Shown in pieces: positions 1 to 64,000 of a DNA stretch of 64,000 bases. This DNA is from Gemmatimonadota bacterium (GTDB taxonomy: Bacteria; Gemmatimonadota; Gemmatimonadetes; Longimicrobiales; Gaopeijiaceae). The stretch covers positions 62,001 through 126,000 of the forward strand of contig JAUIEJ010000012.1 of assembly GCA_030428885.1 (NCBI GenBank), read 5' to 3'. Every line of letters begins with the position of its first letter. Positions within the stretch are counted from its first letter, which is position 1. The notes under the pieces were generated by a model. The model was not told where the DNA came from, searched no databases, and worked only from the letters and a program-made list of their open reading frames with translations. The position numbers and the translations under genes were made by a program.

Positions 1-422
1 ACGGGCCGGCCGACACGGAAGCTCTGGCGGTCCTGAACGGGGAGCAGGCCCTGGTGGCCACCAAGGGCAACGACGGCTCCAGCCGCCTCTACCGGGTGTC
101 GCTGGGCGCGTCGGACGACGGGGCCGACGACGGCGTTCGGGCCGCGACCCTCGTGGGATCGCTCCCCGTGGTGGTGGACGGTTCCCGGGAGCGCATCACC
201 GGGGCGGCGCTCTCGCCCGACGGGTCGACGCTGGCGGTGCGGAACCACCACGCCGTCTACCTCTTCGACGTGCAGCGACCCCTGGGGTCTCCCGTTCTCT
301 GCGAGATCGGCGCCTGGCAGCCCCAGGGCGAGGGCCTGGACTTCATCCGAGCCGACATGCTGATCCTGACCTCGGAGCAGGACGAGGGCCGGGCCCCCAT
401 CGTGCGGCTGCGGTGCCCCTGA
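1..422 (+). CDS. C-terminal fragment of an unidentified protein, possibly beta-propeller-like
   Basis: The frame is open from the first bases of the window and ends at TGA 420-422, so the true start lies upstream. An in-frame GTG at 54 is probably internal, because the frame continues to the left edge. The last ~140 residues alternate short strands and turns, with phrases such as SPDGSTLAVRNHHAVYLF that resemble WD40/PD40-type propeller blades. No catalytic motif is visible. It is convergent with the metallophosphoesterase gene, 13 bases away. The function is unknown, and the propeller assignment rests only on the look of the repeat. Confidence 0.6.
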   Translation, partial: GPADTEALAVLNGEQALVATKGNDGSSRLYRVSLGASDDGADDGVRAATLVGSLPVVVDGSRERITGAALSPDGSTLAVRNHHAVYLFDVQRPLGSPVLCEIGAWQPQGEGLDFIRADMLILTSEQDEGRAPIVRLRCP

Positions 423-435
423 CCGGGGCGGCGGG

Positions 436-1662
436 TCAGCGCCCCCGGGGGTCGTCGTCGCCGGGAAGGGAGGCTTCGGGCGCCAGCCGCTCGGAATAGA
501 CCAGCTCCAGGGCGGCCACCGCCTCGCCCATGCAGGCCTCCCGTGCCTCGGCGGAGGTATCGGGACAGGCGGGTCGATCCGTGGGCGCCGCCATCACGTA
601 GAGGTCGACGGCCTCGTTCCGTCGGAACACCAACGACATGTATCCGGGCCGGCTCGCCCCGTAGCGCAGATTGTCGGCGTCGGTGAGGGGCGTGAGCTTG
701 CTCCCCGACCCCGACACCAGGACCGTCTCGGGTCCGTCGTCGGAGTCGGGGTCGAGGACCTGGAGGGAGTGGTCGTGGCCGGCGGCGAACACCAGGGGGC
801 GCTTCCCCACACTGCGCAGGGCCCCGTCGAGGCGCCCCCGGAAGTCGCGGTAGACCGGCGAGTTCAGGTCCTGGACCAGGGTGCCGGATCGATGGAGCAG
901 ATAGAGGATCCCGAATCCTTCGTCTCCCGGCGACAACAGGCCGTGGGGACCGGCGGACTGGTAGGGGTGATGGGCCAGCATGATGACGTGGCGATCCTCG
1001 GCATCCTCCAGCGCCTGTCGCACCTCCGCGAAGAAGTCGGTGCGGGTCACGGCGTCGGGGGCCTGGAGGAACCAGTGGGTGTCCAGGGCCATGAGGCGCA
1101 CGTTGGAGCGGACGTCCCGCACCCAGGGGCCCGCTTCGCCCGGGGCGGGCACCATGGACACGCCGATGCCCTGGGCCCGGGCCGCGTCCAGGAGATGGGA
1201 CTGGTTGCGAAGACGAGCCACGCCGGCCTCGCCCGTGGTGTTGCCCCAGTCGTGGTTGCCGGCCAGGAAGAGGCCCACGGCGCCCCGCTGCCGGGCCGAC
1301 GGCCCCGCCAGGGTCGAGACCTGACTCCACAGCCGGGCGGAGTCGGTGGGGAATTCACGATGGGAGCGATCCCGCACCCCCACCGGGTACACGTTGTCGC
1401 CGAGGAAGACCACGGTCACCGCGGAGTCCCGCTCCAGGCGTTGGGACCAGTACTCCACTTCGGCGCCCAGGCGTCGCAGGACCGGTGAACTTTCGGAGCG
1501 CGCCACTCCGGCGTCGCCGATGAGGAACACCACCGCGTCCACGGCGTCGGGCTCGGGGAAGTCCAGGGGCGGAGTCCCGTGGAACTCGGGAGCCGGACCC
1601 GTGGCGCAGGCGCCGGCCACGAGGGCCGAAGCGAGGACGAACGTGCGGCGACGACGGGACAT
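436..1662 (-). CDS. Secreted calcineurin-like metallophosphoesterase
   Basis: This is a 408-residue protein whose start (MSRRRR, ATG 1660-1662) is followed by a short hydrophobic segment ending in a lipobox-like AGAC, so it is probably an exported lipoprotein. The metallophosphoesterase signature motifs are all visible in order: IGDAG near the N terminus, then FLGDNVY, AGNHDWG, AHHPYQ and the C-terminal AAGHDH. These supply the dinuclear metal ligands of calcineurin-like phosphatases. The substrate cannot be inferred; relatives act on phosphomonoesters or phosphodiesters. It is the last gene of a long minus-strand cluster, and its ATG shares one base with the stop codon of the preceding gene (TGATG). 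Confidence 0.85.
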   Translation of the reverse strand: MSRRRRTFVLASALVAGACATGPAPEFHGTPPLDFPEPDAVDAVVFLIGDAGVARSESSPVLRRLGAEVEYWSQRLERDSAVTVVFLGDNVYPVGVRDRSHREFPTDSARLWSQVSTLAGPSARQRGAVGLFLAGNHDWGNTTGEAGVARLRNQSHLLDAARAQGIGVSMVPAPGEAGPWVRDVRSNVRLMALDTHWFLQAPDAVTRTDFFAEVRQALEDAEDRHVIMLAHHPYQSAGPHGLLSPGDEGFGILYLLHRSGTLVQDLNSPVYRDFRGRLDGALRSVGKRPLVFAAGHDHSLQVLDPDSDDGPETVLVSGSGSKLTPLTDADNLRYGASRPGYMSLVFRRNEAVDLYVMAAPTDRPACPDTSAEAREACMGEAVAALELVYSERLAPEASLPGDDDPRGR

Positions 1663-2201
1663 CACCCGCCTCCCAGGGGAATGCGGACGCTCAACACCGG
1701 GACCACGGCCGGCTCTCCGCCCTCGTCGTCGAGCCCGTCCAGGGCCCCCAGGACCACGCCCGTGAGCATGCCCGCGGCGCTGCCGATGATGGCGCCGGCC
1801 CAGCGGCCCTCCACGTCGCCCCAGAGAAGGTGACCGGCCCCCAATCCCAGGGCCGCGCCGCCGAAGAACCCCACCGCGCCCCACCCCACGGCCCGACCCA
1901 GGGCCACCTTGGACTCCGCTCCCAGCCAGCCCCCCGCCACCGGGCCCGCCACCATGGGCAGGAGTTCGGGGGTGAAGGTCAGGGCGTCGTCGAGGGAGAA
2001 GAGGAACCGGCCGAACCGGGCCTTGGTGACGTAGACCGCGGTGGTCACGTACGTGCCCGCCACGAATCCCCCCGCCGCGCCGGCGATGGCCGGCACCGTC
2101 TGCCCCGCGGCGCCCGGGGGCGATGCGGCGCCGGGAAGGAGAAGGGCCAGGCTCAGGCCGACCAGGGACGCGGCGCGCCGGAACGGAAGGGCGAGGGGCA
2201 T
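1662..2201 (-). CDS. Glycine/alanine-rich membrane or exported protein of unknown function
   Basis: This 179-residue protein has an N-terminal signal-like segment (residues ~8-32), followed by several Gly/Ala-rich hydrophobic stretches around residues 37-55, 85-125 and 133-155. That composition resembles small glycine-zipper or multi-pass membrane proteins. No catalytic motif is seen. It sits between the DUF389 protein gene (6 bases upstream) and the metallophosphoesterase gene (one-base overlap), so all three are probably co-transcribed and translationally coupled. No function can be assigned. Confidence 0.65.
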   Translation of the reverse strand: MPLALPFRRAASLVGLSLALLLPGAASPPGAAGQTVPAIAGAAGGFVAGTYVTTAVYVTKARFGRFLFSLDDALTFTPELLPMVAGPVAGGWLGAESKVALGRAVGWGAVGFFGGAALGLGAGHLLWGDVEGRWAGAIIGSAAGMLTGVVLGALDGLDDEGGEPAVVPVLSVRIPLGGG

Positions 2202-2207
2202 GTCCGC

Positions 2208-3221
2208 TCAGTTCCAGGCGAAGAGGATCAGCAGGACCAGGGCGGCCAGCAACGTGACCCACAGTCCCATGGCGATGCGGGTCGTGGTGCGGGCGCGTTC
2301 GGCCTCCCACCACTCCCGGGGGCCGACCCGCCGGGCCAGGAAGGTGGCCACGCCGGCCAGGTTCACGCAGGTGACGTTGGTGGCCACCAGCGTGGCCGCC
2401 GCCAGGGCCTCGGGCGCCATGCCCTGGCCGGCCAGGAGCCCCGTGGCCACCAGGGGCGGCAGGAGGGCCACGGCCACCATGACGCCGATCACGGCGGTGG
2501 GGAGGCCGGAGGTGAAGGCCAGAGCGCCGGCGCTTCCGGCGGCCAGGGCGAGCACCACGTCGGACAGGCCGACCCGCGTCCGGGCGGCGAGTTCCGCCAC
2601 GGTGGGATCGATGGGAAAAAGCCAGCCGATGGCCACGGCGATGGCCAGGGCCACGGCGGCTCCCGTCACGGCGGCCACCAGGGCCCGCCGCCCCAGGTCG
2701 AGATCGCCCAGGGTGGCGGCGAGGGAGAGGGCCACGTTGGGCCCCAGGAGGGGGGCGATGACCATGGCCCCGATGATCACGGCCACGTCGCCCCGGATCA
2801 GACCCACGGCGGCCACGATGGTGGAGAGGGCCACGCCGGCGAGGTAGACGGGGTCGACCCGGGCCGCCGATTCCAACTCCTGATGGAGCTCTTCCCGGGA
2901 CACCCGGCTCCAGACGCCCCCCTCGGCTTCGCCGCCGTCGTCGCCGGACTCGTCGTCGTCCTTCTGCGGTTTCTCGAGCCGGGGGAGGGTGGCCTCCACG
3001 GCCAGAAGGACGATGCGCAGCGCGTCGTCGCCCTGGAAGCGGTCGGTGATGGCGTCGGTGAGGGCCTCCACGGCCTCGGCCCGCACCAGCGCCCGGTGGG
3101 TGTGGACGTCGTCGGTGGAGCCCACCGGCCACTCGTCCACCACGTCGGCCTCCGCCAGGAGTTCGTGGAGGCCCTCGGTGTCGCCCGCCGGGATCCGGAT
3201 CTCCACCAACCGCAGGGCCAC
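2208..3221 (-). CDS. DUF389 (TIGR00341-type) integral membrane protein
   Basis: This is a 337-residue protein. Residues ~1-85 are a soluble alpha/beta region rich in acidic residues. A linker with a run of Asp/Glu (about 85-105) follows, and then five or six hydrophobic helices from about residue 125 to the end. The segment VIIGAMVIAPLLGPNVALSLA is the hallmark of the DUF389 family. The biochemical role of this family is not established. It lies downstream of the sigma-54 activator gene (21-base gap) and is probably in the same transcript. The identification rests on the conserved membrane signature and topology. Confidence 0.85.
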   Translation of the reverse strand: MALRLVEIRIPAGDTEGLHELLAEADVVDEWPVGSTDDVHTHRALVRAEAVEALTDAITDRFQGDDALRIVLLAVEATLPRLEKPQKDDDESGDDGGEAEGGVWSRVSREELHQELESAARVDPVYLAGVALSTIVAAVGLIRGDVAVIIGAMVIAPLLGPNVALSLAATLGDLDLGRRALVAAVTGAAVALAIAVAIGWLFPIDPTVAELAARTRVGLSDVVLALAAGSAGALAFTSGLPTAVIGVMVAVALLPPLVATGLLAGQGMAPEALAAATLVATNVTCVNLAGVATFLARRVGPREWWEAERARTTTRIAMGLWVTLLAALVLLILFAWN

Positions 3222-3242
3222 TAGTCGAACTCCCTCACCGAA

Positions 3243-4700
3243 TCAGAGATCGTACTTCCGGCGCTTCCGCCAGAGTGTGGAAGGGGCGATGCCCAGGATG
3301 TCGGCGGCCTCCTCCAGGGTGTCGGTATCGTCCAGTACCCGGGCGATGTGTCGGCGCTCCATCTCCTCCAGCGACACCGACGACCCCTGGGGTGCGTCGA
3401 CCTCGACGGGGTCGTGGCCATCGGCGGCCGGTGGCGAGCCGTCGCCGGGGTGCGGGGGCGGAGGCGAGGCGGGCGCTGTCCGGGAGGGCTCGGGCGCGGT
3501 CACCACCGTGCGCCGGTCGCCGTCGTCGGGAAACAGCTCCCGGGGTACCTCCCGGGTGGTGCAGAGGATCACGGCGCGCTCCACGGCGTTCTGCATTTCC
3601 CGGACGTTGCCGGGCCACGGATGCCGCCGGATCCAGTCCCACGCCGAGGGCGAGTAGTCGGAGAGGCTCTGGTTGTACTTGTGGGCGAAGAAGCGGAGGA
3701 ACCGGCGGGCCAGGTCTTCCACGTCTTCGGGGCGGGCCCGGAGGGGCGGCACCGTGAGTTCGATGACGTTGAGACGGTAGAGCAGGTCTTCCCGGAACTC
3801 GCCCTCGGCCACGGCGCTCTCCAGATCCCGGTTCGTGGCCGAGATGATCCGGACATCGGCTTTTCGCGGCGTGGGATCGCCCACCCGCTCGTACTCCCGG
3901 TCCTGGACGAAGCGGAGCAGTTTGGGCTGGATCGATCCCGGAAGGTCGCCGATCTCGTCGAGGAAGAGCGTCCCGCCTTCGGTGAGGTCGATCTTCCCCG
4001 CCTGGGTCTTCACCGCTCCCGTGAACGCGCCCTTCACGTGGCCGAAGAGTTCGCTCTGGAGCAGTTCGGCGCTGAGTGACGGGCAGTTGATCACGCCGAA
4101 GGGGGCCTTCGCCCGGGTCGAACTCTGGTGGATCTCCCGGGCCAGGACGCCTTTGCCCGTGCCGCTTTCGCCCCGGATCAACACCAGGGCGTCGCTCTGG
4201 GCCACCCGCCGGGCCATCTCCACGATCCGGCGCATGGCGGGATTGCGGCTGTCCAGGAGGGGGCGGGGCGTGGCCCGGTCCATCTGGTCTTCCAGCGCCT
4301 CCACCCGGCGCTCCAGCCGGCGGATCGCCGCCATGCGCTCCACCAGGACCCGCACCGTGTGGGGGTCCACCGGCTTGGTCAGGTAGTCGCTGGCGCCCTT
4401 GCGCATGGCCTCCACCGCCGTCTCCACCGAGCTGTGGGCCGTGATGAGGACGATCTTCATCCACGGCGCCTGCCCCAGGAGCCGGGGGATCAGGTCCAGC
4501 CCCGAATCGGCCCCGAGGCGGAGGTCGACGAAGGCCAGGTCGAAGATGCCCTTCCGGGCGCAGGCCATGGCCTCGTCGGCGTCGGCCGCCCGGGTCACGC
4601 TGTGGTCGTCCCGCTCGAGGCAGAGGGCCAGGGTCTCCCGAACCGTCTCCTCGTCGTCCACCACGAGGATCTCGAGGCGCGTCGCTCCAGCGTCGCTCAT
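3243..4700 (-). CDS. NtrC-family sigma-54-dependent response regulator
   Basis: This 485-residue protein has the full NtrC architecture. The receiver domain spans residues 9-122, with acidic pocket DD15-16, phosphoacceptor D59 and a conserved Lys in the YLTKP motif (109). A short coiled coil (123-145) follows. The AAA+ domain has Walker A GESGTGKG at 177-184, the sigma-54-contacting GAFTGA loop at 224-229 and Walker B LFLDEIGD. A proline-rich linker of ~60 residues then leads to a Fis-type helix-turn-helix ending in PSTLWRKRRKYDL. The cognate kinase is not certain; the intact kinase at 5019-6110 is the nearest candidate. Its start overlaps the small membrane protein stop by 4 bases (ATGA). 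Targets are unknown. Confidence 0.95.
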   Translation of the reverse strand: MSDAGATRLEILVVDDEETVRETLALCLERDDHSVTRAADADEAMACARKGIFDLAFVDLRLGADSGLDLIPRLLGQAPWMKIVLITAHSSVETAVEAMRKGASDYLTKPVDPHTVRVLVERMAAIRRLERRVEALEDQMDRATPRPLLDSRNPAMRRIVEMARRVAQSDALVLIRGESGTGKGVLAREIHQSSTRAKAPFGVINCPSLSAELLQSELFGHVKGAFTGAVKTQAGKIDLTEGGTLFLDEIGDLPGSIQPKLLRFVQDREYERVGDPTPRKADVRIISATNRDLESAVAEGEFREDLLYRLNVIELTVPPLRARPEDVEDLARRFLRFFAHKYNQSLSDYSPSAWDWIRRHPWPGNVREMQNAVERAVILCTTREVPRELFPDDGDRRTVVTAPEPSRTAPASPPPPHPGDGSPPAADGHDPVEVDAPQGSSVSLEEMERRHIARVLDDTDTLEEAADILGIAPSTLWRKRRKYDL

Positions 4701-4927
4701 CGGCTGCTCCGGGCTCCGGCGAAGACGAGCCCGCCGCCCACGATCAGGACGAGGCCCGCCACGAGGGGGGGGACGTTGAACTCCTCCTCCGACGACGCCG
4801 ACAGTTCGATGTCACCCACGTCGAGAAGGGTCTCCGAATCTTCGTAGGGGACTCCGCCGCGGGCCAGAGCCACCACGGCGGCGATGACGAGAAGGAGTCC
4901 CGTGGAAACCAGGACGATGCGGCGCAT
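4697..4927 (-). CDS. Small two-helix membrane protein, DUF3185-like
   Basis: This 76-residue protein has one hydrophobic helix at residues 3-22, a polar middle containing GGVPYEDSE and an acidic stretch, and a second helix at about 52-70 ending in a short basic tail. The arrangement of helix, GG(I/V)PY motif, acidic loop and glycine-rich helix resembles small DUF3185-type membrane proteins of unknown role. Its stop overlaps the start of the sigma-54 activator gene by 4 bases, so the two are translationally coupled. That coupling suggests a membrane component of the same signalling unit, but this is inference only. Confidence 0.7.
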   Translation of the reverse strand: MRRIVLVSTGLLLVIAAVVALARGGVPYEDSETLLDVGDIELSASSEEEFNVPPLVAGLVLIVGGGLVFAGARSSR

Positions 4928-5018
4928 GCGGATACCCCCGAGGGAAGGCGTGGGAACGTCGAACGGACGCCGTGGAAGGAGGCAAGCGGCGTGCCATGGA
5001 TCCCCCGGAAGAGCGTCG

Positions 5019-6110
5019 TCAGGACCCCAGGGGCCGCACCGGGAAGGTGACCGTGATGCAGGTGCCCCGGCCCGGTTCGCTCTCCAGGGCGATGGAGCCG
5101 CCCAACTCCTGGAGGGCGTCGCGCACGATGGCCAGCCCCAGTCCGGTGCCCCGATCGTCGTCGGCCACGCGCACCGAGCGGTGGAAGACCCGCTCGTGGA
5201 ACGCCTCGGGGATTCCCACGCCGTTGTCTTCCACCACCACCTCCACGGCGCCGTCCAGTTCCCGGGCCCGGACCCGCACCCAGCGCTCGGTCCGATGGGG
5301 GTCGGAGTACTTCACGCCGTTTTCGATGAGGTTGGTGAGGACGAGCCGGGCCGGACCCCCGTCCACCCGGACGGCGGGAAGGCGGTCGATGACGATCTCG
5401 ACGCCCGTCTCCTCGGCGTCGAATCGCACGCCGTCGGCGGCGCGGCGGGCCACCTCCCCCAGGGATTCGGGCCGGGTGGTGGGGAAGCGGCTGGGATCGC
5501 GGTAGAGGGCGAGGCTGCGGACGTCGTCCACCGAGCCCTGGGCGCCCTCGAGGCTGCTGGCCACCAGGCCATAGATGCGGGCGCGGGTGGCCTCGTCGGC
5601 GTCGCCCATCTGATCCAGCATGAGGAGGGCGGTCTCGGCGGCGCCCAGGCGATTCTTGATTTCGTGGGCCAGGGTGCGGCCGAATTCGCCCAGGATCCGG
5701 CTGCGTTCGGCGGCGCGGCGCCGATGCACGTTGCGGATGTGGGCGTCGACGGAGAAGACGGCCAGGCGCACCGAACGCTTCACCGCCACCACCTCGCTCA
5801 GCAGGCCGCAGGCCGCCTCGTCGTCCGACGGCGGGGGATCGTCTTCCCAGGGACGGATCAGGTCGTCCACCCGGGCGTCGCCCCAGTAGACCAGGTCGGA
5901 CGCCAGGTGATCGGCGGGGTCGAGCCGCCGCTGCGGGGGTGCGGGGACCCGGCCCAGGCGATGCCGGGCCGTCTCGGCCGCTTCCCGGGCGGCCAGGACC
6001 ATGGCCTCCACCGCCTCTCCAGAGGCGGTGGAGGGCCCCCCTTCGGCGATGAGACGGTCCAGCGCCTCGAGGACCGCGGGGGGAAGGGCCGGCGCCCCGC
6101 CCGAACTCAC
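5019..6110 (-). CDS. Soluble sensor histidine kinase, catalytically intact
   Basis: The chosen start is GTG 6108-6110, which overlaps the preceding response regulator stop (GTGA) and follows GGAGGAG at good spacing. An earlier in-frame start at 6143 would overlap that gene by 37 bases. The 363-residue protein has no membrane helix. An N-terminal ~130-residue helical sensor region precedes the H-box (LAHEIKNR, H149). The ATP domain is complete, with N-box TNLIENG (260-265), G1 DNGVG (295-299) and G2 GTGLGL (321-326). The likely partners are the adjacent single-domain receiver and/or the downstream NtrC-type regulator. The neighbouring kinase 6517-7725 has a similar layout but a damaged ATP site. 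Confidence 0.9.
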   Translation of the reverse strand: MSSGGAPALPPAVLEALDRLIAEGGPSTASGEAVEAMVLAAREAAETARHRLGRVPAPPQRRLDPADHLASDLVYWGDARVDDLIRPWEDDPPPSDDEAACGLLSEVVAVKRSVRLAVFSVDAHIRNVHRRRAAERSRILGEFGRTLAHEIKNRLGAAETALLMLDQMGDADEATRARIYGLVASSLEGAQGSVDDVRSLALYRDPSRFPTTRPESLGEVARRAADGVRFDAEETGVEIVIDRLPAVRVDGGPARLVLTNLIENGVKYSDPHRTERWVRVRARELDGAVEVVVEDNGVGIPEAFHERVFHRSVRVADDDRGTGLGLAIVRDALQELGGSIALESEPGRGTCITVTFPVRPLGS

Positions 6111-6520
6111 TGGAACTCCTCCGGCGGCTCGCCCGCCAGGCACGCGTTCACGAGTTCGATCAGCGCCGAGGGCGAGACGGGCTTCCGGATGGCGGCCCGG
6201 AAGATCCCCTGGTCCCGGAGCGAGCTCACCAGGTCGCGATCGGCGGTGAATCCGATCACCGGGGGCGCATCGTCTCCCATGTGGCGGGCGATCTCCCGGG
6301 CCAGTTCGTCGCCGTCCATGCGGGGCATGTGGATGTCGGTGAGGACCAGGTCCGGCACCTCCTGGAGGGTTCGCTCCAGTCCCTCCCGACCGTCCATGGC
6401 CGTGAGGACGTCGAATCCTCCCACCTCCAACGCCAGGCTCACCACCTCCCGGGCGTGGGACTCGTCGTCCACCACCAGGACGCGGGGGCGCGGCGTTTCA
6501 GAACGAAGGGAGTCGTTCAT
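6107..6520 (-). CDS. Single-domain response regulator (CheY-like)
   Basis: This 137-residue receiver has acidic pair D18-D19, phosphoacceptor D62 (in VLTDIHMP), T92 and the conserved Lys113 in IRKPV, and no output domain. Such stand-alone receivers act as phospho-shuttles or by protein-protein contact. The ATG at 6518-6520 overlaps the upstream kinase stop by 4 bases (ATGA), and its own stop overlaps the next kinase start (GTGA). Kinase, receiver and kinase are therefore translationally coupled in one transcript. Confidence 0.92.
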   Translation of the reverse strand: MNDSLRSETPRPRVLVVDDESHAREVVSLALEVGGFDVLTAMDGREGLERTLQEVPDLVLTDIHMPRMDGDELAREIARHMGDDAPPVIGFTADRDLVSSLRDQGIFRAAIRKPVSPSALIELVNACLAGEPPEEFQ

Positions 6521-7725
6521 TCTGAATCGCCCCGCGGGGCCGCCACGGGGATCCGGACGACGAGGGCACCGGGGGTGTCCGAATCCTCGTCGAGCACGTC
6601 GAGATCGCCGCCCATCTGTTCCACCGCCTCCCGGGTCAGCCACAGTCCGAGTTCGTCGGATCGGGTGTGATCGCCGTTGTCCGCCAGGTCCACGAGGTCG
6701 GCCTCGAAGAGAACCTGCTCGTGCCCCTCTTCCAGAAACCGGCGGTCGCCCACGAAGGAGAGTTCCACGTGGGACCGCTTCGACGGGTGCCGAGCCGATA
6801 CGCGGAGGGTTGCGCCGCCGCAGGCCGCCAACAGTCGCACCGCCACGCCGAGGATGTTGTTCAGCACGACCTGCACGTGGCGGGCGTCCACGTGGACCAC
6901 CGGCACGGGTCCGGGGAGGACGATGTCCACGCCCGCCTCTCCGGCCACCACCCGGGCCTGATCCACGGTCCGGCGCACGAGTTCGTGGAGGGACGCCGTC
7001 ACCGGCGCCTCGTGGGCCCGCTCTTCCTCCGAGGTGATGATGCGGACGTCGTACACGGCCCGGCGGGCCGCCACCACGGCATCCAGGAGGAGGCGGTGCA
7101 GGCGGCGACGGTCGTCGGGGGCGAGGCCCCCGTCGTCGTCGGGACTCCGGAGAAGACGCAGGGCCGTTTCCGCCGCGTGGATCCGGTTGCGGATCTCGTG
7201 GCCCAGGGCCTCGCCGAAGATGGCTACCGAGAGGACGTCGTCGGCCTCGCTCCGGTCCCTCCAGGAGCGGAAGGTCCGCTCCGCCCGGCGGATGAGGATC
7301 TGGGTCGCGTCCAGGACGCACGCGGCGGCCCGGGCCCGGGGGGCCGCGTCGGCCGCCCCCGCGGGGAGGCGCATCAGTTCCTCGATCATGCAGTCGCCGA
7401 GGTACGACAGGCTCTCGGCCAGGCGGTGCTCCGGGAGTGCGGCTCGGCGCCAGGCCCCCACCAGGGTGGCCAGCGACGAGCGGGTCTCGGCCTGGAACTC
7501 CTTCCGGACCTCGCCCACCCCGCAGATGGCCACGGCCTCGGTGAGGTCCCGGGCGGCGTCGTCCACGGGGCCGCCGCGCTCGAACAACTCCGGCGCCTCG
7601 GTGCCCAGCCGGCGATGCCAGATGTCGGTGAGGTCGGGCGCCCGCTCCAGGAGATAGGCGCCCAGGTCGCGCACGGCGGCCGGATCGTCGGGGCCCTGGT
7701 CCGATGTGGAGACGGGGGGAGACAC
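6517..7725 (-). CDS. Histidine-kinase-like protein with a degenerate ATP-binding domain
   Basis: The GTG start at 7723-7725 lies 2 bases after the preceding receiver stop, giving 402 residues with no membrane helix. Residues ~15-155 form a helical region resembling RsbR/RsbRD-type N-terminal sensor domains (LGAYLLERAPDLTDIWHRRL and a later SYLGDCMIEELMRL). The H-box is intact (LGHEIRNRIHAAE, H176) and an N-box-like VLNN is present at 287-290. The expected G1 DxGxG is replaced by VGDRRF (325-330), and G2 reads SDELGLW (356-362) instead of GxGLGL. It may be phosphorylated in trans or act as a scaffold rather than autophosphorylate. Its H-box region (HEIxNRxxAAETAL) closely matches that of the intact kinase 5019-6110, suggesting a duplication. 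Confidence 0.8.
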   Translation of the reverse strand: MSPPVSTSDQGPDDPAAVRDLGAYLLERAPDLTDIWHRRLGTEAPELFERGGPVDDAARDLTEAVAICGVGEVRKEFQAETRSSLATLVGAWRRAALPEHRLAESLSYLGDCMIEELMRLPAGAADAAPRARAAACVLDATQILIRRAERTFRSWRDRSEADDVLSVAIFGEALGHEIRNRIHAAETALRLLRSPDDDGGLAPDDRRRLHRLLLDAVVAARRAVYDVRIITSEEERAHEAPVTASLHELVRRTVDQARVVAGEAGVDIVLPGPVPVVHVDARHVQVVLNNILGVAVRLLAACGGATLRVSARHPSKRSHVELSFVGDRRFLEEGHEQVLFEADLVDLADNGDHTRSDELGLWLTREAVEQMGGDLDVLDEDSDTPGALVVRIPVAAPRGDSE

Positions 7726-7727
7726 GG

Positions 7728-8117
7728 TCAGGCGGCGTGGCCGTCCTGGAAGGCCTCTCGCACGGCCCGGACCAGAACGGCCGGCTCCACCGGCTTCTCC
7801 AGGACCTGCACGAACCACTGCTTGAGCTCGTCGCCGAGGGAACGGGCCGAGAGGCTGCCCGTGGCCGCCACGATGGGGATCGTCCCCGTGTCCCTCCGCT
7901 CCCTGAGAATCCGGGCCGCCTCGATGCCGCTCATGCCGGGCATGACCAGATCGGTGAGAATCACGTCGGGCCGGTGCTCGGCGGCGATCCGGAGTCCCTC
8001 TTCGGCGCTGGCGGCCTCCAGGACCCGGAATCCGCCGGATTCCAGGACCATTTTGAAGATCGCCCGGGTCTCCGGGTAGTCTTCCACGAGCAGTACGGTG
8101 GGGGCGGAGTCTTCCAT
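7728..8117 (-). CDS. Single-domain response regulator (CheY-like)
   Basis: This 129-residue receiver has E12-D13, phosphoacceptor D56 (ILTDLVMP), T86 and K108 (LEKPV). No DNA-binding or enzymatic domain follows. It begins 11 bases after the L,D-transpeptidase stop, and the degenerate kinase starts 2 bases after its own stop, so it is probably read on the same transcript. It differs substantially from the second receiver (6107-6520), so the two may serve different kinases. Confidence 0.9.
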   Translation of the reverse strand: MEDSAPTVLLVEDYPETRAIFKMVLESGGFRVLEAASAEEGLRIAAEHRPDVILTDLVMPGMSGIEAARILRERRDTGTIPIVAATGSLSARSLGDELKQWFVQVLEKPVEPAVLVRAVREAFQDGHAA

Positions 8118-8128
8118 ACGAGTGGAGT

Positions 8129-9601
8129 CTAGAGCCGATCCGCGGCGCCTGACAAATCGGCCACCGGGAGCGGACGGGGAAATCGAGGTGCGCGGTCCGG
8201 TCGATCCGCCCGCGCGGCGAAATGGGTGAAGAAGACGGGGACGGTGCCCCGGGCGGACGTGGCCGTGCGGGAGCCTTCTCGGCGGGCCGCCTCCACGTCG
8301 AGAGGGAGAACCCCGCGCCGCGCCAGGAGTTCGGCCAGCGCCCACGGGTCGGACAGGCGCACGCACCCGTGACTCAGCGCCCGATCGGCCCGGGTGTACA
8401 GGTGACGGGCCGGGCTGTCGTGGAGATAGACGGCGTGGTGGTTCGGAAAGAGGAACTTGATGGCCCCCAGGGCATTGGTGGGACCGGGGCGCTGGCGCAC
8501 CCGGAGGCCCGGCGGCCAACTCCCGGGGCGGGACCAGTCCACGTCGGCCGGGTCCACCGCCCGGTCGGACCCGTCCAGCACCTCGTACCCTCCCCGGGAG
8601 AGATGGCCGGGATCGGCGGCCTGGGCCGGCGCCAGCTCCCCCAGGAGGATGGACTCGGGGACGTTCCACTCGGGGTGGACCACCACCGACTCCAGCGTGT
8701 CGGCGAGAGGAGGCGTGGGCGTGTCGGGGGCGCCCACCACCACGGGCATGTGGAGGATCGACGCCCCGGCATCCACGACGGACAGCTCGAACGAGGGGAC
8801 GTCGATCCAGAGCGTCAGCTCGGTTCCGAACGTCCGGGGCAACCACCGCCACCGCTCCAGGGTCGAGCGCAGGGCGTGGACCCGCTCCTCCACCGGCTCC
8901 GAGAGGGCGGCCCAGGTGTCGTCGCCCACCACCCCGTCGGGCTCCAGCCCCAGGCGGCCCTGGGCGAGGCGGACCGACTCCTCCAGGTCGGCGTCGAAGG
9001 TGGCGGGGCGCACGTTGCCTCGCCCCGCCGCCCGGGCCTCGGCGGCGTCTACGGATGCGGCCAGACGGGCCCGCAGTCGAACCACCGCGTGTCCCGAGTC
9101 CCCCACGCGCAGGGCCGCGGCGGGCGCGGGACCCGGGGCGGGCCACCCGCCGTCCCGCGCCCGATCCTCGTACACCGCCAGCCATTCCACCAGACGCTGG
9201 TACTCGGGGTGTACCGGCAGGGGGAATTCGTCGTCCGGCGCGCCGCCGGCCGCCTCCATGCTGCGATAGGGCTCGGGGCGTCCATCGGGCGGCGTGGCTC
9301 CTGCGGCCAGGTCCCTCCGGAGACGGCGCAGGCCGTCGTCCAGGAGCGAGTCCAGGGCAGACGGGCGCGCGCCCCGCGCCCGGGCGGCGGCCACCTCGGT
9401 TGCACCGTAGGCGGCGGGATCGAGGCCGTGAGCCGAGGCGGCGTGGATGCGGGCGAGGCGGGTCTGCAGGCGCGAGTCGAGTTCGGCCGGCGCCCCTCGC
9501 CCGAACCCCGACGCGACGCCGGCACCGGCCGTGAGGATCAGGGCCCCCAGGACAAGGCGGGCTCCGCGGTGGCGGAAGAGGGCGGTGAAGGGCGAGGGCA
9601 C
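8129..9601 (-). CDS. YcbB-type L,D-transpeptidase (peptidoglycan cross-linking)
   Basis: This is a 490-residue exported protein with an N-terminal hydrophobic signal or anchor (residues ~14-32). A region around residues 165-235 fits a peptidoglycan-binding domain (GLEPDGVVGDDTWAAL). The C-terminal YkuD-type catalytic domain carries LSHGCVRLSDPW, whose Cys is the nucleophile. YcbB-like enzymes make 3-3 cross-links or attach proteins to peptidoglycan in the periplasm. It is the first gene of the minus-strand cluster that continues into the two-component genes 11 bases downstream. This ties envelope remodelling to those regulators by context only. Confidence 0.9.
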   Translation of the reverse strand: MPSPFTALFRHRGARLVLGALILTAGAGVASGFGRGAPAELDSRLQTRLARIHAASAHGLDPAAYGATEVAAARARGARPSALDSLLDDGLRRLRRDLAAGATPPDGRPEPYRSMEAAGGAPDDEFPLPVHPEYQRLVEWLAVYEDRARDGGWPAPGPAPAAALRVGDSGHAVVRLRARLAASVDAAEARAAGRGNVRPATFDADLEESVRLAQGRLGLEPDGVVGDDTWAALSEPVEERVHALRSTLERWRWLPRTFGTELTLWIDVPSFELSVVDAGASILHMPVVVGAPDTPTPPLADTLESVVVHPEWNVPESILLGELAPAQAADPGHLSRGGYEVLDGSDRAVDPADVDWSRPGSWPPGLRVRQRPGPTNALGAIKFLFPNHHAVYLHDSPARHLYTRADRALSHGCVRLSDPWALAELLARRGVLPLDVEAARREGSRTATSARGTVPVFFTHFAARADRPDRAPRFPRPLPVADLSGAADRL

Positions 9602-9880
9602 GAGACGGCTCCTGGGTTGGGGACTCGAAGGGACACCCCTTCCTTCGCAACCCCCGTGCCAGCCCTACGGGGCCTGGAATCCCGCCGAACCATCAGATCG
9701 AACGACCAATCTGAAAGCGCGTCGTGCGAACTGAATACGCCGCCCCTCGGCCCTCTCCCTTCCACCGGGGCCCGGATCCGGCGGAACGTCGCGGCGGGAC
9801 GCCACGAAGGCCGGTCCGGCACGCCCGTTGCTCTTCCAGGGGGGTGAATTCGTGAGAACCATCCCTCAAGGAGAACCATC

Positions 9881-10027
9881 ATGCTCGGCCTCGCCGTCAC
9901 TTTCCTGGTCATCGCCCTCATCGCCGCGGTCCTGGGATTCGGAGGCATCGCGGGCACGGCCGCCGGACTCGCCAAGCTCGCCTTCTTCGTGTTCATCGTG
10001 ATGGCGGTGCTGGCCTTCCTCTTCTGA
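9881..10027 (+). CDS. DUF1328 (YtjA-like) small membrane protein
   Basis: This 48-residue protein consists of two hydrophobic helices separated by a Gly-rich turn ([20 protein letters not shown]), the pattern of the DUF1328/YtjA family. A strong ribosome-binding site (AAGGAG) lies about 8 bases before the ATG. The CsbD-family gene follows 48 bases later. DUF1328 and CsbD genes frequently neighbour each other in stress-response contexts, but the molecular role is unknown. Confidence 0.88.
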
Positions 10028-10075
10028 GGGACCCCACGACGAACGAGAGATCCCCGTACCACGGAGATTCGCATC

Positions 10076-10294
10076 ATGAATCGCAACGAAATCGAAGGAA
10101 ACTGGAAGCAGCTCAAGGGTCGCGCCAAGGAGAAGTGGGGCGAACTCACCGACGACGAACTCGACCGCATCGACGGTCGGCGGGAGCGCCTCGTGGGCGT
10201 CCTCCAGGAGCGCTACGGCAAGACCGAGCGGGAGGCCTCGAAGGAGGCCGACGACTTCTTCGACGCCCTGGAAGAGGTCACCACCGCGTCGTGA
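10076..10294 (+). CDS. CsbD-family stress protein
   Basis: This is a 72-residue, highly charged, Cys-free protein. Its start (MNRNEIEGNWKQLKGRAKEKWG) is diagnostic of the CsbD family, with the conserved GxWxQxKGxxKxxWG core. CsbD proteins are induced by general stress in Bacillus and other bacteria; their biochemical function is unknown. It lies 48 bases after the DUF1328 gene. The convergent hydrolase gene is separated from it by a strong hairpin. Confidence 0.93.
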   Translation: MNRNEIEGNWKQLKGRAKEKWGELTDDELDRIDGRRERLVGVLQERYGKTEREASKEADDFFDALEEVTTAS

Positions 10295-10321
10295 CCGCGG
10301 ACCGCGCAGCGCCGCGGCCGC

Positions 10322-10354
10322 ACGGGGGCGGGCCCACCACGGGTCCGCCCCCGT
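10322..10354. terminator. Bidirectional transcription terminator hairpin
   Basis: Perfect 10-base arms (ACGGGGGCGG at 10322-10331 and CCGCCCCCGT at 10345-10354) extend inward by GCCC/GGGT, giving a 14-pair stem with one G-T wobble and a 5-base loop. It lies between the convergent CsbD and hydrolase genes. No T-tract follows on either strand. Confidence 0.8.
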
Positions 10355-10360
10355 CGCACT

Positions 10361-11341
10361 TCAGGGAAGCGCGCGCAGGAACGCCACGATCCGGCGGGCG
10401 AGGGGCGCCGTGCTCTCCGGCGAGAGGATGTCACCGGCCAGGACGTGGACGCCCGGGTCGCCCACCGGCCCGTCCCACGCCACCACCTCGGTGGGGGCGC
10501 CGCCGAGCAGCCGACTCCGGGTGCGGATGGCGTCCACGTCCACCACGCGGTCGCCGGGAGCGTAGACGACCAGGGCCGGAGCCCGGACGTCGGCCAGGAC
10601 CCCGTCGTCCACCAGGTCCACCAGGGCCATCATGGGCAGCAGCGCCCGGGTCGGGTACGCCGTGGTCCACCACCGACCCTGGGCCTCGTTGGCCGGCTCC
10701 CAGCTCCGGGTCGGGCCCACCACGGCCCGGGCGATGGCGCCGCCCCACGGCCACAGCAGGATGCCCGCCGCCGGGTCGGCGGGACGGAAGTTGGGGGAGA
10801 GGGCCACCACCGCGGCCACGGCGTCGGCCTCGTCCAGGCGGGCGGCGGCCCACAAGGCCAGGGTGGCGCCGGTGGAGGTGCCCACCAGCACCACCCGTTC
10901 CCCCAGCCGCCGACCCACGGCCACGGCTTCGGCGGCGTCTCTCAGCCAGTCGCCCGCGGTTGCGTCGGCCAGCGCCTCGCCGTCCCCCCCGTGGCCCGTG
11001 AGGCGGGTGTAGAAGAGGTTGGCGCCCAGGGTCGCGGCCACCGAGTCGGCCAGGGGGGCGGCCTCCCGGCGCGTGGCGGAGTAGCCGTGGAGGTAGACCA
11101 CCGAGAGGGGGGTGGGGGAGGGGGCGTCCGGGTCGGCCCACACCACCGTCTTCTCGGCGCCGGGGCGGAGTCCCGGGACGGACGCCTCGGAGGCGGCCAG
11201 CCATTCCACCACCTCGTCCACCGGCGGGACCGGGGCGGGAGACGGGTCCACGTCCACCCCCACCCGGGGCCCCGCCGCGAAGACCCCGGCGAAGGCCACC
11301 GCGGTCACGGCCCCTCCCCGGATCACCCCCCGGCGGGTCAC
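10361..11341 (-). CDS. Exported alpha/beta hydrolase (esterase/lipase-like)
   Basis: This 326-residue protein has an N-terminal signal with a twin-arginine-like start (TRRGVIRGG followed by a hydrophobic stretch), so Tat export is possible. The alpha/beta-hydrolase core is visible: oxyanion-hole region YLHGYSA, nucleophile elbow GTSTG, an acidic residue region in VVYAPGDRVVD and a candidate catalytic His near GVHVLAGD. The substrate is not inferable. Its start overlaps the stop of the upstream NTF2-like gene by 4 bases (ATGA), indicating a two-gene operon. Confidence 0.82.
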   Translation of the reverse strand: MTRRGVIRGGAVTAVAFAGVFAAGPRVGVDVDPSPAPVPPVDEVVEWLAASEASVPGLRPGAEKTVVWADPDAPSPTPLSVVYLHGYSATRREAAPLADSVAATLGANLFYTRLTGHGGDGEALADATAGDWLRDAAEAVAVGRRLGERVVLVGTSTGATLALWAAARLDEADAVAAVVALSPNFRPADPAAGILLWPWGGAIARAVVGPTRSWEPANEAQGRWWTTAYPTRALLPMMALVDLVDDGVLADVRAPALVVYAPGDRVVDVDAIRTRSRLLGGAPTEVVAWDGPVGDPGVHVLAGDILSPESTAPLARRIVAFLRALP

Positions 11342-11892
11342 CCGCCGATGCCGCCCAGGAAGCGGTCGGGAATCGGGGTGTCGGGCGTTTCACCCGCCCA
11401 GAAGATGGTCACCACCCACCACCGGGTGCCGTCGTGGAGCAACTGGAAGGAGTTCACTCCCCGCTGGAAGGGCTCGGGATCGTCGGCGGCACGCCGCGAC
11501 TCGTAGGCGCTCATGAGATGCACCACGGCGCCGTAGCGCTCCACCACCCGGCCCACTTCGGTCTCGAAGAAGCCGCCCTGGACCAGCCCCGGGTCGGCCA
11601 GCTCGATGTACTCCTCGGGAGCGAGTACCCGCATGCCCACCGCCCCGTTGGGCCCCCGGCCGGTGGGGATCAGGCGGGCGCCGTCGGCCATGAGGGTGCG
11701 GAACCGGTCCCAGTCCCGGGGGGCTCCCGCCGGCCCCGAGATGGATTCGTACACCGCCGCCAGGATGCCGTCGAGGGTTTCCACGTCGGCGGGGTCGGGG
11801 GTGGTCGCGGCCGTCTGGCCCGCCGCCGGGGCGGGGAGCACCATCCAGAGGGCGCACACCACCCCACACATCGTCATCTTCCATCGGTCCAT
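11338..11892 (-). CDS. Exported NTF2/SnoaL-like fold protein
   Basis: This 184-residue protein has a signal peptide (residues 1-~25, cut near AAGQ). The remainder looks like an NTF2/DUF4440-like cone: an early helix (DGILAAVYESISG), WDRFRTLMADGARLIP, and terminal strands SFQLLHDGTRWWVVTIFWAGE. Members of this fold can be enzymes or small-molecule binders; no catalytic residues stand out. It is translationally coupled to the alpha/beta hydrolase gene downstream. Its promoter must lie in the 158-base divergent gap shared with mutS. Confidence 0.72.
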   Translation of the reverse strand: MDRWKMTMCGVVCALWMVLPAPAAGQTAATTPDPADVETLDGILAAVYESISGPAGAPRDWDRFRTLMADGARLIPTGRGPNGAVGMRVLAPEEYIELADPGLVQGGFFETEVGRVVERYGAVVHLMSAYESRRAADDPEPFQRGVNSFQLLHDGTRWWVVTIFWAGETPDTPIPDRFLGGIGG

Positions 11893-12050
11893 GGATCGCT
11901 CCGGGTCGGGGAGGGCTATCTCGACATCAATGTAGCAGGGGCGGCCGCCCGGCGCGTCCCGCCGCGCGCCGGTTGATCCCGGTGGCGCGGGTCCGGTAGC
12001 TTCGAGGCTCCCCGGTTCCCCGTCCGCCGTTTCCCGCCGTCGTCTCCGCC

Positions 12051-14687
12051 ATGGCCGAAGTCCAGGACACGCCCCTCATGCAGCAGTGGCGCGAGGTGAA
12101 GCGCCGGCACAGGGACGCCCTGGTGTTTTTCCGGGTGGGAGACTTCTACGAACTCTTCCACGGCGACGCCGAGGAGGGGTCGCGGATCCTGGGACTCACC
12201 CTCACCAGCCGCAACAACGGGGGCGCGGCCCGGGTGCCCCTGGCGGGGATTCCCGTGAAGGCGCTGGACGACTACCTGGCCCGCCTCGTGAAGGCGGGCC
12301 GGCGGGTGGCCATCTGCGAGCAGGTGGAGGACCCCGCCGAGGCCAAGGGCATCGTGCGCCGGGAGGTGACCGAGACGGTCACGCCGGGCACCGTGCTCCA
12401 CGACACCCTGCTCCCGGATCGGCGCAACACCTTCCTGGTGGCGGTGTCGCCGGCGTCCGACGGGTGCCGGGGGGTGGCGGCCCTGGACCTCTCCACCGGG
12501 GAACTCACGGTCCAGGAGGTGTCGGAGGGGCAGCTCGCCCACGAGTTGGGGCGTCTCGAGCCGTCGGAGCTGCTCCTGGCGCGCCCCGACGAGGACGCCC
12601 CCGACCTGGCCGCGGCCCTCTCGGCCGTCTCGGCGGGAGCGGCCCACACCTGGCGGGACCCCTGGGTCTTCGATCCGGCCCTGGGCCGGGACGAACTGGT
12701 CACCCGCTACGGCGTGCAGAGCCTCGAGGGCTTCGGATTGGAATCGGGGGACCACCGGCTGGTGGCGGCGGCCGGCGCCCTGGTGACCTACGTCCAGGAG
12801 ATCCGCCCGGGGGGCGTGGAGCATCTCCGGCCCCCCCGGGTGCTCCGCCCCGGGACCAGCATGGTCCTGGACGAGATGACTCGGCGGAATCTCGAACTGG
12901 TGGAGCCCCTCCGCTCCGGCGAGGCCGGGGGCACGCTCCTGGGGGTCCTGGACGAAGCGGTGACCGCCATGGGGGGGCGCCTGTTGCGCCAGTGGGTGCT
13001 GCGGCCCCTGGTCGATCCCGCCGCCATCTGGGCGCGGCAGGAGGCCGTGGCGGAACTCGCCGCCGACGGGGCCTTCCGCCGCCGGCTCCGGGACGCCCTC
13101 CGCCCCATCACCGACCTGGAGCGGGTAGCCGGGAAGCTGGGCACGGGGCGGGCCGCCCCCCGGGACCTGGCGGGCCTCGCCCGCTCCCTGGGCATGCTGC
13201 CGGGCCTGCGGGAGGCCACCGCCCAGGCCTCCGCCGACCTCCTCCGCCGGGTGGGGGGCGAACTGGACCTCCTGGACGACGTGGCCGAGCTCCTGGCCGC
13301 CGCCCTGGCCGACGAGGTGCCCGTCACCCTCCAGGAGGGGGGCGTGATCCGGGCCGGCTTCGATGCCGAACTGGACGAGCTCCGGGAGGTGCGGGACGGC
13401 GCCGTGGACTTCATCGCCCGGCTCCAGGCCCGGGAGCGGGAGGCCACGGGCATCGGGTCGCTGAAGGTCGGGTTCAACAAGGTGTTCGGGTACTACCTGG
13501 AGGTCACCAAGGCCAATCTGGACCGGGTGCCCGAGGCCTACGTGCGGAAGCAGACCCTGGCCAACGCCGAGCGCTACTTCACGCCGGAGTTGAAGGAGTG
13601 GGAGGAGAAGGTCTTCGGCGCCGAGGACCGCATCGCCCACCTCGAGGCCGATCTCTTCGCCGACGTGCGCCGGCAGGTGGCCGCCCGCATCACCCGGCTC
13701 CAGGACACGGCGGCGGGCGTGGCCACCCTGGACGTCCTGGCGGGGCTGGCCGAAGGGGCCGTGTCCCGGGGGTACGTGCGCCCGGAGGTCCACACGGGCT
13801 ACGACCTGCGCATCGTGGCGGGCCGCCACCCGGTGGTGGAGACCACCATGCCCCGGGACGAGTTCATTCCCAACGATCTGGCCCTGGACGACGACGGATT
13901 CCTGGTGATCCTCACCGGGCCCAACATGGCGGGAAAGAGCACCGTGCTGCGCCAGGTGGGGCTGATCCAGCTCCTGGCCCAGATGGGGGCCTTCGTCCCC
14001 GCCGACGAGGCCCGGATTCCCGTGGCCGACCGCCTCTTCACCCGGGTGGGCGCCTCGGACAATCTGGTGCGGGGCCAGTCGACCTTCATGGTGGAAATGC
14101 ACGAGACGGCGGCGATCCTCCACGGGGCCACCGAGCGTTCCCTGGTGCTCCTGGACGAGATCGGCCGGGGCACCAGCACCTACGACGGGGTGTCCATCGC
14201 CTGGTCGGTCACCGAACACCTCCACGAGGAGGTGGGGTGCAAGGCCATCTTCGCCACCCACTATCACGAGTTGACCCAGCTCGGCGATCTGCTCCCGGGG
14301 GTGCGCAACCTCAACGTGTCGGTGCGGGAGGTGGGCGAGGACATCGTCTTCCTGCGGCGCCTGGAGCCGGGCGGCGCCGATCGCTCGTACGGCATCCAGG
14401 TGGCCCGCCTCGCCGGCGTGCCCCGGGCCGTCATCGACCGGGCCCGGGAACTTCTCGTCGAGTTGGAGGGAACACATTCCGGTGGAGGCGAGGGTCTCGG
14501 GCGCCACGGTCGTCATCGACCTGCCTCCGAGCCGCCCCCGGATCAACTCTCCTTCTTCCAGACCGCCCCGGATCATCCGGTCCTCGACGCCTTGAAGGAT
14601 CTCGACGTGAATCGCATCACGCCCCTGGAGGCTCTGCGCCTCCTCGACGACTACGTGCGCCGGGTGAAGGGCGGAGGTGGATCGTGA
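12051..14687 (+). CDS. mutS: DNA mismatch repair ATPase MutS
   Basis: This 878-residue protein matches MutS in length and domain order. The mismatch-contact motif FYE lies in GDFYELF (F32, E34). The connector, core and clamp regions follow. The C-terminal ABC-type ATPase has Walker A GPNMAGKST and Walker B LVLLDEIGRGTSTYDG, then the H-loop ATHYHEL. MutS recognises mismatches and recruits MutL; no mutL is in this window. A downstream lipoprotein gene starts inside its stop codon (GTGA), an unusual coupling for a repair gene. Confidence 0.97.
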   Translation: MAEVQDTPLMQQWREVKRRHRDALVFFRVGDFYELFHGDAEEGSRILGLTLTSRNNGGAARVPLAGIPVKALDDYLARLVKAGRRVAICEQVEDPAEAKGIVRREVTETVTPGTVLHDTLLPDRRNTFLVAVSPASDGCRGVAALDLSTGELTVQEVSEGQLAHELGRLEPSELLLARPDEDAPDLAAALSAVSAGAAHTWRDPWVFDPALGRDELVTRYGVQSLEGFGLESGDHRLVAAAGALVTYVQEIRPGGVEHLRPPRVLRPGTSMVLDEMTRRNLELVEPLRSGEAGGTLLGVLDEAVTAMGGRLLRQWVLRPLVDPAAIWARQEAVAELAADGAFRRRLRDALRPITDLERVAGKLGTGRAAPRDLAGLARSLGMLPGLREATAQASADLLRRVGGELDLLDDVAELLAAALADEVPVTLQEGGVIRAGFDAELDELREVRDGAVDFIARLQAREREATGIGSLKVGFNKVFGYYLEVTKANLDRVPEAYVRKQTLANAERYFTPELKEWEEKVFGAEDRIAHLEADLFADVRRQVAARITRLQDTAAGVATLDVLAGLAEGAVSRGYVRPEVHTGYDLRIVAGRHPVVETTMPRDEFIPNDLALDDDGFLVILTGPNMAGKSTVLRQVGLIQLLAQMGAFVPADEARIPVADRLFTRVGASDNLVRGQSTFMVEMHETAAILHGATERSLVLLDEIGRGTSTYDGVSIAWSVTEHLHEEVGCKAIFATHYHELTQLGDLLPGVRNLNVSVREVGEDIVFLRRLEPGGADRSYGIQVARLAGVPRAVIDRARELLVELEGTHSGGGEGLGRHGRHRPASEPPPDQLSFFQTAPDHPVLDALKDLDVNRITPLEALRLLDDYVRRVKGGGGS

Positions 14688-15049
14688 GGGCCCGGCCCCT
14701 GGCGTTGGCCTGTCTCGTCCCGGTCCTCGCCGCCTGCGCGGGGGACCAGCAGATCGAGCGGCCCACCCCCCTCTTCACCGACGTCCCCATCGAGTACCCC
14801 CTCTCCATGTGGGACCAGGACATCGAAGGACAGACGCTCCTCCGGGTCCGGGTGACGGAGATGGGGCGGGTGGACGAGGTCGAGGTCATGCAGTCCAGCG
14901 GTCACGCCGCCCTGGACACGGCCGCGGTGCGCGGGGCCCGCGCGCTCCGGTTCCAGCCCGCGCGCCGCAACGGGCGCCGCATCGAGGTGTGGGCTCAGGT
15001 GCCCGTGGAGTTCTCCAAGCGGGCGCGGCCGGGTGGCGGAGGGGGCTGA
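14684..15049 (+). CDS. Lipoprotein with a TonB C-terminal-like domain
   Basis: This 121-residue protein starts at GTG 14684, overlapping the mutS stop (GTGA), with GGAGG shortly upstream. The signal ends in LAAC, a lipobox. The remainder fits an energy-transducer TonB C-terminal fold: LRVRVTEMGRVDEVEVMQSSGHAALDTAAVRGARALRF contains the family pattern V..G.V..V.V..SSG...LD.AA...., and ends near FQPARRNGR. It lacks the long Pro-rich spacer and inner-membrane anchor of true TonB, so it is more likely a periplasmic partner than a full energy transducer. Confidence 0.8.
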   Translation: MRARPLALACLVPVLAACAGDQQIERPTPLFTDVPIEYPLSMWDQDIEGQTLLRVRVTEMGRVDEVEVMQSSGHAALDTAAVRGARALRFQPARRNGRRIEVWAQVPVEFSKRARPGGGGG

Positions 15050-16769
15050 CAACCCCGGCAGGCTGAGCCGGCTCCTCCTGGCCGCGGGATTGGCGGCCCT
15101 CGCCGCCGTGTACTTCCTGGGGGCCCGACGCGATCCGCTCCTGGCCGGCGACGAGGCGTGGTACGTGGGCCTGGCCCGGTCCCTGGGCGAGGGCGCGGGC
15201 TACACCCTGGACGGTCTCGCCCACGCCGTGTATCCCCCGGGCCTTCCCCTGGTTCTGGTTCCCGCCGTGGAGCGCTGGGGCGTGGATCCCCCGGCCCTCT
15301 TCGCCTACACCACGGTGTGGAGTCTCGTCTGCCTGGGAGCGGTGGCCCTCTGGCTCCGGAGCCGCTCCGACGTGGCCCGGGCGGCGCCCTACCTCTGGTT
15401 CGTGCTGGCCTCGGTGGCGGTGTTCGACGTCTTCACCGACCTCCGCTCCGAGGGGCTCTTCCTGGGGGTCTGGGGACTCCTCTTCGCCCTCCTGGAGGTC
15501 GGGGCGAGGCCCCCCGGCGAGACGAGACGGCCCCTATTCCTCCGGGCCGTGGCCGGGGCGGGCCTGGTGCTCGGGGCCGCCCTTCCGGCGGTGCGCACCA
15601 TCGGGGTCGCCCTCCCGGCGGCGCTGGGCGTGGCCCTCGTGGCCACGCGCCTTCGACGGGAGCGTCCTTCCCGGACGTGGGCCGTGGGGGCCGCATCGGC
15701 CCTGGCGGGCGGACTGCTCTACCAGGTGTGGTGGAAGGGGCGCACCCTGCGCTTCGACCACGATCGGGCCTACGGCAGCCTCCTCACCATGGTCGACCCC
15801 CACGAGCCGGACCTGGGCGCGGCGGGTCCCCTCCAGCTCGTGGAGCGGGTACTGGACCAGACGGCCGTCCAGCTCGGCCACGGGGTGGAGATCCTCACCA
15901 ACGTGACCCCCCTCCACCCCTTCTTCTTCGGGGCGCCCCAGGTGGTGCTGGCGATTCTCGTGGGAGCCGGGGTGGTGGCGGAGCTGCGTCGCCCGAATCC
16001 GGTGGCCGGATGGTTCTTTCTGGCGTACGGCTCGATCCTGGCGCTCTGGCCCTTCGACGAGGGCACGCGCTTCCTGGTGCCCGTCCTCCCCCTCCTGCTG
16101 CTCTTCGTCGTCCGGGGTGCCGAGGCCGTGTGGGCCCTCCGCCCCGTCACGCCCGAGGGGTGGCGGCGTCTGGCGGTCCGCCTGGCCCTCCTGGCCGGGG
16201 TGGCCGCGGCCGAGACCCTGGCCCGGAGCCCCGGCTCCCGGCAGGGGTGGGCCTGGGTCGGGGTCTGGGCCGGGGCCGCCGTGGCGGCGTGGGTGGCGGC
16301 GCCCCGCTGGGTGCGCCTCCCGGCGGTGCCGGCGGCGCGACGGTGGGCGCCGGTGTGGGGGGTGGTGTTCCTCCTCCTGGGGGTGCCGAGACTGGTGGCG
16401 GGGGTCGTCCTCCACCGGGCCGGGGTCCCCAAGTTCCAGTCCGACCGTCTCACCGGGGCCGTGGAGTGGATCGACGCCCGGACCGACTCGGGGGCGATCC
16501 TGGCCGCCACCGACGAGGCCCAGGGACTCCACCTCCACACCCGCCGCCGGGTCCGTCTGGTGCCCACCACCGCCGATGCCCAGCGGCTCTGGACGGCCCT
16601 CGACACCGCTCGGGTGCGGTACCTGGTGGTGCCCGCCGCCCACGAATACCCCTACCTTCGTCCCACCGGTGACGAGCGCGTCGACGCGCTGGAGGCCGCC
16701 CGCCCCGGTGCCCTGGACCTCGTCCACGCCTGGCCCATGGGTCGGGTCTTCGAGGTCCGGCCTCCCTGA
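15033..16769 (+). CDS. GT-C-fold polytopic membrane glycosyltransferase-like protein
   Basis: This 578-residue protein has roughly ten hydrophobic helices. The start is GTG 15033, overlapping the previous gene by 17 bases. The first luminal/periplasmic loop contains AGDEAWYVGLARSLGEGAGY. A DE motif right after the first helix is the catalytic-loop pattern of PMT/ArnT-type GT-C transferases that use polyprenyl-phosphate sugars. A C-terminal soluble tail (from about residue 460) includes LAATDEAQGLHLHTRR. The acceptor and donor are unknown; envelope glycan or lipid modification is the family expectation. Confidence 0.75.
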   Translation: MAEGADNPGRLSRLLLAAGLAALAAVYFLGARRDPLLAGDEAWYVGLARSLGEGAGYTLDGLAHAVYPPGLPLVLVPAVERWGVDPPALFAYTTVWSLVCLGAVALWLRSRSDVARAAPYLWFVLASVAVFDVFTDLRSEGLFLGVWGLLFALLEVGARPPGETRRPLFLRAVAGAGLVLGAALPAVRTIGVALPAALGVALVATRLRRERPSRTWAVGAASALAGGLLYQVWWKGRTLRFDHDRAYGSLLTMVDPHEPDLGAAGPLQLVERVLDQTAVQLGHGVEILTNVTPLHPFFFGAPQVVLAILVGAGVVAELRRPNPVAGWFFLAYGSILALWPFDEGTRFLVPVLPLLLLFVVRGAEAVWALRPVTPEGWRRLAVRLALLAGVAAAETLARSPGSRQGWAWVGVWAGAAVAAWVAAPRWVRLPAVPAARRWAPVWGVVFLLLGVPRLVAGVVLHRAGVPKFQSDRLTGAVEWIDARTDSGAILAATDEAQGLHLHTRRRVRLVPTTADAQRLWTALDTARVRYLVVPAAHEYPYLRPTGDERVDALEAARPGALDLVHAWPMGRVFEVRPP

Positions 16770-16808
16770 CGGGAGTCCCCTGTCACTCCACATCCAGCCC
16801 CCACCGCC

Positions 16809-18200
16809 ATGTCCCAACGCCACCGCGCCCCCTACGACGACGTTCTCCAGATGGTGGGGTGGACCCCCCTGGTCCGCCTGAATCGGGTCACCGACGGGGC
16901 TCGCACGCCGGTCTACGGCAAGTGCGAATTCATGAACCCCGGGGGGTCGGTGAAGGACCGCATCGGCCTGGCCATGATCGAGGCCGCCGAAGCCGAGGGC
17001 ACCCTGAAGCCCGGGGGCACGGTGGTGGAAGGCACCAGCGGGAACACGGGGCTGGCCCTGGCCATGGCCGCCGCCATCAAGGGGTACCGGTGCATTTTCA
17101 CCATGCCCGACAAGATGAGCTCGGAGAAGGTGAAACTGCTCCGGGCCTTCGGGGCCGAAGTGATCATCACCCCCACCGCCGTCCCGCCCGACCACCCCGA
17201 GAACTACGTCATGAAGGCCAAGGCCATCGCCAAGGCGACGCCCGGGGCCGTTCTGGCGAACCAGTTCTACAATCCGGCCAATCCGGCGGCCCACGAGGCG
17301 TCCACGGGCCCCGAACTCTGGGAGCAGTCCCAGGGGCGCATCACCCACTTCTTCGCCGGGGCGGGCACCGGGGGCACCATCACGGGCACGGGCCGCTATC
17401 TGAAGTCCCGCAATCCCGACGTGAAGGTCTGCGGCGTCGATCCCGAGGGGTCCATGATCGGGCCGTTCTTCAACACCGGGGAGGAGGTGGAGGGGCATCC
17501 CTACAAGGTGGAGGGGCTGGGCAACGACAAGATTCCCGGCACCCTGGACCTCGACATCGTGGACGAATACGTCACCGTGTCCGACGGCGATTCGTTCCGC
17601 ATGGCCCGCCGCCTCACCCGGGAAGAGGGCCTCTTCGTCGGCGGCTCGGCGGGACTCATCGTGGAGGCGGCCGTGCGGAAGGCGCGGGAGCTGGACGATC
17701 CCGAGGCGTTCGTGGTGGCCGTGCTCTGCGACTGGGGTGAGCACTACCTCACCAAGGTCTTCGACGACGACTGGATGCGGGAGAACGGGTTCCTCACCCG
17801 GGCCCGGCGTCGCACGGTCACCGACCTCCTGGAGGCCCGGAGCCCCCATGCCCCGGCCCTTCTCACCGCCGAGCCGTCGACCCCGGTCCAGATGGCCCTC
17901 TCCACCATGACGAGCCATGGCGTGTCCCAGTTGCCGGTGGTGCGGGACGGCGCGTGCGTCGGCGCCGTGCGGGAGTCGGGACTCATGCGGGCGGTGCTGG
18001 AGGACCCGGGCCTCCTGGAGCGGCCGGTGGAGTCGGTCATGGAGGGTCCGTATCCCGTGGTGGGATCGGGCACCGATGCCGAGGAGGTCACCCGGCTGCT
18101 CCGGACCAACGCGGCGGTGCTGGTGGGCGACGCCGGGAGTCTGCGGGGCATCGTCACGCGCTACGACGCCGTGGGAGCCCTGACCCGGTCGCGGGGGTAG
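16809..18200 (+). CDS. Cystathionine beta-synthase-like PLP enzyme with C-terminal CBS pair
   Basis: This 463-residue protein has a fold-type II PLP core (residues 1-~330), with PLP lysine K49 in NPGGSVKDR, substrate-loop GTSGNTG (75-81) and the phosphate cup GAGTGGTITG. A linker and two CBS motifs occupy about 335-460. This core-plus-CBS architecture matches bacterial cystathionine beta-synthases, which condense serine or O-acetylserine with homocysteine or sulfide. A cysteine synthase activity cannot be excluded. The CBS pair suggests control by an adenosyl ligand. No cystathionine gamma-lyase is nearby. The ddl gene starts 8 bases after its stop. Confidence 0.9.
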   Translation: MSQRHRAPYDDVLQMVGWTPLVRLNRVTDGARTPVYGKCEFMNPGGSVKDRIGLAMIEAAEAEGTLKPGGTVVEGTSGNTGLALAMAAAIKGYRCIFTMPDKMSSEKVKLLRAFGAEVIITPTAVPPDHPENYVMKAKAIAKATPGAVLANQFYNPANPAAHEASTGPELWEQSQGRITHFFAGAGTGGTITGTGRYLKSRNPDVKVCGVDPEGSMIGPFFNTGEEVEGHPYKVEGLGNDKIPGTLDLDIVDEYVTVSDGDSFRMARRLTREEGLFVGGSAGLIVEAAVRKARELDDPEAFVVAVLCDWGEHYLTKVFDDDWMRENGFLTRARRRTVTDLLEARSPHAPALLTAEPSTPVQMALSTMTSHGVSQLPVVRDGACVGAVRESGLMRAVLEDPGLLERPVESVMEGPYPVVGSGTDAEEVTRLLRTNAAVLVGDAGSLRGIVTRYDAVGALTRSRG

Positions 18201-18208
18201 ACCCCTCC

Positions 18209-19240
18209 ATGCGCATCACGGTGGTCACCGGCGGAGACGCCGACGAGCGGGACGTCAGTCTGGCGTCGGGGTGCCAGGTGGCGGCGGCCCTCCGGGACCG
18301 GGGTCACGACGTGGTGGCGTTCGACACCGTGGGCGGAGTGCTGTCGGCCGCCGACGAGGATCACGTCCGGGCCCACGGGGTGGGGGTGGACCCTCCGGCC
18401 CCCGGCGCCCGGGATCGGATTCTCGCCGGCGACGTGGCGTTTCTCCGCGACGACCCCGAGGCCGGGGGGAGCGACCTGCTCTTCCTCGCCCTCCACGGCG
18501 GGGGAGGGGAGGACGGGCGCCTCCAGGCCATCCTCTCGGCCCTGGGCACTCCCTTCACCGGGTCGGGCATGGTGGGGTGCGCCCTCGCCATGGACAAGGA
18601 ACTGAGCAAGCGCCTCTTCCGCGACGCCGGCGTGGCCACCCCGAACTGGCTCATGGGGGAGCCGTCGCTGGAGGTCGTGGAGGGGCGCCTGGGATGGCCG
18701 GTGGTGGTGAAGGCCGCCTGCGGGGGGTCGTCGCTCCGTCTGGAACTGGTCCACGGCCCCGACGAGTGGCCCCGGGCCGTGGAACGCAGTCGATCGTTCG
18801 GAGACCGGGTGGTGGTGGAGGGGTTCGTCCGTGGACGGGAGTTCACGGTGGGCGTCCTGGCGGGCGAGGCGCTGCCCGTGGGCGAGATCGTGCCGGAAAA
18901 CGAGCTCTTCGACTACGCGTGCAAGTACCAACCGGGGATGGCCGCCGAGATCTTCCCCGCCGACGTGGCCCCGGCCCTGGCCGCCCGCATGCAGGCCGAG
19001 GCCCTCCGGGTCCACGACCTCCTTCGTCTGTCGGACTACTCCCGGGTCGATTTCATGGTGGACGACGACGGGGCGGTGTGGTGCCTGGAGGCCAACGCGC
19101 TGCCGGGCATGACGGCGAATTCGCTTCTGCCCAAGGCGGCCCGGGCCGCCGGAGTGGCGTTTCCCGAACTCTGCGAACGCATCGCCCACCTGGCCCTGGA
19201 GCGGAGCCGCCGGAACCTGGATCGGCCACGGGGGGTTTGA
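18209..19240 (+). CDS. ddl: D-alanine--D-alanine ligase (ATP-grasp)
   Basis: This 343-residue ATP-grasp ligase starts at ATG 18209, just after the PLP enzyme. The family landmarks are ALHGGGGEDGRLQ, GSGMVGCALAMDK, the ATP-binding VVVKAACGGSSLRLELV (usually GSSVGV), the catalytic Arg in YSRVDF and the metal-binding E-x-N in LEANALPGMT. It makes the D-Ala-D-Ala dipeptide for peptidoglycan in the cytoplasm. The variant residues around the glycine-rich loop (SLRLE rather than SVGVS) leave some room for a different dipeptide specificity, but ddl is the most likely identity. Confidence 0.88.
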   Translation: MRITVVTGGDADERDVSLASGCQVAAALRDRGHDVVAFDTVGGVLSAADEDHVRAHGVGVDPPAPGARDRILAGDVAFLRDDPEAGGSDLLFLALHGGGGEDGRLQAILSALGTPFTGSGMVGCALAMDKELSKRLFRDAGVATPNWLMGEPSLEVVEGRLGWPVVVKAACGGSSLRLELVHGPDEWPRAVERSRSFGDRVVVEGFVRGREFTVGVLAGEALPVGEIVPENELFDYACKYQPGMAAEIFPADVAPALAARMQAEALRVHDLLRLSDYSRVDFMVDDDGAVWCLEANALPGMTANSLLPKAARAAGVAFPELCERIAHLALERSRRNLDRPRGV

Positions 19241-19322
19241 CCGGAACCCGGCCTCCGTCGCATGGTGGAAGAGCGGGGGAGACCCCCCAGCGGGGTGTCC
19301 GTGTTGCGAGACGAGGCGAAGC

Positions 19323-20168
19323 ATGTACCGAGACAGCGGCCCAGGATTTTCGTTTTCCATCACTCCGGTGGTGAAGCGGCTGCTCATCGTGAACGCCGTG
19401 GTGTTCGGCTTCACGCTCCTGGCCGGACCCGCCTTCACCTACGAATGGCTCGCCTTCCGCCCCGATCAGCCCCTGACCCGGTTCTGGGGGTTGTTCACCT
19501 ACATGTTCGTGCATCAGGGCTTCTGGCACCTCTTCATGAACATGCTGGTCCTGTTCTTCTTCGGCCCTCCCCTGGAGGCCCGTTGGGGCGGGCAGGAATT
19601 CCTCCGCTTCTATCTCGTGGCGGGCCTCGGAGGCGCGGCCCTGGGGCTGCTCCTGGCCAACGGGCCCGTGGTGGGGGCGTCGGCGGCCATCTACGGCGTC
19701 ATGCTGGCCTTCGCCATGACCTGGCCCAACGCGCCCATCTACGTCTGGGGCATCTTCCCCGTGAAGGCGAAGTGGCTCGTGGGCTTCTTCTTCGTCCTCT
19801 CGGTGGTGGGCACCTTCGACGCGGCCGGTAGCTCCACCGCGCACTTCGCCCATCTCGGGGGACTCCTCACGGCCTTCCTCTACCTCAAGGCCGATTGGCG
19901 CCCCCGGGCGACCCTGGCCCGCATGAAGAAGCGGGGAACGGGGCGGGCGCCGCGTCCCCTGGCCATCGTGCCCCGGGAGATCACCCGGAGCCGGAGCGGC
20001 GCGTCGGGCGGCGACGATCGCCACCAGCAGCCGCCGAAGGACGAGGGGGGACTCCTGGACGAGGTGGATCGTGTGCTGGACAAGATCTCGGCCCAGGGCA
20101 TGGCGTCCCTGACCCAGGAGGAGCGGGCCCTCCTGGACGAGGTCTCCCGCCGCCGCCGCATGAACTGA
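19323..20168 (+). CDS. Rhomboid-family intramembrane serine protease with C-terminal DUF6576-like tail
   Basis: This 281-residue protein has six hydrophobic helices in residues 15-195. The expected active-site residues are Ser120 in VVGASAAIYG and His177 in AHFAHLGG, with the oxyanion region FVHQGFWHLFMNM at about 62-74. After a basic linker, the C-terminal segment LLDEVDRVLDKISAQGMASL plus TQEERALLDE matches the short acidic tail often found on such rhomboids (DUF6576). Rhomboids cleave transmembrane substrates within the membrane; the target is unknown. Both catalytic residues are present, so it is probably active. Confidence 0.9.
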   Translation: MYRDSGPGFSFSITPVVKRLLIVNAVVFGFTLLAGPAFTYEWLAFRPDQPLTRFWGLFTYMFVHQGFWHLFMNMLVLFFFGPPLEARWGGQEFLRFYLVAGLGGAALGLLLANGPVVGASAAIYGVMLAFAMTWPNAPIYVWGIFPVKAKWLVGFFFVLSVVGTFDAAGSSTAHFAHLGGLLTAFLYLKADWRPRATLARMKKRGTGRAPRPLAIVPREITRSRSGASGGDDRHQQPPKDEGGLLDEVDRVLDKISAQGMASLTQEERALLDEVSRRRRMN

Positions 20169-20246
20169 TCGCCTCGGGCGTTCGCCCGCGGCGCACCCCC
20201 CACAGCACATCGAATCCCCGGGAACGCCCTTCGGCATGCTCCGGTC

Positions 20247-20281
20247 TTGACGACATCAAGATATTGCAATATTACTATATC
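20247..20281 (+). promoter_or_regulatory. AT-rich promoter with a palindromic operator for the ArsR efflux operon
   Basis: TTGACG at 20247-20252 is a good -35. With 17-base spacing, TATTAC at 20270-20275 serves as -10. A perfect 12-base palindrome, ATATTGCAATAT, occupies 20261-20272 and overlaps the -10. The AT-rich block stands out sharply from its ~70% G+C surroundings. ArsR/SmtB repressors typically bind such dyads at their own promoters, so autoregulation is the natural reading. Confidence 0.75.
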
Positions 20282-20307
20282 TCGATGCCTCGAACATGGA
20301 GTCCCAC

Positions 20308-20625
20308 ATGTCGTCCTCTTCGACCACCGACCTCCCCGATCCGCTGGTGGAAACCACCGCGCGCATGCTCCGCTGCCTGGGGCACCCCGTGCGGCTGCGG
20401 ATCCTGGATTACCTGGAGCGGCGGGACGAGGCCACGGTCACCGAGGTCTACGAGGCGCTGGAGATCGAACAGGCCGTGTGCTCTCAGCACCTGAATCTGA
20501 TGCGGGACAAGGGAATCCTCGCCCGGCGCAAGGACGGGGTGAACGTCTACTACCGCCTGGGGGACCCCCGGGCGCTCAAGGTGCTGTCGTGCCTTCGCGG
20601 CTCGGCGGCGCAGGAGCAGGGGTGA
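20308..20625 (+). CDS. ArsR/SmtB-family winged-helix repressor
   Basis: The start at ATG 20308 is preferred because GGAG lies 6 bases upstream; an ATG at 20296 would add four residues. The 105-residue protein has an ArsR core: LGHPVRLRILDYLER, recognition-helix region EQAVCSQHLNLMRDKGIL, and wing ARRKDGVNVYYRL. Cysteines are at 23, 58 and 95, but they do not form the ELCVC metal site of ArsR, so the inducer may be another metal, a thiol or a redox signal. It is encoded first in the efflux operon, and its stop overlaps the TolC gene start by one base (TGATG). Confidence 0.92.
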   Translation: MSSSSTTDLPDPLVETTARMLRCLGHPVRLRILDYLERRDEATVTEVYEALEIEQAVCSQHLNLMRDKGILARRKDGVNVYYRLGDPRALKVLSCLRGSAAQEQG

Positions 20626-22007
20626 TGCGATCGTCGTCTTCTTGGGGATGGGCGGGCTTCGTGCTCGGGGCCGTGACCGGGGCTGCCCTCCCGGCCGCGA
20701 GCCAGGAGCTTCGGCCCGTGGAGGTCACCCTGGCCCAGGCCGAGGCGGCCGCGCTCCGGGGCAATCCCGCCCTGGCCGCGGCGTCGGCACGGGTCGAGGG
20801 AGCCCAGTGGCAGGCCCGGGCCGCCGACGCCTTTCTCTGGCCCGGCGTCGAGGCGTCGGCGGGAGTCGTCCGCACCGACGATCCCGTGGGCGTCTTCGGC
20901 ACCAAGCTGCGCCAGGGTGTGTTCGGCGAGGCCGACTTCGCCATCGCCGCCCTGAACGATCCCGAGGCCGCCACGGACTGGACGGCGGGGGTCGGCGCCC
21001 GGTGGGCCGTGGGCGATCCGACCCGGTGGGCCGAACGCCGAGCGGCGGATCACGCCGCCCGGGCCGCCGGCGCCCAACGGGATCGGACGGCCGAGGCCGT
21101 GATCCTGGGCACCCGCATGATCTACCTCCAGGCCGTGGCCGCCCGGGGCGGCCGGGCCGCCGTGGAGGCCGAACTGGCGGCGGCCCGGGAGACGGCCCAG
21201 CGGGTCGACCGCCGGGTCGACGAGGGGCTGGCCACCGAGGCCGACCGGCTCCAGGCCGCTTCGGCGGTGGCCGACGCCCAGGCCCGGCTGCGGCTGGCCG
21301 AGGCCGCCTATCAGGACGCCGCGGGGGAGCTCTCCCTCCAGCTCGGATGGTCGGGCGACTCCATTCCCGTGCCCGCCGCCGGTCTGCCCACGTTGCCCGA
21401 CCGCTCCGCCGATCCCGAGGCGGCCTCGGAGCGGGCCGACCTGAGGGCGTCGGCGGCGGGGCTCGAGGCCGCCCGGGCCCAGGTGTCGGCCCGGTCCGCC
21501 GCCCGCCTCCCGTCGGTGGAGGCCTTCGGTCAGCTCGGCACCCACGCGCCGGGGTTCCTGGACGATCCCTCGGCCAACTGGACGGTGGGACTCCAGCTCT
21601 CGGTGCCCGTCTTCACGGGCTTCGGACTCGGGGCGGGGAAGGCCGCCGCCCAGGCCGAGGCCCGGGCCGCCGAGGCCGAACACCGGGACCGGGTGCTCCG
21701 GGCCTCGGTGGAAGTCGCCGCGGCTCGCCGGGGCGTGGCGGCCACCGGGGAGTCCCGGGATGCGGCCCGGGCCGCCCGGGACGCCGCCACCGAGGCCGCC
21801 CGGCTGCTGGGACTCCGGTACGACGAGGGGATGGCCACCCTGGCCGACCTCCTCCAGGCCCAGGCCCGAGCGGCCGGGCTCGACGCGGCCCTCGTGGAGG
21901 CCGACGCCCGCTGGCGCATGGCGCTGGCTCGACTCGACTTCGTGCTGGGCGCCGCTCCCGGCGCCACCACCACCACCGATTCCGACTCCTTCGGGGGGAT
22001 CCGATGA
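20625..22007 (+). CDS. TolC-family outer-membrane efflux protein
   Basis: This 460-residue protein has a signal peptide (cut near LPAASQE). The remainder is an Ala-rich, largely helical sequence with two repeats of the OEP type. Typical elements are VTLAQAEAAALRGNPAL near the N terminus and WTVGLQLSVPVFTGFGLGAGKAAAQ in the second half. TolC proteins form the trimeric outer-membrane channel of tripartite pumps. It sits between the ArsR gene and the adaptor gene, overlapping both (TGATG and ATGA), as expected for an RND export system. Confidence 0.9.
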   Translation: MRSSSSWGWAGFVLGAVTGAALPAASQELRPVEVTLAQAEAAALRGNPALAAASARVEGAQWQARAADAFLWPGVEASAGVVRTDDPVGVFGTKLRQGVFGEADFAIAALNDPEAATDWTAGVGARWAVGDPTRWAERRAADHAARAAGAQRDRTAEAVILGTRMIYLQAVAARGGRAAVEAELAAARETAQRVDRRVDEGLATEADRLQAASAVADAQARLRLAEAAYQDAAGELSLQLGWSGDSIPVPAAGLPTLPDRSADPEAASERADLRASAAGLEAARAQVSARSAARLPSVEAFGQLGTHAPGFLDDPSANWTVGLQLSVPVFTGFGLGAGKAAAQAEARAAEAEHRDRVLRASVEVAAARRGVAATGESRDAARAARDAATEAARLLGLRYDEGMATLADLLQAQARAAGLDAALVEADARWRMALARLDFVLGAAPGATTTTDSDSFGGIR

Positions 22008-23041
22008 AGATGTCCACCATGCGTGCCGGGGCCGTGGCCGCCGGTTTGACCCTGGCCGGGCTCCAGGCCTGCGGAGGCGCTCCCGAAACGGTGGAGCCCG
22101 TGGAGCGGGCCCCCGTGGCCGTGACCGTGACCGATGCCTGGAACGCCGATGCCGACCGCACCTTCGCGGCCCGGATCGAGGCGTCCCGGCAGGCCGACGT
22201 GGCCACCCGCACCAGCGGGACGCTGCGCTCGATGCCCGTGGACGTGGGCGACCGGGTCCGGGCGGGGCAGGTGGTGGCCGTGGTGGACGGCGAGGACGTC
22301 TCGGCCCGGATCCAGGGGGCCGAGGCCCAGGTGGCCCTGGCCGAACAGACCCACGGGCGGGTCAGCCGACTCGCCGCCCAGGGCGCCGCGTCCCAGCAGG
22401 AGCTGGACCAGGCCGTGGCCACCCTGGAGGCCGCCCGGGCCGGTCTCGCCGAGGCCCGGGCCCAGGCCGGCTACGTGGAGGTGACGGCGCCCTTCGCCGG
22501 CGTGGTGTCGGCCCGCATGGCCGACCCCGGCGACCTGGCGGTTCCGGGCCGCCCGGTGCTGCGCATCCAGGGGGCCGGGGCCACGCTGGTGGTGGCCGAT
22601 CTTCCCGCCGACGCCCAGGGCCTGGTGGCCCCGGGCACGGCCGTGAGCGTCCAGGGCGAGGGCCGCGCCGCAGGGGCCTCGGTCACCCGGGTGGTTCCGG
22701 CCCTGGACCCCGTGTCCCGGCGGTTCCGGGTGGAGGCCCGGATCGAGGGAGAGGCCCCCTGGAGCCCGGGTGAAGTGGTGCGGCTCGTGCTGGCGGGGGC
22801 CGGCGGCGGGAGCCGATGGGTGCCCGAGGACGCCGTGGTGCGTCGCGGTCAGCTCGCCGGCGTCTTCGCGGTGGAATCCGATACCCTCCGGCTGCGCTGG
22901 CTGCGGCTCGGGCGCCGGGTGGACGACGCCGTGGAGATCCTGGCCGGACCCGAGGGGACCCTCACCGTGGTGCGGCGCCCCGACGCCGACCTGGTCGACG
23001 GGCAGCCGGTGTCCGGCACCACCCGGGAGGAGGCCCGATGA
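22004..23041 (+). CDS. RND efflux periplasmic adaptor (membrane fusion protein)
   Basis: This 345-residue protein has an N-terminal lipoprotein-like signal (GLQACGG). A biotinyl-lipoyl-like hairpin domain is split by a coiled coil of two helices (about residues 95-155). The beta-barrel region contains YVEVTAPFAGVVSARMADPGDLAVPGRPVLRI, the characteristic second half of the lipoyl fold. It links the RND pump to the TolC channel. Its start overlaps the TolC stop (ATGA), and its stop overlaps the pump start. Confidence 0.93.
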   Translation: MKMSTMRAGAVAAGLTLAGLQACGGAPETVEPVERAPVAVTVTDAWNADADRTFAARIEASRQADVATRTSGTLRSMPVDVGDRVRAGQVVAVVDGEDVSARIQGAEAQVALAEQTHGRVSRLAAQGAASQQELDQAVATLEAARAGLAEARAQAGYVEVTAPFAGVVSARMADPGDLAVPGRPVLRIQGAGATLVVADLPADAQGLVAPGTAVSVQGEGRAAGASVTRVVPALDPVSRRFRVEARIEGEAPWSPGEVVRLVLAGAGGGSRWVPEDAVVRRGQLAGVFAVESDTLRLRWLRLGRRVDDAVEILAGPEGTLTVVRRPDADLVDGQPVSGTTREEAR

Positions 23042-26000
23042 AGGGCAATCTCGCCGGGCGTCTCGCCGACGCCTTCCTGGACTCGAAGCTCACCCCCCTC
23101 CTCATGGGGGCGGCCCTGGCGGTGGGGGCCTGGACCCTGGCCACCATGGCCTCGGAAGAGGAGCCCCAGATCATCGTGCCCCTGGCCGACCTCTACCTTC
23201 CGTACCCCGGGGCCACGCCCCAGGAAGTGGAGAACCGGGTGCTGGTGCCCCTGGAGAACGTGCTCACGGGGATCGAGGGTGTGGAGTACGTCTACAGCCA
23301 CGCCCAGCCGGGATTCGGGCTGGTCACCGTGCGCTACGAGGTCGGTCGCGACATGGAGGAGAGCCTCGTACAGCTCTACTCCACCCTCATGAAGAACGCC
23401 GACCGCATGCCCGCCGGGGCCCAGATGCCCCTGGTGAAGACGGTCACCATCGACGACGTGCCGTTCTTCGCCGCTACCCTCCGGGCGCCGGCGGCCGATC
23501 CCGCCGCCCTCCGCTCCCTGGCCGACGAAGTGCGGGTCGACCTCATGGCGTTGCCCGACGTCCGGGACGTGTCGGTGGTGGGGGGCGAGCCCCGGGAGGT
23601 TCGGGTGGAACTGCTCCCCGACCGCCTCGCGGGCTTCGGGGTGGACCCGGCCCTGGTGGCGGCCCGGCTCGCCGACGCCGGGGTCCGGGCCGACGCCGGG
23701 TCGTTCACCCGGGACGGCGAGGTGGTCCGGGTGGTGGCGGGGCCGTTCCTGGCCGACGCCGACGACGTGGCCCGGGTGGTTCTCGACGTCCGGGACGGCC
23801 AACTCATCCAGGTGGGTGACGTGGCTCGGGTCGTGGACGGCCCCGCCGAGGTGGACGCCTACACCTTCCACACCGACGCCACCGGCGACTGGAGTCCCTT
23901 CGTGGCCCTGGCGGTCTCGAAGCGCCCCGGCGCCGACGCCACCGCCGTGGGACGGTCTCTCGAGGAGCGGCTCCACGAGCTCCAGGGGGCCGTCATTCCC
24001 GGCGACGTGACGCTCCAGATCACCCGCAACTACGGCGAGACCGCCCGGGAGAAGGTCCTGACCCTCCAGGAGCACCTCCTCATGGCGGTGCTGGCCGTGG
24101 GGCTCGTGGTGGCCGTGACCATGGGGTGGCGGAGCGCCGTGGTGGTCATGATGGCCGTGCCCGTGACCTTCGCCCTCACCCTCTTCGTCTACCAGATCTT
24201 CGGGTACACCCTGAACCGGGTCACCCTCTTCGCCCTGATCTTCGTCACGGGAATCGTCATCGACGACTCCATCATCGTGGCCGAGAACATGGAACGACAC
24301 TTCGCCATGCGGGACCGCCCCCTCCGGGCCGCGGCCCGGGCCGCCGTGGACGAGGTGGGCAATCCCACGATTCTGGCGACCCTCACGGTCATCGCCGCCG
24401 TGCTGCCCATGCTCTTCGTGTCGGGCCTCATGGGTCCGTACATGAGCCCCATGCCCATCGGGGCCACGGTGGCCATGCTCTTCTCCCTGGGGGTGGCCCT
24501 GATCATCACGCCCTGGCTGGCCTTCCGGCTCCTGGGGGGAGCCCACGGCGAACCCCACGGCGAGGGCGAAGGCTACGTTCTCGAGGAGACCCGGATCTAC
24601 CGCATCTACGCGCGGTTCATGGAACCCCTCCTGGACCGGCCCGCCAGGCTGTGGGGAGCCCTGGGGGTCGTGGTGGTGCTTCTCCTGGGCGCCGGATCCA
24701 TGTTCCTCACCCGGACGGTGCGCATGAAGATGCTCCCGTTCGACGACAAGAACGAAATCCAGGTGATCCTGGACCTCCCCGAGGGCACGCCCCTGGAGGC
24801 CACCCTGGCGGTGGCCCAGGACGTGGCCCGGGCCGCCGCCACGGTTCCGGAAGTGGCCGACGTCCAGTTGTACGCCGGGACCGCCGCGCCCTTCAACTTC
24901 AACGGCATGATCCGCCACTACTACCTGCGGCAGGGGCCCACCGTGGCCGACCTGCAGGTGAATCTGGTGGAGAAGGGGGAGCGGAACCGCCGCAGCCACG
25001 ACGTGGCCCTGGCTCTCCGCCCGCTGCTGCTGGAGGCCGCGGCCCGACACGACCTGGACGTGAGCCTGAAGGTGGCCGAGGTGCCGCCGGGGCCCCCGGT
25101 CCTGGCGACCCTGGTGGCCGAAATCTACGGCCCCACCCCCGAGGCCCGGGCCGATCTCGCCGCCCGGGTGGCGGAGCGGTTCCAGGCCCACCCCTCGGTG
25201 GTGGACGTGGACGTCTCCCTCACCGCTCCCCAGGGCGAGCTGCGCTACCGGGTCGATCCGGAGCGGGCGGCCCTGGCGGGGGTCGACAAGGGTCAGGTGG
25301 TGCAGGTGCTGGCCGTGGGTGTGGGAGGGCAGGTGGTGACCCACCTCGAGGCCCCCGAAGCCCGCACCCCGGTGCCCGTTCGCGTGCGCCTGGCTCCCGA
25401 AGCCCGGGCCGGCGGTGACCGCCTCGCCGGGCTCCACGTGGGATCCCGGACCGGGGCCATGGTCCCGGTGGAGGAGGTGGTCTCGGTGAAGCGGGCCACC
25501 GTGCCCCAGGTGGTGGATCGGAAGAACGGACTCGAGGTGGTGTACGTCACGGCCGAGGTGGCCGGGGGCGCCGAGAGTCCCGTGTACGCCATCCTGGACC
25601 TGAAGGACGAACTGGCCGCCCTGGGCGACGACGGCGATCTGCCCCAGCTCTTCACGGCCCAGCCCACCTCGGCCGAGCGCCCGCTCCTGAAGTGGGACGG
25701 GGAGTGGCAGATCACCTACGAGGTGTTCCGGGACCTGGGCATCGCCTTCGCCGGCGCCCTGGTGCTCATCTACGTGCTCATCGTGGCGTGGTTCGGCTCC
25801 TTCTCCACGCCCCTGGTCATGATGGCCGCCATTCCCCTGACCCTGGTGGGCATCGCCCCGGGCCACTGGATCTTCGACGCCTTCTTCACCGCCACCTCCA
25901 TGATCGGGATGATCGCCCTGGCCGGGATCATGGTGCGCAACGGGATCCTCCTCATCGACTACCTGGAGGCCCGCATCCACCAGGGCGTGCCCCTGAAGCA

Positions 26001-26253
26001 GGCGGTCATCGAGGCCGGGGCCATCCGCACCCGGCCCATCGCCCTGACCGCCGGCACGGTGGTGATCGGGGCCGTGGTGATCCTCTTCGACCCCATCTTC
26101 CAGGGTCTCGCCGTGGCCCTCATCACCGGCGCCCTCGCCTCCACCGTTCTGACCCTCATCGTGGTGCCCGGGATCTACTTCCTCATGCGCCGCAACGGTT
26201 CGACCCCCACCCCGCCCGCCGGCGCCGAGACGGTGTCCGGCCCGGCCGTCTGA
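23038..26253 (+). CDS. RND-superfamily efflux permease
   Basis: This 1071-residue protein has the RND plan: helix 1 (residues ~17-36), a large periplasmic loop, helices 2-6 (about 345-505), a second loop, and helices 7-12 (about 900-1050). ITGIVIDDSIIVAENMERH-like sequence (VTGIVIDDSIIVAENMER) in helix 4 and GIMVRNGILLIDYLEAR in helix 10 are typical of AcrB-class pumps; the Asp pair in helix 4 is the proton relay. The substrate is unknown. The clustering with ArsR, PII-like and DUF2892 genes points to metal, sulfur or small-toxin export rather than general drug export, but this is inference. Confidence 0.95.
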   Translation: MKGNLAGRLADAFLDSKLTPLLMGAALAVGAWTLATMASEEEPQIIVPLADLYLPYPGATPQEVENRVLVPLENVLTGIEGVEYVYSHAQPGFGLVTVRYEVGRDMEESLVQLYSTLMKNADRMPAGAQMPLVKTVTIDDVPFFAATLRAPAADPAALRSLADEVRVDLMALPDVRDVSVVGGEPREVRVELLPDRLAGFGVDPALVAARLADAGVRADAGSFTRDGEVVRVVAGPFLADADDVARVVLDVRDGQLIQVGDVARVVDGPAEVDAYTFHTDATGDWSPFVALAVSKRPGADATAVGRSLEERLHELQGAVIPGDVTLQITRNYGETAREKVLTLQEHLLMAVLAVGLVVAVTMGWRSAVVVMMAVPVTFALTLFVYQIFGYTLNRVTLFALIFVTGIVIDDSIIVAENMERHFAMRDRPLRAAARAAVDEVGNPTILATLTVIAAVLPMLFVSGLMGPYMSPMPIGATVAMLFSLGVALIITPWLAFRLLGGAHGEPHGEGEGYVLEETRIYRIYARFMEPLLDRPARLWGALGVVVVLLLGAGSMFLTRTVRMKMLPFDDKNEIQVILDLPEGTPLEATLAVAQDVARAAATVPEVADVQLYAGTAAPFNFNGMIRHYYLRQGPTVADLQVNLVEKGERNRRSHDVALALRPLLLEAAARHDLDVSLKVAEVPPGPPVLATLVAEIYGPTPEARADLAARVAERFQAHPSVVDVDVSLTAPQGELRYRVDPERAALAGVDKGQVVQVLAVGVGGQVVTHLEAPEARTPVPVRVRLAPEARAGGDRLAGLHVGSRTGAMVPVEEVVSVKRATVPQVVDRKNGLEVVYVTAEVAGGAESPVYAILDLKDELAALGDDGDLPQLFTAQPTSAERPLLKWDGEWQITYEVFRDLGIAFAGALVLIYVLIVAWFGSFSTPLVMMAAIPLTLVGIAPGHWIFDAFFTATSMIGMIALAGIMVRNGILLIDYLEARIHQGVPLKQAVIEAGAIRTRPIALTAGTVVIGAVVILFDPIFQGLAVALITGALASTVLTLIVVPGIYFLMRRNGSTPTPPAGAETVSGPAV

Positions 26254-26277
26254 GCCCGCACTCCGGAGTCGCGATCC

Positions 26278-26592
26278 ATGAAGCTCATCGTGTTCCTCTA
26301 CCTCGAAGACGACGACCCCCGGGTCGCTCGGCTCCTCACCGACCACGGCGTCCTGGCCTGGAGTCGCCTCACCCTGGAAGGACACGGGGCGGGACTGGCC
26401 GGATGGTACGGGTCGGTGGCGCCCTACCGCTCCCGCATGGCCTTCACGGTGGTGCCTGCCGACCGGGCCGACGACCTCCTGGAGGCCGTGGGCGACATGG
26501 ACGGCCTGGCCGACCCCCGACACCCCGTCCACGCGCTCCAGCTCGAGATCGAGCGGAGCATCGACTCCGGCCCCGCCGGAGGCACCGCCTGA
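26278..26592 (+). CDS. PII-like small soluble protein linked to the RND pump
   Basis: This 104-residue protein resembles the compact ferredoxin-like PII fold. Strand KLIVFLYLE is followed by a helix (RVARLLTDHG), then FTVVPADRADDLLEAVGDM, and ends in HPVHALQLEIERS. DUF3240/PII-like proteins of this sort are encoded beside heavy-metal RND pumps in other bacteria. They are thought to sense a small ligand or metal and modulate the pump. The T-loop of classical PII is absent. It begins 24 bases after the pump stop. Confidence 0.75.
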   Translation: MKLIVFLYLEDDDPRVARLLTDHGVLAWSRLTLEGHGAGLAGWYGSVAPYRSRMAFTVVPADRADDLLEAVGDMDGLADPRHPVHALQLEIERSIDSGPAGGTA

Positions 26593-26618
26593 ACCTGCCC
26601 CGATCCCCGGAGAATCCC

Positions 26619-26813
26619 ATGTCCCTCGATCACAAGATCCGCCTCATCGCCGGGTCGTTCATCCTCCTGTCCCTGGCCATCGGCTGGTGGGTGACGCCCT
26701 GGGCGTTTCTCTTCACGGCGTTCGTCGGCGTGAACCTGATCCAGTCGTCCTTCACCCGCTGGTGCCTCATGGAGGACATCCTGAAGGCCACCGGCATCCA
26801 CGAGCGGGAGTGA
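26619..26813 (+). CDS. DUF2892 (YgaP-like) small membrane protein
   Basis: This 64-residue protein has two hydrophobic helices and a conserved C-terminal CxME(D)IL pattern (RWCLMEDILKATG), diagnostic of DUF2892/YgaP transmembrane domains. In other proteins this domain is fused to rhodanese and tied to sulfur trafficking. Here it is stand-alone and last in the efflux operon, 26 bases after the PII-like gene, with GGAG upstream of the start. Confidence 0.9.
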   Translation: MSLDHKIRLIAGSFILLSLAIGWWVTPWAFLFTAFVGVNLIQSSFTRWCLMEDILKATGIHERE

Positions 26814-26903
26814 CCGCCGGGAGTCCCCCATCCCCCCTCGGCTTGCGCATGGTGCGGAGGACCGTTAGACCCGAACCACGTCCCATTTCCCGAAGGGGGT
26901 TTC

Positions 26904-29834
<2,931 letters not shown>

Positions 29835-29860
29835 CCCCCCCTGCCGGATCGACGGCACCC

Positions 29861-29892
29861 GCGGGGAGGCGGCCTTCGGGTCGCCTCCCCGC
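29861..29892 (+). terminator. Terminator hairpin with a C(UUCG)G tetraloop
   Basis: Perfect 11-base arms, GCGGGGAGGCG (29861-29871) and CGCCTCCCCGC (29882-29892), are closed inward by a G-T wobble and two G-C pairs around TTCG. This gives a 14-pair stem capped by the very stable C(UUCG)G loop. It begins 27 bases after the M14 stop codon. There is no T-tract. Confidence 0.85.
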
Positions 29893-29893
29893 A

Positions 29894-29914
29894 ACGTCGT
29901 GGGGGGCACGACGT
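29894..29914 (+). promoter_or_regulatory. Inverted repeat upstream of the ECF sigma gene (candidate operator)
   Basis: Perfect 8-base arms ACGTCGTG (29894-29901) and CACGACGT (29907-29914) flank GGGGG. The palindrome ACGTACGT overlaps its end (29911-29918). It lies immediately after the terminator and ~100 bases before the sigma-factor start, where a regulator or the promoter of that operon would be expected. A role in mRNA structure is also possible. Confidence 0.45.
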
Positions 29915-30010
29915 ACGTAGGGGCGAACCTCCCGGGCACCGTCGGGTACCCGGCAGGCCGCGTTCCCGGGGCTCGCCCCGGTGGTCATCCTCCCCTCCTG
30001 GCGTGTATCC

Positions 30011-30661
30011 GTGTCGAACACCCCCGTCGAGAAGCCCCACCCCGCCGTTCCGGATGGTCCGGATCCGGTGGGGGGAGAGGCCTCCGGCTCACCGCCGGTG
30101 GATCTCTTCCAGGTGTGGTGCCGCCGACTGCGCGAGGGCGACCGGGGAGCTCTGGAAGCGGTCTTCCGGGCGCTCCACGATCCTCTGGTGGGATACGCGG
30201 CGCGGCATCTGAATCCCGATGATCGGGATGCGGCCGCCGACGTGGTGCAGGACGCGTTCGTGAGGGTGTGGAAGGGACGCGAGCGGCTCGATCCTCAGCG
30301 GTCGCTCAAGGCCTTTCTGTATCAGACCGTGCGCAACCAGGCGTTGAACCGTTCCCGGGACGCCCGGACCAGGGCCTCGCTCCTCGCCGAGCGCTACGAG
30401 GCCCCGATCCAGGCCTCCCCCCGGCCCGACGAGACCTTCCGGGCCGACGAGTTGCGGAAGCGGCTCGAGGAGTGGATCGACGCCCTGCCGGAACGTCAGC
30501 AGGAGGCCTTGCGCCTCAGTCGTTTCGAAGGGCTCGATCACGGGGAGATCGCCGACGTGATGGGGTGTTCGCCGAGAACCGTGAACAACCACCTGGTCCG
30601 GGCGCTTCGCACGATCCGCGCCCGGGCGGTCGAACTCGAGCCCGATCTGCTGCCGTCATGA
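30011..30661 (+). CDS. ECF RNA polymerase sigma factor
   Basis: This is a sigma-70 family protein of about 216 residues. Region 2 (LVGYAARHLNPDDRDAAADVVQDAFVRVWKG) and region 4 (LPERQQEALRLSRFEGLDHGEIADVMGCSPRTV) are clear, and regions 1 and 3 are missing, as in ECF factors. The start is uncertain: GTG 29981 is also in frame, and neither has a convincing ribosome-binding site. The following FecR-like gene starts inside its stop (ATGA), and a TonB-dependent receptor gene follows that. The expected circuit is signalling from the outer-membrane receptor through FecR to this sigma factor. Confidence 0.9.
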   Translation: MSNTPVEKPHPAVPDGPDPVGGEASGSPPVDLFQVWCRRLREGDRGALEAVFRALHDPLVGYAARHLNPDDRDAAADVVQDAFVRVWKGRERLDPQRSLKAFLYQTVRNQALNRSRDARTRASLLAERYEAPIQASPRPDETFRADELRKRLEEWIDALPERQQEALRLSRFEGLDHGEIADVMGCSPRTVNNHLVRALRTIRARAVELEPDLLPS

Positions 30662-31620
30662 GCCGCCCTTCCTCTCCCGATCCCCGCTCCGCGGCCCCCG
30701 ATCTCTCGGGCGAAGCGGACGCCCACGAGTTGGCGGGCGTGTGGGACCTCCTGGGTGACGCCGCACCGCGGTCGCCCCGGGGAGACGTGGATGGGGCGTG
30801 GGCCCGACTCGAGGCCCGGCTCGACGCCGAATCCGGGGCGGCTCCCGCCCGGGTCGCCCCCGCAACGCGCGTCGCCTCCCCGTCGACGGCCTCGCCCTGG
30901 CGTCGAGCCGCCGCCGTGGCGGCGCTCCTCCTCGTGGGGGGCGCCGGCGTCTGGAACGGCGTGCCGGCCACCGCCGAGGCGGGCCCGGGGGAACGCGTCC
31001 AGGTGGTGCTCCCCGGGGGCACCCAGGTGGCCCTCAACGCCGGCTCCTCCCTCCGGTGGGCCCGAGGCTTCTCTTGGCTGCCCGGGGTGGACCGGGGCGA
31101 TCGGGTGGTGCACCTCTCCGGCGAGGCCTTCTTCGACGTGACCCGGGACGGCCGGCCGTTCCGGGTGGAGACGTCCCACGCCCGGGTGCGGGTGCTGGGC
31201 ACCCGGTTCAACGTTCGGGTGCGGCCCGGCGAAGGCACCCTGGTGGCCGTGGACGAAGGTTCGGTGGAGGTCGTGGACGCGGCGGCGAGCGCCGTGGTCC
31301 TCACGGCGGGTCAACGGGTCACGGCGGGGCAGGGTGCCCTCCGGGTCCTGACCGCCGGGGCCGACCCCGTGGCCGCGTGGCGGCGAGGCGGATTCTCCGC
31401 GACCGACGCCCCCCTGGCCTCCGTGGTGCAGGAACTGGAGCGCCGCTGGGACGTGGAGATTCGCACCGGGTCGCTCCCGGCGTCGTCTCTGGAGCGGCGG
31501 CTCACCCTCTACTACTCCGGGCCCGTGGAGTTGGAAGCGGTCCTGGACGACGTGGTGACGACACTGGGTCTCCGGTACCGCCAGACGGCGGGGGGCTGGG
31601 AAGTCCTTCCCGCGCCGTGA
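30658..31620 (+). CDS. FecR-type anti-sigma/sigma regulator
   Basis: This 320-residue protein has a cytoplasmic N-terminal region (about 85 residues), one membrane helix (ASPWRRAAAVAALLLVGGAG), and a periplasmic FecR domain with GTQVALNAGSSLRWA, GEAFFDVTRDGRPF and VLGTRFNVR, followed by a DUF4974-like C-terminal domain (RRLTLYYSGPVELEAVLDDVV). FecR transmits a ligand signal from the receptor to the ECF sigma factor. It overlaps both neighbours (ATGA with sigma, GTGA with the receptor). Confidence 0.92.
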   Translation: MSRPSSPDPRSAAPDLSGEADAHELAGVWDLLGDAAPRSPRGDVDGAWARLEARLDAESGAAPARVAPATRVASPSTASPWRRAAAVAALLLVGGAGVWNGVPATAEAGPGERVQVVLPGGTQVALNAGSSLRWARGFSWLPGVDRGDRVVHLSGEAFFDVTRDGRPFRVETSHARVRVLGTRFNVRVRPGEGTLVAVDEGSVEVVDAAASAVVLTAGQRVTAGQGALRVLTAGADPVAAWRRGGFSATDAPLASVVQELERRWDVEIRTGSLPASSLERRLTLYYSGPVELEAVLDDVVTTLGLRYRQTAGGWEVLPAP

Positions 31621-34385
31621 TCCGCCGGCTCCCGGGCCCCCGGACCCTCCGGGGTCTCGCCCGGATCGCCGGGGCCGTGGTCCTGACGTTCGGCCCCGCC
31701 CACCTCGGCGCCCAGACGCTCGGCCGGTGGGACCTGGCCGTGCGCGACGTCCCCGTGGCCGAGGCGTTGGATCGCCTGGTGACCCTCACCGGCATCGACC
31801 TGGTGTTTTCGTCGGAGGTGGTGGAGGGCCGCCGGACCTTCTGCCAGCGATCCGACGCCACCGCCGAGGCGCTCCTGGCTTGCGTGGTGCAGGGAGCCGG
31901 TCTCGACTTCGTGCGCCGGTCGTCGGGCACCTACGTGGTGGTGGCGCCGGCCGAGGTGCCGCCTCGCCACGGCCATCTTTCGGGCCTCGTGGTGGACGAG
32001 ACCACCGGGAGTCCCGTGTCGTACGCCGTGGTGGAACTGGCCGACGGCACCGCCCGCAGCCTCACCGACGCCGAGGGGTTCTTCAGCCTCCCCCAGCTCC
32101 TTCCCGGCGTGCGGGAGGTCGTGGTGCGGCGCCTGGGCTACCGTCCGGCCCGGACTTCGGTGGAGGTCTCCGCCGATGCGGGGGTTCGCCGCCGGATCGT
32201 CCTCTCCCCCACCGTGGTGGAGCTCGAACCCCTGGTGGTCAACGGCATGGAGCGCCGCACGGGACGGGGTTCACTGGGCCAGGACGTGGCGCCCCTGGAG
32301 CCCGGGGGCGTGGGCGTGCGCCCCGGCGAATCGGTGGGGGTGGCCCGGGCCCCCTTCTTCGCCGACCTCCACATCCAGGGCGGACGATCCGGCGAGCACC
32401 TGGTGCGGATCGACGGCGCCCCGGTGTTCGAGCCCGTCTCCCTGGGCCGGATCCTGGGCGCGTTCAGTCCCCTGGCGGTGCAACGCATGACCGTGCGGAA
32501 GGCCGGTTTCGGGGCCTCCACCGGAAGCCTCATCGGCGGTGCGGTGGACGTGGAGCACGAGCCGGTGCGGGGAGGGACGTCCGGCGCCACCGTACTCGCC
32601 GATCCCTATGCCCTCAACGGTCGGGTGCGGGTGCCCTTCGACGTGGCCGGACGGCCCGGCGCGGCGCTGGTGGCGGCCCGGACCTCCCTCTGGGACGTCT
32701 TCGAGGAGAGTTCCCTCGCCGCGGCGCTCCGGTCGTGGAACACCCCCGACCCCGTGCTCCTCCGCTCGGTGGTGGGCGACGGCGAAGCCCCCACCGACCG
32801 ACTGGAGTTCGAGCCTCGCCGCGCGGGCTCGGACCTGTCGTTCTCCGACATCCACGCCGCGCTGGACCTCCCGGTGGGCCCCTTTCGATCGGTGTCGGCG
32901 TCCCTTTATCGGGGCACCAACACCGTGGGGTCGGAGCTCCTGGCCTCGGGGCTCGTGCCGGGGGAACTCACCAATCCCCTCTTCCTCTCCCGGGATCGCT
33001 ACGGGTGGGAGAATACCGCCGGTCAGGTTCGCTTCCACAGCCTGGTGGGCAATCGGGCCTCGGCCGCCGTCCGGGTGCGGGGGAGCCTCCACTCGGTGGA
33101 TCACGGCTACGGCATGGTCTACGGCGACGAGGGCGGCTACGTCCCCGAGGGGGCCGATCTCGACGCCATCGAGGGGGCCCTCCGCGCGGCGCTGGACGAC
33201 GAAGGCAACGCGTGGGACGGGAGCGAGATCAGCGAGTGGGCCGTGGAAGGCCGGTTCGACTACTCCCTGGCTCCGGGCCATCTCCTGTCCGGGGGGATCG
33301 AGGGACTCCGGGTCCGGAGTCGGGTCCAGCTCGAGGGCCCCTACTATCGCCCCGTCCGCTCGGTGACCGACCAGTGGCGCGGGGTGGTGTGGGTGGAGGA
33401 TCGCTGGATCCTGGGTCACGCCTGGACGCTGGAACCGGGCCTCCGGAGCACCTGGCTCGATACGGGAGGGGGGCCCTGGCTCGAGCCCCGGCTGTCGGTG
33501 CGGGTCGATCGCGACGATGGGCCTCTGGGGCCGTGGTCGGCCCGGGTCGCCGCGGGGATCTATCGCCAGTTCACCAACCGGTTCGATCTCACCACGGTGG
33601 GGCCCAGCGCCCTGGTGTCCGGGGTCCAGTTCTGGCTGCCGGTGGACGAGAGCATCGAGCCGCCGGAGGCGCGGCACCTGGCCGGGGAGTGGGTGTGGAG
33701 CCCGGCGGCGGGGTGGGAGGTGCGGGCCGAGGCGTACCACAAGTGGCTCGATCGGCTCCTGGATCTGGACTACCCCGCACTCCGTTCCGGCGTGGGCGAC
33801 CCCGCCGAGGGACTGCAGGCCCAGGCCGAGTTCGTGGGCGACGGCCAGGGCACGGCCTGGGGTGCGGGGCTGCGCCTCACCCGGGTCACCGACGACCTGC
33901 GGCTCCAGCTCGGATACGACTACTCGGCGTCGGAGCGGACCTTTCCCGGACGCTTCCAGGGGCAGCGGCAGCCGGCGCCCTGGGTGGAGCCCCACGGGCT
34001 GTACGCCGGGATCGACGCCGACGTGGCCGCCGGGTGGACCGTACGCCTGGACGGCCGAGGCGTGTGGGGCCGCACCTGGGGACTCCGGCGCTCCTACTAC
34101 GACGTGCTGGCCCTGGACGCGGCCCCCGACGGACCGGAGCTGGGGCGCCCCGGTGAGGACCGCCTCCCGGCCCTGATCGAACTCGATCTCACGGTGGGGT
34201 GGGTCGGGGCCCTGGGCGACACCCGGGTGGAGGTGCGCGGCGAGGTCCGCAACCTCCTGGATCGGGCCAACGTCCTGGACCAGCTCCTTCGCCGGACGCT
34301 GGACGACGAGGCCCTGGTCTACGAGGTGCAGCCCCGTACCCTCCCGGGCCTCACCCCCCTGCTGACGGTCCGTCTGTCCCGCTGA
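31617..34385 (+). CDS. TonB-dependent outer-membrane receptor with N-terminal STN signalling domain
   Basis: This 922-residue protein starts at GTG 31617, inside the FecR stop. After the signal peptide (cut near LGAQT), residues ~40-105 fit an STN (secretin/TonB N-terminal) domain. A carboxypeptidase-regulatory-like Ig domain (HLSGLVVDETTGSPVSYAVVEL, about 120-195) follows. The plug contains DLHIQGGRSGEHLVRIDGAPVF, and the long beta-barrel runs to the terminal LLTVRLSR. STN plus FecR plus ECF sigma is a FecA-like trans-envelope signalling arrangement. No SusD-like lipoprotein follows. The ligand is unknown and could be a siderophore, cobalamin or an oligosaccharide. Confidence 0.9.
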   Translation: MIRRLPGPRTLRGLARIAGAVVLTFGPAHLGAQTLGRWDLAVRDVPVAEALDRLVTLTGIDLVFSSEVVEGRRTFCQRSDATAEALLACVVQGAGLDFVRRSSGTYVVVAPAEVPPRHGHLSGLVVDETTGSPVSYAVVELADGTARSLTDAEGFFSLPQLLPGVREVVVRRLGYRPARTSVEVSADAGVRRRIVLSPTVVELEPLVVNGMERRTGRGSLGQDVAPLEPGGVGVRPGESVGVARAPFFADLHIQGGRSGEHLVRIDGAPVFEPVSLGRILGAFSPLAVQRMTVRKAGFGASTGSLIGGAVDVEHEPVRGGTSGATVLADPYALNGRVRVPFDVAGRPGAALVAARTSLWDVFEESSLAAALRSWNTPDPVLLRSVVGDGEAPTDRLEFEPRRAGSDLSFSDIHAALDLPVGPFRSVSASLYRGTNTVGSELLASGLVPGELTNPLFLSRDRYGWENTAGQVRFHSLVGNRASAAVRVRGSLHSVDHGYGMVYGDEGGYVPEGADLDAIEGALRAALDDEGNAWDGSEISEWAVEGRFDYSLAPGHLLSGGIEGLRVRSRVQLEGPYYRPVRSVTDQWRGVVWVEDRWILGHAWTLEPGLRSTWLDTGGGPWLEPRLSVRVDRDDGPLGPWSARVAAGIYRQFTNRFDLTTVGPSALVSGVQFWLPVDESIEPPEARHLAGEWVWSPAAGWEVRAEAYHKWLDRLLDLDYPALRSGVGDPAEGLQAQAEFVGDGQGTAWGAGLRLTRVTDDLRLQLGYDYSASERTFPGRFQGQRQPAPWVEPHGLYAGIDADVAAGWTVRLDGRGVWGRTWGLRRSYYDVLALDAAPDGPELGRPGEDRLPALIELDLTVGWVGALGDTRVEVRGEVRNLLDRANVLDQLLRRTLDDEALVYEVQPRTLPGLTPLLTVRLSR

Positions 34386-34479
34386 CGCCGGCGGGCCCCG
34401 ACGGCGGGTCCCCCGCGCCTTCCTTCACACCGGGCGGAACCCGGTCCCTGCACGCAGGTAGTCATTGTCCAAGTTTGAG

Positions 34480-34498
34480 GTGTACAAACATTGTACAC
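34480..34498 (+). promoter_or_regulatory. TGTACA-type dyad upstream of the fasciclin gene
   Basis: Perfect 8-base inverted arms GTGTACAA (34480-34487) and TTGTACAC (34491-34498) flank ACA. Both arms contain TGTACA, at 34481-34486 and 34492-34497, exactly 11 bases apart, about one helical turn. The block is AT-rich against the surrounding G+C and lies 30-48 bases before the ATG of the next gene. TGTACA dyads are bound by MerR-family regulators of the MlrA/LitR/CarH group, but no such gene is seen in this window. Confidence 0.65.
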
Positions 34499-34527
34499 AC
34501 TGACTCCTCAACCGTGGACGTTCTCTC

Positions 34528-36636
34528 ATGCGACGCCTGATTCCCACCTCCCGTGCCCTCCGGGCCCTGGTGATCCCGGTCCTCGCCGTCGGCCTCGCCG
34601 CCTGCGACGACGACGATTCCGGTACGACCCCCGACGCCCGGCCCGACATCGCCGAGCTGGCGTCGTCCAGTGCCGAACTCTCCACCCTCGTGACCGCCCT
34701 GCAGACGGCGGGCCTCGTGGAGGCGCTGCAGGCCGACGGGCCGTTTACCGTGTTCGCGCCCCGCGACGCCGCCTTCGAGGCGCTGGGATCGACGACCGTC
34801 TCGGCGCTCCTCGCCGAGGACAACCGAGCTGCTCTGACCGACCTGCTCACGTACCACGTGGTCTCCGGGCGATTCACGGCGGCCGAGCTCGCCGGTGGCG
34901 CGGTGCTCCCGACCCTCGCCGGAAAGTCCCTGCGAGTGGAAGGTGGGGGCGGAGTGAGCGTGGACGGCGCGGCCGTCGTGACCGCCGACCTGGAGGCGGG
35001 CAACGGCATCGTCCACGTCATCGATGCGGTACTCGTGAACGGGCTGAACGGCGTCCAGCGCGCGGCCCTCACGCCCGAGGTGAGCACCCTGGTGGCGGCC
35101 CTCGAGGCGTCCGGGCTGGCCCATCCCCTGGCGGGGCCGGGACCCTTCACCATCTTCGCGCCCGTCAACGCGGCGTTCGACGCCCTCGACGTGGATGCCC
35201 TCCTGGCCGACGGCGACCTTCTCGATCGGGTGCTGCGCTACCACGTGGTTCCCGGGGAGGTTCGGGCCGCCGACCTGGAAGACGGCCAGACGCTCACCAC
35301 CCTCGAGGGAAGCCGCGTCACGGTCGATCTGGACAGCGGCGCGTCCATCAACGGGGCCTCGGTGATCGCCGCCGACATCGGTGTGGGCAACGGCGTGATC
35401 CACCTGATCGACGGCGTGCTGCTGGAGAGTCTGGACATCGTGGAGCGGGCGTCCCTGACGCCGGACGTCGCGACGCTGGTGGCGGCGGTGGGTGCGGCCG
35501 ACCTGGCGGGCGTGCTGTCGGGGCCGGGGCCGTTCACGGTCTTCGCGCCGGTTAACGACGCCTTCGCCGACGTGGATGTGGCGACCCTGCTGGAGCCGGG
35601 CAATCGGGGACTCCTGCAGGACATCCTCACCTACCACGTGATTCCCGGTGAGGTGCGGGCGGCCGACCTCGTGGACGGCGCCGCGGTGGGCACCGTCGAG
35701 GGTGGGACGGTGACCATCGACCTGGACGGCGGGCCGAAGGTGAACGGGGCCAAGATCGTGGCCACCGACATCGAGACCGACAACGGCGTGATCCACCTGA
35801 TCGACGGCGTGTTGCTCGAAAGCCTGGACATCGTGCAGCGCGCGTCCATCGAGTCGGACGTCTCGACGCTGGTGACGGCGGTGGGCGCCGCGGACCTGGC
35901 GGGCGTGCTGTCGGGGCCGGGGCCGTTCACGGTCTTCGCGCCGGTGAACGACGCCTTCGCCGGCATCCCGGCGGAGCAGATCGGCCGCCTCCTGGCGCCG
36001 GAGAACCAGGCGCTGCTCCAGAAGGTGCTGACGTACCACGTGATCCCCGGTGAGGTGCGGGCGGCCGACCTCGTGGACGGCGCCGCGGTGGGCACCGTCG
36101 AGGGTGGGACGGTGACCATCGACCTGGACGGCGGGCCGAAGGTGAATGGGGCGAACATCATCGCCACCGACATCGAGACCGAGAACGGCGTGATCCACCT
36201 CATCGACGGCGTGCTGCTCGAGAACCTCGACGTCGTCGATCAGGCCGTGTTGAACGGATTCGGGACGCTCGTCGGCGCCGTACAGACGGCGGGCCTCGAG
36301 GCCGCCCTGCGCGGCGACAACGGAGGGGCGGGGTTCACGGTCTTCGCGCCCACCGAGGCGGCCTTCTCGGCGCTGTCGGCCATTCCGACCGATCCCGCCG
36401 TTCTCGCCGACATCCTGCTCTACCACGTGCTGGGGGGAGAGGTACGGTCGAGCGATCTCTCCGACGGCCTCGCGGCCACCACGCTCCAGGGCGGATCGTT
36501 CACGGTGCGCCTCCCTGCCTCCGGACCGGCCATCGAGGGGGCCCAGAACACCGTCTCCATCGTGGTCACCGACGTGGAGGCGGCCAACGGGGTCATCCAC
36601 GTGATCGACGCGGTGCTCCTCCCGCCTACGTCGTGA
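34528..36636 (+). CDS. Lipoprotein with five fasciclin (FAS1) domains
   Basis: This 702-residue protein has a lipoprotein signal (GLAACDDDD, Cys26) and five consecutive FAS1 domains of ~130 residues. Each shows the FAS1 H1/H2 pattern: FTVFAPxxxAF near its start, LLxYHVxxGEVR in the middle and NGVIHxIDxVLL at its end. FAS1 domains mediate cell-surface adhesion and matrix contacts. Domains 3 and 4 share long identical DNA stretches, implying recent duplication or gene conversion. It is monocistronic: a TGTACA dyad lies upstream and a strong terminator downstream. Confidence 0.94.
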   Translation: MRRLIPTSRALRALVIPVLAVGLAACDDDDSGTTPDARPDIAELASSSAELSTLVTALQTAGLVEALQADGPFTVFAPRDAAFEALGSTTVSALLAEDNRAALTDLLTYHVVSGRFTAAELAGGAVLPTLAGKSLRVEGGGGVSVDGAAVVTADLEAGNGIVHVIDAVLVNGLNGVQRAALTPEVSTLVAALEASGLAHPLAGPGPFTIFAPVNAAFDALDVDALLADGDLLDRVLRYHVVPGEVRAADLEDGQTLTTLEGSRVTVDLDSGASINGASVIAADIGVGNGVIHLIDGVLLESLDIVERASLTPDVATLVAAVGAADLAGVLSGPGPFTVFAPVNDAFADVDVATLLEPGNRGLLQDILTYHVIPGEVRAADLVDGAAVGTVEGGTVTIDLDGGPKVNGAKIVATDIETDNGVIHLIDGVLLESLDIVQRASIESDVSTLVTAVGAADLAGVLSGPGPFTVFAPVNDAFAGIPAEQIGRLLAPENQALLQKVLTYHVIPGEVRAADLVDGAAVGTVEGGTVTIDLDGGPKVNGANIIATDIETENGVIHLIDGVLLENLDVVDQAVLNGFGTLVGAVQTAGLEAALRGDNGGAGFTVFAPTEAAFSALSAIPTDPAVLADILLYHVLGGEVRSSDLSDGLAATTLQGGSFTVRLPASGPAIEGAQNTVSIVVTDVEAANGVIHVIDAVLLPPTS
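35500..36146 (+). repeat. Internal tandem duplication of FAS1 domain coding sequence
   Basis: Positions 35644-35744 and 36046-36146 are identical over 101 bases (offset 402), and 35500-35552 matches 35893-35945 over 53 bases (offset 393). The 9-base offset difference reflects a three-codon insertion between the blocks in domain 4. The repeats lie within the fasciclin gene and are in frame. Confidence 0.9.
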
Positions 36637-36668
36637 CCCTCGGCGCGCCCGTCCCGGCGCCGGAATCC

Positions 36669-36704
36669 GCCCGCCCCGTCGGCCTTCCGGTCGGCGGGGC
36701 GGGC
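36669..36704 (+). terminator. Strong terminator hairpin after the fasciclin gene
   Basis: Perfect 10-base arms GCCCGCCCCG (36669-36678) and CGGGGCGGGC (36695-36704) continue inward through mostly paired bases to a TTCC loop, about 16 pairs in all. It begins 32 bases after the fasciclin stop codon and has no T-tract. Confidence 0.8.
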
Positions 36705-36787
36705 GTCGTGGGTGCGGGGGCGGTGAAGATCGCGTGCGCCCGGCTCGTAAGGGAGAGAATCCGTCTCGTCTCCAACCCCCGAGGGCC

Positions 36788-38212
36788 ATGCCTCCGCTCC
36801 GCCGCTCTTCCCCCGTCCCCCTTCTCGCCCTGGCCGCCGTCGCCCTGGGCGTCCCCGCTCCCACCCTCGCCCAGGATGCGGACCCCGCCGGCGACTGGAA
36901 CGGGGCCCTCTCGGTGTCCGGGGCCTCGCTCCGCATCGTCTTCCACGTGGTGGCCGGCGAGGACGGCTATTCGGCCACCATGGACTCTCCGGATCAGGGG
37001 GCGCTGGGCATCCCCACGGGATCGGTGGAGATGGCGGGGGACTCCCTGATCATCTCCGTACCGGCCGTGGGAGGCGGCTATCGGGGCCGCATCGACGGCG
37101 ACTCCCTCACGGGCCGCTGGAGCCAGGGCGGGCAGTCTCTCGCCCTGGACCTGGTCCGGGGCGGAGCCGCGGGAGCGCCGCCGGAGCCGGTCCGCCCCCA
37201 GCACCCCGAGCCCCCCTATCCCTACGGCGTGGAGGAGGTGCGCTTCGCCAACCCCGACGCCGGGATCGAACTCGCCGGCACCCTCACCATGCCCCCGGGC
37301 GACGGGCCGTTTCCCGGCGTCGTCCTCGTGAGCGGATCCGGCCCCCAGACCCGGGACGAGGTCGTGGCGGGCCACCGCATCTTCCACGTGCTGGCCGATC
37401 ACCTCACCCGGAACGGGATCGCCGTGCTGCGCTACGACGACCGGGGCGTGGGGGAGAGCGGGGGGGACCTCGCCGCGGCCACCTCCCGGGACTTCGCGTC
37501 GGATGCGGCGGCGGCGGTGGCGTTCCTCCGGACCCGACCCGGGCTGGACGGCCGGGCCCTGGGCGTCGCCGGCCACTCGGAGGGCGGTCTGGTGGCGCCC
37601 ATGGTGGCCGCGGCCGACCCGGAGTTGGCCTTCGTCGTCCTCCTGGCGGGCCCGGGGGTGGACGGCACCGAGATCCTGGTGTCGCAGACGGCGGCCATGC
37701 AGCGGCGGTCGGGGGTGCCTGCGCCGCAGATCGACGCCAACGAGCGGGCCATCCGGGCGGTGGCCGAGATCCTCACCACTCGCCCCCAGGACGTCTGGAC
37801 CGACGAGGTCCGGGCCGCCCTCCTGGAGTCGGTGCCCCCGGGGGCGTCGGCCGAACAGGCCCGGGCCGCCGTGGATCCCCAGGTGGCCTCGTTCGCCAAC
37901 CCCTGGATGGCGTTTTTCGTCGGCTACGATCCCGTGCCCGCCCTGGAGTCCCTCGAGATTCCGGTGCTGGCGTTGAACGGGAGCAACGACCTCCAGGTCC
38001 TGGCCGACGTGAACCTCCCGCCCATGCGGGCGGCGCTGGGCGGACGTCCCGGGGTCACGGTGGAGGAACTGCCCGGGCTGAACCACCTCTTCCAGCCCGC
38101 GGGCACGGGGATGCCCACCGAGTACAGCTCCATCGAGACCACCTTCGATCCCGGGGCTCTGGAGCGCGTGTCGACGTGGATCCTGGAGGTGGGGGCGGCC
38201 GGCGGAGGCTGA
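36788..38212 (+). CDS. Secreted alpha/beta hydrolase (serine aminopeptidase-like)
   Basis: This 474-residue protein starts at ATG 36788 with a signal peptide (residues 1-~29, PTLAQD). An N-terminal beta-rich domain (~110 residues) precedes an alpha/beta-hydrolase domain with VVLVSGSGPQ (oxyanion region), YDDRGVGES, nucleophile GHSEGG, acid region ALNGSNDLQV and catalytic His in LPGLNHLFQ. This fits exported peptidase/esterase-like hydrolases of the S33/DUF group. The adjacent M14 and S46 genes suggest a role in using extracellular peptides. The precise substrate is unknown. Confidence 0.85.
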   Translation: MPPLRRSSPVPLLALAAVALGVPAPTLAQDADPAGDWNGALSVSGASLRIVFHVVAGEDGYSATMDSPDQGALGIPTGSVEMAGDSLIISVPAVGGGYRGRIDGDSLTGRWSQGGQSLALDLVRGGAAGAPPEPVRPQHPEPPYPYGVEEVRFANPDAGIELAGTLTMPPGDGPFPGVVLVSGSGPQTRDEVVAGHRIFHVLADHLTRNGIAVLRYDDRGVGESGGDLAAATSRDFASDAAAAVAFLRTRPGLDGRALGVAGHSEGGLVAPMVAAADPELAFVVLLAGPGVDGTEILVSQTAAMQRRSGVPAPQIDANERAIRAVAEILTTRPQDVWTDEVRAALLESVPPGASAEQARAAVDPQVASFANPWMAFFVGYDPVPALESLEIPVLALNGSNDLQVLADVNLPPMRAALGGRPGVTVEELPGLNHLFQPAGTGMPTEYSSIETTFDPGALERVSTWILEVGAAGGG

Positions 38213-38240
38213 CGACGGACCCCCAGGGCGCCGGCGCGAC

Positions 38241-38246
38241 TATATT
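38241..38246 (+). promoter_or_regulatory. Probable -10 element for the S46 peptidase gene
   Basis: TATATT at 38241-38246 is an isolated AT-rich hexamer in the 100-base gap before the S46 start. No convincing -35 at normal spacing was found, so the match rests on the -10 alone. Confidence 0.4.
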
Positions 38247-38312
38247 GCAGGGACTCTCCCTCTCGCACTGCACCGGTCCACGGCCGGAGTCTCCGGCCCA
38301 GCCCGCCAATCC

Positions 38313-40655
38313 ATGACCGATACGACATCCTCGCCCCGGCGACTCCGCCTGGGGTCCGTTCCGCTGCTGGCCGCCCTCCTCCTCCCCCTTCCCGGGTGCG
38401 CCGCCAACACCATGGCCCCTCCCGGGAGCGCCGGGGCGCCTCCCACGGCCGTGCCCCCGCCGCCCGCCGAGTCCGGAGCACCCCAGGAGCGTCGCGGCCC
38501 CGTCCGTACCGACGAGGAGCCCGGGGGCATGGTCTCCGCCGACATGGGCATGGCCGCCGAGGCGGCGCCCTTCGGCGTGGACCTGGACACGATCCGCGCC
38601 GGGGAGTTCGACCAGGGCCGCATGTGGACCTTCGACGTTCCCCCGGCCGACTACTTCCGCACGACCTACGGCATCGCCGCCGACAGCGCCTGGTTCGCCC
38701 GGGCGCGGCTCGGCGCCCTGCGGATCCCGTCGTGCTCGGCGAGCTTCGTCTCGCCCCACGGGTTGGTCATGACCAACCACCACTGCGCACGGGAGTTCGT
38801 GTCGCAGGTCAGCGAAGAAGGGGAGAATCTCCTGGACGAGGGGTTCTATGCCCGGACCCTGGCCGATGAGCGGGCCGTGGAGGACTTCGAGGCCGACCAG
38901 CTCGTGGCCATCGTCGACGTCACGGCCGAGATGGACGACGCGGTGGGCAACCGCACGGGTCAGGAGCGGGCCGATCGCATCGAAGAGAAGAGCGACGAGA
39001 TCGTGGAGCGGCTTCTCGAAGCCCGGGGCGGCGAGGACGCCGGCTTCAAGGTCGAGGTGGTGTCGCTCTACAACGGCGGCCGCTACTCGGCCTACGTCTT
39101 CCGGACCTACACCGACGTGAAGCTCGTCATGGCGCCGGAGCTCCAGATCGGCTTCTTCGGTGGGGATCCGGACAACTTCACCTTCCCCCGCTACAACCTC
39201 GATTTCTCGTTCTTCCGGATCTACGACGACGAGGGGCAGCCCCTGAGCACCGAGGAGTACTTCCCGGTGGCCGCCGACGGCGTGGCCGAGGGAGACCCGG
39301 TGTTCATCGTGGGCAACCCGGGGTCCACCTCGCGCCTCCAGACGGTGGCGGAGTTGATCTTCCGGCGAGAGGTCTCGGACCGGGCGGTTCTGGCGTTCCT
39401 CCGGGATCGGGCCGGGGTGCTGGAGGAGTACATCGACGCCTTCCCCGAGGAGGCGGAGGAGTACGACCTCCGCAACGTGCTCTTCGGACTCCTGAACTCG
39501 GACAAGGCCTACAACGGCCAGCTCGAGGGGTTGGCCGACCCGGTGATCCTGGCCCGCCGTCGCGACACGGAGCGGAGCTTCCGGGACGCGATCCAGGCCG
39601 ATCCCCAGTTGGCGGCCCGGTACGGGGGACTCATCGACGAGATGGCCGATCTGCAGGAGACCAAGCGGGCGGCGTCGGAGGGGTTCGGGGCCTTCCTGGC
39701 CCTCACGGTGGGGGACTACGCGTCGCCGACGCTCCATCGGGCGCTCCTGGCGTTCCAGATCGTGAACATGCGTCAGCAGGGAGCGCCGGAAGACGCCACC
39801 GCCGACCTCATGGAGCAGCTCATGGAGGTGGGCGACGTTCCCCAGGTTCTGGACCAGATGCTGGTGGAGGCCCGCATCGGCGACTTCATCGCCGCGTACG
39901 GCGACGACCAACGGTGGATCCTGAACATCCTGGGCGGTCGTACGCCCGAAGGGGCGGCCGCCGTGCTGGTGGAGACCTCGGCCCTGGCCGACTCGGCCCA
40001 GGCCGTGGAGGCGGTGCGCACCGGCACGCTGGACGTGAACGATCCGGCGCTCCGGTTCGTGGGATTCTACGTCCCGGCTTTCGTGCGCTTCCAGCAGGTG
40101 GTGGCCCAGGCCGGCCGGCGGGAAAGCGAGATCGCCGCCCTCCTGGGGCGGGCCCGCTACGAGATCTACGGCACCGACGTGCCCCCCGACGCCACCTTCT
40201 CGCTCCGCATCGCCGACGGGGTGGTGAGCGGGTATCCGTACAACGGGACCCAGGCGCCGTACGCCACCACGTTCTTCGGCATGTACGACCGTCACTACGC
40301 CTTCGCACCGGAGTACGCCGGTGACCCCGAGGACTCGCCCTGGTACCTCCCGGCCCGGTGGGCCACGCCGCCCTCGGGCCTCGATCTGTCCACGCCCGTG
40401 AACTTCGTGTCCACGGTGGACATCATCGGCGGCAACTCCGGATCCCCGGTGCTGAACGCCGATCTTGAGGTGGTGGGGGTGGTGTTCGACGGCAACATCC
40501 AGAGCCTGCCCGGAGACTACATCTTCCTGCCCGAGCTCAACCGTTCGGTGACGGTGGACATCCGGGGCATCCTGGAGGCGCTGGAGAACGTCTACGACAT
40601 GGGCGCGCTGGTGCGGGAACTCACCGACGGTGCCCAGGTGCCCGCCGGCGGCTGA
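38313..40655 (+). CDS. S46-family dipeptidyl-peptidase (DPP7/DPP11-like) lipoprotein
   Basis: This 780-residue protein has a lipoprotein signal (LPLPGCAA, Cys29). The S46 catalytic triad elements are visible: His in VMTNHHCAREF, Asp in GGDPDNFTFPRYNLDF and Ser in IIGGNSGSPVLNA. S46 enzymes remove dipeptides from peptide N-termini in the periplasm or at the surface. A Pro-rich, presumably disordered ~60-residue linker follows the lipidation site. The S1 specificity residue distinguishing DPP7 from DPP11 was not assigned. Confidence 0.94.
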   Translation: MTDTTSSPRRLRLGSVPLLAALLLPLPGCAANTMAPPGSAGAPPTAVPPPPAESGAPQERRGPVRTDEEPGGMVSADMGMAAEAAPFGVDLDTIRAGEFDQGRMWTFDVPPADYFRTTYGIAADSAWFARARLGALRIPSCSASFVSPHGLVMTNHHCAREFVSQVSEEGENLLDEGFYARTLADERAVEDFEADQLVAIVDVTAEMDDAVGNRTGQERADRIEEKSDEIVERLLEARGGEDAGFKVEVVSLYNGGRYSAYVFRTYTDVKLVMAPELQIGFFGGDPDNFTFPRYNLDFSFFRIYDDEGQPLSTEEYFPVAADGVAEGDPVFIVGNPGSTSRLQTVAELIFRREVSDRAVLAFLRDRAGVLEEYIDAFPEEAEEYDLRNVLFGLLNSDKAYNGQLEGLADPVILARRRDTERSFRDAIQADPQLAARYGGLIDEMADLQETKRAASEGFGAFLALTVGDYASPTLHRALLAFQIVNMRQQGAPEDATADLMEQLMEVGDVPQVLDQMLVEARIGDFIAAYGDDQRWILNILGGRTPEGAAAVLVETSALADSAQAVEAVRTGTLDVNDPALRFVGFYVPAFVRFQQVVAQAGRRESEIAALLGRARYEIYGTDVPPDATFSLRIADGVVSGYPYNGTQAPYATTFFGMYDRHYAFAPEYAGDPEDSPWYLPARWATPPSGLDLSTPVNFVSTVDIIGGNSGSPVLNADLEVVGVVFDGNIQSLPGDYIFLPELNRSVTVDIRGILEALENVYDMGALVRELTDGAQVPAGG

Positions 40656-40685
40656 TCATTCCGCCCCGGTGGCGCGCGGGAACGC

Positions 40686-40718
40686 GGGGGGAGGTCGGCG
40701 GATCGCCGGCCTCCCCCC
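40686..40718. terminator. Bidirectional terminator hairpin between convergent genes
   Basis: Perfect arms GGGGGGAGG (40686-40694) and CCTCCCCCC (40710-40718) extend inward by one T-G wobble and four G-C pairs to a 5-base loop, a 14-pair stem. It separates the S46 gene (stop 40655) from the convergent gene ending at 40730. No T-tract is present. Confidence 0.85.
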
Positions 40719-40729
40719 TGGCGTATCCG

Positions 40730-41464
40730 TCACATCCCGCCCGACACCTCCAGATCGCTGAACTGGATCGTGAGGTTGTGGTTCATGCGCACACCGTAGT
40801 TGCCGTCGGTGTGGAGCTGGGCGTTGTCGGCCCGGAAGACCTCGGTGCCGTTGACCAGGAAGACCGTCTCGGCGTCGCCCACCTGGACCGCGAGCTCGTT
40901 CGTGTACATGCCGTTCTCGTCGTCGCCGTTCACGGCGGCGTCTTCGGTCCAGTCGCCGCTGGGCAGCACCCACGACGTGGTGGAGCCGTCCCGGGTCTTC
41001 ACGAGGTAGGTCCCGTCGCCCATGACCATGAAATAGGTATAGGCCTGATCGGGCCCGTCCATGGCCGTGCCCCCGAAGACCAGGCCGGTCCCGTGGGGGT
41101 GCCCCTTGCTGCTCACCTGATGGAAGGTGCCGGAGAGGGTGTAGCTCCCCGATGCCGTCATGTCGTCCTGCCAGAGCACCACGGCGGGGCCGTTGTCGAC
41201 CTGCCAGGTCCCGTCCACCTGGGCCACCAGGACGTCGTCGAAGGGGGCGTCGTCGTCGGTCCGGCCGTTCCAGCCGGCGAGGTCGCCGCCGCCCTCCACC
41301 GTGCGCAGGGCTTCGTCGTCGGTGCCTTCGGTGTCGGACATGTCACCGTCGGCCATCTCGGTCTCGTCGTCGCCGGCGGCGTCCATGTCGGCGTCACCGG
41401 GGCCACAGGCCAGGGGCGCCGCCAGGAACGCGAGGGCGAGCATCCATTTCATCCAGCGGTCCAT
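40730..41464 (-). CDS. Lipoprotein with DUF1080/LamG-like beta-sandwich domain
   Basis: The start ATG 41462-41464 gives 244 residues with a short signal and lipobox (APLACGPG). A ~35-residue Asp/Glu-rich linker is followed by a beta-rich domain. This contains WQVDNGPAVVLW, SYTLSGTFHQVSSKGHPHGTGLVFGG, FVNGTEVFRADNAQ-like loops (VFLVNGTEVFRA) and GNYGVRMNHNLTIQFSDLEV, consistent with a DUF1080 or concanavalin-like fold. DUF1080 members include 3-keto-disaccharide hydrolases, but no catalytic residues are recognised. It is divergently transcribed from the EF-G-like gene. Confidence 0.65.
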   Translation of the reverse strand: MDRWMKWMLALAFLAAPLACGPGDADMDAAGDDETEMADGDMSDTEGTDDEALRTVEGGGDLAGWNGRTDDDAPFDDVLVAQVDGTWQVDNGPAVVLWQDDMTASGSYTLSGTFHQVSSKGHPHGTGLVFGGTAMDGPDQAYTYFMVMGDGTYLVKTRDGSTTSWVLPSGDWTEDAAVNGDDENGMYTNELAVQVGDAETVFLVNGTEVFRADNAQLHTDGNYGVRMNHNLTIQFSDLEVSGGM

Positions 41465-41550
41465 GGGAACCTCGTCGGGAGGGAAAGGGGGTCTGCCAGG
41501 CGCCTCGACCATACCCGCGGTGAGGCCGTGGAGGGAAGGGTTTAGCCTGC

Positions 41551-41580
41551 TTGACCCGTCCCGGCCCGGGCGTCTATTCT
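41551..41580 (+). promoter_or_regulatory. Sigma-70-type promoter of the EF-G-like gene
   Basis: TTGACC (41551-41556) and TATTCT (41575-41580) are separated by 18 bases and lie 73 bases before the ATG of the EF-G-like gene. Each hexamer is a good match to the housekeeping consensus. Confidence 0.7.
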
Positions 41581-41652
41581 GCCTGCCCCCTCCCTCCGAC
41601 GAAGGGCGGCGCGCCGCTCCTTCAGGCACGGTTCAGGCAGGAGATTCGACGC

Positions 41653-43755
41653 ATGGCGTCTGCCAAGGAATACCGCACAGAAGACATCCGCAACGTGGCG
41701 ATCCTCGGGCACGGAGGCTCGGGCAAGACCACGCTGGTCGACGCCCTGGCCTGGGTGACCGGGGTCTCGAAACGACATGGAGACGTAGGTGAGGGACATG
41801 CCCTCACCATGCACACCCCCGAGGAGGCCGCCCACGGCATCTCCATCCAGTTGACGCCGGCGTGGGCCGAATGGGAGGGCACCAAGATCAACCTCCTCGA
41901 CACGCCGGGATACCTGGACTTCACCGGCGAGGCCAAGGCGGCGGTCCGTGTGGCGGACGCCGCCGTCGTCGTCGTGGGAGCGACGTCGGGAGTGGAGGTG
42001 GGAACGGAGAAGGTGTGGGAGTACTGCAAGGAGCGGGGACTGCCCCGGATGATCTTCGTGTCCATGATGGACAAGGAGAACGCCGATTTCACCGCCGTCT
42101 ACCGGGACATCCGGGCCCGCCTCACCGACAAGGTGGTGCCCGTGGAGATTCCCATCGGCGAGGGCGACGACTTCCACGGCATCATCAACCTCTTCTCCGA
42201 GCACGCCCACTTCTACGCCCAGGGGACCAAGACGGGGGAGTACACCCACGACGCGATCCCCGACGAACTGAAGGAGCGCTTCGAGCTGTGGGAGACCGAA
42301 CTCCAGGAGCGCCTGGCCACCATCGACGAGACCTACCTGGAGCACTATCTGGAGGGCGGCCAGCTCTCCCGTGAGGAGGTCCTGGAGGCCATGGCGCGGG
42401 GCATGGCGCGAGGCGAGTTGGTGCCCCTCTTCTGCGGCAGCGGCTCCACCTGCTACGGCACCCGGGCGCTGCTGAAGAAGATGGTGGAGCTCTTTCCCCA
42501 TCCCGGCGAGGCCGGGGGCGAGGTCGGTCGGCGCCCGAATCTGGAGCAGACGGTGGAGCTCCACTGCTCCGACGACGGCCCGCTGGCGGCGCTGGTGTTC
42601 AAGACCACCACCGAGCCCCACGTGGGCGAACTCTCGTTCTTCCGCCTCTTCTCGGGGTCGGTGGCCAACGGTGACGAGGTGGTGAACGCCAGCGACGGCG
42701 CCCCGGAGAAGCTGGGACACCTGGCCATCGCCCTGGGCAAGGAACGGGTCGAGGTGGGACGTCTCCACGCCGGCGACATCGGAGTGGTGGCGAAGCTCAA
42801 GCACACCCACACCAACGACACGCTCTGCTCGAAGGATCTTCCGGTGGCTCTCGACCCCGTGGAGTTTCCCCGGCCCGACATCGCCGTGGCCATCGTGGGG
42901 GAGACCCGCAACGACGAGGACAAGCTCGGCGAGGTGCTGCCCAAGCTCCACGAGGAGGATCCCACCTTCCACGCCGAGTTCGACGCCGAGCTCCACCAGA
43001 CCATCGCCCGGGGTCTCGGAGAACTCCATCTCGACGTCCAGTTGGAACGGCTCCAGCGGAAGTACCACGTCAAGGTCACCACCACCGAACCTCGCATCGC
43101 CTATCGGGAGACCCTCACCGGTGCCGCCGAAGGGCAGGGGCGGTACAAGAAGCAGACCGGGGGGCGGGGTCAGTTCGGGGACTGCTGGATTCGCCTCAAG
43201 CCCCGGGGCCGGGGCGAGGGGTACGAGTTCGTGGACTCCATCAAGGGCGGGGTGATTCCCGGGAAGTTCGTGCCCTCGGTGGACCGGGGGATCCAGGAGG
43301 CGGCGGCCAGGGGGATCGTGGCCGGATACCCCCTGGTGGACTTCACCGCCGAGGTCTACGACGGCTCGTACCACTCGGTGGATTCGTCGGACATCGCCTT
43401 CAAGATCGCCGGCTCCATGGCGTTCCACTCGGTGGCCGAAAAGGCTCGACCGAAGTTGCTGGAGCCCATCATGGAGGTCGAGGTGACCACGCCCGAGGAG
43501 TTCATGGGCGACATCATGGGCGACATGAACCAGCGGCGGGGGCGGGTCATGGGCATGGACTCGGCCGACGGCCGGACCACCATCAAGGCCCGGATCCCCC
43601 AGGCCGAACTCTACAAGTATGCCAACTCCCTTCGCTCCATGACCCAGGGCCGGGCCCACCACACCCGGCGTTTCGTGGGCTACGAGTTCGTGCCCGATCA
43701 GGAGACGCAGAAGATCGTGGCTGCCCGGGAGGCGGAGAACGGCGGCCACGGCTGA
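41653..43755 (+). CDS. EF-G-like translational GTPase (FusA2-type) with divergent G motifs
   Basis: This 700-residue protein has all EF-G domains: the G domain, domain II, and III-V through the C-terminal GRAHHTRRFVGYEFVP. The G motifs deviate from classic EF-G. The P-loop is GHGGSGKT (19-26); the G2 region reads AAHGIS where EF-G has RGIT; G3 is DTPGY (83-87) with Tyr in place of the catalytic His; G4 is SMMD (137-140) instead of NKxD. DTPGY is also seen in FusA2-type paralogs, whose role in translation is unsettled. A different role in ribosome rescue or stress is possible. A housekeeping fusA is expected elsewhere. Confidence 0.9.
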   Translation: MASAKEYRTEDIRNVAILGHGGSGKTTLVDALAWVTGVSKRHGDVGEGHALTMHTPEEAAHGISIQLTPAWAEWEGTKINLLDTPGYLDFTGEAKAAVRVADAAVVVVGATSGVEVGTEKVWEYCKERGLPRMIFVSMMDKENADFTAVYRDIRARLTDKVVPVEIPIGEGDDFHGIINLFSEHAHFYAQGTKTGEYTHDAIPDELKERFELWETELQERLATIDETYLEHYLEGGQLSREEVLEAMARGMARGELVPLFCGSGSTCYGTRALLKKMVELFPHPGEAGGEVGRRPNLEQTVELHCSDDGPLAALVFKTTTEPHVGELSFFRLFSGSVANGDEVVNASDGAPEKLGHLAIALGKERVEVGRLHAGDIGVVAKLKHTHTNDTLCSKDLPVALDPVEFPRPDIAVAIVGETRNDEDKLGEVLPKLHEEDPTFHAEFDAELHQTIARGLGELHLDVQLERLQRKYHVKVTTTEPRIAYRETLTGAAEGQGRYKKQTGGRGQFGDCWIRLKPRGRGEGYEFVDSIKGGVIPGKFVPSVDRGIQEAAARGIVAGYPLVDFTAEVYDGSYHSVDSSDIAFKIAGSMAFHSVAEKARPKLLEPIMEVEVTTPEEFMGDIMGDMNQRRGRVMGMDSADGRTTIKARIPQAELYKYANSLRSMTQGRAHHTRRFVGYEFVPDQETQKIVAAREAENGGHG

Positions 43756-43782
43756 CCCCGCGGGCGATCCGCCCTTGCCTCC

Positions 43783-43832
43783 GGCCCCGGAGTCCCACAT
43801 TCTACTGATGTAGATGTTGGGGTTCCGGGGCC
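43783..43832 (+). other. Long imperfect hairpin between the EF-G-like gene and a lipoprotein gene
   Basis: The outer arms GGCCCCGGA (43783-43791) and TCCGGGGCC (43824-43832) pair perfectly. Inward, CCC (43794-43796) pairs with GGG (43819-43821), ACAT with ATGT, and CTAC (43802-43805) with GTAG (43810-43813), closing on TGAT with small bulges. This gives about 22 pairs in 50 bases, with an AT-rich apex in a G+C-rich region. It may be an attenuator, a terminator or a remnant element. A promoter role for the AT-rich core is an alternative. Confidence 0.65.
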
Positions 43833-43865
43833 ACTCCGTATCCCATGGAGAGGAGGAGCGAGGAG

Positions 43866-44771
43866 ATGCCGGGTGGACTGGTTCGGCGTGGGGTGGGGGT
43901 GGGCATCTTCCTCCTGGCGGCGTGCGGGGGGCCGTCGCCGCCGGCCCCGGGACCCCGACCTGCGCCCGCCCCCGCTCCTTCGAAGCTGACCTGCCCGCTG
44001 CCCGTGCAACGGGGGGACGGTCGGATCGTGCCTCGGCGCATTCGTCTCGTGAACGAAAGTCCCGACACGGTGGACGTCTGGATCGACCGGTGCTTCTGGC
44101 ACACCCGCCTGGCCACCATCCCGCCGGGGCGGACGGTCCAGCCCCGGCTTCCCGAGCGGCTGGTGGCGTTTCCCGAGGGACTCCGTTTCCACGCCAACAC
44201 CCTGAGGACCCAGGTGGAATTCCTGGGCACCTTCACCCTTCCCCTGGACGAGGTCCCGGTACTGGAACTGGTGGTCTCGGACGAGACCACCGCCGATCCG
44301 GCGTCGCTGCAGCAGATGGTGCTGGACGACTCGGTGCGGGTGGGCGGCGGGGCCGTGCTCCAGGGCGAGGACGACACGGGGGGCTACACGGCCCTCTTCG
44401 CCCTCCGGACGTCGTCGATCCTGTCGTGGGCGTGTGGGGAGGGCGGCCGCCGCCACCTGACCCTGAGCGTGCCGGGACGCCTGGAGGGCCCTGAGGTGAC
44501 GGTGCGGGCCCGGATCGACGAGGGGGAGTGGCAGTCCCTGGGGCCCTGGCCGGTCCAGTCCGGGCCCACCGACGCCGTGGTGGCTCCCGACGACCTCGTG
44601 GCCTCGTTCACGGCCCGGGCTCTGGCGGGGCGGGCCCTGGACTTCGTGGTGACCGAGGGGTCGGGGTCGACCCAGGCCCACGCCTTCGACGTGGCGGATC
44701 TGGGCTCCGCCCTGGCCGAGCGGGCGTGTTGGGCCGAACTGGCGGAGCCGGGGCGCCCGGCCCCCGATTGA
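43866..44771 (+). CDS. Lipoprotein of unknown function
   Basis: The start at ATG 43866 is preferred over ATG 43845 because AGGAGGA lies 8 bases upstream. The 301-residue protein has a lipobox (LLAACGG) followed by a Pro-rich stretch. The rest (SKLTCPLPVQRGDGRIVPRRIRLVNESPD and later beta-like segments) shows no catalytic motif. It lies between the long hairpin and yebC. No function is recognised. Confidence 0.6.
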   Translation: MPGGLVRRGVGVGIFLLAACGGPSPPAPGPRPAPAPAPSKLTCPLPVQRGDGRIVPRRIRLVNESPDTVDVWIDRCFWHTRLATIPPGRTVQPRLPERLVAFPEGLRFHANTLRTQVEFLGTFTLPLDEVPVLELVVSDETTADPASLQQMVLDDSVRVGGGAVLQGEDDTGGYTALFALRTSSILSWACGEGGRRHLTLSVPGRLEGPEVTVRARIDEGEWQSLGPWPVQSGPTDAVVAPDDLVASFTARALAGRALDFVVTEGSGSTQAHAFDVADLGSALAERACWAELAEPGRPAPD

Positions 44772-44839
44772 TCCTCCCCCGGGGGGGCGCCTACCTTTGT
44801 CCGTTCACCCTGGCGATTCCCGGCGGCTCCGGAGGATGT

Positions 44840-45583
44840 GTGGCCGGTCATAGCAAATGGTCGAAGATCAAGCGGAAGAAGGCGGCGAACGACGCCAAGC
44901 AGGGCGCCATCTTCACGAAGCTGATCCGTGAGATCACCGTGGCGGCCCGGGAAGGCGGGGGCAATCCGGACTTCAATCCCCGGCTCCGGCTGGCCATCGA
45001 TACGGCGAAGGGCGAGAACATGCCCAACGACAACATCGATCGCGCCATCAAGAAGGGCACGGGTGAACTCGAAGGGGTGAACTACGAGGAGATCACCTAC
45101 GAAGGCTACGGGCCCAACGGCGTGGCTCTCTTCATCGAGACCCTCACCGACAACCCCAACCGGACCGTGGCCGACATCCGCTACGTCCTGGGGCGCCACA
45201 ACGGGTCCCTGGGCACCTCGGGATCGGTGGCGTGGCAGTTCGACCGCAAGGGCATGATCTACGTCGACGCCGGGCGGTACCACGAGGACGCGGTGCTGGA
45301 AGCGGCCCTCATGGCCGGCGCCGAAGACGTGAAGCGCGACGACGACGAGTTCGTCGTCACCACCGAGGTGGCGAGCTTCCACGAGGTCCAGGGCGCCATG
45401 AAGGAGGCCGGCGTGGAGTTCTCCGAGGCCGAACTCACCATGGTGCCCCAGAACACCCTGGCCGTGGCCGGCGAAGACGCCGAGAAGCTCCTCAAGCTCC
45501 TCGACGCCCTGGACGATCTGGACGACATCCAGAAGGTCCACACCAACGCCGACATCGACGACGAGGTCCTGGCCGAGGCATAG
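44840..45583 (+). CDS. yebC: YebC/PmpR-family protein
   Basis: This 247-residue protein starts at GTG 44840 with GGAGG 5 bases upstream. The diagnostic N-terminus AGHSKWSKIKRKKAANDA and later NGSLGTSGSVAWQFDRKG define the YebC/TACO1 family. YebC proteins bind the ribosome or DNA and, in several bacteria, help translation of proline-rich stretches or regulate quorum-linked genes. In many genomes yebC precedes ruvC and ruvA. Here a PadR-ADOP pair on the opposite strand separates them. Confidence 0.95.
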   Translation: MAGHSKWSKIKRKKAANDAKQGAIFTKLIREITVAAREGGGNPDFNPRLRLAIDTAKGENMPNDNIDRAIKKGTGELEGVNYEEITYEGYGPNGVALFIETLTDNPNRTVADIRYVLGRHNGSLGTSGSVAWQFDRKGMIYVDAGRYHEDAVLEAALMAGAEDVKRDDDEFVVTTEVASFHEVQGAMKEAGVEFSEAELTMVPQNTLAVAGEDAEKLLKLLDALDDLDDIQKVHTNADIDDEVLAEA

Positions 45584-45602
45584 GCCGCCGGCCCGGGGCC
45601 CG

Positions 45603-48290
45603 TCAGGGCGCGTTCAGCGATCCCGTGGGATCGACCCGGGTCGCCCGCATCGCCGGAGCCAGGCCCGCGGCGAGGGTGGCCATGGCCAGCACCAGCGTAG
45701 CCAGGGCGAGGGACACGGGGTCCCGCGCCGTCACTTCGAAGAGGTAGCGGCCCAACACGCCCGTGGCCGCCCAGGAGGCCGCCAACCCCACGGCGAGCCC
45801 CCCGACGGCCAGCACGAGGTTGCGTCGAAGCACCAGGCCCAGCACCGCCCCGGCGTCGGCACCCAGGGCCATGCGGATCCCCATTTCCCGCCGCCGCAGG
45901 GTCACGGCGTGGGCCAGCGTCGCGTAGACGCCGGCGGCGGCCAGCAGCAGCGCCACGCCGGCGAAGCCCGTGAGCAGCAGCATGTTGATCCGGGGCTCGG
46001 AGCGGGTGCGCGCCATGCGATCGGCCATGGACGACAGCCGGTCCACCGGCAGGTGGGCGGCGTAGCGGGCGCCCGCGGCCCGAAGGTCGGTCGTGAGCGC
46101 CTGGGCCTCCCGGTCGCTCCGGACGATCACCCGGATCCACGGCCACCCCTCCCCCTGACGGAAGGACAGGTAGACCGCCGGGCGCAGGCCTTCTTCGGCC
46201 CGGGTCTGGACGACGTTGCCCACGACCCCCACCACCTGGGCCGGCGTGTCCTCATCGCCGAGGAGGAACGTGGCCCCCAGGGGGTCGTCGCCGGCGAGAT
46301 GGGTGTCGACGAAGGCCTGGTTCACCACCACCGCCACGACGTCGTCGGGGCCGTCGGACGCGCGGATCCCGCGTCCCCGGAGCACCGGAATGCCCAGGGC
46401 CTCGAAGTAGCCCGGTGTGACGAGGTAGCCGGCGTTGCCCAGCATCAGTTCGTCCGGTGCGGAGCCGGGCCGACGGAGGGAGGGGGCCCAGTTCGGGTTC
46501 TCGTAGGGCAGGTTCGACGCGCCGGCCACCGCCGTGAGTCCGGGGATGGCCCGAACCTCGTCCAGGAGGGCCATCCACGCGTCACCGGCCGGTTCGGGAT
46601 CCGGGCCCCGCTTGGTGCCCATGCTGAACGTGGTGAGTCCCTCCGGGTCGAACCCCGGGTCCACGCTGCGGAGCTCCACGAAGGACCGGGTCAGGAGGGT
46701 CCCGCCCGTCACCAGCACCAGGGCCAGGGCCACCTGGATCGCCACGACCCCGTCCATCCAGGCCGTCCGCCCCCCGGCGACGGCCCCGGCCGAGCGCCGC
46801 AGCCCCTGGGCGACGTTGCCGGCGCCCACCCGCAGGGCGGGGACGAGCCCCGCCGCGACGCCCACCAGGGCCGAGAGGGCCACGGCCGCCCCCAGCACGC
46901 GCAGGTCCACCGACACGTCCTGCATCCGCGGCACCAGGCCCGGGGCCAGGCTTCGGAAGGCCGCCACCGAGGCCGCCGCCAGGCCCGACCCCAGAAGTCC
47001 CCCGGCCAGAGCCAGGACCAGGGCCTCCACCACGTTCTGCCGCACGAGGGATGAGCGGCTGGCGCCCAGCGCCGTCCGCACGCCCAGGTCGCCGGCGCTT
47101 TCCAGGCTTCGGACGAAGAGCAGGTTGGTGGCGTTCAGGACGGCGATGGCCAGGAGGAGTCCCGCGGCCCCCAGGAAGATGAGGAGGGTGCGGCCGGTGG
47201 CCCCCACCGTCTCGGCCCGCAGCAGATTGGCGCCCCAGCCGAAGTGTGTGCCGTCGGGGTACACGTTGCCGTCGGGCCAGGTGCGGGCCAGGTCGGCCGC
47301 CAGACCATCGAGCTCGGTGCGGGCCTCGTCCAGGGTGGCCCCCATGGCCAGGCGTCCGAACAGCGTGAGGCTCCGGTTCCCCCGGCTCTCGTAGCGGGGG
47401 TGGTCCAGTTCCAGAGGCACCCAGAACTCGTTGTCGTCCCCGGCCACGGCCTCGGGGGCCTGGAAGTCGGGGGGGAGCACCCCCACGATGGTCTGGGCCG
47501 CCCCCTGGCTCGAGACGGGTCGCCCGATCACGTCGGGGTCGCCGCCGAAGCGCTGCATCCAGGTGCCGTAGGTCAGAAGGGTCACCGAGCCGGTCCGCCC
47601 GGCGAAATCGTCGGGGCCGAAGAGGCGTCCCAGGTGGGGCCGCACCCCCAGGGTCTCGAAGAAGCCCTCGGTCACCGCCATCATGCCCACCAGCTCCGGG
47701 CCCGCCGGGCCGTCGGGGATCAGGGCGCCCAATCGCTGGAGGCCCACCAGACGGTCCAGCGTCCGGGCCCGATCCCGGACCTCGGCGAAGTTCAGGTAGG
47801 AGACGCCGGCGAGGTACTGGAGACCCGCCGCGTCGTCCCGCCACTCCCGGCCGGGGAAGGTGACGCCCACGGCCACGAGGCGCTGGGCCTCGGGGTAGGG
47901 AAGGGAGCGCAGCATGACGCCGTCCACCACGCTGTAGACCGCGGTGGTGGCGCCGATGCCAAGCCCCAGTACACCCACCACCATCAGGGCCGCCCGGGGG
48001 TGCCGCCGTGCCCTTCTCGCCGCCAGTCGCAGGTCCCGCCACCATCCACTCATGCCTCCCCCTCCTCCCGTGGGATTCGTTCCCGGGCCTCGCCGAGCGA
48101 GGCGCCGCCTGCGTCGCACTGCCGCCGGACTCCACCAGGCCGCCACCGTGGCCACCACGTCCCGGAGGTGAGCCCCCCGGGCGCGCCACGAGCCGTCGTC
48201 GTCGGACCGCCACGCCTCGTGCAGGTCACCCCGCACCACCTCGGCGTCGGGTCCCCGGATCAGGGCCGCCAGCCAGCGGGTGAGTCTCAC
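45603..48290 (-). CDS. ADOP-type MacB/FtsX permease
   Basis: The start GTG 48288-48290 overlaps the PadR stop (GTGA). The 895-residue protein has an N-terminal prefix (residues ~1-78) with GDLHEAWR-like residues, then two repeats of a MacB-like periplasmic core plus FtsX helix set: TM1 near residue 100, core, TM2-4 near 355-485, then the second half with TM near 790-880 and conserved GIRMALGADAGAV. ADOP ('acidobacterial duplicated orphan permease') proteins lack a partner ATPase. The transported substrate is unknown. It is opposite in direction to yebC and ruvC. Confidence 0.88.
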   Translation of the reverse strand: MRLTRWLAALIRGPDAEVVRGDLHEAWRSDDDGSWRARGAHLRDVVATVAAWWSPAAVRRRRRLARRGPGTNPTGGGGGMSGWWRDLRLAARRARRHPRAALMVVGVLGLGIGATTAVYSVVDGVMLRSLPYPEAQRLVAVGVTFPGREWRDDAAGLQYLAGVSYLNFAEVRDRARTLDRLVGLQRLGALIPDGPAGPELVGMMAVTEGFFETLGVRPHLGRLFGPDDFAGRTGSVTLLTYGTWMQRFGGDPDVIGRPVSSQGAAQTIVGVLPPDFQAPEAVAGDDNEFWVPLELDHPRYESRGNRSLTLFGRLAMGATLDEARTELDGLAADLARTWPDGNVYPDGTHFGWGANLLRAETVGATGRTLLIFLGAAGLLLAIAVLNATNLLFVRSLESAGDLGVRTALGASRSSLVRQNVVEALVLALAGGLLGSGLAAASVAAFRSLAPGLVPRMQDVSVDLRVLGAAVALSALVGVAAGLVPALRVGAGNVAQGLRRSAGAVAGGRTAWMDGVVAIQVALALVLVTGGTLLTRSFVELRSVDPGFDPEGLTTFSMGTKRGPDPEPAGDAWMALLDEVRAIPGLTAVAGASNLPYENPNWAPSLRRPGSAPDELMLGNAGYLVTPGYFEALGIPVLRGRGIRASDGPDDVVAVVVNQAFVDTHLAGDDPLGATFLLGDEDTPAQVVGVVGNVVQTRAEEGLRPAVYLSFRQGEGWPWIRVIVRSDREAQALTTDLRAAGARYAAHLPVDRLSSMADRMARTRSEPRINMLLLTGFAGVALLLAAAGVYATLAHAVTLRRREMGIRMALGADAGAVLGLVLRRNLVLAVGGLAVGLAASWAATGVLGRYLFEVTARDPVSLALATLVLAMATLAAGLAPAMRATRVDPTGSLNAP

Positions 48291-48643
48291 CCGTCGACCC
48301 CGCCGCCGGCCCGGGCCTCCAGGTGTCCCAGGAGTCCCCGGGACATGTCCTGGAAGATCCGGACGGAGCGGGACAGGGCCTCGGCGCCCTCCGGGGTCAG
48401 GCGGTAGAGTCGACGCCGTCGGCCCCCCCGCTCCCCGGTGGGTTCGCTGGTCCAGGAGTCCACGAGTCCGTGCTCCCGGAGTCGATCGAGGGTCGTGTAG
48501 ACTGCGCCGGTGGAGGCCGATCGGTCCGTTCGCCGCCGGATCGTCTCCCGGATCGACACGCCGTAGGCCTCGGCCTCCTCCCGCTCCAGTTCCAGGAGCG
48601 CGAAGAGGACGGATTGCTCGAATTCACCCAGGGTCTTGGACAC
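48287..48643 (-). CDS. PadR-family transcriptional regulator of the adjacent ADOP permease
   Basis: The start GTG 48641-48643 is supported by AGGAG upstream; the longer in-frame start at 48700 has none. The 118-residue protein carries the PadR winged helix (LGEFEQSVLFALLELEREEAEAYGV, TGAVYTTLDRLREHGLV) and the wing LYRLTPEGAEALSR. PadR proteins are ligand-controlled repressors. Its stop overlaps the permease start, and a pair of palindromes lies over and upstream of its start. Confidence 0.9.
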   Translation of the reverse strand: MSKTLGEFEQSVLFALLELEREEAEAYGVSIRETIRRRTDRSASTGAVYTTLDRLREHGLVDSWTSEPTGERGGRRRRLYRLTPEGAEALSRSVRIFQDMSRGLLGHLEARAGGGVDG

Positions 48644-48648
48644 GGAAC

Positions 48649-48697
48649 TCCTACGCCGTAGGACTAATGCGACGCCGGTATCTACCACGTCGTAGTA
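48649..48697 (-). promoter_or_regulatory. Two tandem palindromes upstream of the PadR-ADOP operon
   Basis: Site 2 (48649-48663) is a perfect 15-base palindrome with TACG-N-CGTA at its core (TCCTACG C CGTAGGA). Site 1 (48683-48697, TACCACG T CGTAGTA) matches the same pattern with one mismatch. Their centres are 34 bases apart, about three helical turns. They lie between the PadR start and the divergent ruvC gene, where an autoregulatory operator is expected. Confidence 0.7.
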
Positions 48698-48812
48698 CAA
48701 AGGGCAAGCCCCAGGGCACCTCCGGCCTGGACCCGGTCCCCCTCCCGGGAGCCTCGCCCCGTCGTCCCGCCCTGTCCCTTCCCCTTCTCCAAGACCCTTC
48801 TAGCTTCCAGCC

Positions 48813-49331
48813 ATGCCGCCCTCCGCCGCCTCCGGCTCCGACGAACGCCTGGTCCTGGGAATCGACCCGGGAACGGCGGTGACGGGGTACGGGGTGGTGG
48901 CCCGGCGCCCGGGGGGGCGCGTGCGCCTGGTGGAGTGCGGGGTGATCCGGACCGCGGCGGGAGAGCCCCTGGCCCGGCGCATCCGGGACGTCTTCGAGGG
49001 CGTGAGCGACCTCATGGAGCGCCACCGGCCCCACGCCGCAGCCGTGGAAGACGTCTTCCAGGGCAAGAACGTGCGGAGCGCCCTGACCCTGGGGCACGCC
49101 CGGGGAGCCATCCTCCTGGCCGTGTCGCTCCGGGAGATCGCCCTGGCCGAATACACGGCGCCGGAGGTGAAGAAGGCCGTGGTGGGCACGGGGCGGGCCA
49201 CCAAGCATCAGGTGGCCTTCATGGTGCAACAGCAGCTCCGTCTCAAGTCGCCGCCGGCGCCCCACGACGCCGCCGACGGTGTCGCCGTGGCGCTCTGCCA
49301 CTGCATGATGGGGTCGTGGCCCCGCCCCTGA
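48813..49331 (+). CDS. ruvC: Holliday junction endonuclease RuvC
   Basis: This 172-residue protein fits RuvC. Catalytic acidic residues are visible as Asp in LGIDPGTAVTGYG, Glu in VEDVFQGKN and the C-terminal APHDAADGVAVALCH region with its two Asp residues. It resolves Holliday junctions with RuvAB. A short gap (67 bases) separates it from ruvA. A 113-base promoter region lies between its start and the oppositely oriented PadR gene. Confidence 0.95.
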   Translation: MPPSAASGSDERLVLGIDPGTAVTGYGVVARRPGGRVRLVECGVIRTAAGEPLARRIRDVFEGVSDLMERHRPHAAAVEDVFQGKNVRSALTLGHARGAILLAVSLREIALAEYTAPEVKKAVVGTGRATKHQVAFMVQQQLRLKSPPAPHDAADGVAVALCHCMMGSWPRP

Positions 49332-49398
49332 CGCCCCGCCGGGCGGCGCCGCCGTCGCCTCGTCCGGCTTCCTTTCCTCCCCTCCGCACCGGCTCCCC

Positions 49399-49989
49399 AT
49401 GATCTCCCGTCTCAAAGGCACGCTCCTCACCAAATCGTCCGACCGCGTCGAAGTGGAGACGGGGGGCGGGGTGGTCTACGAAGTGGACGTGCCCCTCACG
49501 GTCTTCCGTCGGCTTCCGGCCGTGGGCACGGCGCTGGAGCTCCGCACGTTGCAGGTGGTTCGAGAGGACTCCACCGCCCTCTACGGGTTCGTGGACGCCG
49601 GCGAGCGGGAGCTCTTCAAGCGACTGCTGGGGGCCAGCGGGGTGGGGGCCAAGTTGGCCCTGGCCATGCTCTCCACCTACGACGCCCCGCGGCTGGCCCG
49701 GGCGCTGGTGGAAAAGGACGTGCCGGCGTTGCGCCAGGTGTCCGGGGTGGGCAAGAAGACCGCCGAGCGGCTGGTCCTGGATCTGGCCGACAAGGTGGCG
49801 GATCTGGCCGTGCACCGGGGTGCGGGCGATGGTGCTCCGGCCTCGCCCGGCAGCCAGGACGCCGTGGCGGCGCTGGTGGCCCTGGGCTTCACGTTCGCCG
49901 ATGCCGACGCCGCGGTGGGCGCCGTGCTGGCGCAGGGCGAGGTGGCCTCCACCGACGAACTCATCCGGAAGGCCCTCAAGGGCGGGTAG
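49399..49989 (+). CDS. ruvA: Holliday junction branch-migration protein RuvA
   Basis: This 196-residue protein has the RuvA start (MISRLKGTLL) and two helix-hairpin-helix motifs (LLGASGVGAKLALAML, LRQVSGVGKKTAERLVLDL). The C-terminal domain that contacts RuvB is present (SQDAVAALVALGFTFADADAAV). RuvA binds Holliday junctions and recruits the RuvB motor. No ruvB follows; a PadR-ADOP pair does. Confidence 0.97.
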   Translation: MISRLKGTLLTKSSDRVEVETGGGVVYEVDVPLTVFRRLPAVGTALELRTLQVVREDSTALYGFVDAGERELFKRLLGASGVGAKLALAMLSTYDAPRLARALVEKDVPALRQVSGVGKKTAERLVLDLADKVADLAVHRGAGDGAPASPGSQDAVAALVALGFTFADADAAVGAVLAQGEVASTDELIRKALKGG

Positions 49990-50317
49990 GGGGGGCACCA
50001 CAGCCTTCCAGGCCGGCCCGGCGGTATCCTTCGCCCGGACCAGGGGGCCTCAACCCGCCACGCCGGCCCGGATTCGAGCAGCGCGCCGGATCGGGGCGGC
50101 TATGTGTCCCGTTCCCGTCATGCTGCGCCGGATCGGGCGTCGCGGGTCGTTTTTGGGGCGTCATGGGCGCCCGGTTCTGCCACGGCGCCTGAGACGCGGG
50201 CCGCGTGACGGGTTGGGGCGGTCGCCTCGAGCGAGACGTCCTCTGGACGCTTCGGGACCCCCTATATAGATTTCGGGGGAGCACGCCCCCCTTCCCGTCT
50301 TTCGCCCGAGTTCGCCC
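49990..50317 (+). promoter_or_regulatory. 328-base intergenic region with a CTATATAG promoter-like block
   Basis: No coding region is seen. At 50262-50269 lies CTATATAG, an 8-base palindrome and the only strongly AT-rich block, flanked by CCCC and GGGGG. TGGACG at 50244-50249 could serve as a -35 for TATAGA at 50265-50270 (spacing 15). This probably drives the PadR gene at 50318. The remainder is G+C-rich with no clear gene. Confidence 0.45.
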
Positions 50318-50623
50318 ATGCGCCTCACCTACCTCACCGGGGTCGTCCTCGCCGCCATCGAAGCGGGGCACCGGTACGGCTTCGACATCATGGACGCCAC
50401 TGGGATCCCCGACGGCACGGTGTATCCCGCCCTCCGACGCCTGGAAGGCGCCGGGTGCCTCGAGGCCCGGTGGGAAGACCATCAGGAGGCGGCCGATCAC
50501 AACCGGCCGGCGCGGCGCTACTACCGGCTGACCCCCGACGGCCGGGCGCTTCTGGATCAGGCTCGCGCGCGCTTCCCGGGGGTGGCGCGCATCTTCGGTG
50601 ACCCGGAGCCCGAAGCCGGCTGA
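50318..50623 (+). CDS. PadR-family transcriptional regulator
   Basis: This 101-residue protein carries the PadR winged helix: YLTGVVLAAIEAGHRYGFDIMDATG, then GIPDGTVYPALRRLEGAGCLEARW, and the wing RRYYRLTPDGRALL. It is shorter than usual PadR proteins, so the C-terminal dimerisation helix is reduced. Its stop overlaps the next permease gene start (TGATG). It is expected to repress its own operon, with the CTATATAG promoter region just upstream. Confidence 0.9.
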   Translation: MRLTYLTGVVLAAIEAGHRYGFDIMDATGIPDGTVYPALRRLEGAGCLEARWEDHQEAADHNRPARRYYRLTPDGRALLDQARARFPGVARIFGDPEPEAG

Positions 50624-53271
50624 TGGGTTTCCGGTCCCCCGGCCTCACGGCCCGGCTCTGCGGCGCCCTGACCCGGGCGGCGGCGGCCCTGGTGCCCCTG
50701 GACCGTCGGGCCGCCTTTCGTCGGGAGTGGGACGCCGAGCTGGCCCACGCCCTGGACCCCCGACCCCCTCGCCGGCCGCCGGGGCCGTGGGGTCGCGTTC
50801 GTCTCGTCTACCGGGCCGCCCTGGCCCTGGCCGATGCCCTGTCCCTTCGCGCCCGGGAGTCGACGTTGGACTCGTTCACCAAGGACCTTCGCCTCGCCGT
50901 TCGCTCGTTTGGGCGGCGGCCTGCCTTCACGGCCCTGGCCCTGGCCACCATCGCCCTGGGCATCGGGGCCAACACGGCGATTTTCACCGTGGTGGACGCC
51001 GTCCTGCTGAGCCCGCTGCCCTATCCCGAGCCCGATCGTCTCGCCCTGGTGTGGGAGCAGGACAACGAGCGGGGGTGGGACCGGGTCCCGGCGTCGGCCG
51101 AGGACTTCCTGGCGTGGCGCGCCGAGACCCGGGCCTTCCAGGCTCTGGCGGCGGGCCGGGGGCAGAGCTACGCCCTCACCGACGGTGACGGCCCGCCGGA
51201 GCAGGTCCCGGGAATGGCCGTGTCGGCCGACTTCTTCGACGTGTTCGGCGTGCGGCCCGCCCGGGGGCGTCCCTTCGGTCCGGCGTCGAACGTCCAGGGG
51301 GCTCCCCCGGTGGTGGTGCTGTCCCATGGGCTGTGGGAACGACGCTACGGCGCCGATCCCGATCTGGTGGGACGCACGATCCGCATCGGAGGGGAGCCGG
51401 TGGAGGTGGCGGGGGTCATGCCCGAGGGCTTCCAGTTTCCCAGCCAGGCCCAGCTCTGGACTCCCCTCGTGTTCAGCCAGGCCCAACTCGACGATCGCAA
51501 CTGGCACTTCCTCACCCTGGTGGGCCGCCTCTCCGACGACGTCTCGGTAGAGGGCGCCCGGGCCGAGATCCGCACCCTGGCCGCTCGTCAGGCCGAGGAA
51601 TGGCCCGAATCCAACGCAGGGTGGGGTGCCGACGTGCGCCCCCTCCACGCCGAGATGACCCAGTCCGTGAGCGGCATGCTCTGGGTGCTCCTGGGCGCCG
51701 TGGGGTTCGTGCTGCTCATCGCCTGCGCCAACGTGGCCAACCTCCTCCTGGTGCGAGCCGCGGGACGCACCCGGGAGATGTCGCTTCGGGCGGCTCTGGG
51801 AGCGGGCAAGGTGCGCCTCGTGCGCCAGCTCCTCACCGAGAGTGTGGTGCTGGCCGGGGCCGGGGCGGTGCTGGGTGTGCTTCTGGCCGGGTGGGCGCTG
51901 GACGCCCTCCTGGCTCTGGGGCCCCTCACCGTGCCCGGGGGTGGGACCATCGAGATCGACCTCCCGGTGCTGGGCCTCACGGCGCTGGCGGCCCTGGTCA
52001 CGGGGGTGGTCTTCGGCGCCGCCCCGGCGGTGGCCGTGTGGCGGTCCGACCTCCAGACCTCGCTCCGGGAGGGAGGGCGGAGTCGCACCGCGGCCGGCGG
52101 CCATCGGCTCCGGTCGCTCCTGGTGGTGTCGGAGTTGGCCCTGGCCCTGGTCCTGGTCACCGGCGCCGGCCTCATGCTCCAGACGGTGCAGCGCCTCCTG
52201 GCCGTGGACGTGGGCGTGGCGGTGGAGAACCGCCTCGTGACCCAGTTCGCCCTCCCGGCGGCGTCGTATCCCGGCCTCGAGGAGCAGACCCGCTTCTACG
52301 ACGCCCTCCTGGAATCGGTGGAGGCCCTTCCCGGGGCGGAGGCCGCGGCTCTGAACCCGTGGGTGCCGCCGGCCGGGGGTCCCCAGATCCACGTGCGCCT
52401 CGAAGGGGTCCACGACGCCTGGACCATGGACCTGCCCGTGGTGCGGCTGCGCCCCGTGAGCGCCGGGTACTTCGAGACCATGGAGATCCCCCTGATCCGG
52501 GGGCGCACCCTCACCGACGACGATCGCCTGGGGGCCCCCCGGGTGGTGGTGGTGGACCAGGCGTTCGTGGACGTCCACTTCCCCGGCGAGGACGCCATCG
52601 GACGCCGCCTCCTCACCCTGGACGACGAGCCCCGGGAGATCGTGGGGGTGGTGGCCGACGTGGCCAACGCGGGGCTGGGCAACGGATCCCAGCCGTCGGT
52701 CTACCTCCCCCTGCGCCAGAGCACCTTCGGCGCCGGCCAGACCCTCATCGTGAAGACCGCGGGAGACCCGGCGGCGCTGGTGTCGGCGGTGCGTCAGGCC
52801 GTGTCGGATCTGGACCCCGACCTTCCCCTCACGGGCATCGGCACCCTGGAGGACCGGGTGGCCGCCGCCGTGGCCCAGCCTCGATTCAACGCCCTGCTCC
52901 TGGGGCTCTTCGCGGTGCTCGCCCTCGTCCTGGCGGCGGTGGGCATCTACGGCGTCATGGCGTTCACCGTGAGCGAGCGCACCGCCGAGATCGGGGTGCG
53001 CATGGCCCTGGGGGCGTCGGCCGCCAGCGTCCGGGGCATGGTGGTGCGCCGGGCCGTGGTCCTGGCCGGCGCCGGGGTCGTCCTGGGCGTGCTGGCCTCC
53101 ATCGCCCTCACGCGCCTCATGGAGAGCCTCCTCTTCGGGGTGGAGCCCGGAGACCCCCGCACCCTGGCCGCGGTCTCGGCCCTGCTCTTCGGCGTGGCGC
53201 TCCTGGCCAGCTACGTGCCCGCCCGGCGGGCGAGTCGCCTCGACCCCGTGGGGGCGCTGCGGGACGAGTAG
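50623..53271 (+). CDS. ADOP-type MacB/FtsX permease
   Basis: This 882-residue protein has an N-terminal prefix of its own type (about residues 1-85, with RRAAFRREWDAELAHAL). Two MacB-core plus FtsX repeats follow: TM1 about 110, core 130-345, TM2-4 about 355-490, second core, and terminal TM with GVRMALGASAASVRG. As in the other ADOP genes, no ABC ATPase is adjacent. It is translationally coupled to the PadR gene upstream. Confidence 0.9.
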   Translation: MGFRSPGLTARLCGALTRAAAALVPLDRRAAFRREWDAELAHALDPRPPRRPPGPWGRVRLVYRAALALADALSLRARESTLDSFTKDLRLAVRSFGRRPAFTALALATIALGIGANTAIFTVVDAVLLSPLPYPEPDRLALVWEQDNERGWDRVPASAEDFLAWRAETRAFQALAAGRGQSYALTDGDGPPEQVPGMAVSADFFDVFGVRPARGRPFGPASNVQGAPPVVVLSHGLWERRYGADPDLVGRTIRIGGEPVEVAGVMPEGFQFPSQAQLWTPLVFSQAQLDDRNWHFLTLVGRLSDDVSVEGARAEIRTLAARQAEEWPESNAGWGADVRPLHAEMTQSVSGMLWVLLGAVGFVLLIACANVANLLLVRAAGRTREMSLRAALGAGKVRLVRQLLTESVVLAGAGAVLGVLLAGWALDALLALGPLTVPGGGTIEIDLPVLGLTALAALVTGVVFGAAPAVAVWRSDLQTSLREGGRSRTAAGGHRLRSLLVVSELALALVLVTGAGLMLQTVQRLLAVDVGVAVENRLVTQFALPAASYPGLEEQTRFYDALLESVEALPGAEAAALNPWVPPAGGPQIHVRLEGVHDAWTMDLPVVRLRPVSAGYFETMEIPLIRGRTLTDDDRLGAPRVVVVDQAFVDVHFPGEDAIGRRLLTLDDEPREIVGVVADVANAGLGNGSQPSVYLPLRQSTFGAGQTLIVKTAGDPAALVSAVRQAVSDLDPDLPLTGIGTLEDRVAAAVAQPRFNALLLGLFAVLALVLAAVGIYGVMAFTVSERTAEIGVRMALGASAASVRGMVVRRAVVLAGAGVVLGVLASIALTRLMESLLFGVEPGDPRTLAAVSALLFGVALLASYVPARRASRLDPVGALRDE

Positions 53272-53289
53272 CGAGCCCGGCCCCGAGTC

Positions 53290-53335
53290 CTTCCTGTTGC
53301 GTTCCGACAGGAAGCGCTCCATCTTCCTCCTGTCG
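53290..53335 (+). promoter_or_regulatory. CCTGTCG half-sites upstream of the third PadR gene
   Basis: Three half-sites occur: CCTGTTG (53293-53299), the inverted CGACAGG (53305-53311) and CCTGTCG (53329-53335). The first two form an inverted repeat with arms CTTCCTGT (53290-53297) and ACAGGAAG (53307-53314). The segment lies between the previous permease stop and the third PadR gene, so it may be either an operator or a terminator-like hairpin. Confidence 0.5.
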
Positions 53336-53359
53336 AAACCCGAAAGGAGTGGGCCGCCC

Positions 53360-53695
53360 GTGTCGAAGTCCTCCAACGCCGACGTTCTCCGAGGCACGCT
53401 GGACCTTCTGATCCTCACGGTCCTGGCCGAAGCCCCCATGCACGGATGGGGCATCAGCCAGCGCATCCAGGAGGGGTCGAAGGGGCTCCTGGAGGTCAAT
53501 CAGGGATCCCTCTATCCGGCACTCCAGCGCCTCGAGCAGAGGGGCTGGGTCTCGAGCGTGTGGGGCACGAGCGACAACAACCGCCGGGCGAAGTTCTACG
53601 CCCTGACGGCGGCGGGCACGGACGGCCTCACCCGGGAGACCGACGAGTGGCGGCGCTACTGCGGGGCCGTGGAGTGGATCCTGGAGGGGACGTGA
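53360..53695 (+). CDS. PadR-family transcriptional regulator
   Basis: The start GTG 53360 is preferred, with AAAGGAG 11 bases upstream; an ATG 63 bases earlier has no site. The 111-residue protein has DVLRGTLDLLILTVLAEAPMHGWGISQRI and NQGSLYPALQRLEQRGWV, the classic PadR helix-turn-helix, then RAKFYALTAAGTDGLTRET. Its stop overlaps the start of the next permease gene (GTGA). Confidence 0.92.
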   Translation: MSKSSNADVLRGTLDLLILTVLAEAPMHGWGISQRIQEGSKGLLEVNQGSLYPALQRLEQRGWVSSVWGTSDNNRRAKFYALTAAGTDGLTRETDEWRRYCGAVEWILEGT

Positions 53696-56349
53696 GGGCC
53701 TCCGGCCGACTCCAGCGTCTGCTCCGGGTCTTTCGGGGACTCCGGGCGCGCTTCCGCCACACGCTCCTCCGGCGCCGGCTGGACCGGGAGATGGACGACG
53801 AGATCGCGTTCCATCTCGCCATGGAGGCGGAAAAGCTCGAGTCCCAGGGGGTCGATCCCGCCGAAGCTCGTCGCCGGGCAGCGGTGGCCTTCGGAGGGGT
53901 CGAGCGGCACCGGGAGGCGCTGCGGGAGGGCCGCCGGGTGCCCGTGCTGGAACCGCTGGTGCGGGACGTGCGATTCGGGATGCGGTCCCTCGCTCGGGAG
54001 CCCGGCTTGACCCTGGCGGCCGTCGTCACCATCGCCCTCGGGGTCGGGGCCACGACGGCGGTGTTCAGCGTGACCCGGGCCCTCCTGCTGCGGCCGCTGC
54101 CCATCCCGGAGGTCGACCGGCTGATGTCGATCCAGGAGCAGCGGAGCGGCGCCGTGTCCACGGGCGTGGAGGGCATGTTGATCCCCTATCCGCGCTTCGA
54201 GGCGTACGCCGACGCCACCGAAGGGGTGTTCCGGTCCACGGCGGCGGTGCGCCTCGACGGATTCGCACTGCGTCTCGACGACGTGACGGTGCACGTCGAC
54301 GGCGCCCTGACGTCCGGGGGCTTCTTCGAGACCGTGGGGATTCGCCCGATCCTGGGGCGGGTCTACACCGGGGACGACGACGCCGAGATCGTGATCTCCC
54401 ACGATCTGTGGTTGGCCCGCTTCGGGGGCGACCCCGAGGTGGTGGGTCGCCGTGTGGCGCTGGACGGCGCCGCCGTGACCATCGTCGGGGTCGGACCCCG
54501 GGGCTTTCGGGGGGTGACCGCCTTCGCCGACGCCCTCTGGGCGCCGGTGGGCATCCGGGATCTGGAGCCCGATTCCTGGGGACTCCGGGTCGTGCCCCTG
54601 GGCCGTCTCGCCGACGGCGTGGACCGGGCCCGGGCCGCAGCGGTGGTGGACGCCGCCGCCGGAGCCATCCCCTCGGACCCGAATGCGACGATCCGGGGCG
54701 CTACCCTCGATCCGGTCCAGAGCGTTCCCGTCCAGGGGCGTGGTGTGGTCGGGGCGTTCCTGGGACTGCTCCTGGGCCTCGCCGTACTGGTGCTCCTCAT
54801 CGCCGCGGCCAACATCGCGAGCGTGCTCCTGGCTCGGGCCTTCGCCCGGCGGAGGGAGACGGCGGTCCGCCTCGCCCTGGGGGCCGGCCGGGCCCGGGTG
54901 GTGCGCCACCTCCTCGCCGAGGCGCTGCTGCTCTTCGTCGCGGGCGGGGCCGCGGGTGTGGCCCTCGCGTACCTGGGTACCGCCGCCCTCGCGTCCATCC
55001 CGCTCCCGCCGCAGGCTCCCGTGATCCTCGACCTCGCGCCGGACCGGACGGTGCTCGTGTTCGCCCTGGCGGTGACGGGTGGGACGGGTCTGGTCTTCGG
55101 GCTCGTTCCGGCGCTGCAGGCGTCCCGTCCCGGCCTGATCGGCGCCCTTCGGGCCGGAGGGTGGGGAGCCACCGCCGGCGGCGGCTGGACCCGCGACCTC
55201 TTCGTCGGGGGACAGGTCGCCCTCTCGGTCCTGCTGCTCGCCACGGCGGCGCTCTTCGCGGGGTCGTTTCGGGCGGGAGCCTCCGTGGACCCCGGGTTCG
55301 ATGCGGCGGGAGTGGTGGTGGCCCGAATCGATCTGGGGGCCCCCCACGACTACGACGGCGGCGCGCGGCTGCGCTTCTGGTCCGAGCTCCGGGACCGCGC
55401 CCGGGCGATTCCCGGGGTGAAGTCGGTGGGGCTGGCCCAGCTCGTGCTCCTGTCCGGCGATCGGTGGGGCGGCGACGTGCGGGCCGCGGACGACCCCGAC
55501 GCACCGGGCGTCAACGCCTTCAGCGACTTCGTGGGATGGGGCTGGTTCGAGGCCCTGGAGGTCGAGATCGTGGAGGGGCGGGCCTTCCGTCCGTCCGACG
55601 GTCCGGACGCCCCACCCGTGGCGGTGGTGAATCAGTTCGCCGCCGAACGCCTCTGGCCCGGCGAGACCGCCGTCGGGCGGCGGTTGCGGGGCGCCATGAA
55701 CCGGAGCGAGGAGGTGGAGGTGGTGGGTGTGGTCCGGGACGGTCGCTACGTCTTCGCCACCGAGGAGCCCACCGCGGCCGTGTTCCAACCCCTGGACCAG
55801 ATGTCCCCCACGGCGGCGTCCATCCATCTTCGGGCCCCGGGCTCCGAAGCCCGGGCCCTCCGGGAACTCGGCGAGATCGTGCGCAGTATGGACGCCGACG
55901 TCGCCCTGGAACTGGCCGGCCCCCTGGAAGCCCTGATCGGGTTCAGCCTCTATCCCCACCGCATCGCGGCGGGCCTGGTCGGGGCCTTCGGCGTGGTGGG
56001 TCTCCTTCTGTCGGCCCTGGGACTCCACGGCGTCCTGGCCCACCAGGTGGCCCGGCGCACCCGGGAGTTCGGGGTGCGCCGAGCCCTGGGGGCCGGAACC
56101 GGCGACGTGGTGGCCCGGGTGCTGGGGCGAGGGGCGGTGCTCGCCGGCGCGGGCTGCGCCGTGGGCCTCGCAGCCGGGTGGCTCGTGGCCCGGGGCGTGG
56201 GAAGCTTCCTCTACGGCGTCACCCCCCTGGGCGCCCCCTCCCTGGCCGCCGTGGCGGCCCTGCTCTTCGCCGTGGCCGTGGGCGCCGGACTGGTGCCGGC
56301 CCTTCGCGCCGGCCGGGTCGCTCCCGCCCGGGCGCTGCGGGACGAGTAG
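53692..56349 (+). CDS. ADOP-type MacB/FtsX permease
   Basis: The start GTG 53692 overlaps the PadR stop. The 885-residue protein has a longer N-terminal prefix (about residues 1-95, with REMDDEIAFHLAMEAEKLES and DPAEARRRAAVAFGG). Two MacB-core plus FtsX repeats follow, with GVRRALGAGTGDVVARVL near the end. The prefix differs from those of the other two ADOP genes in the window. No ATPase partner is present. Confidence 0.9.
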   Translation: MRASGRLQRLLRVFRGLRARFRHTLLRRRLDREMDDEIAFHLAMEAEKLESQGVDPAEARRRAAVAFGGVERHREALREGRRVPVLEPLVRDVRFGMRSLAREPGLTLAAVVTIALGVGATTAVFSVTRALLLRPLPIPEVDRLMSIQEQRSGAVSTGVEGMLIPYPRFEAYADATEGVFRSTAAVRLDGFALRLDDVTVHVDGALTSGGFFETVGIRPILGRVYTGDDDAEIVISHDLWLARFGGDPEVVGRRVALDGAAVTIVGVGPRGFRGVTAFADALWAPVGIRDLEPDSWGLRVVPLGRLADGVDRARAAAVVDAAAGAIPSDPNATIRGATLDPVQSVPVQGRGVVGAFLGLLLGLAVLVLLIAAANIASVLLARAFARRRETAVRLALGAGRARVVRHLLAEALLLFVAGGAAGVALAYLGTAALASIPLPPQAPVILDLAPDRTVLVFALAVTGGTGLVFGLVPALQASRPGLIGALRAGGWGATAGGGWTRDLFVGGQVALSVLLLATAALFAGSFRAGASVDPGFDAAGVVVARIDLGAPHDYDGGARLRFWSELRDRARAIPGVKSVGLAQLVLLSGDRWGGDVRAADDPDAPGVNAFSDFVGWGWFEALEVEIVEGRAFRPSDGPDAPPVAVVNQFAAERLWPGETAVGRRLRGAMNRSEEVEVVGVVRDGRYVFATEEPTAAVFQPLDQMSPTAASIHLRAPGSEARALRELGEIVRSMDADVALELAGPLEALIGFSLYPHRIAAGLVGAFGVVGLLLSALGLHGVLAHQVARRTREFGVRRALGAGTGDVVARVLGRGAVLAGAGCAVGLAAGWLVARGVGSFLYGVTPLGAPSLAAVAALLFAVAVGAGLVPALRAGRVAPARALRDE

Positions 56350-56393
56350 CCGTAGGTTGTCTCCCGGACCTTCGCGAGCTCGGGAGGAAGACG

Positions 56394-56924
56394 ATGGGTG
56401 GCTACATCCGTGAACTCCGGGCCCTCATCGGGCCCCGCCTCATCACCCTGCCGTCGGTGACGACGGTGCTGTTCGACGACCGGGATCGGATTCTTCTGAT
56501 CCGCCATCGGGAGGGGGGGCGCTGGCTGGCTCCCGGGGGGATGATCGAACCGGGCGAGCGACCGGCCGATGCCGCCCTCCGCGAGTTGTGGGAGGAGACG
56601 GGGTGGGTTGCCCGGCTGGACGGCCTGCTGGGCGTCTTCGGTGGCCCCGAGTTTCTGGTCCGGTACGCCAACGGCGACGAGGTGACGTACGTCATGTCGG
56701 TCTTCGCCGCCGTCCCGGTGCGGCGCCACGGACCGGCCGGGTCGGACGAGGCCTTGGAACAGCGCTTCGTGTCCCGGGCCGAGATGTCGTCGCTGGACCT
56801 GGCGGAGTGGGCCCGGGTGGTCCTGCCCGGCGTGTGGGCGGCCCGGCGGAGCCCCGCCTTCGCCGGCCCCCACTGGCAGCCCCCGGACCCGGCCCCCGAC
56901 GGGGGACTCACCGGATCGCCGTGA
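56394..56924 (+). CDS. Nudix hydrolase
   Basis: This 176-residue protein has a strong ribosome-binding site (GGGAGGAAG) before ATG 56394. The Nudix box is complete and matches GX5EX7REUXEEXGU: GMIEPGE, RPADAAL, then RELWEETGW. Nudix enzymes cleave nucleoside diphosphate derivatives; the substrate cannot be read from the sequence. Its 3' end overlaps the convergent lipoprotein gene by 17 bases. Confidence 0.92.
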   Translation: MGGYIRELRALIGPRLITLPSVTTVLFDDRDRILLIRHREGGRWLAPGGMIEPGERPADAALRELWEETGWVARLDGLLGVFGGPEFLVRYANGDEVTYVMSVFAAVPVRRHGPAGSDEALEQRFVSRAEMSSLDLAEWARVVLPGVWAARRSPAFAGPHWQPPDPAPDGGLTGSP

Positions 56925-57354
56925 GGGCGTCCCAGGTCAGGGTGACGGTGCGCTCGGCCTGGCCCACGAAGGTGACCGTGCGGGCCTCGGTGTCGACGCG
57001 GATGTCGGCCAGGTAGCGGGCACCCACGGCCTCGTGCACCCCCAGGGTCGATCCGGCGGCGTCGAAGGCGTGGACGGCGAACGAACTCCGGTTGTCGTGG
57101 AACGAGAGTGCCACGTAGTCCACCTCCTGCCAGCGCACCACGGGGCACTCTCCCGAAGTGGTCTGGCAGGTGGCCTTGTACTGATCCGTGGCGAACGGTG
57201 GGAGGGCGGCGGGGGCCACCAGGCGCACCGTGGGGGCGGCCTCCTGCTCCGGCTCCTCCGGGTCCGGCTCGAGGAAGTTGGACGACGTGGTGCAGGCGCT
57301 CGGGGCGAGGAGGAGGAGCAGGGGCAGGGCGGGGGAGAATCGGCGGCGACGCAT
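56908..57354 (-). CDS. Lipoprotein of unknown function
   Basis: This 148-residue protein has a lipobox after a short hydrophobic signal (LAPSACTTS). A Pro/Glu-rich linker is followed by a likely beta-rich domain containing PFATDQYKATCQTTSGECPVVRW and VTFVGQAERTVTLTWDAL. Two further cysteines (in TCQ and GECP) might form a disulfide. It converges on the Nudix gene with a 17-base overlap. No function is recognised. Confidence 0.6.
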   Translation of the reverse strand: MRRRRFSPALPLLLLLAPSACTTSSNFLEPDPEEPEQEAAPTVRLVAPAALPPFATDQYKATCQTTSGECPVVRWQEVDYVALSFHDNRSSFAVHAFDAAGSTLGVHEAVGARYLADIRVDTEARTVTFVGQAERTVTLTWDALTAIR

Positions 57355-57432
57355 GGGGGACTCCGGAACGAATCGGGAACGCGGGTGCAGTGGGTGTTCG
57401 ATTCGTAGAGCGCCGGAATCCCCCCGGGGTTT

Positions 57433-58944
57433 TCATCTCGCGCAGTCGTCGCCCGGCCCCCGGGCCGCCTCCAGCCGGGGCAGGGCCCCCCGCACCGCAC
57501 TCCGGGCCGACTGGTCGGCGCGGTTCCACGCCCGCCAGTTCCCGGATCGCGCGGGGCCCCATCGGTCCACCAGGCGACGGGCCACGATGCAGCGCGCCTC
57601 CGGGGGGAGTTCGTCGAGCCGGTTCACCAGGAGGGGGACCGCGTCGCTGCCCAGGGAGGCCAGGTAGCGGGCGTCGGGGGCCTGGGCCGGGGACCCTCCG
57701 TCGGGTTGGCGCCAGCGATCCAACTGGTCCCGGGCCGACCGGGCTGCCGGGTTGAGGACGAGCAGTCCCGCCACCAGCGCGTACGCCCCCGCCACGACCC
57801 CCACGGCGAACCTGCGCGGGCGCTCCCGGAGGACCGTGGCGCCGAACCAGAGCACGACCCCGGCGAGCCAGGCGAGGATCGCCGAGGCCACCATGCGGTC
57901 TTCGGTCCATCCGAAGGCCGCGACGTAGGCGCCCATGCGCACGGCGGCCGAGGCGACGATGGCCACGAGAAGGGCCACCTGGGCGCCGGCCAGGGCCCGC
58001 ACCGCCCACCGGGCCGGCGTGGGCCGGTCGTCCAGGAGGCCGAGGATGCCCAGGAGCCAGGGCAGTCCCAGGGCGGTGGCGGCCACGAGCTGGAAGAAGC
58101 CTTCCCGGGCGTAGGCCGCGTAGGTGAGCCCCTCGGTACGCTCCACCCAGACCGCCCCGCCGAAGAGGGCGCCGGCCTGGACCGCCACGAAGGCCAGGAA
58201 GAGGACGTCCACCAGGCCGAGGGCCAGGGCCGCCTCCCCCGCCCGAACCCGGGGGCGAGCCCGCCGCACGGGATCCAGGGCGTCGATCCGGGTCCCGGTG
58301 ACGAAACCGGCGAGCCACCCGCTGGCCAACCACGCCACCACGCCCACGGCCAGGGCGTGACCGGCGAACCGCCGCACGTCCACGGCCACCACGTCGCGGA
58401 CGAGCCCGGCGAAGACCGCATCGGCCGAGGCGAAGAGGGCCCCGAAAACCGCCAGGGGGACGGCGGCCAGGAGGAGTCCCCGCACCACCGTCCACGCCGT
58501 GGCCCGGGACTGGGCCGAGACCTCGTCGGCCCCGCCCCGGAAGAGGCGAAAGGCCCCGAGACCCGCATGGAGGCCCGACGAAGCCAGGGCCTCGACCAGC
58601 TCGTCGATCCGGGCGCTCCCCACCCAGCCCCTCCCACCCCGGAAGGCCGGGAGGGCGAAGGCCGCCGCCGCCGCCCCGAAGGTGGCCAGATTGAGCAACT
58701 CGGAGCCGCGCCAGACCAGGAGTCCCCCGAACACCACCCCCACCGCCAGCCACCCTCGGGCTTCGGTACCGGGGCGCACCCCGGCCGCGGCACTCACCGC
58801 CGCCACCGACGCCGCCAGGATCCAGAACAGCAGCGCGAAGTTGAGGCCGGGGCCGCCTTCGGTGCGGAGGAGCACGTCGGCGGCCATGCCCAGGCCCAGT
58901 CCGGCGGTGGCGATGGCCGCTACGGGGAGTCGGCGCGCGGTCAT
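57433..58944 (-). CDS. DUF4173/DUF4153-like polytopic membrane protein
   Basis: The start ATG 58942-58944 overlaps the uppS stop by 4 bases (ATGA). The 503-residue protein has about 12 hydrophobic helices over residues 10-420. A C-terminal soluble tail contains [36 protein letters not shown], the end of a DUF4173-type domain. The molecular role is unknown. Coupling to uppS suggests an envelope or undecaprenyl-related context, but that is inference. Confidence 0.75.
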
Positions 58945-59720
58945 GATCCCACACTCCGTCGAGAGGTGGTGAGGCGAGGGGCGTCGGGCGAGGGGAGCCC
59001 CCCGAAGCGGCGATCCCGTCGCCGGAAGGCCGACACGGCGGCCTCCAGCTCCGGGGCTCCGAAGTCGGGCCAGGCCACGGGGGTGAAAACGAGCTCGGCG
59101 TAGGCGCATTCCCAGAGCAGGAAGTCGCTCAGGCGCTGCTCGCCACCGGTTCGAATGAGCAGATCGACGTCGCCGGTGCCCGAGGGGGCGTGGGTGGCGG
59201 CGGCCAGGGCTCCGGCGAAGGCCTCCCGGCTCGGCGCCGGCGCACCGCCCAGTCGTGCCGCGGCCTCCACCAGGGCGTCCCGGGCCGAGTAGTCGATGGC
59301 GATGCGCAGGTGGAGTCGGGACCCGGCCGACGTGCGGGTCTCGGCGGCGTCGATGCGACGGGAGAGGGCCCGGAAGAGCCGGTCCCGGCGCCCGATGACG
59401 CTGAGCCGGATCCCGTGGTCCACGCAGTGGGCCACCTCCGAGCGGAGGTGCCGGGCGAACAGCCGCATGAGGTGCCCCACCTCCGCCGCGGGCCGCGTCC
59501 AGTTGTCGGCGGAGAAGGCGTAGAGGGTGAGGGTGTGGATCTCCATCCCCGCCGCCGCCTCCACCACCCGGCGTACGGCCGCCGCCCCGGCCACGTGCCC
59601 GGCCCGGCGGGGTCGGCCCCGGGCCCGGGCCCAGCGCCCGTTGCCGTCCATGATGATGGCCACGTGGAGGCCCGATGTCGGCTCGGGAGAGCGCACGGTC
59701 GCCAAAGTACTTGAAACCAT
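58941..59720 (-). CDS. uppS: Isoprenyl transferase / undecaprenyl diphosphate synthase
   Basis: This 259-residue protein has catalytic D25 in [15 protein letters not shown], then FSADNW and the C-terminal [26 protein letters not shown], characteristic of cis-prenyltransferases. It makes the C55 carrier for peptidoglycan and other envelope polymers. The ATG at 59720 has GGAG 8 bases upstream. A bipartite motif shared with the adjacent regulator operon overlaps this start region. A longer variant start is not needed. Confidence 0.92.
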
Positions 59721-59725
59721 AAAGT
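59705..59725 (-). promoter_or_regulatory. Bipartite motif over the uppS start (copy B)
   Basis: AAGTACTT (59705-59712), seven variable bases, then TAAAGT (59720-59725), reading left to right on the plus strand. The same two parts at the same spacing recur at 60781-60801. This copy covers the uppS start codon and the first codons, so a bound protein would block translation or transcription at once. Confidence 0.55.
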
Positions 59726-59733
59726 CTACTCCG

Positions 59734-59757
59734 AAAAAAACAGGGACCGTGCGACGG
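59734..59757 (-). terminator. Possible weak terminator with seven T residues (minus strand)
   Basis: On the minus strand a short stem CCGT/ACGG (59747-59757) is followed, after 6 bases, by seven T (59734-59740). It would terminate transcription of the winged-helix regulator gene. The stem is short and the spacing large, so this is only a weak candidate. Confidence 0.3.
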
Positions 59758-59762
59758 AGGGG

Positions 59763-60083
59763 CTACTCCCGCACCCGTTGGATGAGGGCTTCCATGTGAT
59801 CCAGGTACCGCTTGAGGGCGTCTCGACCCGCCGGCGTGAGGCGATAGTCGGTGCGGGGCATGCGTCCCTCGAACGACTTCGTCACCTCCAGGTACCCCGC
59901 CTCCTCGAGACGGCGGGCGTGGACGCTGAGATTGCCGTCGGAGGTCTCCAGCCGGTCCTTCAGTTCGTTGAAGGTGAGGGACTCCTCCACGGCCAGGGCG
60001 CTCACGATGCCGAGGCGCACCCGTCCGTGGATGAGCCGGTCGAATTCCACCGGGTTGGTGCCGGCACCGGCCGTGGCCGTCAT
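59763..60083 (-). CDS. Winged-helix transcriptional regulator (HTH_34-type)
   Basis: The start ATG 60081-60083 is chosen for its AAGGAGGGGC ribosome-binding site; a GTG at 60143 would add 20 residues. The 106-residue protein has the one-domain winged-helix pattern: LIHGRVRLGIVSALAVEESLTFNELKDRL, then SDGNLSVHARRLEEAGYLEV, and the wing TDYRLTPAGRDALKRYL. This resembles regulators of the HTH_34/ArsR-MarR-like group. It is co-transcribed with the membrane protein upstream (60136-60747). Both its operon and uppS carry the AAGTACTT-N7-TAAAGT motif, so it may control both. Confidence 0.85.
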   Translation of the reverse strand: MTATAGAGTNPVEFDRLIHGRVRLGIVSALAVEESLTFNELKDRLETSDGNLSVHARRLEEAGYLEVTKSFEGRMPRTDYRLTPAGRDALKRYLDHMEALIQRVRE

Positions 60084-60135
60084 CTTCGCCCCTCCTTGCC
60101 GGGGTGCCGGCCCATCGTCGGATTTCCGCGCCGGG

Positions 60136-60747
60136 TCAGCCACCGTGCCTCCGAGCGATGATGGTGCCGAAGACCACGTGGAGTCCCCCGAATCCGGCGG
60201 CCATCCAGGCGTCGCCGGCCCCGGGGCCCCAGAAGAGCGCCGCCGTGCCCAGGAGCATGAAACAGATGCCCATGACCGGGACGGTCCGGACGCTGAAGGT
60301 GCCCGCCGCCACGACCCCCACGCCGTAGAGGATGAGCCAGGCGCCCGGGATCAGGTCCATGGCTCCGGCCCGCCAGAGCGCCAGGGTCAGGGCCACGCCG
60401 GCCAGGGCCGGAGGCAGGAACGAGAGGAGCATCTTGCGCCCCGCCCCGGACAGCATGGGAAGGTTGGAGCGCCGCGCCTTGCGCTGGATCGCCCACACGC
60501 CCACGCCGGCGGCCAGGACCGCCTCCACGCCCCAGATGGTCAGCCACGCCCGGGGCTCGGCGCCGGAGCCCGAGGCCACGGCGGCGGCGGCCAGCGCCGT
60601 CACTCCCATGGCCACGCCGCCCCATCCGGGCACCGCCGTGAAGGCCTGGCCCCGCTCCATGGTGCGGCGGATGTAGCGCAGGTCCTCCATGGCCCGGTGC
60701 CCCAGGGCGATGGGCTCGGAGTCGGAGGGGGCGGAGAGGGGAGGCAT
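60136..60747 (-). CDS. Membrane protein paired with the winged-helix regulator
   Basis: This 203-residue protein has a soluble N-terminal region of ~35 residues (MEDLRYIRRTMERGQAF) and five to six hydrophobic helices afterwards. Such membrane proteins are found upstream of winged-helix regulators in this phylum and may act as partners or sensors. No catalytic motif is visible. Its promoter region (60748-60828) carries TTGACA on the minus strand (60777-60782) and the shared bipartite motif. Confidence 0.7.
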   Translation of the reverse strand: MPPLSAPSDSEPIALGHRAMEDLRYIRRTMERGQAFTAVPGWGGVAMGVTALAAAAVASGSGAEPRAWLTIWGVEAVLAAGVGVWAIQRKARRSNLPMLSGAGRKMLLSFLPPALAGVALTLALWRAGAMDLIPGAWLILYGVGVVAAGTFSVRTVPVMGICFMLLGTAALFWGPGAGDAWMAAGFGGLHVVFGTIIARRHGG

Positions 60748-60780
60748 GGTTCGAATGTGGGCGTCGGCGCAGGAGGTGTC

Positions 60781-60801
60781 AAGTACTTTTGTTTGTAAAG
60801 T
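60781..60801 (-). promoter_or_regulatory. Bipartite motif upstream of the regulator operon (copy A)
   Basis: AAGTACTT (60781-60788), seven bases, then TAAAGT (60796-60801) on the plus strand. It overlaps a TTGACA -35-like element on the minus strand (60777-60782) that could drive the membrane protein-regulator operon. It is identical in both parts and spacing to the copy at 59705-59725. Confidence 0.6.
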
Positions 60802-60828
60802 GCATGCTGCCGGCGTCCGTCCGTCGCA

Positions 60829-61920
60829 CTACTGCTCGTAGGGGTCGTCCAGGTCCGACAGCATGACGTTGCTGGCCAGGTCGTCGTGGAGGCGGGCCAG
60901 GAGGCTGTCTTCCGGGAGTTTGCCCAGGGCCTGCTCCATCTTTCGCAGGGCGGACTCGCTGGGGAACGCCAGGTGGGCCACCGGGTCGCCGGGAGAGACG
61001 GCGGGGAGGGTGGTCATGGCCAGGACGATGGCGTCCCGGGGAGCGGTGAGGGTGTTGAGGCTCCGTCCCGCCAGGCTCGTGTTGGTGGCCAGGGGCTGGC
61101 CCTTCTCCACCGTGTCGCCCGGGTGGACGTGGAAGCGGAGGAATCCCCCTTCCTCGGCCCGGATCCACCGGGTGTCCTCGGCCACGGTGCGGTACGACGG
61201 CTCCACGATGTCGCCCTCGATCATCTTCAGCCCCACCAGAACGTTGCGGATTCCCCGCAGGGCGTACTCCACCACGGCGGGCTCCACCTTCCAGACTTCG
61301 CCGGCCTCCAGGGTCATGGTGGCGCACCCGGCCGCCAGGGCCGCCCGCCGGAGACTGCCCTCGGGCCCGCGGGAGTTGATGAGGAGCTCGGCGCCGAAGA
61401 GGGTCGCCAGGCGGGCCGTGGCCTCCTGGTTCATGTCGGCCCGGGCGTTGGGGTAGTTGGTCCGGCGCACGGCGGCGGTGTGGAGGTCGATGCCGTAGTC
61501 GCATCGGGCGACGATGTTCTGGAACGTCACGTGGGCCAGGCGGCTCGACAGGCTGCCCGTGGGCGAGCCTGGGAAGCTCCGGTTCAGGTCGCGTCGGTCG
61601 GGGGAGTACCGGGACAACTGCTCGAAGGCGGGGATGTTCACCACCGGGACCAGCACCAGCGTGCCCGCCCGGAGGTCGAAGGGGCGCTCCTGGAGGATGT
61701 GCCGCACCGTGCCCGTCCCGTTGATCTCGTCGCCGTGTACGGCCCCGGTCACGAACACCGAGGGTCCGGGCTCGGGCCCGCGCCAGACGTGGATGGGCAC
61801 GCCGATGTCGGCGCCGCTGTAGCTCCGACTCACCGTCAGCGTGATGTCGTGCCGCGTGCCGGGCGCCACGGTTTCGCCATTCCAGCGGGCCGCAGCGGCC
61901 CACTTCTCGTCGTGGGTCAT
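60829..61920 (-). CDS. Succinylglutamate desuccinylase / aspartoacylase-family zinc hydrolase
   Basis: This 363-residue M14-related deacylase has zinc ligands His and Glu in TGAVHGDEINGTGT, a second His in GIDLHTAA, and catalytic Glu in TLEAGEVWKVEP. AstE/AspA family enzymes hydrolyse N-acyl amino acids. In several proteobacteria it is encoded with rimK and rimB, suggesting a role around poly-glutamylation or amino-acid ligases. Its start overlaps the rimK stop by 4 bases. Confidence 0.88.
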   Translation of the reverse strand: MTHDEKWAAAARWNGETVAPGTRHDITLTVSRSYSGADIGVPIHVWRGPEPGPSVFVTGAVHGDEINGTGTVRHILQERPFDLRAGTLVLVPVVNIPAFEQLSRYSPDRRDLNRSFPGSPTGSLSSRLAHVTFQNIVARCDYGIDLHTAAVRRTNYPNARADMNQEATARLATLFGAELLINSRGPEGSLRRAALAAGCATMTLEAGEVWKVEPAVVEYALRGIRNVLVGLKMIEGDIVEPSYRTVAEDTRWIRAEEGGFLRFHVHPGDTVEKGQPLATNTSLAGRSLNTLTAPRDAIVLAMTTLPAVSPGDPVAHLAFPSESALRKMEQALGKLPEDSLLARLHDDLASNVMLSDLDDPYEQ

Positions 61921-63116
61921 GGGGTCCCGGGCCCCTCGGGGTCGGGGGCCAGGGGCCGGACCCTGGAACGCTTCCGGCGGCGATGGGCCGGGACCAGGTC
62001 GCGCATGGCTTCGAGCTTGCCGAAACAGAGGAGCCGATCGTCCACCTCCAGCACCCGGGACTCCCGGGGATTGGGGATCACGGTGGTGCCCCGATGCAGG
62101 GTGAGGACGACGATGTCCCGGGCGCGCAGTCCCGAGTCCCCGATGGAGGTGCCCACCAGTTCCGACTGTTCCCCCAGGTGGAGTTCCGTCACGCCGTAGT
62201 GGGCGCTGACCGAGAGTCGCTGTCGAACGTCGAGTTCGGGAAAGCTGACCTGGCGTCCCACGAAGTCCATGACGGCGCCGGCCACGTCGAGCTGGGTGGA
62301 GGTTTCGATGCCCTCCAGGCCCGGGGACGAGTTCACCTCCATGACCTGGGGGCCGTCCTTGCCCTCGAGCATGTCCACGCCGGCGATCTTCAGTCCCATG
62401 ATCTGGGCCGCCCGGATGGCCGTGTCCCGATAGGACTCGTCCAGGTCCACGGCCTCGGCCACTCCCCCCCGGTGCACGTTGCTGCGGAAGTCCCCCGCCC
62501 GGGCGGTGCGACGCATGGCCGCCACGACCCGGTCGCCCACCACGAAGGCCCGGATGTCGCGGCCCGAGCTCTCGCCCACGAACTTCTGGATGAGGACGTC
62601 GCGCTCGGCCTTCTGCAGGGTCTCGATGATGGCCTCGGCCACCTTCTCCGTCTCGGCCAGGATCACCCCGACCCCCTGGGTGCCCTCCAGCAGCTTGATG
62701 ATCACCGGGGCGCCGCCCACCCGGGCGATGGCCGGGAGCACGTCCTGGCGTCGGCGCACGAACATGGTGTGGGGGATGCCGATGTCGTGTCGACTGAGGA
62801 TCTGGAGCGCCCGGAGCTTGTCCCGGGAGTTGGCGATGCCGTGGGACGAGCTGGGCGTGTAGACGTCCAACTGCTCGAACTGCCGCACGACGGCCGTGCC
62901 GTAGGGGGTGATGGAGGCGCCGATGCGCGGAATCACGGCGTCGTAGGCCTGGAGGCGGCGGCCCGCGTACCAGAGGTCGGGCTCGCCCGTCTCCAGTTCG
63001 ATGGAAAACTTCAGCGTGTCCAGGATGCGGACGTCGTGGCCCTGGGCCTCGGCGGCTTCCCGAAGGCGGCGCGTGCTGTAGGCGTCGGGGGCCCGCGACA
63101 GGATCGCAAGCTTCAT
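61917..63116 (-). CDS. rimK: RimK-type ATP-grasp ligase with a C-terminal RCK/TrkA-C domain
   Basis: This 399-residue protein has the RimK core at residues 1-~290: a PreATP-grasp region followed by the ATP-grasp with PVIIKLLEGTQGVGVIL and the metal site MEVNSSPGLEGIE. Classic RimK is ~300 residues; the extra ~100 residues (about 300-395) include GVTELHLGEQSELVGTSIGDSGLRARDIVVLTLHRG and VLEVDDRLLCFG, a TrkA-C/RCK-C ligand-binding fold. RimK adds glutamate residues to ribosomal protein S6. The RCK domain may sense a nucleotide or another effector. It is translationally coupled to rimB and the aspartoacylase gene. Confidence 0.93.
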   Translation of the reverse strand: MKLAILSRAPDAYSTRRLREAAEAQGHDVRILDTLKFSIELETGEPDLWYAGRRLQAYDAVIPRIGASITPYGTAVVRQFEQLDVYTPSSSHGIANSRDKLRALQILSRHDIGIPHTMFVRRRQDVLPAIARVGGAPVIIKLLEGTQGVGVILAETEKVAEAIIETLQKAERDVLIQKFVGESSGRDIRAFVVGDRVVAAMRRTARAGDFRSNVHRGGVAEAVDLDESYRDTAIRAAQIMGLKIAGVDMLEGKDGPQVMEVNSSPGLEGIETSTQLDVAGAVMDFVGRQVSFPELDVRQRLSVSAHYGVTELHLGEQSELVGTSIGDSGLRARDIVVLTLHRGTTVIPNPRESRVLEVDDRLLCFGKLEAMRDLVPAHRRRKRSRVRPLAPDPEGPGTP

Positions 63117-63634
63117 GGGGGACTCGGTTCGGAGGGACTCGAGGGTCGGGAGGGCGGCCGGCGGCCGGTCCGGAACGACGCCCCGGGGTCCACCGTGAAC
63201 CGGCCGCGAATGGCCTGGCGTCCCAGGAGCATGCGGAAGCCCATGGCATCTCGCCGGGTGAGGGTGATCTCGATGGGCCAGCTCTCTTCGCCGAGGCGGA
63301 CCCGGGTCCGGACCACGGGCCGGAGTTCCTGTTCGCCCCCGGAGTTGCGCACGTGCCGCTGGTCGGCCAGGGGCAGCTCCACGGGGACGCTGGGCTCCCC
63401 CCGGTCCTGCTCGGGGTGGATGAAGAACCGCACCCACGGGCGCCCGTCCCGCTCGAAGCTCTGGAGCCGGAAGGCGTGCAGCGACGACGTTCGGGCTCCG
63501 GTGTCGACCTTGGCCTTGATCCGCTCGATGCCCAGGTCCGGGAGCCCGACCCATTCCCTCCAGCCGATGACGGGGCGCGGTGCGCGCCTCCTCGGCTTCC
63601 CGGAGGGAGGGGGAGGGGCGGAGGGCTTCCCCAC
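63113..63634 (-). CDS. rimB: RimB-like retropepsin-type (putative ATP-dependent zinc) protease
   Basis: This 173-residue protein starts at GTG 63632-63634 with a Pro/Arg-rich leader of ~20 residues. The PF05618-type domain follows, with the conserved VDTGARTSSLHA (Asp and Thr of a retropepsin-like site) and VDPGASFR-type end. RimB acts with RimK in tailoring S6 poly-glutamylation in Pseudomonas. Its stop overlaps the rimK start (ATGA). The 174-base region upstream is shared divergently with the next gene. Confidence 0.85.
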   Translation of the reverse strand: MGKPSAPPPPSGKPRRRAPRPVIGWREWVGLPDLGIERIKAKVDTGARTSSLHAFRLQSFERDGRPWVRFFIHPEQDRGEPSVPVELPLADQRHVRNSGGEQELRPVVRTRVRLGEESWPIEITLTRRDAMGFRMLLGRQAIRGRFTVDPGASFRTGRRPPSRPSSPSEPSPP

Positions 63635-63808
63635 GTGGGGCCTCGCGGTGAGAGCGTCGGGGCAGGATCCCCAGGAGACCGGGGGGAGAGCACGAACGAT
63701 GGCGCGGCGGCGTCGCGCGGGTCAAGGCGGTGGCCGGGTGCGGAGGGGATCCTGGCCCGGTGTCCCGGCGTACCCAGGGAACCGACCTCCCTTCCAGCCC
63801 CGACCATC

Positions 63809-64000
63809 ATGATCCGCCGCCTTTTCCCGGTGCTCACCGCCCCGTTTCCCACCGCCGCCGGCGCCGTCGTGGCGGCCGCGTGCGCAGTGGGCGTGTCCGC
63901 CCTCGACGCCCACGCCCAGGAGCCCAACTTCGGCCGGGCCGTGGCCCTGACCGACGCCACCCTGGCCGTGGGCCAGCCCGTGAACTGGTACGGGCCGGGT
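63809..64000 (+). CDS. Secreted protein with FG-GAP-like repeats (truncated by window end)
   Basis: The frame opens at ATG 63809 and runs off the right edge, so only the first 64 residues are visible. There is a signal peptide (to about AHAQEP). The next residues, NFGRAVALTDATLAVGQPVNWYGPG, resemble an FG-GAP/integrin-alpha beta-propeller blade. The full length and function cannot be determined here. Confidence 0.6.
   Translation, partial: MIRRLFPVLTAPFPTAAGAVVAAACAVGVSALDAHAQEPNFGRAVALTDATLAVGQPVNWYGPG

Follow-up and report, generated by a model that had tools for sequence, protein, structure and literature searches.

Paired palindromes upstream of a padR gene as a predicted tandem operator of a PadR–ADOP operon in a Gemmatimonadota bacterium

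Two 15-bp palindromes lie upstream of padR1, the first gene of a padR–ADOP operon in a stretch of 64,000 nucleotides of Gemmatimonadota DNA (the window). Comparison with other PadR promoters makes it very probable that they form a tandem operator, by which PadR1 would repress the promoter of its own padR–ADOP operon. An earlier note on this DNA had proposed an operator of the PadR heading this operon, and the comparison supports this prediction well: through the counts of the site class among PadR promoters, through the position of all four genomic occurrences of the site, through the tandem dyads of the orthologs, and through the link between half-site and protein residue. In the proposed arrangement, a PadR1 dimer would place one α3 recognition helix on each half-site of an 11-bp CTRC-NNN-GYAG dyad. 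Occupancy of the distal dyad, between the putative −35 and −10 elements, would block the binding of RNA polymerase, the proximal dyad, over the transcript start and the Shine–Dalgarno sequence, would reinforce the repression, and a ligand or signal freeing PadR would switch on PadR and the ADOP permease at the same time. Binding, repression, the blocking mechanism and the inducer are what we infer. Repression rather than activation is suggested by the position of the dyad just past the −35 element and by analogy with known PadRs, as described in the available parts of their reports (PMC3506622, PMC6624303, PMC5050560).

The tandem dyads and the padR1 promoter

The elements of the padR1 locus are as follows.

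48702–48707, minus strand: putative −35 element TTGCCC, weak, inferred from sequence
48683–48697: distal dyad, one mismatch, core CTACGACGTGG (minus strand) at 48685–48695; in the putative promoter spacer, touching the −10 element
48679–48684, minus strand: putative −10 element TAGATA, also weak, 17 bp from the −35 element
48649–48663: proximal dyad, perfect, core CTACGGCGTAG (minus strand) at 48651–48661; overlapping the padR1 Shine–Dalgarno sequence
48648–48652, minus strand: Shine–Dalgarno sequence AGGAG, read from the sequence, 4 nt before the GTG
48287–48643, minus strand: padR1, 118 aa, GEFEQ-type, helix α3 GAVYTTLDRL
45603–48290, minus strand: ADOP permease 1, 895 aa; TIGR03434 705.6 bits (cut-off 622.3)

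The proximal dyad, TCCTACGCCGTAGGA, is a perfect 7+1+7 palindrome centred at 48656, and the distal dyad, TACCACGTCGTAGTA, which contains one mismatched pair, is centred at 48690, so that the perfect palindrome and its one-mismatch copy, 34 bp apart, are as the earlier note described them. The pair does not straddle the start of padR, as had been thought, because the ATG of the same-genus orthologs aligns exactly with GTG 48643; both palindromes are therefore upstream of padR1, the proximal one at −6 to −20 and the distal one at −40 to −54. The distal dyad occupies the end of the promoter spacer, and the proximal dyad covers the leader together with the Shine–Dalgarno sequence. A promoter scan gave no site at its threshold.

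Regarding the symmetry itself, TACGNCGTA occurs once in the window, where 0.02 occurrences are expected, and similar palindrome pairs 15–60 bp apart occur twice against an expectation of 0.19, the other pair being found at 21752/21773. The tandem CTRCN3GYAG dyads of the promoter, at their spacing of 34, have a shuffle P of 0.010. Nevertheless, a chance symmetry of GC-rich DNA, devoid of function, has its own arguments at this level. The window has many perfect 15-bp odd palindromes (24, against 14.4 with an s.d. of 3.5 in shuffles), and a test for 15-nt self-repeats gave a p of only 0.025 for the padR1 promoter (200 shuffles) and 0.020 for the padR1 coding stretch used as a control, so the palindrome pair by itself is not decisive. 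The core of the distal dyad, CTACGNCGTRG, is also frequent, with 81 places on one genome strand (control, 11), and 11 of the 12 places examined were in coding-like frames. Since perfect palindromes and the distal core are common and the self-repeat p is modest, the case must rest on comparison. At up to one mismatch, TACNACGNCGTNGTA is found at 19 places of the genome, against nine in the reversed control, and its sole zero-mismatch place is the distal dyad of the window. A guessed consensus, TACTACGNCGTAGTA, had no exact match across 395 genomes of the phylum, and a search of viral contigs yielded one relative. Elsewhere in the window, the perfect palindromes TGTCCAYNRTGGACA at 40408–40422 and 42059–42073 were considered as a second operator and rejected, since they are inside coding frames; judging from the reading frames, these genes are peptidase-like and elongation-factor-G-like, and the recurrence is probably a coincidence.

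PadR1 contains a PadR winged helix-turn-helix (wHTH) domain, with 50.4 bits against PF03551 (cut-off 27). Its score against TIGR03433 (padR_acidobact) is 35.7 bits, below the cut-off of 101.8, which places it in another, also ADOP-paired, PadR branch with the N-terminus LGEFEQ (the GEFEQ branch). The predicted structure (mean pLDDT 90.6) matches the folds of Rv3488, LmrR, cdPadR1 and BsPadR-DNA, and its recognition helix α3 comprises residues 45–57, with a Tyr followed by Leu-x-Arg, as in the PadR family. Taking PadR-s2 (LmrR-like) proteins as those of about 100–120 residues with a wHTH and a C-terminal dimerisation helix, PadR1 fits this build, its 118 residues comprising the wHTH and, past the wing, the helices 84–101 and 105–113. 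The drug-binding Trp of the PadR-s2 C-terminal helix has no counterpart among residues 84–118.

The padR1 stop codon overlaps the GTG start of ADOP permease 1 in the sequence GTGA (48287–48290). The permease contains two MacB_PCD and two FtsX stretches; ADOP permeases are not known to have an ATPase partner. Small PadR proteins of the TIGR03433 family pair with ADOP permeases (TIGR03434), and this pairing is seen here too, although PadR1 is far below the TIGR03433 cut-off. On the other side, the divergent ruvC gene starts at 48813 on the plus strand, and the intergenic region is common to ruvC and padR1.

Orthologous promoters and the CTRC-N3-GYAG class

The two best padR1 homologs in the genus (L047 of genome G001 and L048 of genome G003) encode proteins 70 and 67% identical to PadR1, and both are followed by an ADOP homolog. 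Their promoters carry tandem dyads, CTGCATTGCAG and CTGCAACGCAG at a distance of 28 in G001, and CTGCAACGCAG and CTGCAGCGCAG at a distance of 26 in G003 (shuffle P 0.006 in each case); a third promoter from the same family, L049, has tandem dyads with a spacing of 23 (0 of 1000 shuffles). All of these show zero mismatches to CTRCN3GYAG. Directly after the distal dyad, the window and G001 both read TAGATA, and G003 reads TACATA. The half-site of the window is CTAC and that of both orthologs is CTGC; residue 51 of the protein is Thr in the former and Gly in the latter. The motif had originally been given as TACG-N-CGTA, and its absence from orthologous promoters had been named in advance as a reason to abandon it; this literal motif is absent from L047 and L048, which contain tandem CTGC-N3-GCAG dyads instead. 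We read this difference as a changed half-site accompanying a changed recognition residue 51.

The orthologs also bear on the possibility that the palindrome acts in the RNA, as a hairpin hiding the Shine–Dalgarno sequence. Although a 6-bp stem with a 3-nt loop over AGGA is possible in the leader of the window, this leader folds no better than shuffles (z −0.56), the proximal dyads of the orthologs are well upstream of the start (−41 and −36), with leaders that fold no better than chance, and a hairpin would leave the tie to the recognition helix unexplained. This reading was rejected on the fold score and on the distance of the ortholog dyads from the start, and we regard it as very improbable.

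The predicted DNA operator was then placed among PadR promoters at large, in a pool made up of the own genome, its relatives (with 56 of the 107 PadRs of G003) and a scan of 58 loci from named genomes of Gemmatimonadota, Acidobacteriota, Nitrospirillum, Sorangium and others. In non-redundant promoters, taken irrespective of the protein N-terminus, an exact CTRCNNNGYAG is present in 37 of 102 whose PadR has a Y-T-x helix (shuffles: mean 0.4, maximum 2), in 1 of the 182 whose PadR has a different helix of the searched form (1.1 expected), and in 3 of 94 without a helix match (0.4 expected), two of these three belonging to GEFEQ proteins. A narrower set of 156 non-redundant proteins was defined by a GEFEQ-like N-terminus and a G[AS][VIFL][YHF] helix, a filter that left out L113 (a counter-example, see below), L303, L279, L299 and others. 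Here the exact site was found in 34 of 82 Y-T-x promoters (shuffles 0.5, maximum 2) and in none of the 74 others (0.2 expected). At up to one mismatch, the corresponding figures are 57/82 (9.8 expected) and 11/74 (6.8 expected), and for tandem sites 17/82 (shuffles 0.5, maximum 3) and 1/74. The remaining 25 Y-T-x promoters of this set lack a dyad even when one mismatch is allowed.

Within the 5.39-Mb genome, the form CTACRNYGTAG occurs at only four places (reversed-pattern control, seven), and all four precede a padR start by no more than about 60 bp; the proximal dyad of the window is one of them, and the site of L113 is another. Together with the 37 promoters of the class and the tandem dyads of the orthologs, this makes functionless symmetry very improbable. 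Outside the genus the core is not diagnostic: in 58 related genomes, CTACANTGTAG was found at 21 loci, each from a different genome. A PadR domain starts 28–57 bp downstream in eight of them (all five same-genus loci plus G016, G017 and G264), and the other 13 loci yielded no PadR. The loci L388–L391, L393 and L394 have palindromes of the TTCTACATTGTAGAA type and no PadR found within the locus; these are perhaps distant targets of a PadR encoded elsewhere, and in L390 the frame following the site opens, by eye, like an ADOP N-terminus. An exact CTGCAGTGCAG is also seen 41 bp before the start of L005, which encodes a PadR of a quite different branch, and represents either chance or a second use of the dyad.

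Of 58 promoters, 16 have a TTGAC-like −35 element no more than 24 nt before the first dyad (shuffles 3.5, maximum 10). The earlier suggestion of a cooperative operator is left unsupported, as tandem spacings in the relatives range from 14 to 40 bp with no clear helical phase (Rayleigh test at 10.5 bp: p 0.16 for 17 tandem spacings, p 0.03 for 27 direct repeats from this genome); the two dyads may act cooperatively, but spacings that vary in this way do not clearly favour it.

Recognition-helix residues and the half-site

In a scan of all protein columns of the filtered set, residue 50 came out on top as a predictor of site presence (z 11.7); whether a half-site reads A or G was predicted best from residue 51 (z 7.3, n=31 promoters). 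Both residues are inside the modelled recognition helix. Among Y-T helices, half-sites with A and G number 35 and 3 for Thr51 (rows that hold five near-identical proteins of the Nitrospirillum type), 0 and 14 for Gly51, 22 and 10 for Ala51, and 4 and 0 for Val51. Comparing A-only and G-only promoters, Thr or Val against Gly at this position gives a Fisher p of 3e-5, in data that are phylogenetically related and contain six YTG proteins, five of them with a site and two of them close orthologs. Contrasts based on trees gave two supported independent changes at residue 51 (four on the best tree); both agree with the rule, and they are too few for significance.

Among promoters collected once the rule was known, a site is present in 5 of 16 Y-T promoters (0.5 expected) and in none of 27 others. 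The sole new YTG protein, L310, has CTGCAGTGCAG, with the CTGC half-site that the rule expects, and the remaining half-sites are mixed (three YTT promoters, five A and one G; one YTA promoter, one of each). L113 has a Y-S-T helix and yet an exact CTACAATGTAG, so Thr50 is not strictly needed. On these alignments, a code relating residues 50 and 51 to half-site bases is likely rather than proven.

The association of the half-site base with residue 51 of the adjacent padR also speaks against the dyads serving another regulator, such as another of the many PadRs or one acting on the divergent ruvC. The shared intergenic region and the related CTACANTGTAG dyads at other PadRs of the genome would suit this alternative, but in relatives the dyads follow padR and not ruvC: no ruvC match was found beside the padR1 homologs of L198, L249 and L247, though dyads are present there (in L247 one by count, and a second, looser one by eye). 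This indicates that the dyads go with padR, and we consider control by another regulator very improbable.

PadR–ADOP operons across the genome and known PadR operators

The window contains two further padR–ADOP pairs, and the TIGR03434 score is above the cut-off in all three ADOP permeases.

50260–50274: element CCCTATATAGATTTC of the padR2 promoter, recurring in the G001 ortholog as CCCTATATAGAATTC with different flanks
50318–50623, plus strand: padR2, of the second PadR–ADOP pair
50623–53271, plus strand: ADOP permease 2; TIGR03434 946.7 bits
53287–53318: inverted repeat CTTCCTGTTG / CTTCCTGTCG upstream of padR3, p 0.049
53360–53695, plus strand: padR3, of the third pair; TIGR03433 above cut-off
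53692–56349, plus strand: ADOP permease 3, start not settled; TIGR03434 722.5 bits (cut-off 622.3)

Neither the padR2 nor the padR3 promoter contains TACG-N-CGTA, for which the earlier note had suggested a search upstream of other PadR–ADOP pairs, or a CTRC-N3-GYAG site even at one mismatch, and we read them as paralogs with other operators. A weak match to the PadR model (23.7 bits, below the cut-off) was also seen at 59811–59954 in another regulator-like gene; an ADOP match was looked for downstream of this gene and none was found.

Pfam finds 107 PadR matches in the genome, 105 of them over the cut-off, and our own profile finds 108 PadR genes. An ADOP gene, defined as a same-strand ORF opening within 600 nt and matching an ADOP of the window at E≤1e-8, follows 97 of the 108. 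This arrangement, together with the overlap of the padR1 stop with the ADOP start, bears out the description of PadR1 as an ADOP regulator in the operon sense. In relatives, counting ADOP matches within 3.2 kb or to the end of the fetched DNA, the pairing is seen in 41 of 47 (G001), 17 of 21 (G002) and 50 of 56 pooled (G003) cases. Many padR promoters contain a repeated element, which varies between genes: at p≤0.01, a direct or inverted repeat of 15 nt is present in 38 of 107 padR promoters (loci L001–L030, L076–L133 and the window), in 3 of 89 other-gene promoters taken from the collected loci and in 1 of 107 padR coding stretches. At p≤0.05, these figures are 50/107, 14/89 and 7/107, the second of which shows the shuffles to be somewhat lenient; padR1 is among the 50 and outside the 38. 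In 35 of the 38, the second copy of the repeat is matched better in the same promoter than in the 106 others, which again argues against a foreign regulator, with the reservation that padR1 is not one of them and that the figure is partly circular, the 38 having been picked for self-similarity. A test independent of that choice compared 99 reciprocal best pairs with G001–G003, requiring the ortholog promoter to beat every other pooled padR promoter of its genome; it shared the best 15-mer in 58 pairs (2.5 expected). The padR1 of the window is an exception here because its half-site changed, its two orthologs ranking 8th of 47 and 12th of 56 as partners of its promoter.

Autoregulated PadR operators are already known from the available parts of the literature, including one with two inverted-repeat sets in its own promoter. 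This is cdPadR1 of Clostridioides difficile (PDB 5dym), for which each set was bound by EMSA and autoregulation was proposed (PMC5050560). It resembles PadR1 in being a PadR-s2 protein, in having the repeats in its own promoter and in being a fold match of the PadR1 model, and it differs in its operator, TACT(N11–12)AGTA with an AT-rich core instead of CTRC-N3-GYAG, and in the 200 further places of its motif in the genome, compared with the four CTACRNYGTAG places here, all at padR genes (PMC5050560, as far as available). According to the accessible text of PMC3506622, LmrR, bcPadR1 and PadR-s1 repressors are wHTH dimers with the α3 motif EGT(L/I)YPxLxRLE; autoregulation is proposed for bcPadR1, and LmrR acts at lmrCD. 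The same text gives the classical PadR operator as ATGT/ACAT with a spacer of 8–10 nt, whereas neither ATGT nor ACAT occurs in 48641–48760, nor, consequently, the inverted repeat ATGT-N8–10-ACAT. LftR of Listeria monocytogenes, a PadR-s2 protein, recognises a partly palindromic site within the promoter of its own gene, and the consulted portion of PMC6457526 describes one operator site, against the two dyads found here; Tyr48 of its wHTH is essential for binding, and the equivalent in PadR1, judged by motif, is Y49. By its sequence, the element in the window is a candidate autoregulatory PadR operator with a half-site and a spacing other than the classical ones.

Considering the whole set, we incline, by a little, to the view that about 100 paralogous PadR–ADOP operons have regulators diverged into largely mutually distinct PadR–operator pairs, that is, natural orthogonal autorepressors, and that residues 50 and 51 largely write the specificity, Thr50 going with the CTRC-N3-GYAG class and residue 51 setting the variable base (A with Thr or Val, G with Gly, either with Ala). 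In the open-licence literature searched, no report was found of some 100 padR–ADOP neighbours in one genome, many with their own operator, or of the two-residue recognition rule. Such a set would make testable how a repressor family escapes cross-talk after mass duplication. It would also open to test a simple code linking residues to bases in the PadR fold, which would be of use in the design of orthogonal repressors. With sites that can be aligned with proteins, part of the DNA-recognition code would become readable, and the operators would offer a handle on the inducers, and hence on the function, of ADOP permeases.

Other padR promoters of the own genome (G000) show further elements. Those of L006 and L015 have a clear operator-like element, unlike their G001 orthologs, L142 and L150, whose promoters look like the simple repeats CCGCCGACC and CCTGCCAGCCCG. 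Finally, several promoters of the GTLD branch contain a tandem element with copies 33–35 bp apart, the first of them over a TTGAC −35 element, as in TGACATCTTAGGGGA/TGACATCTTATGGGA and in the exact repeat GACCTAAAACTCTTA.
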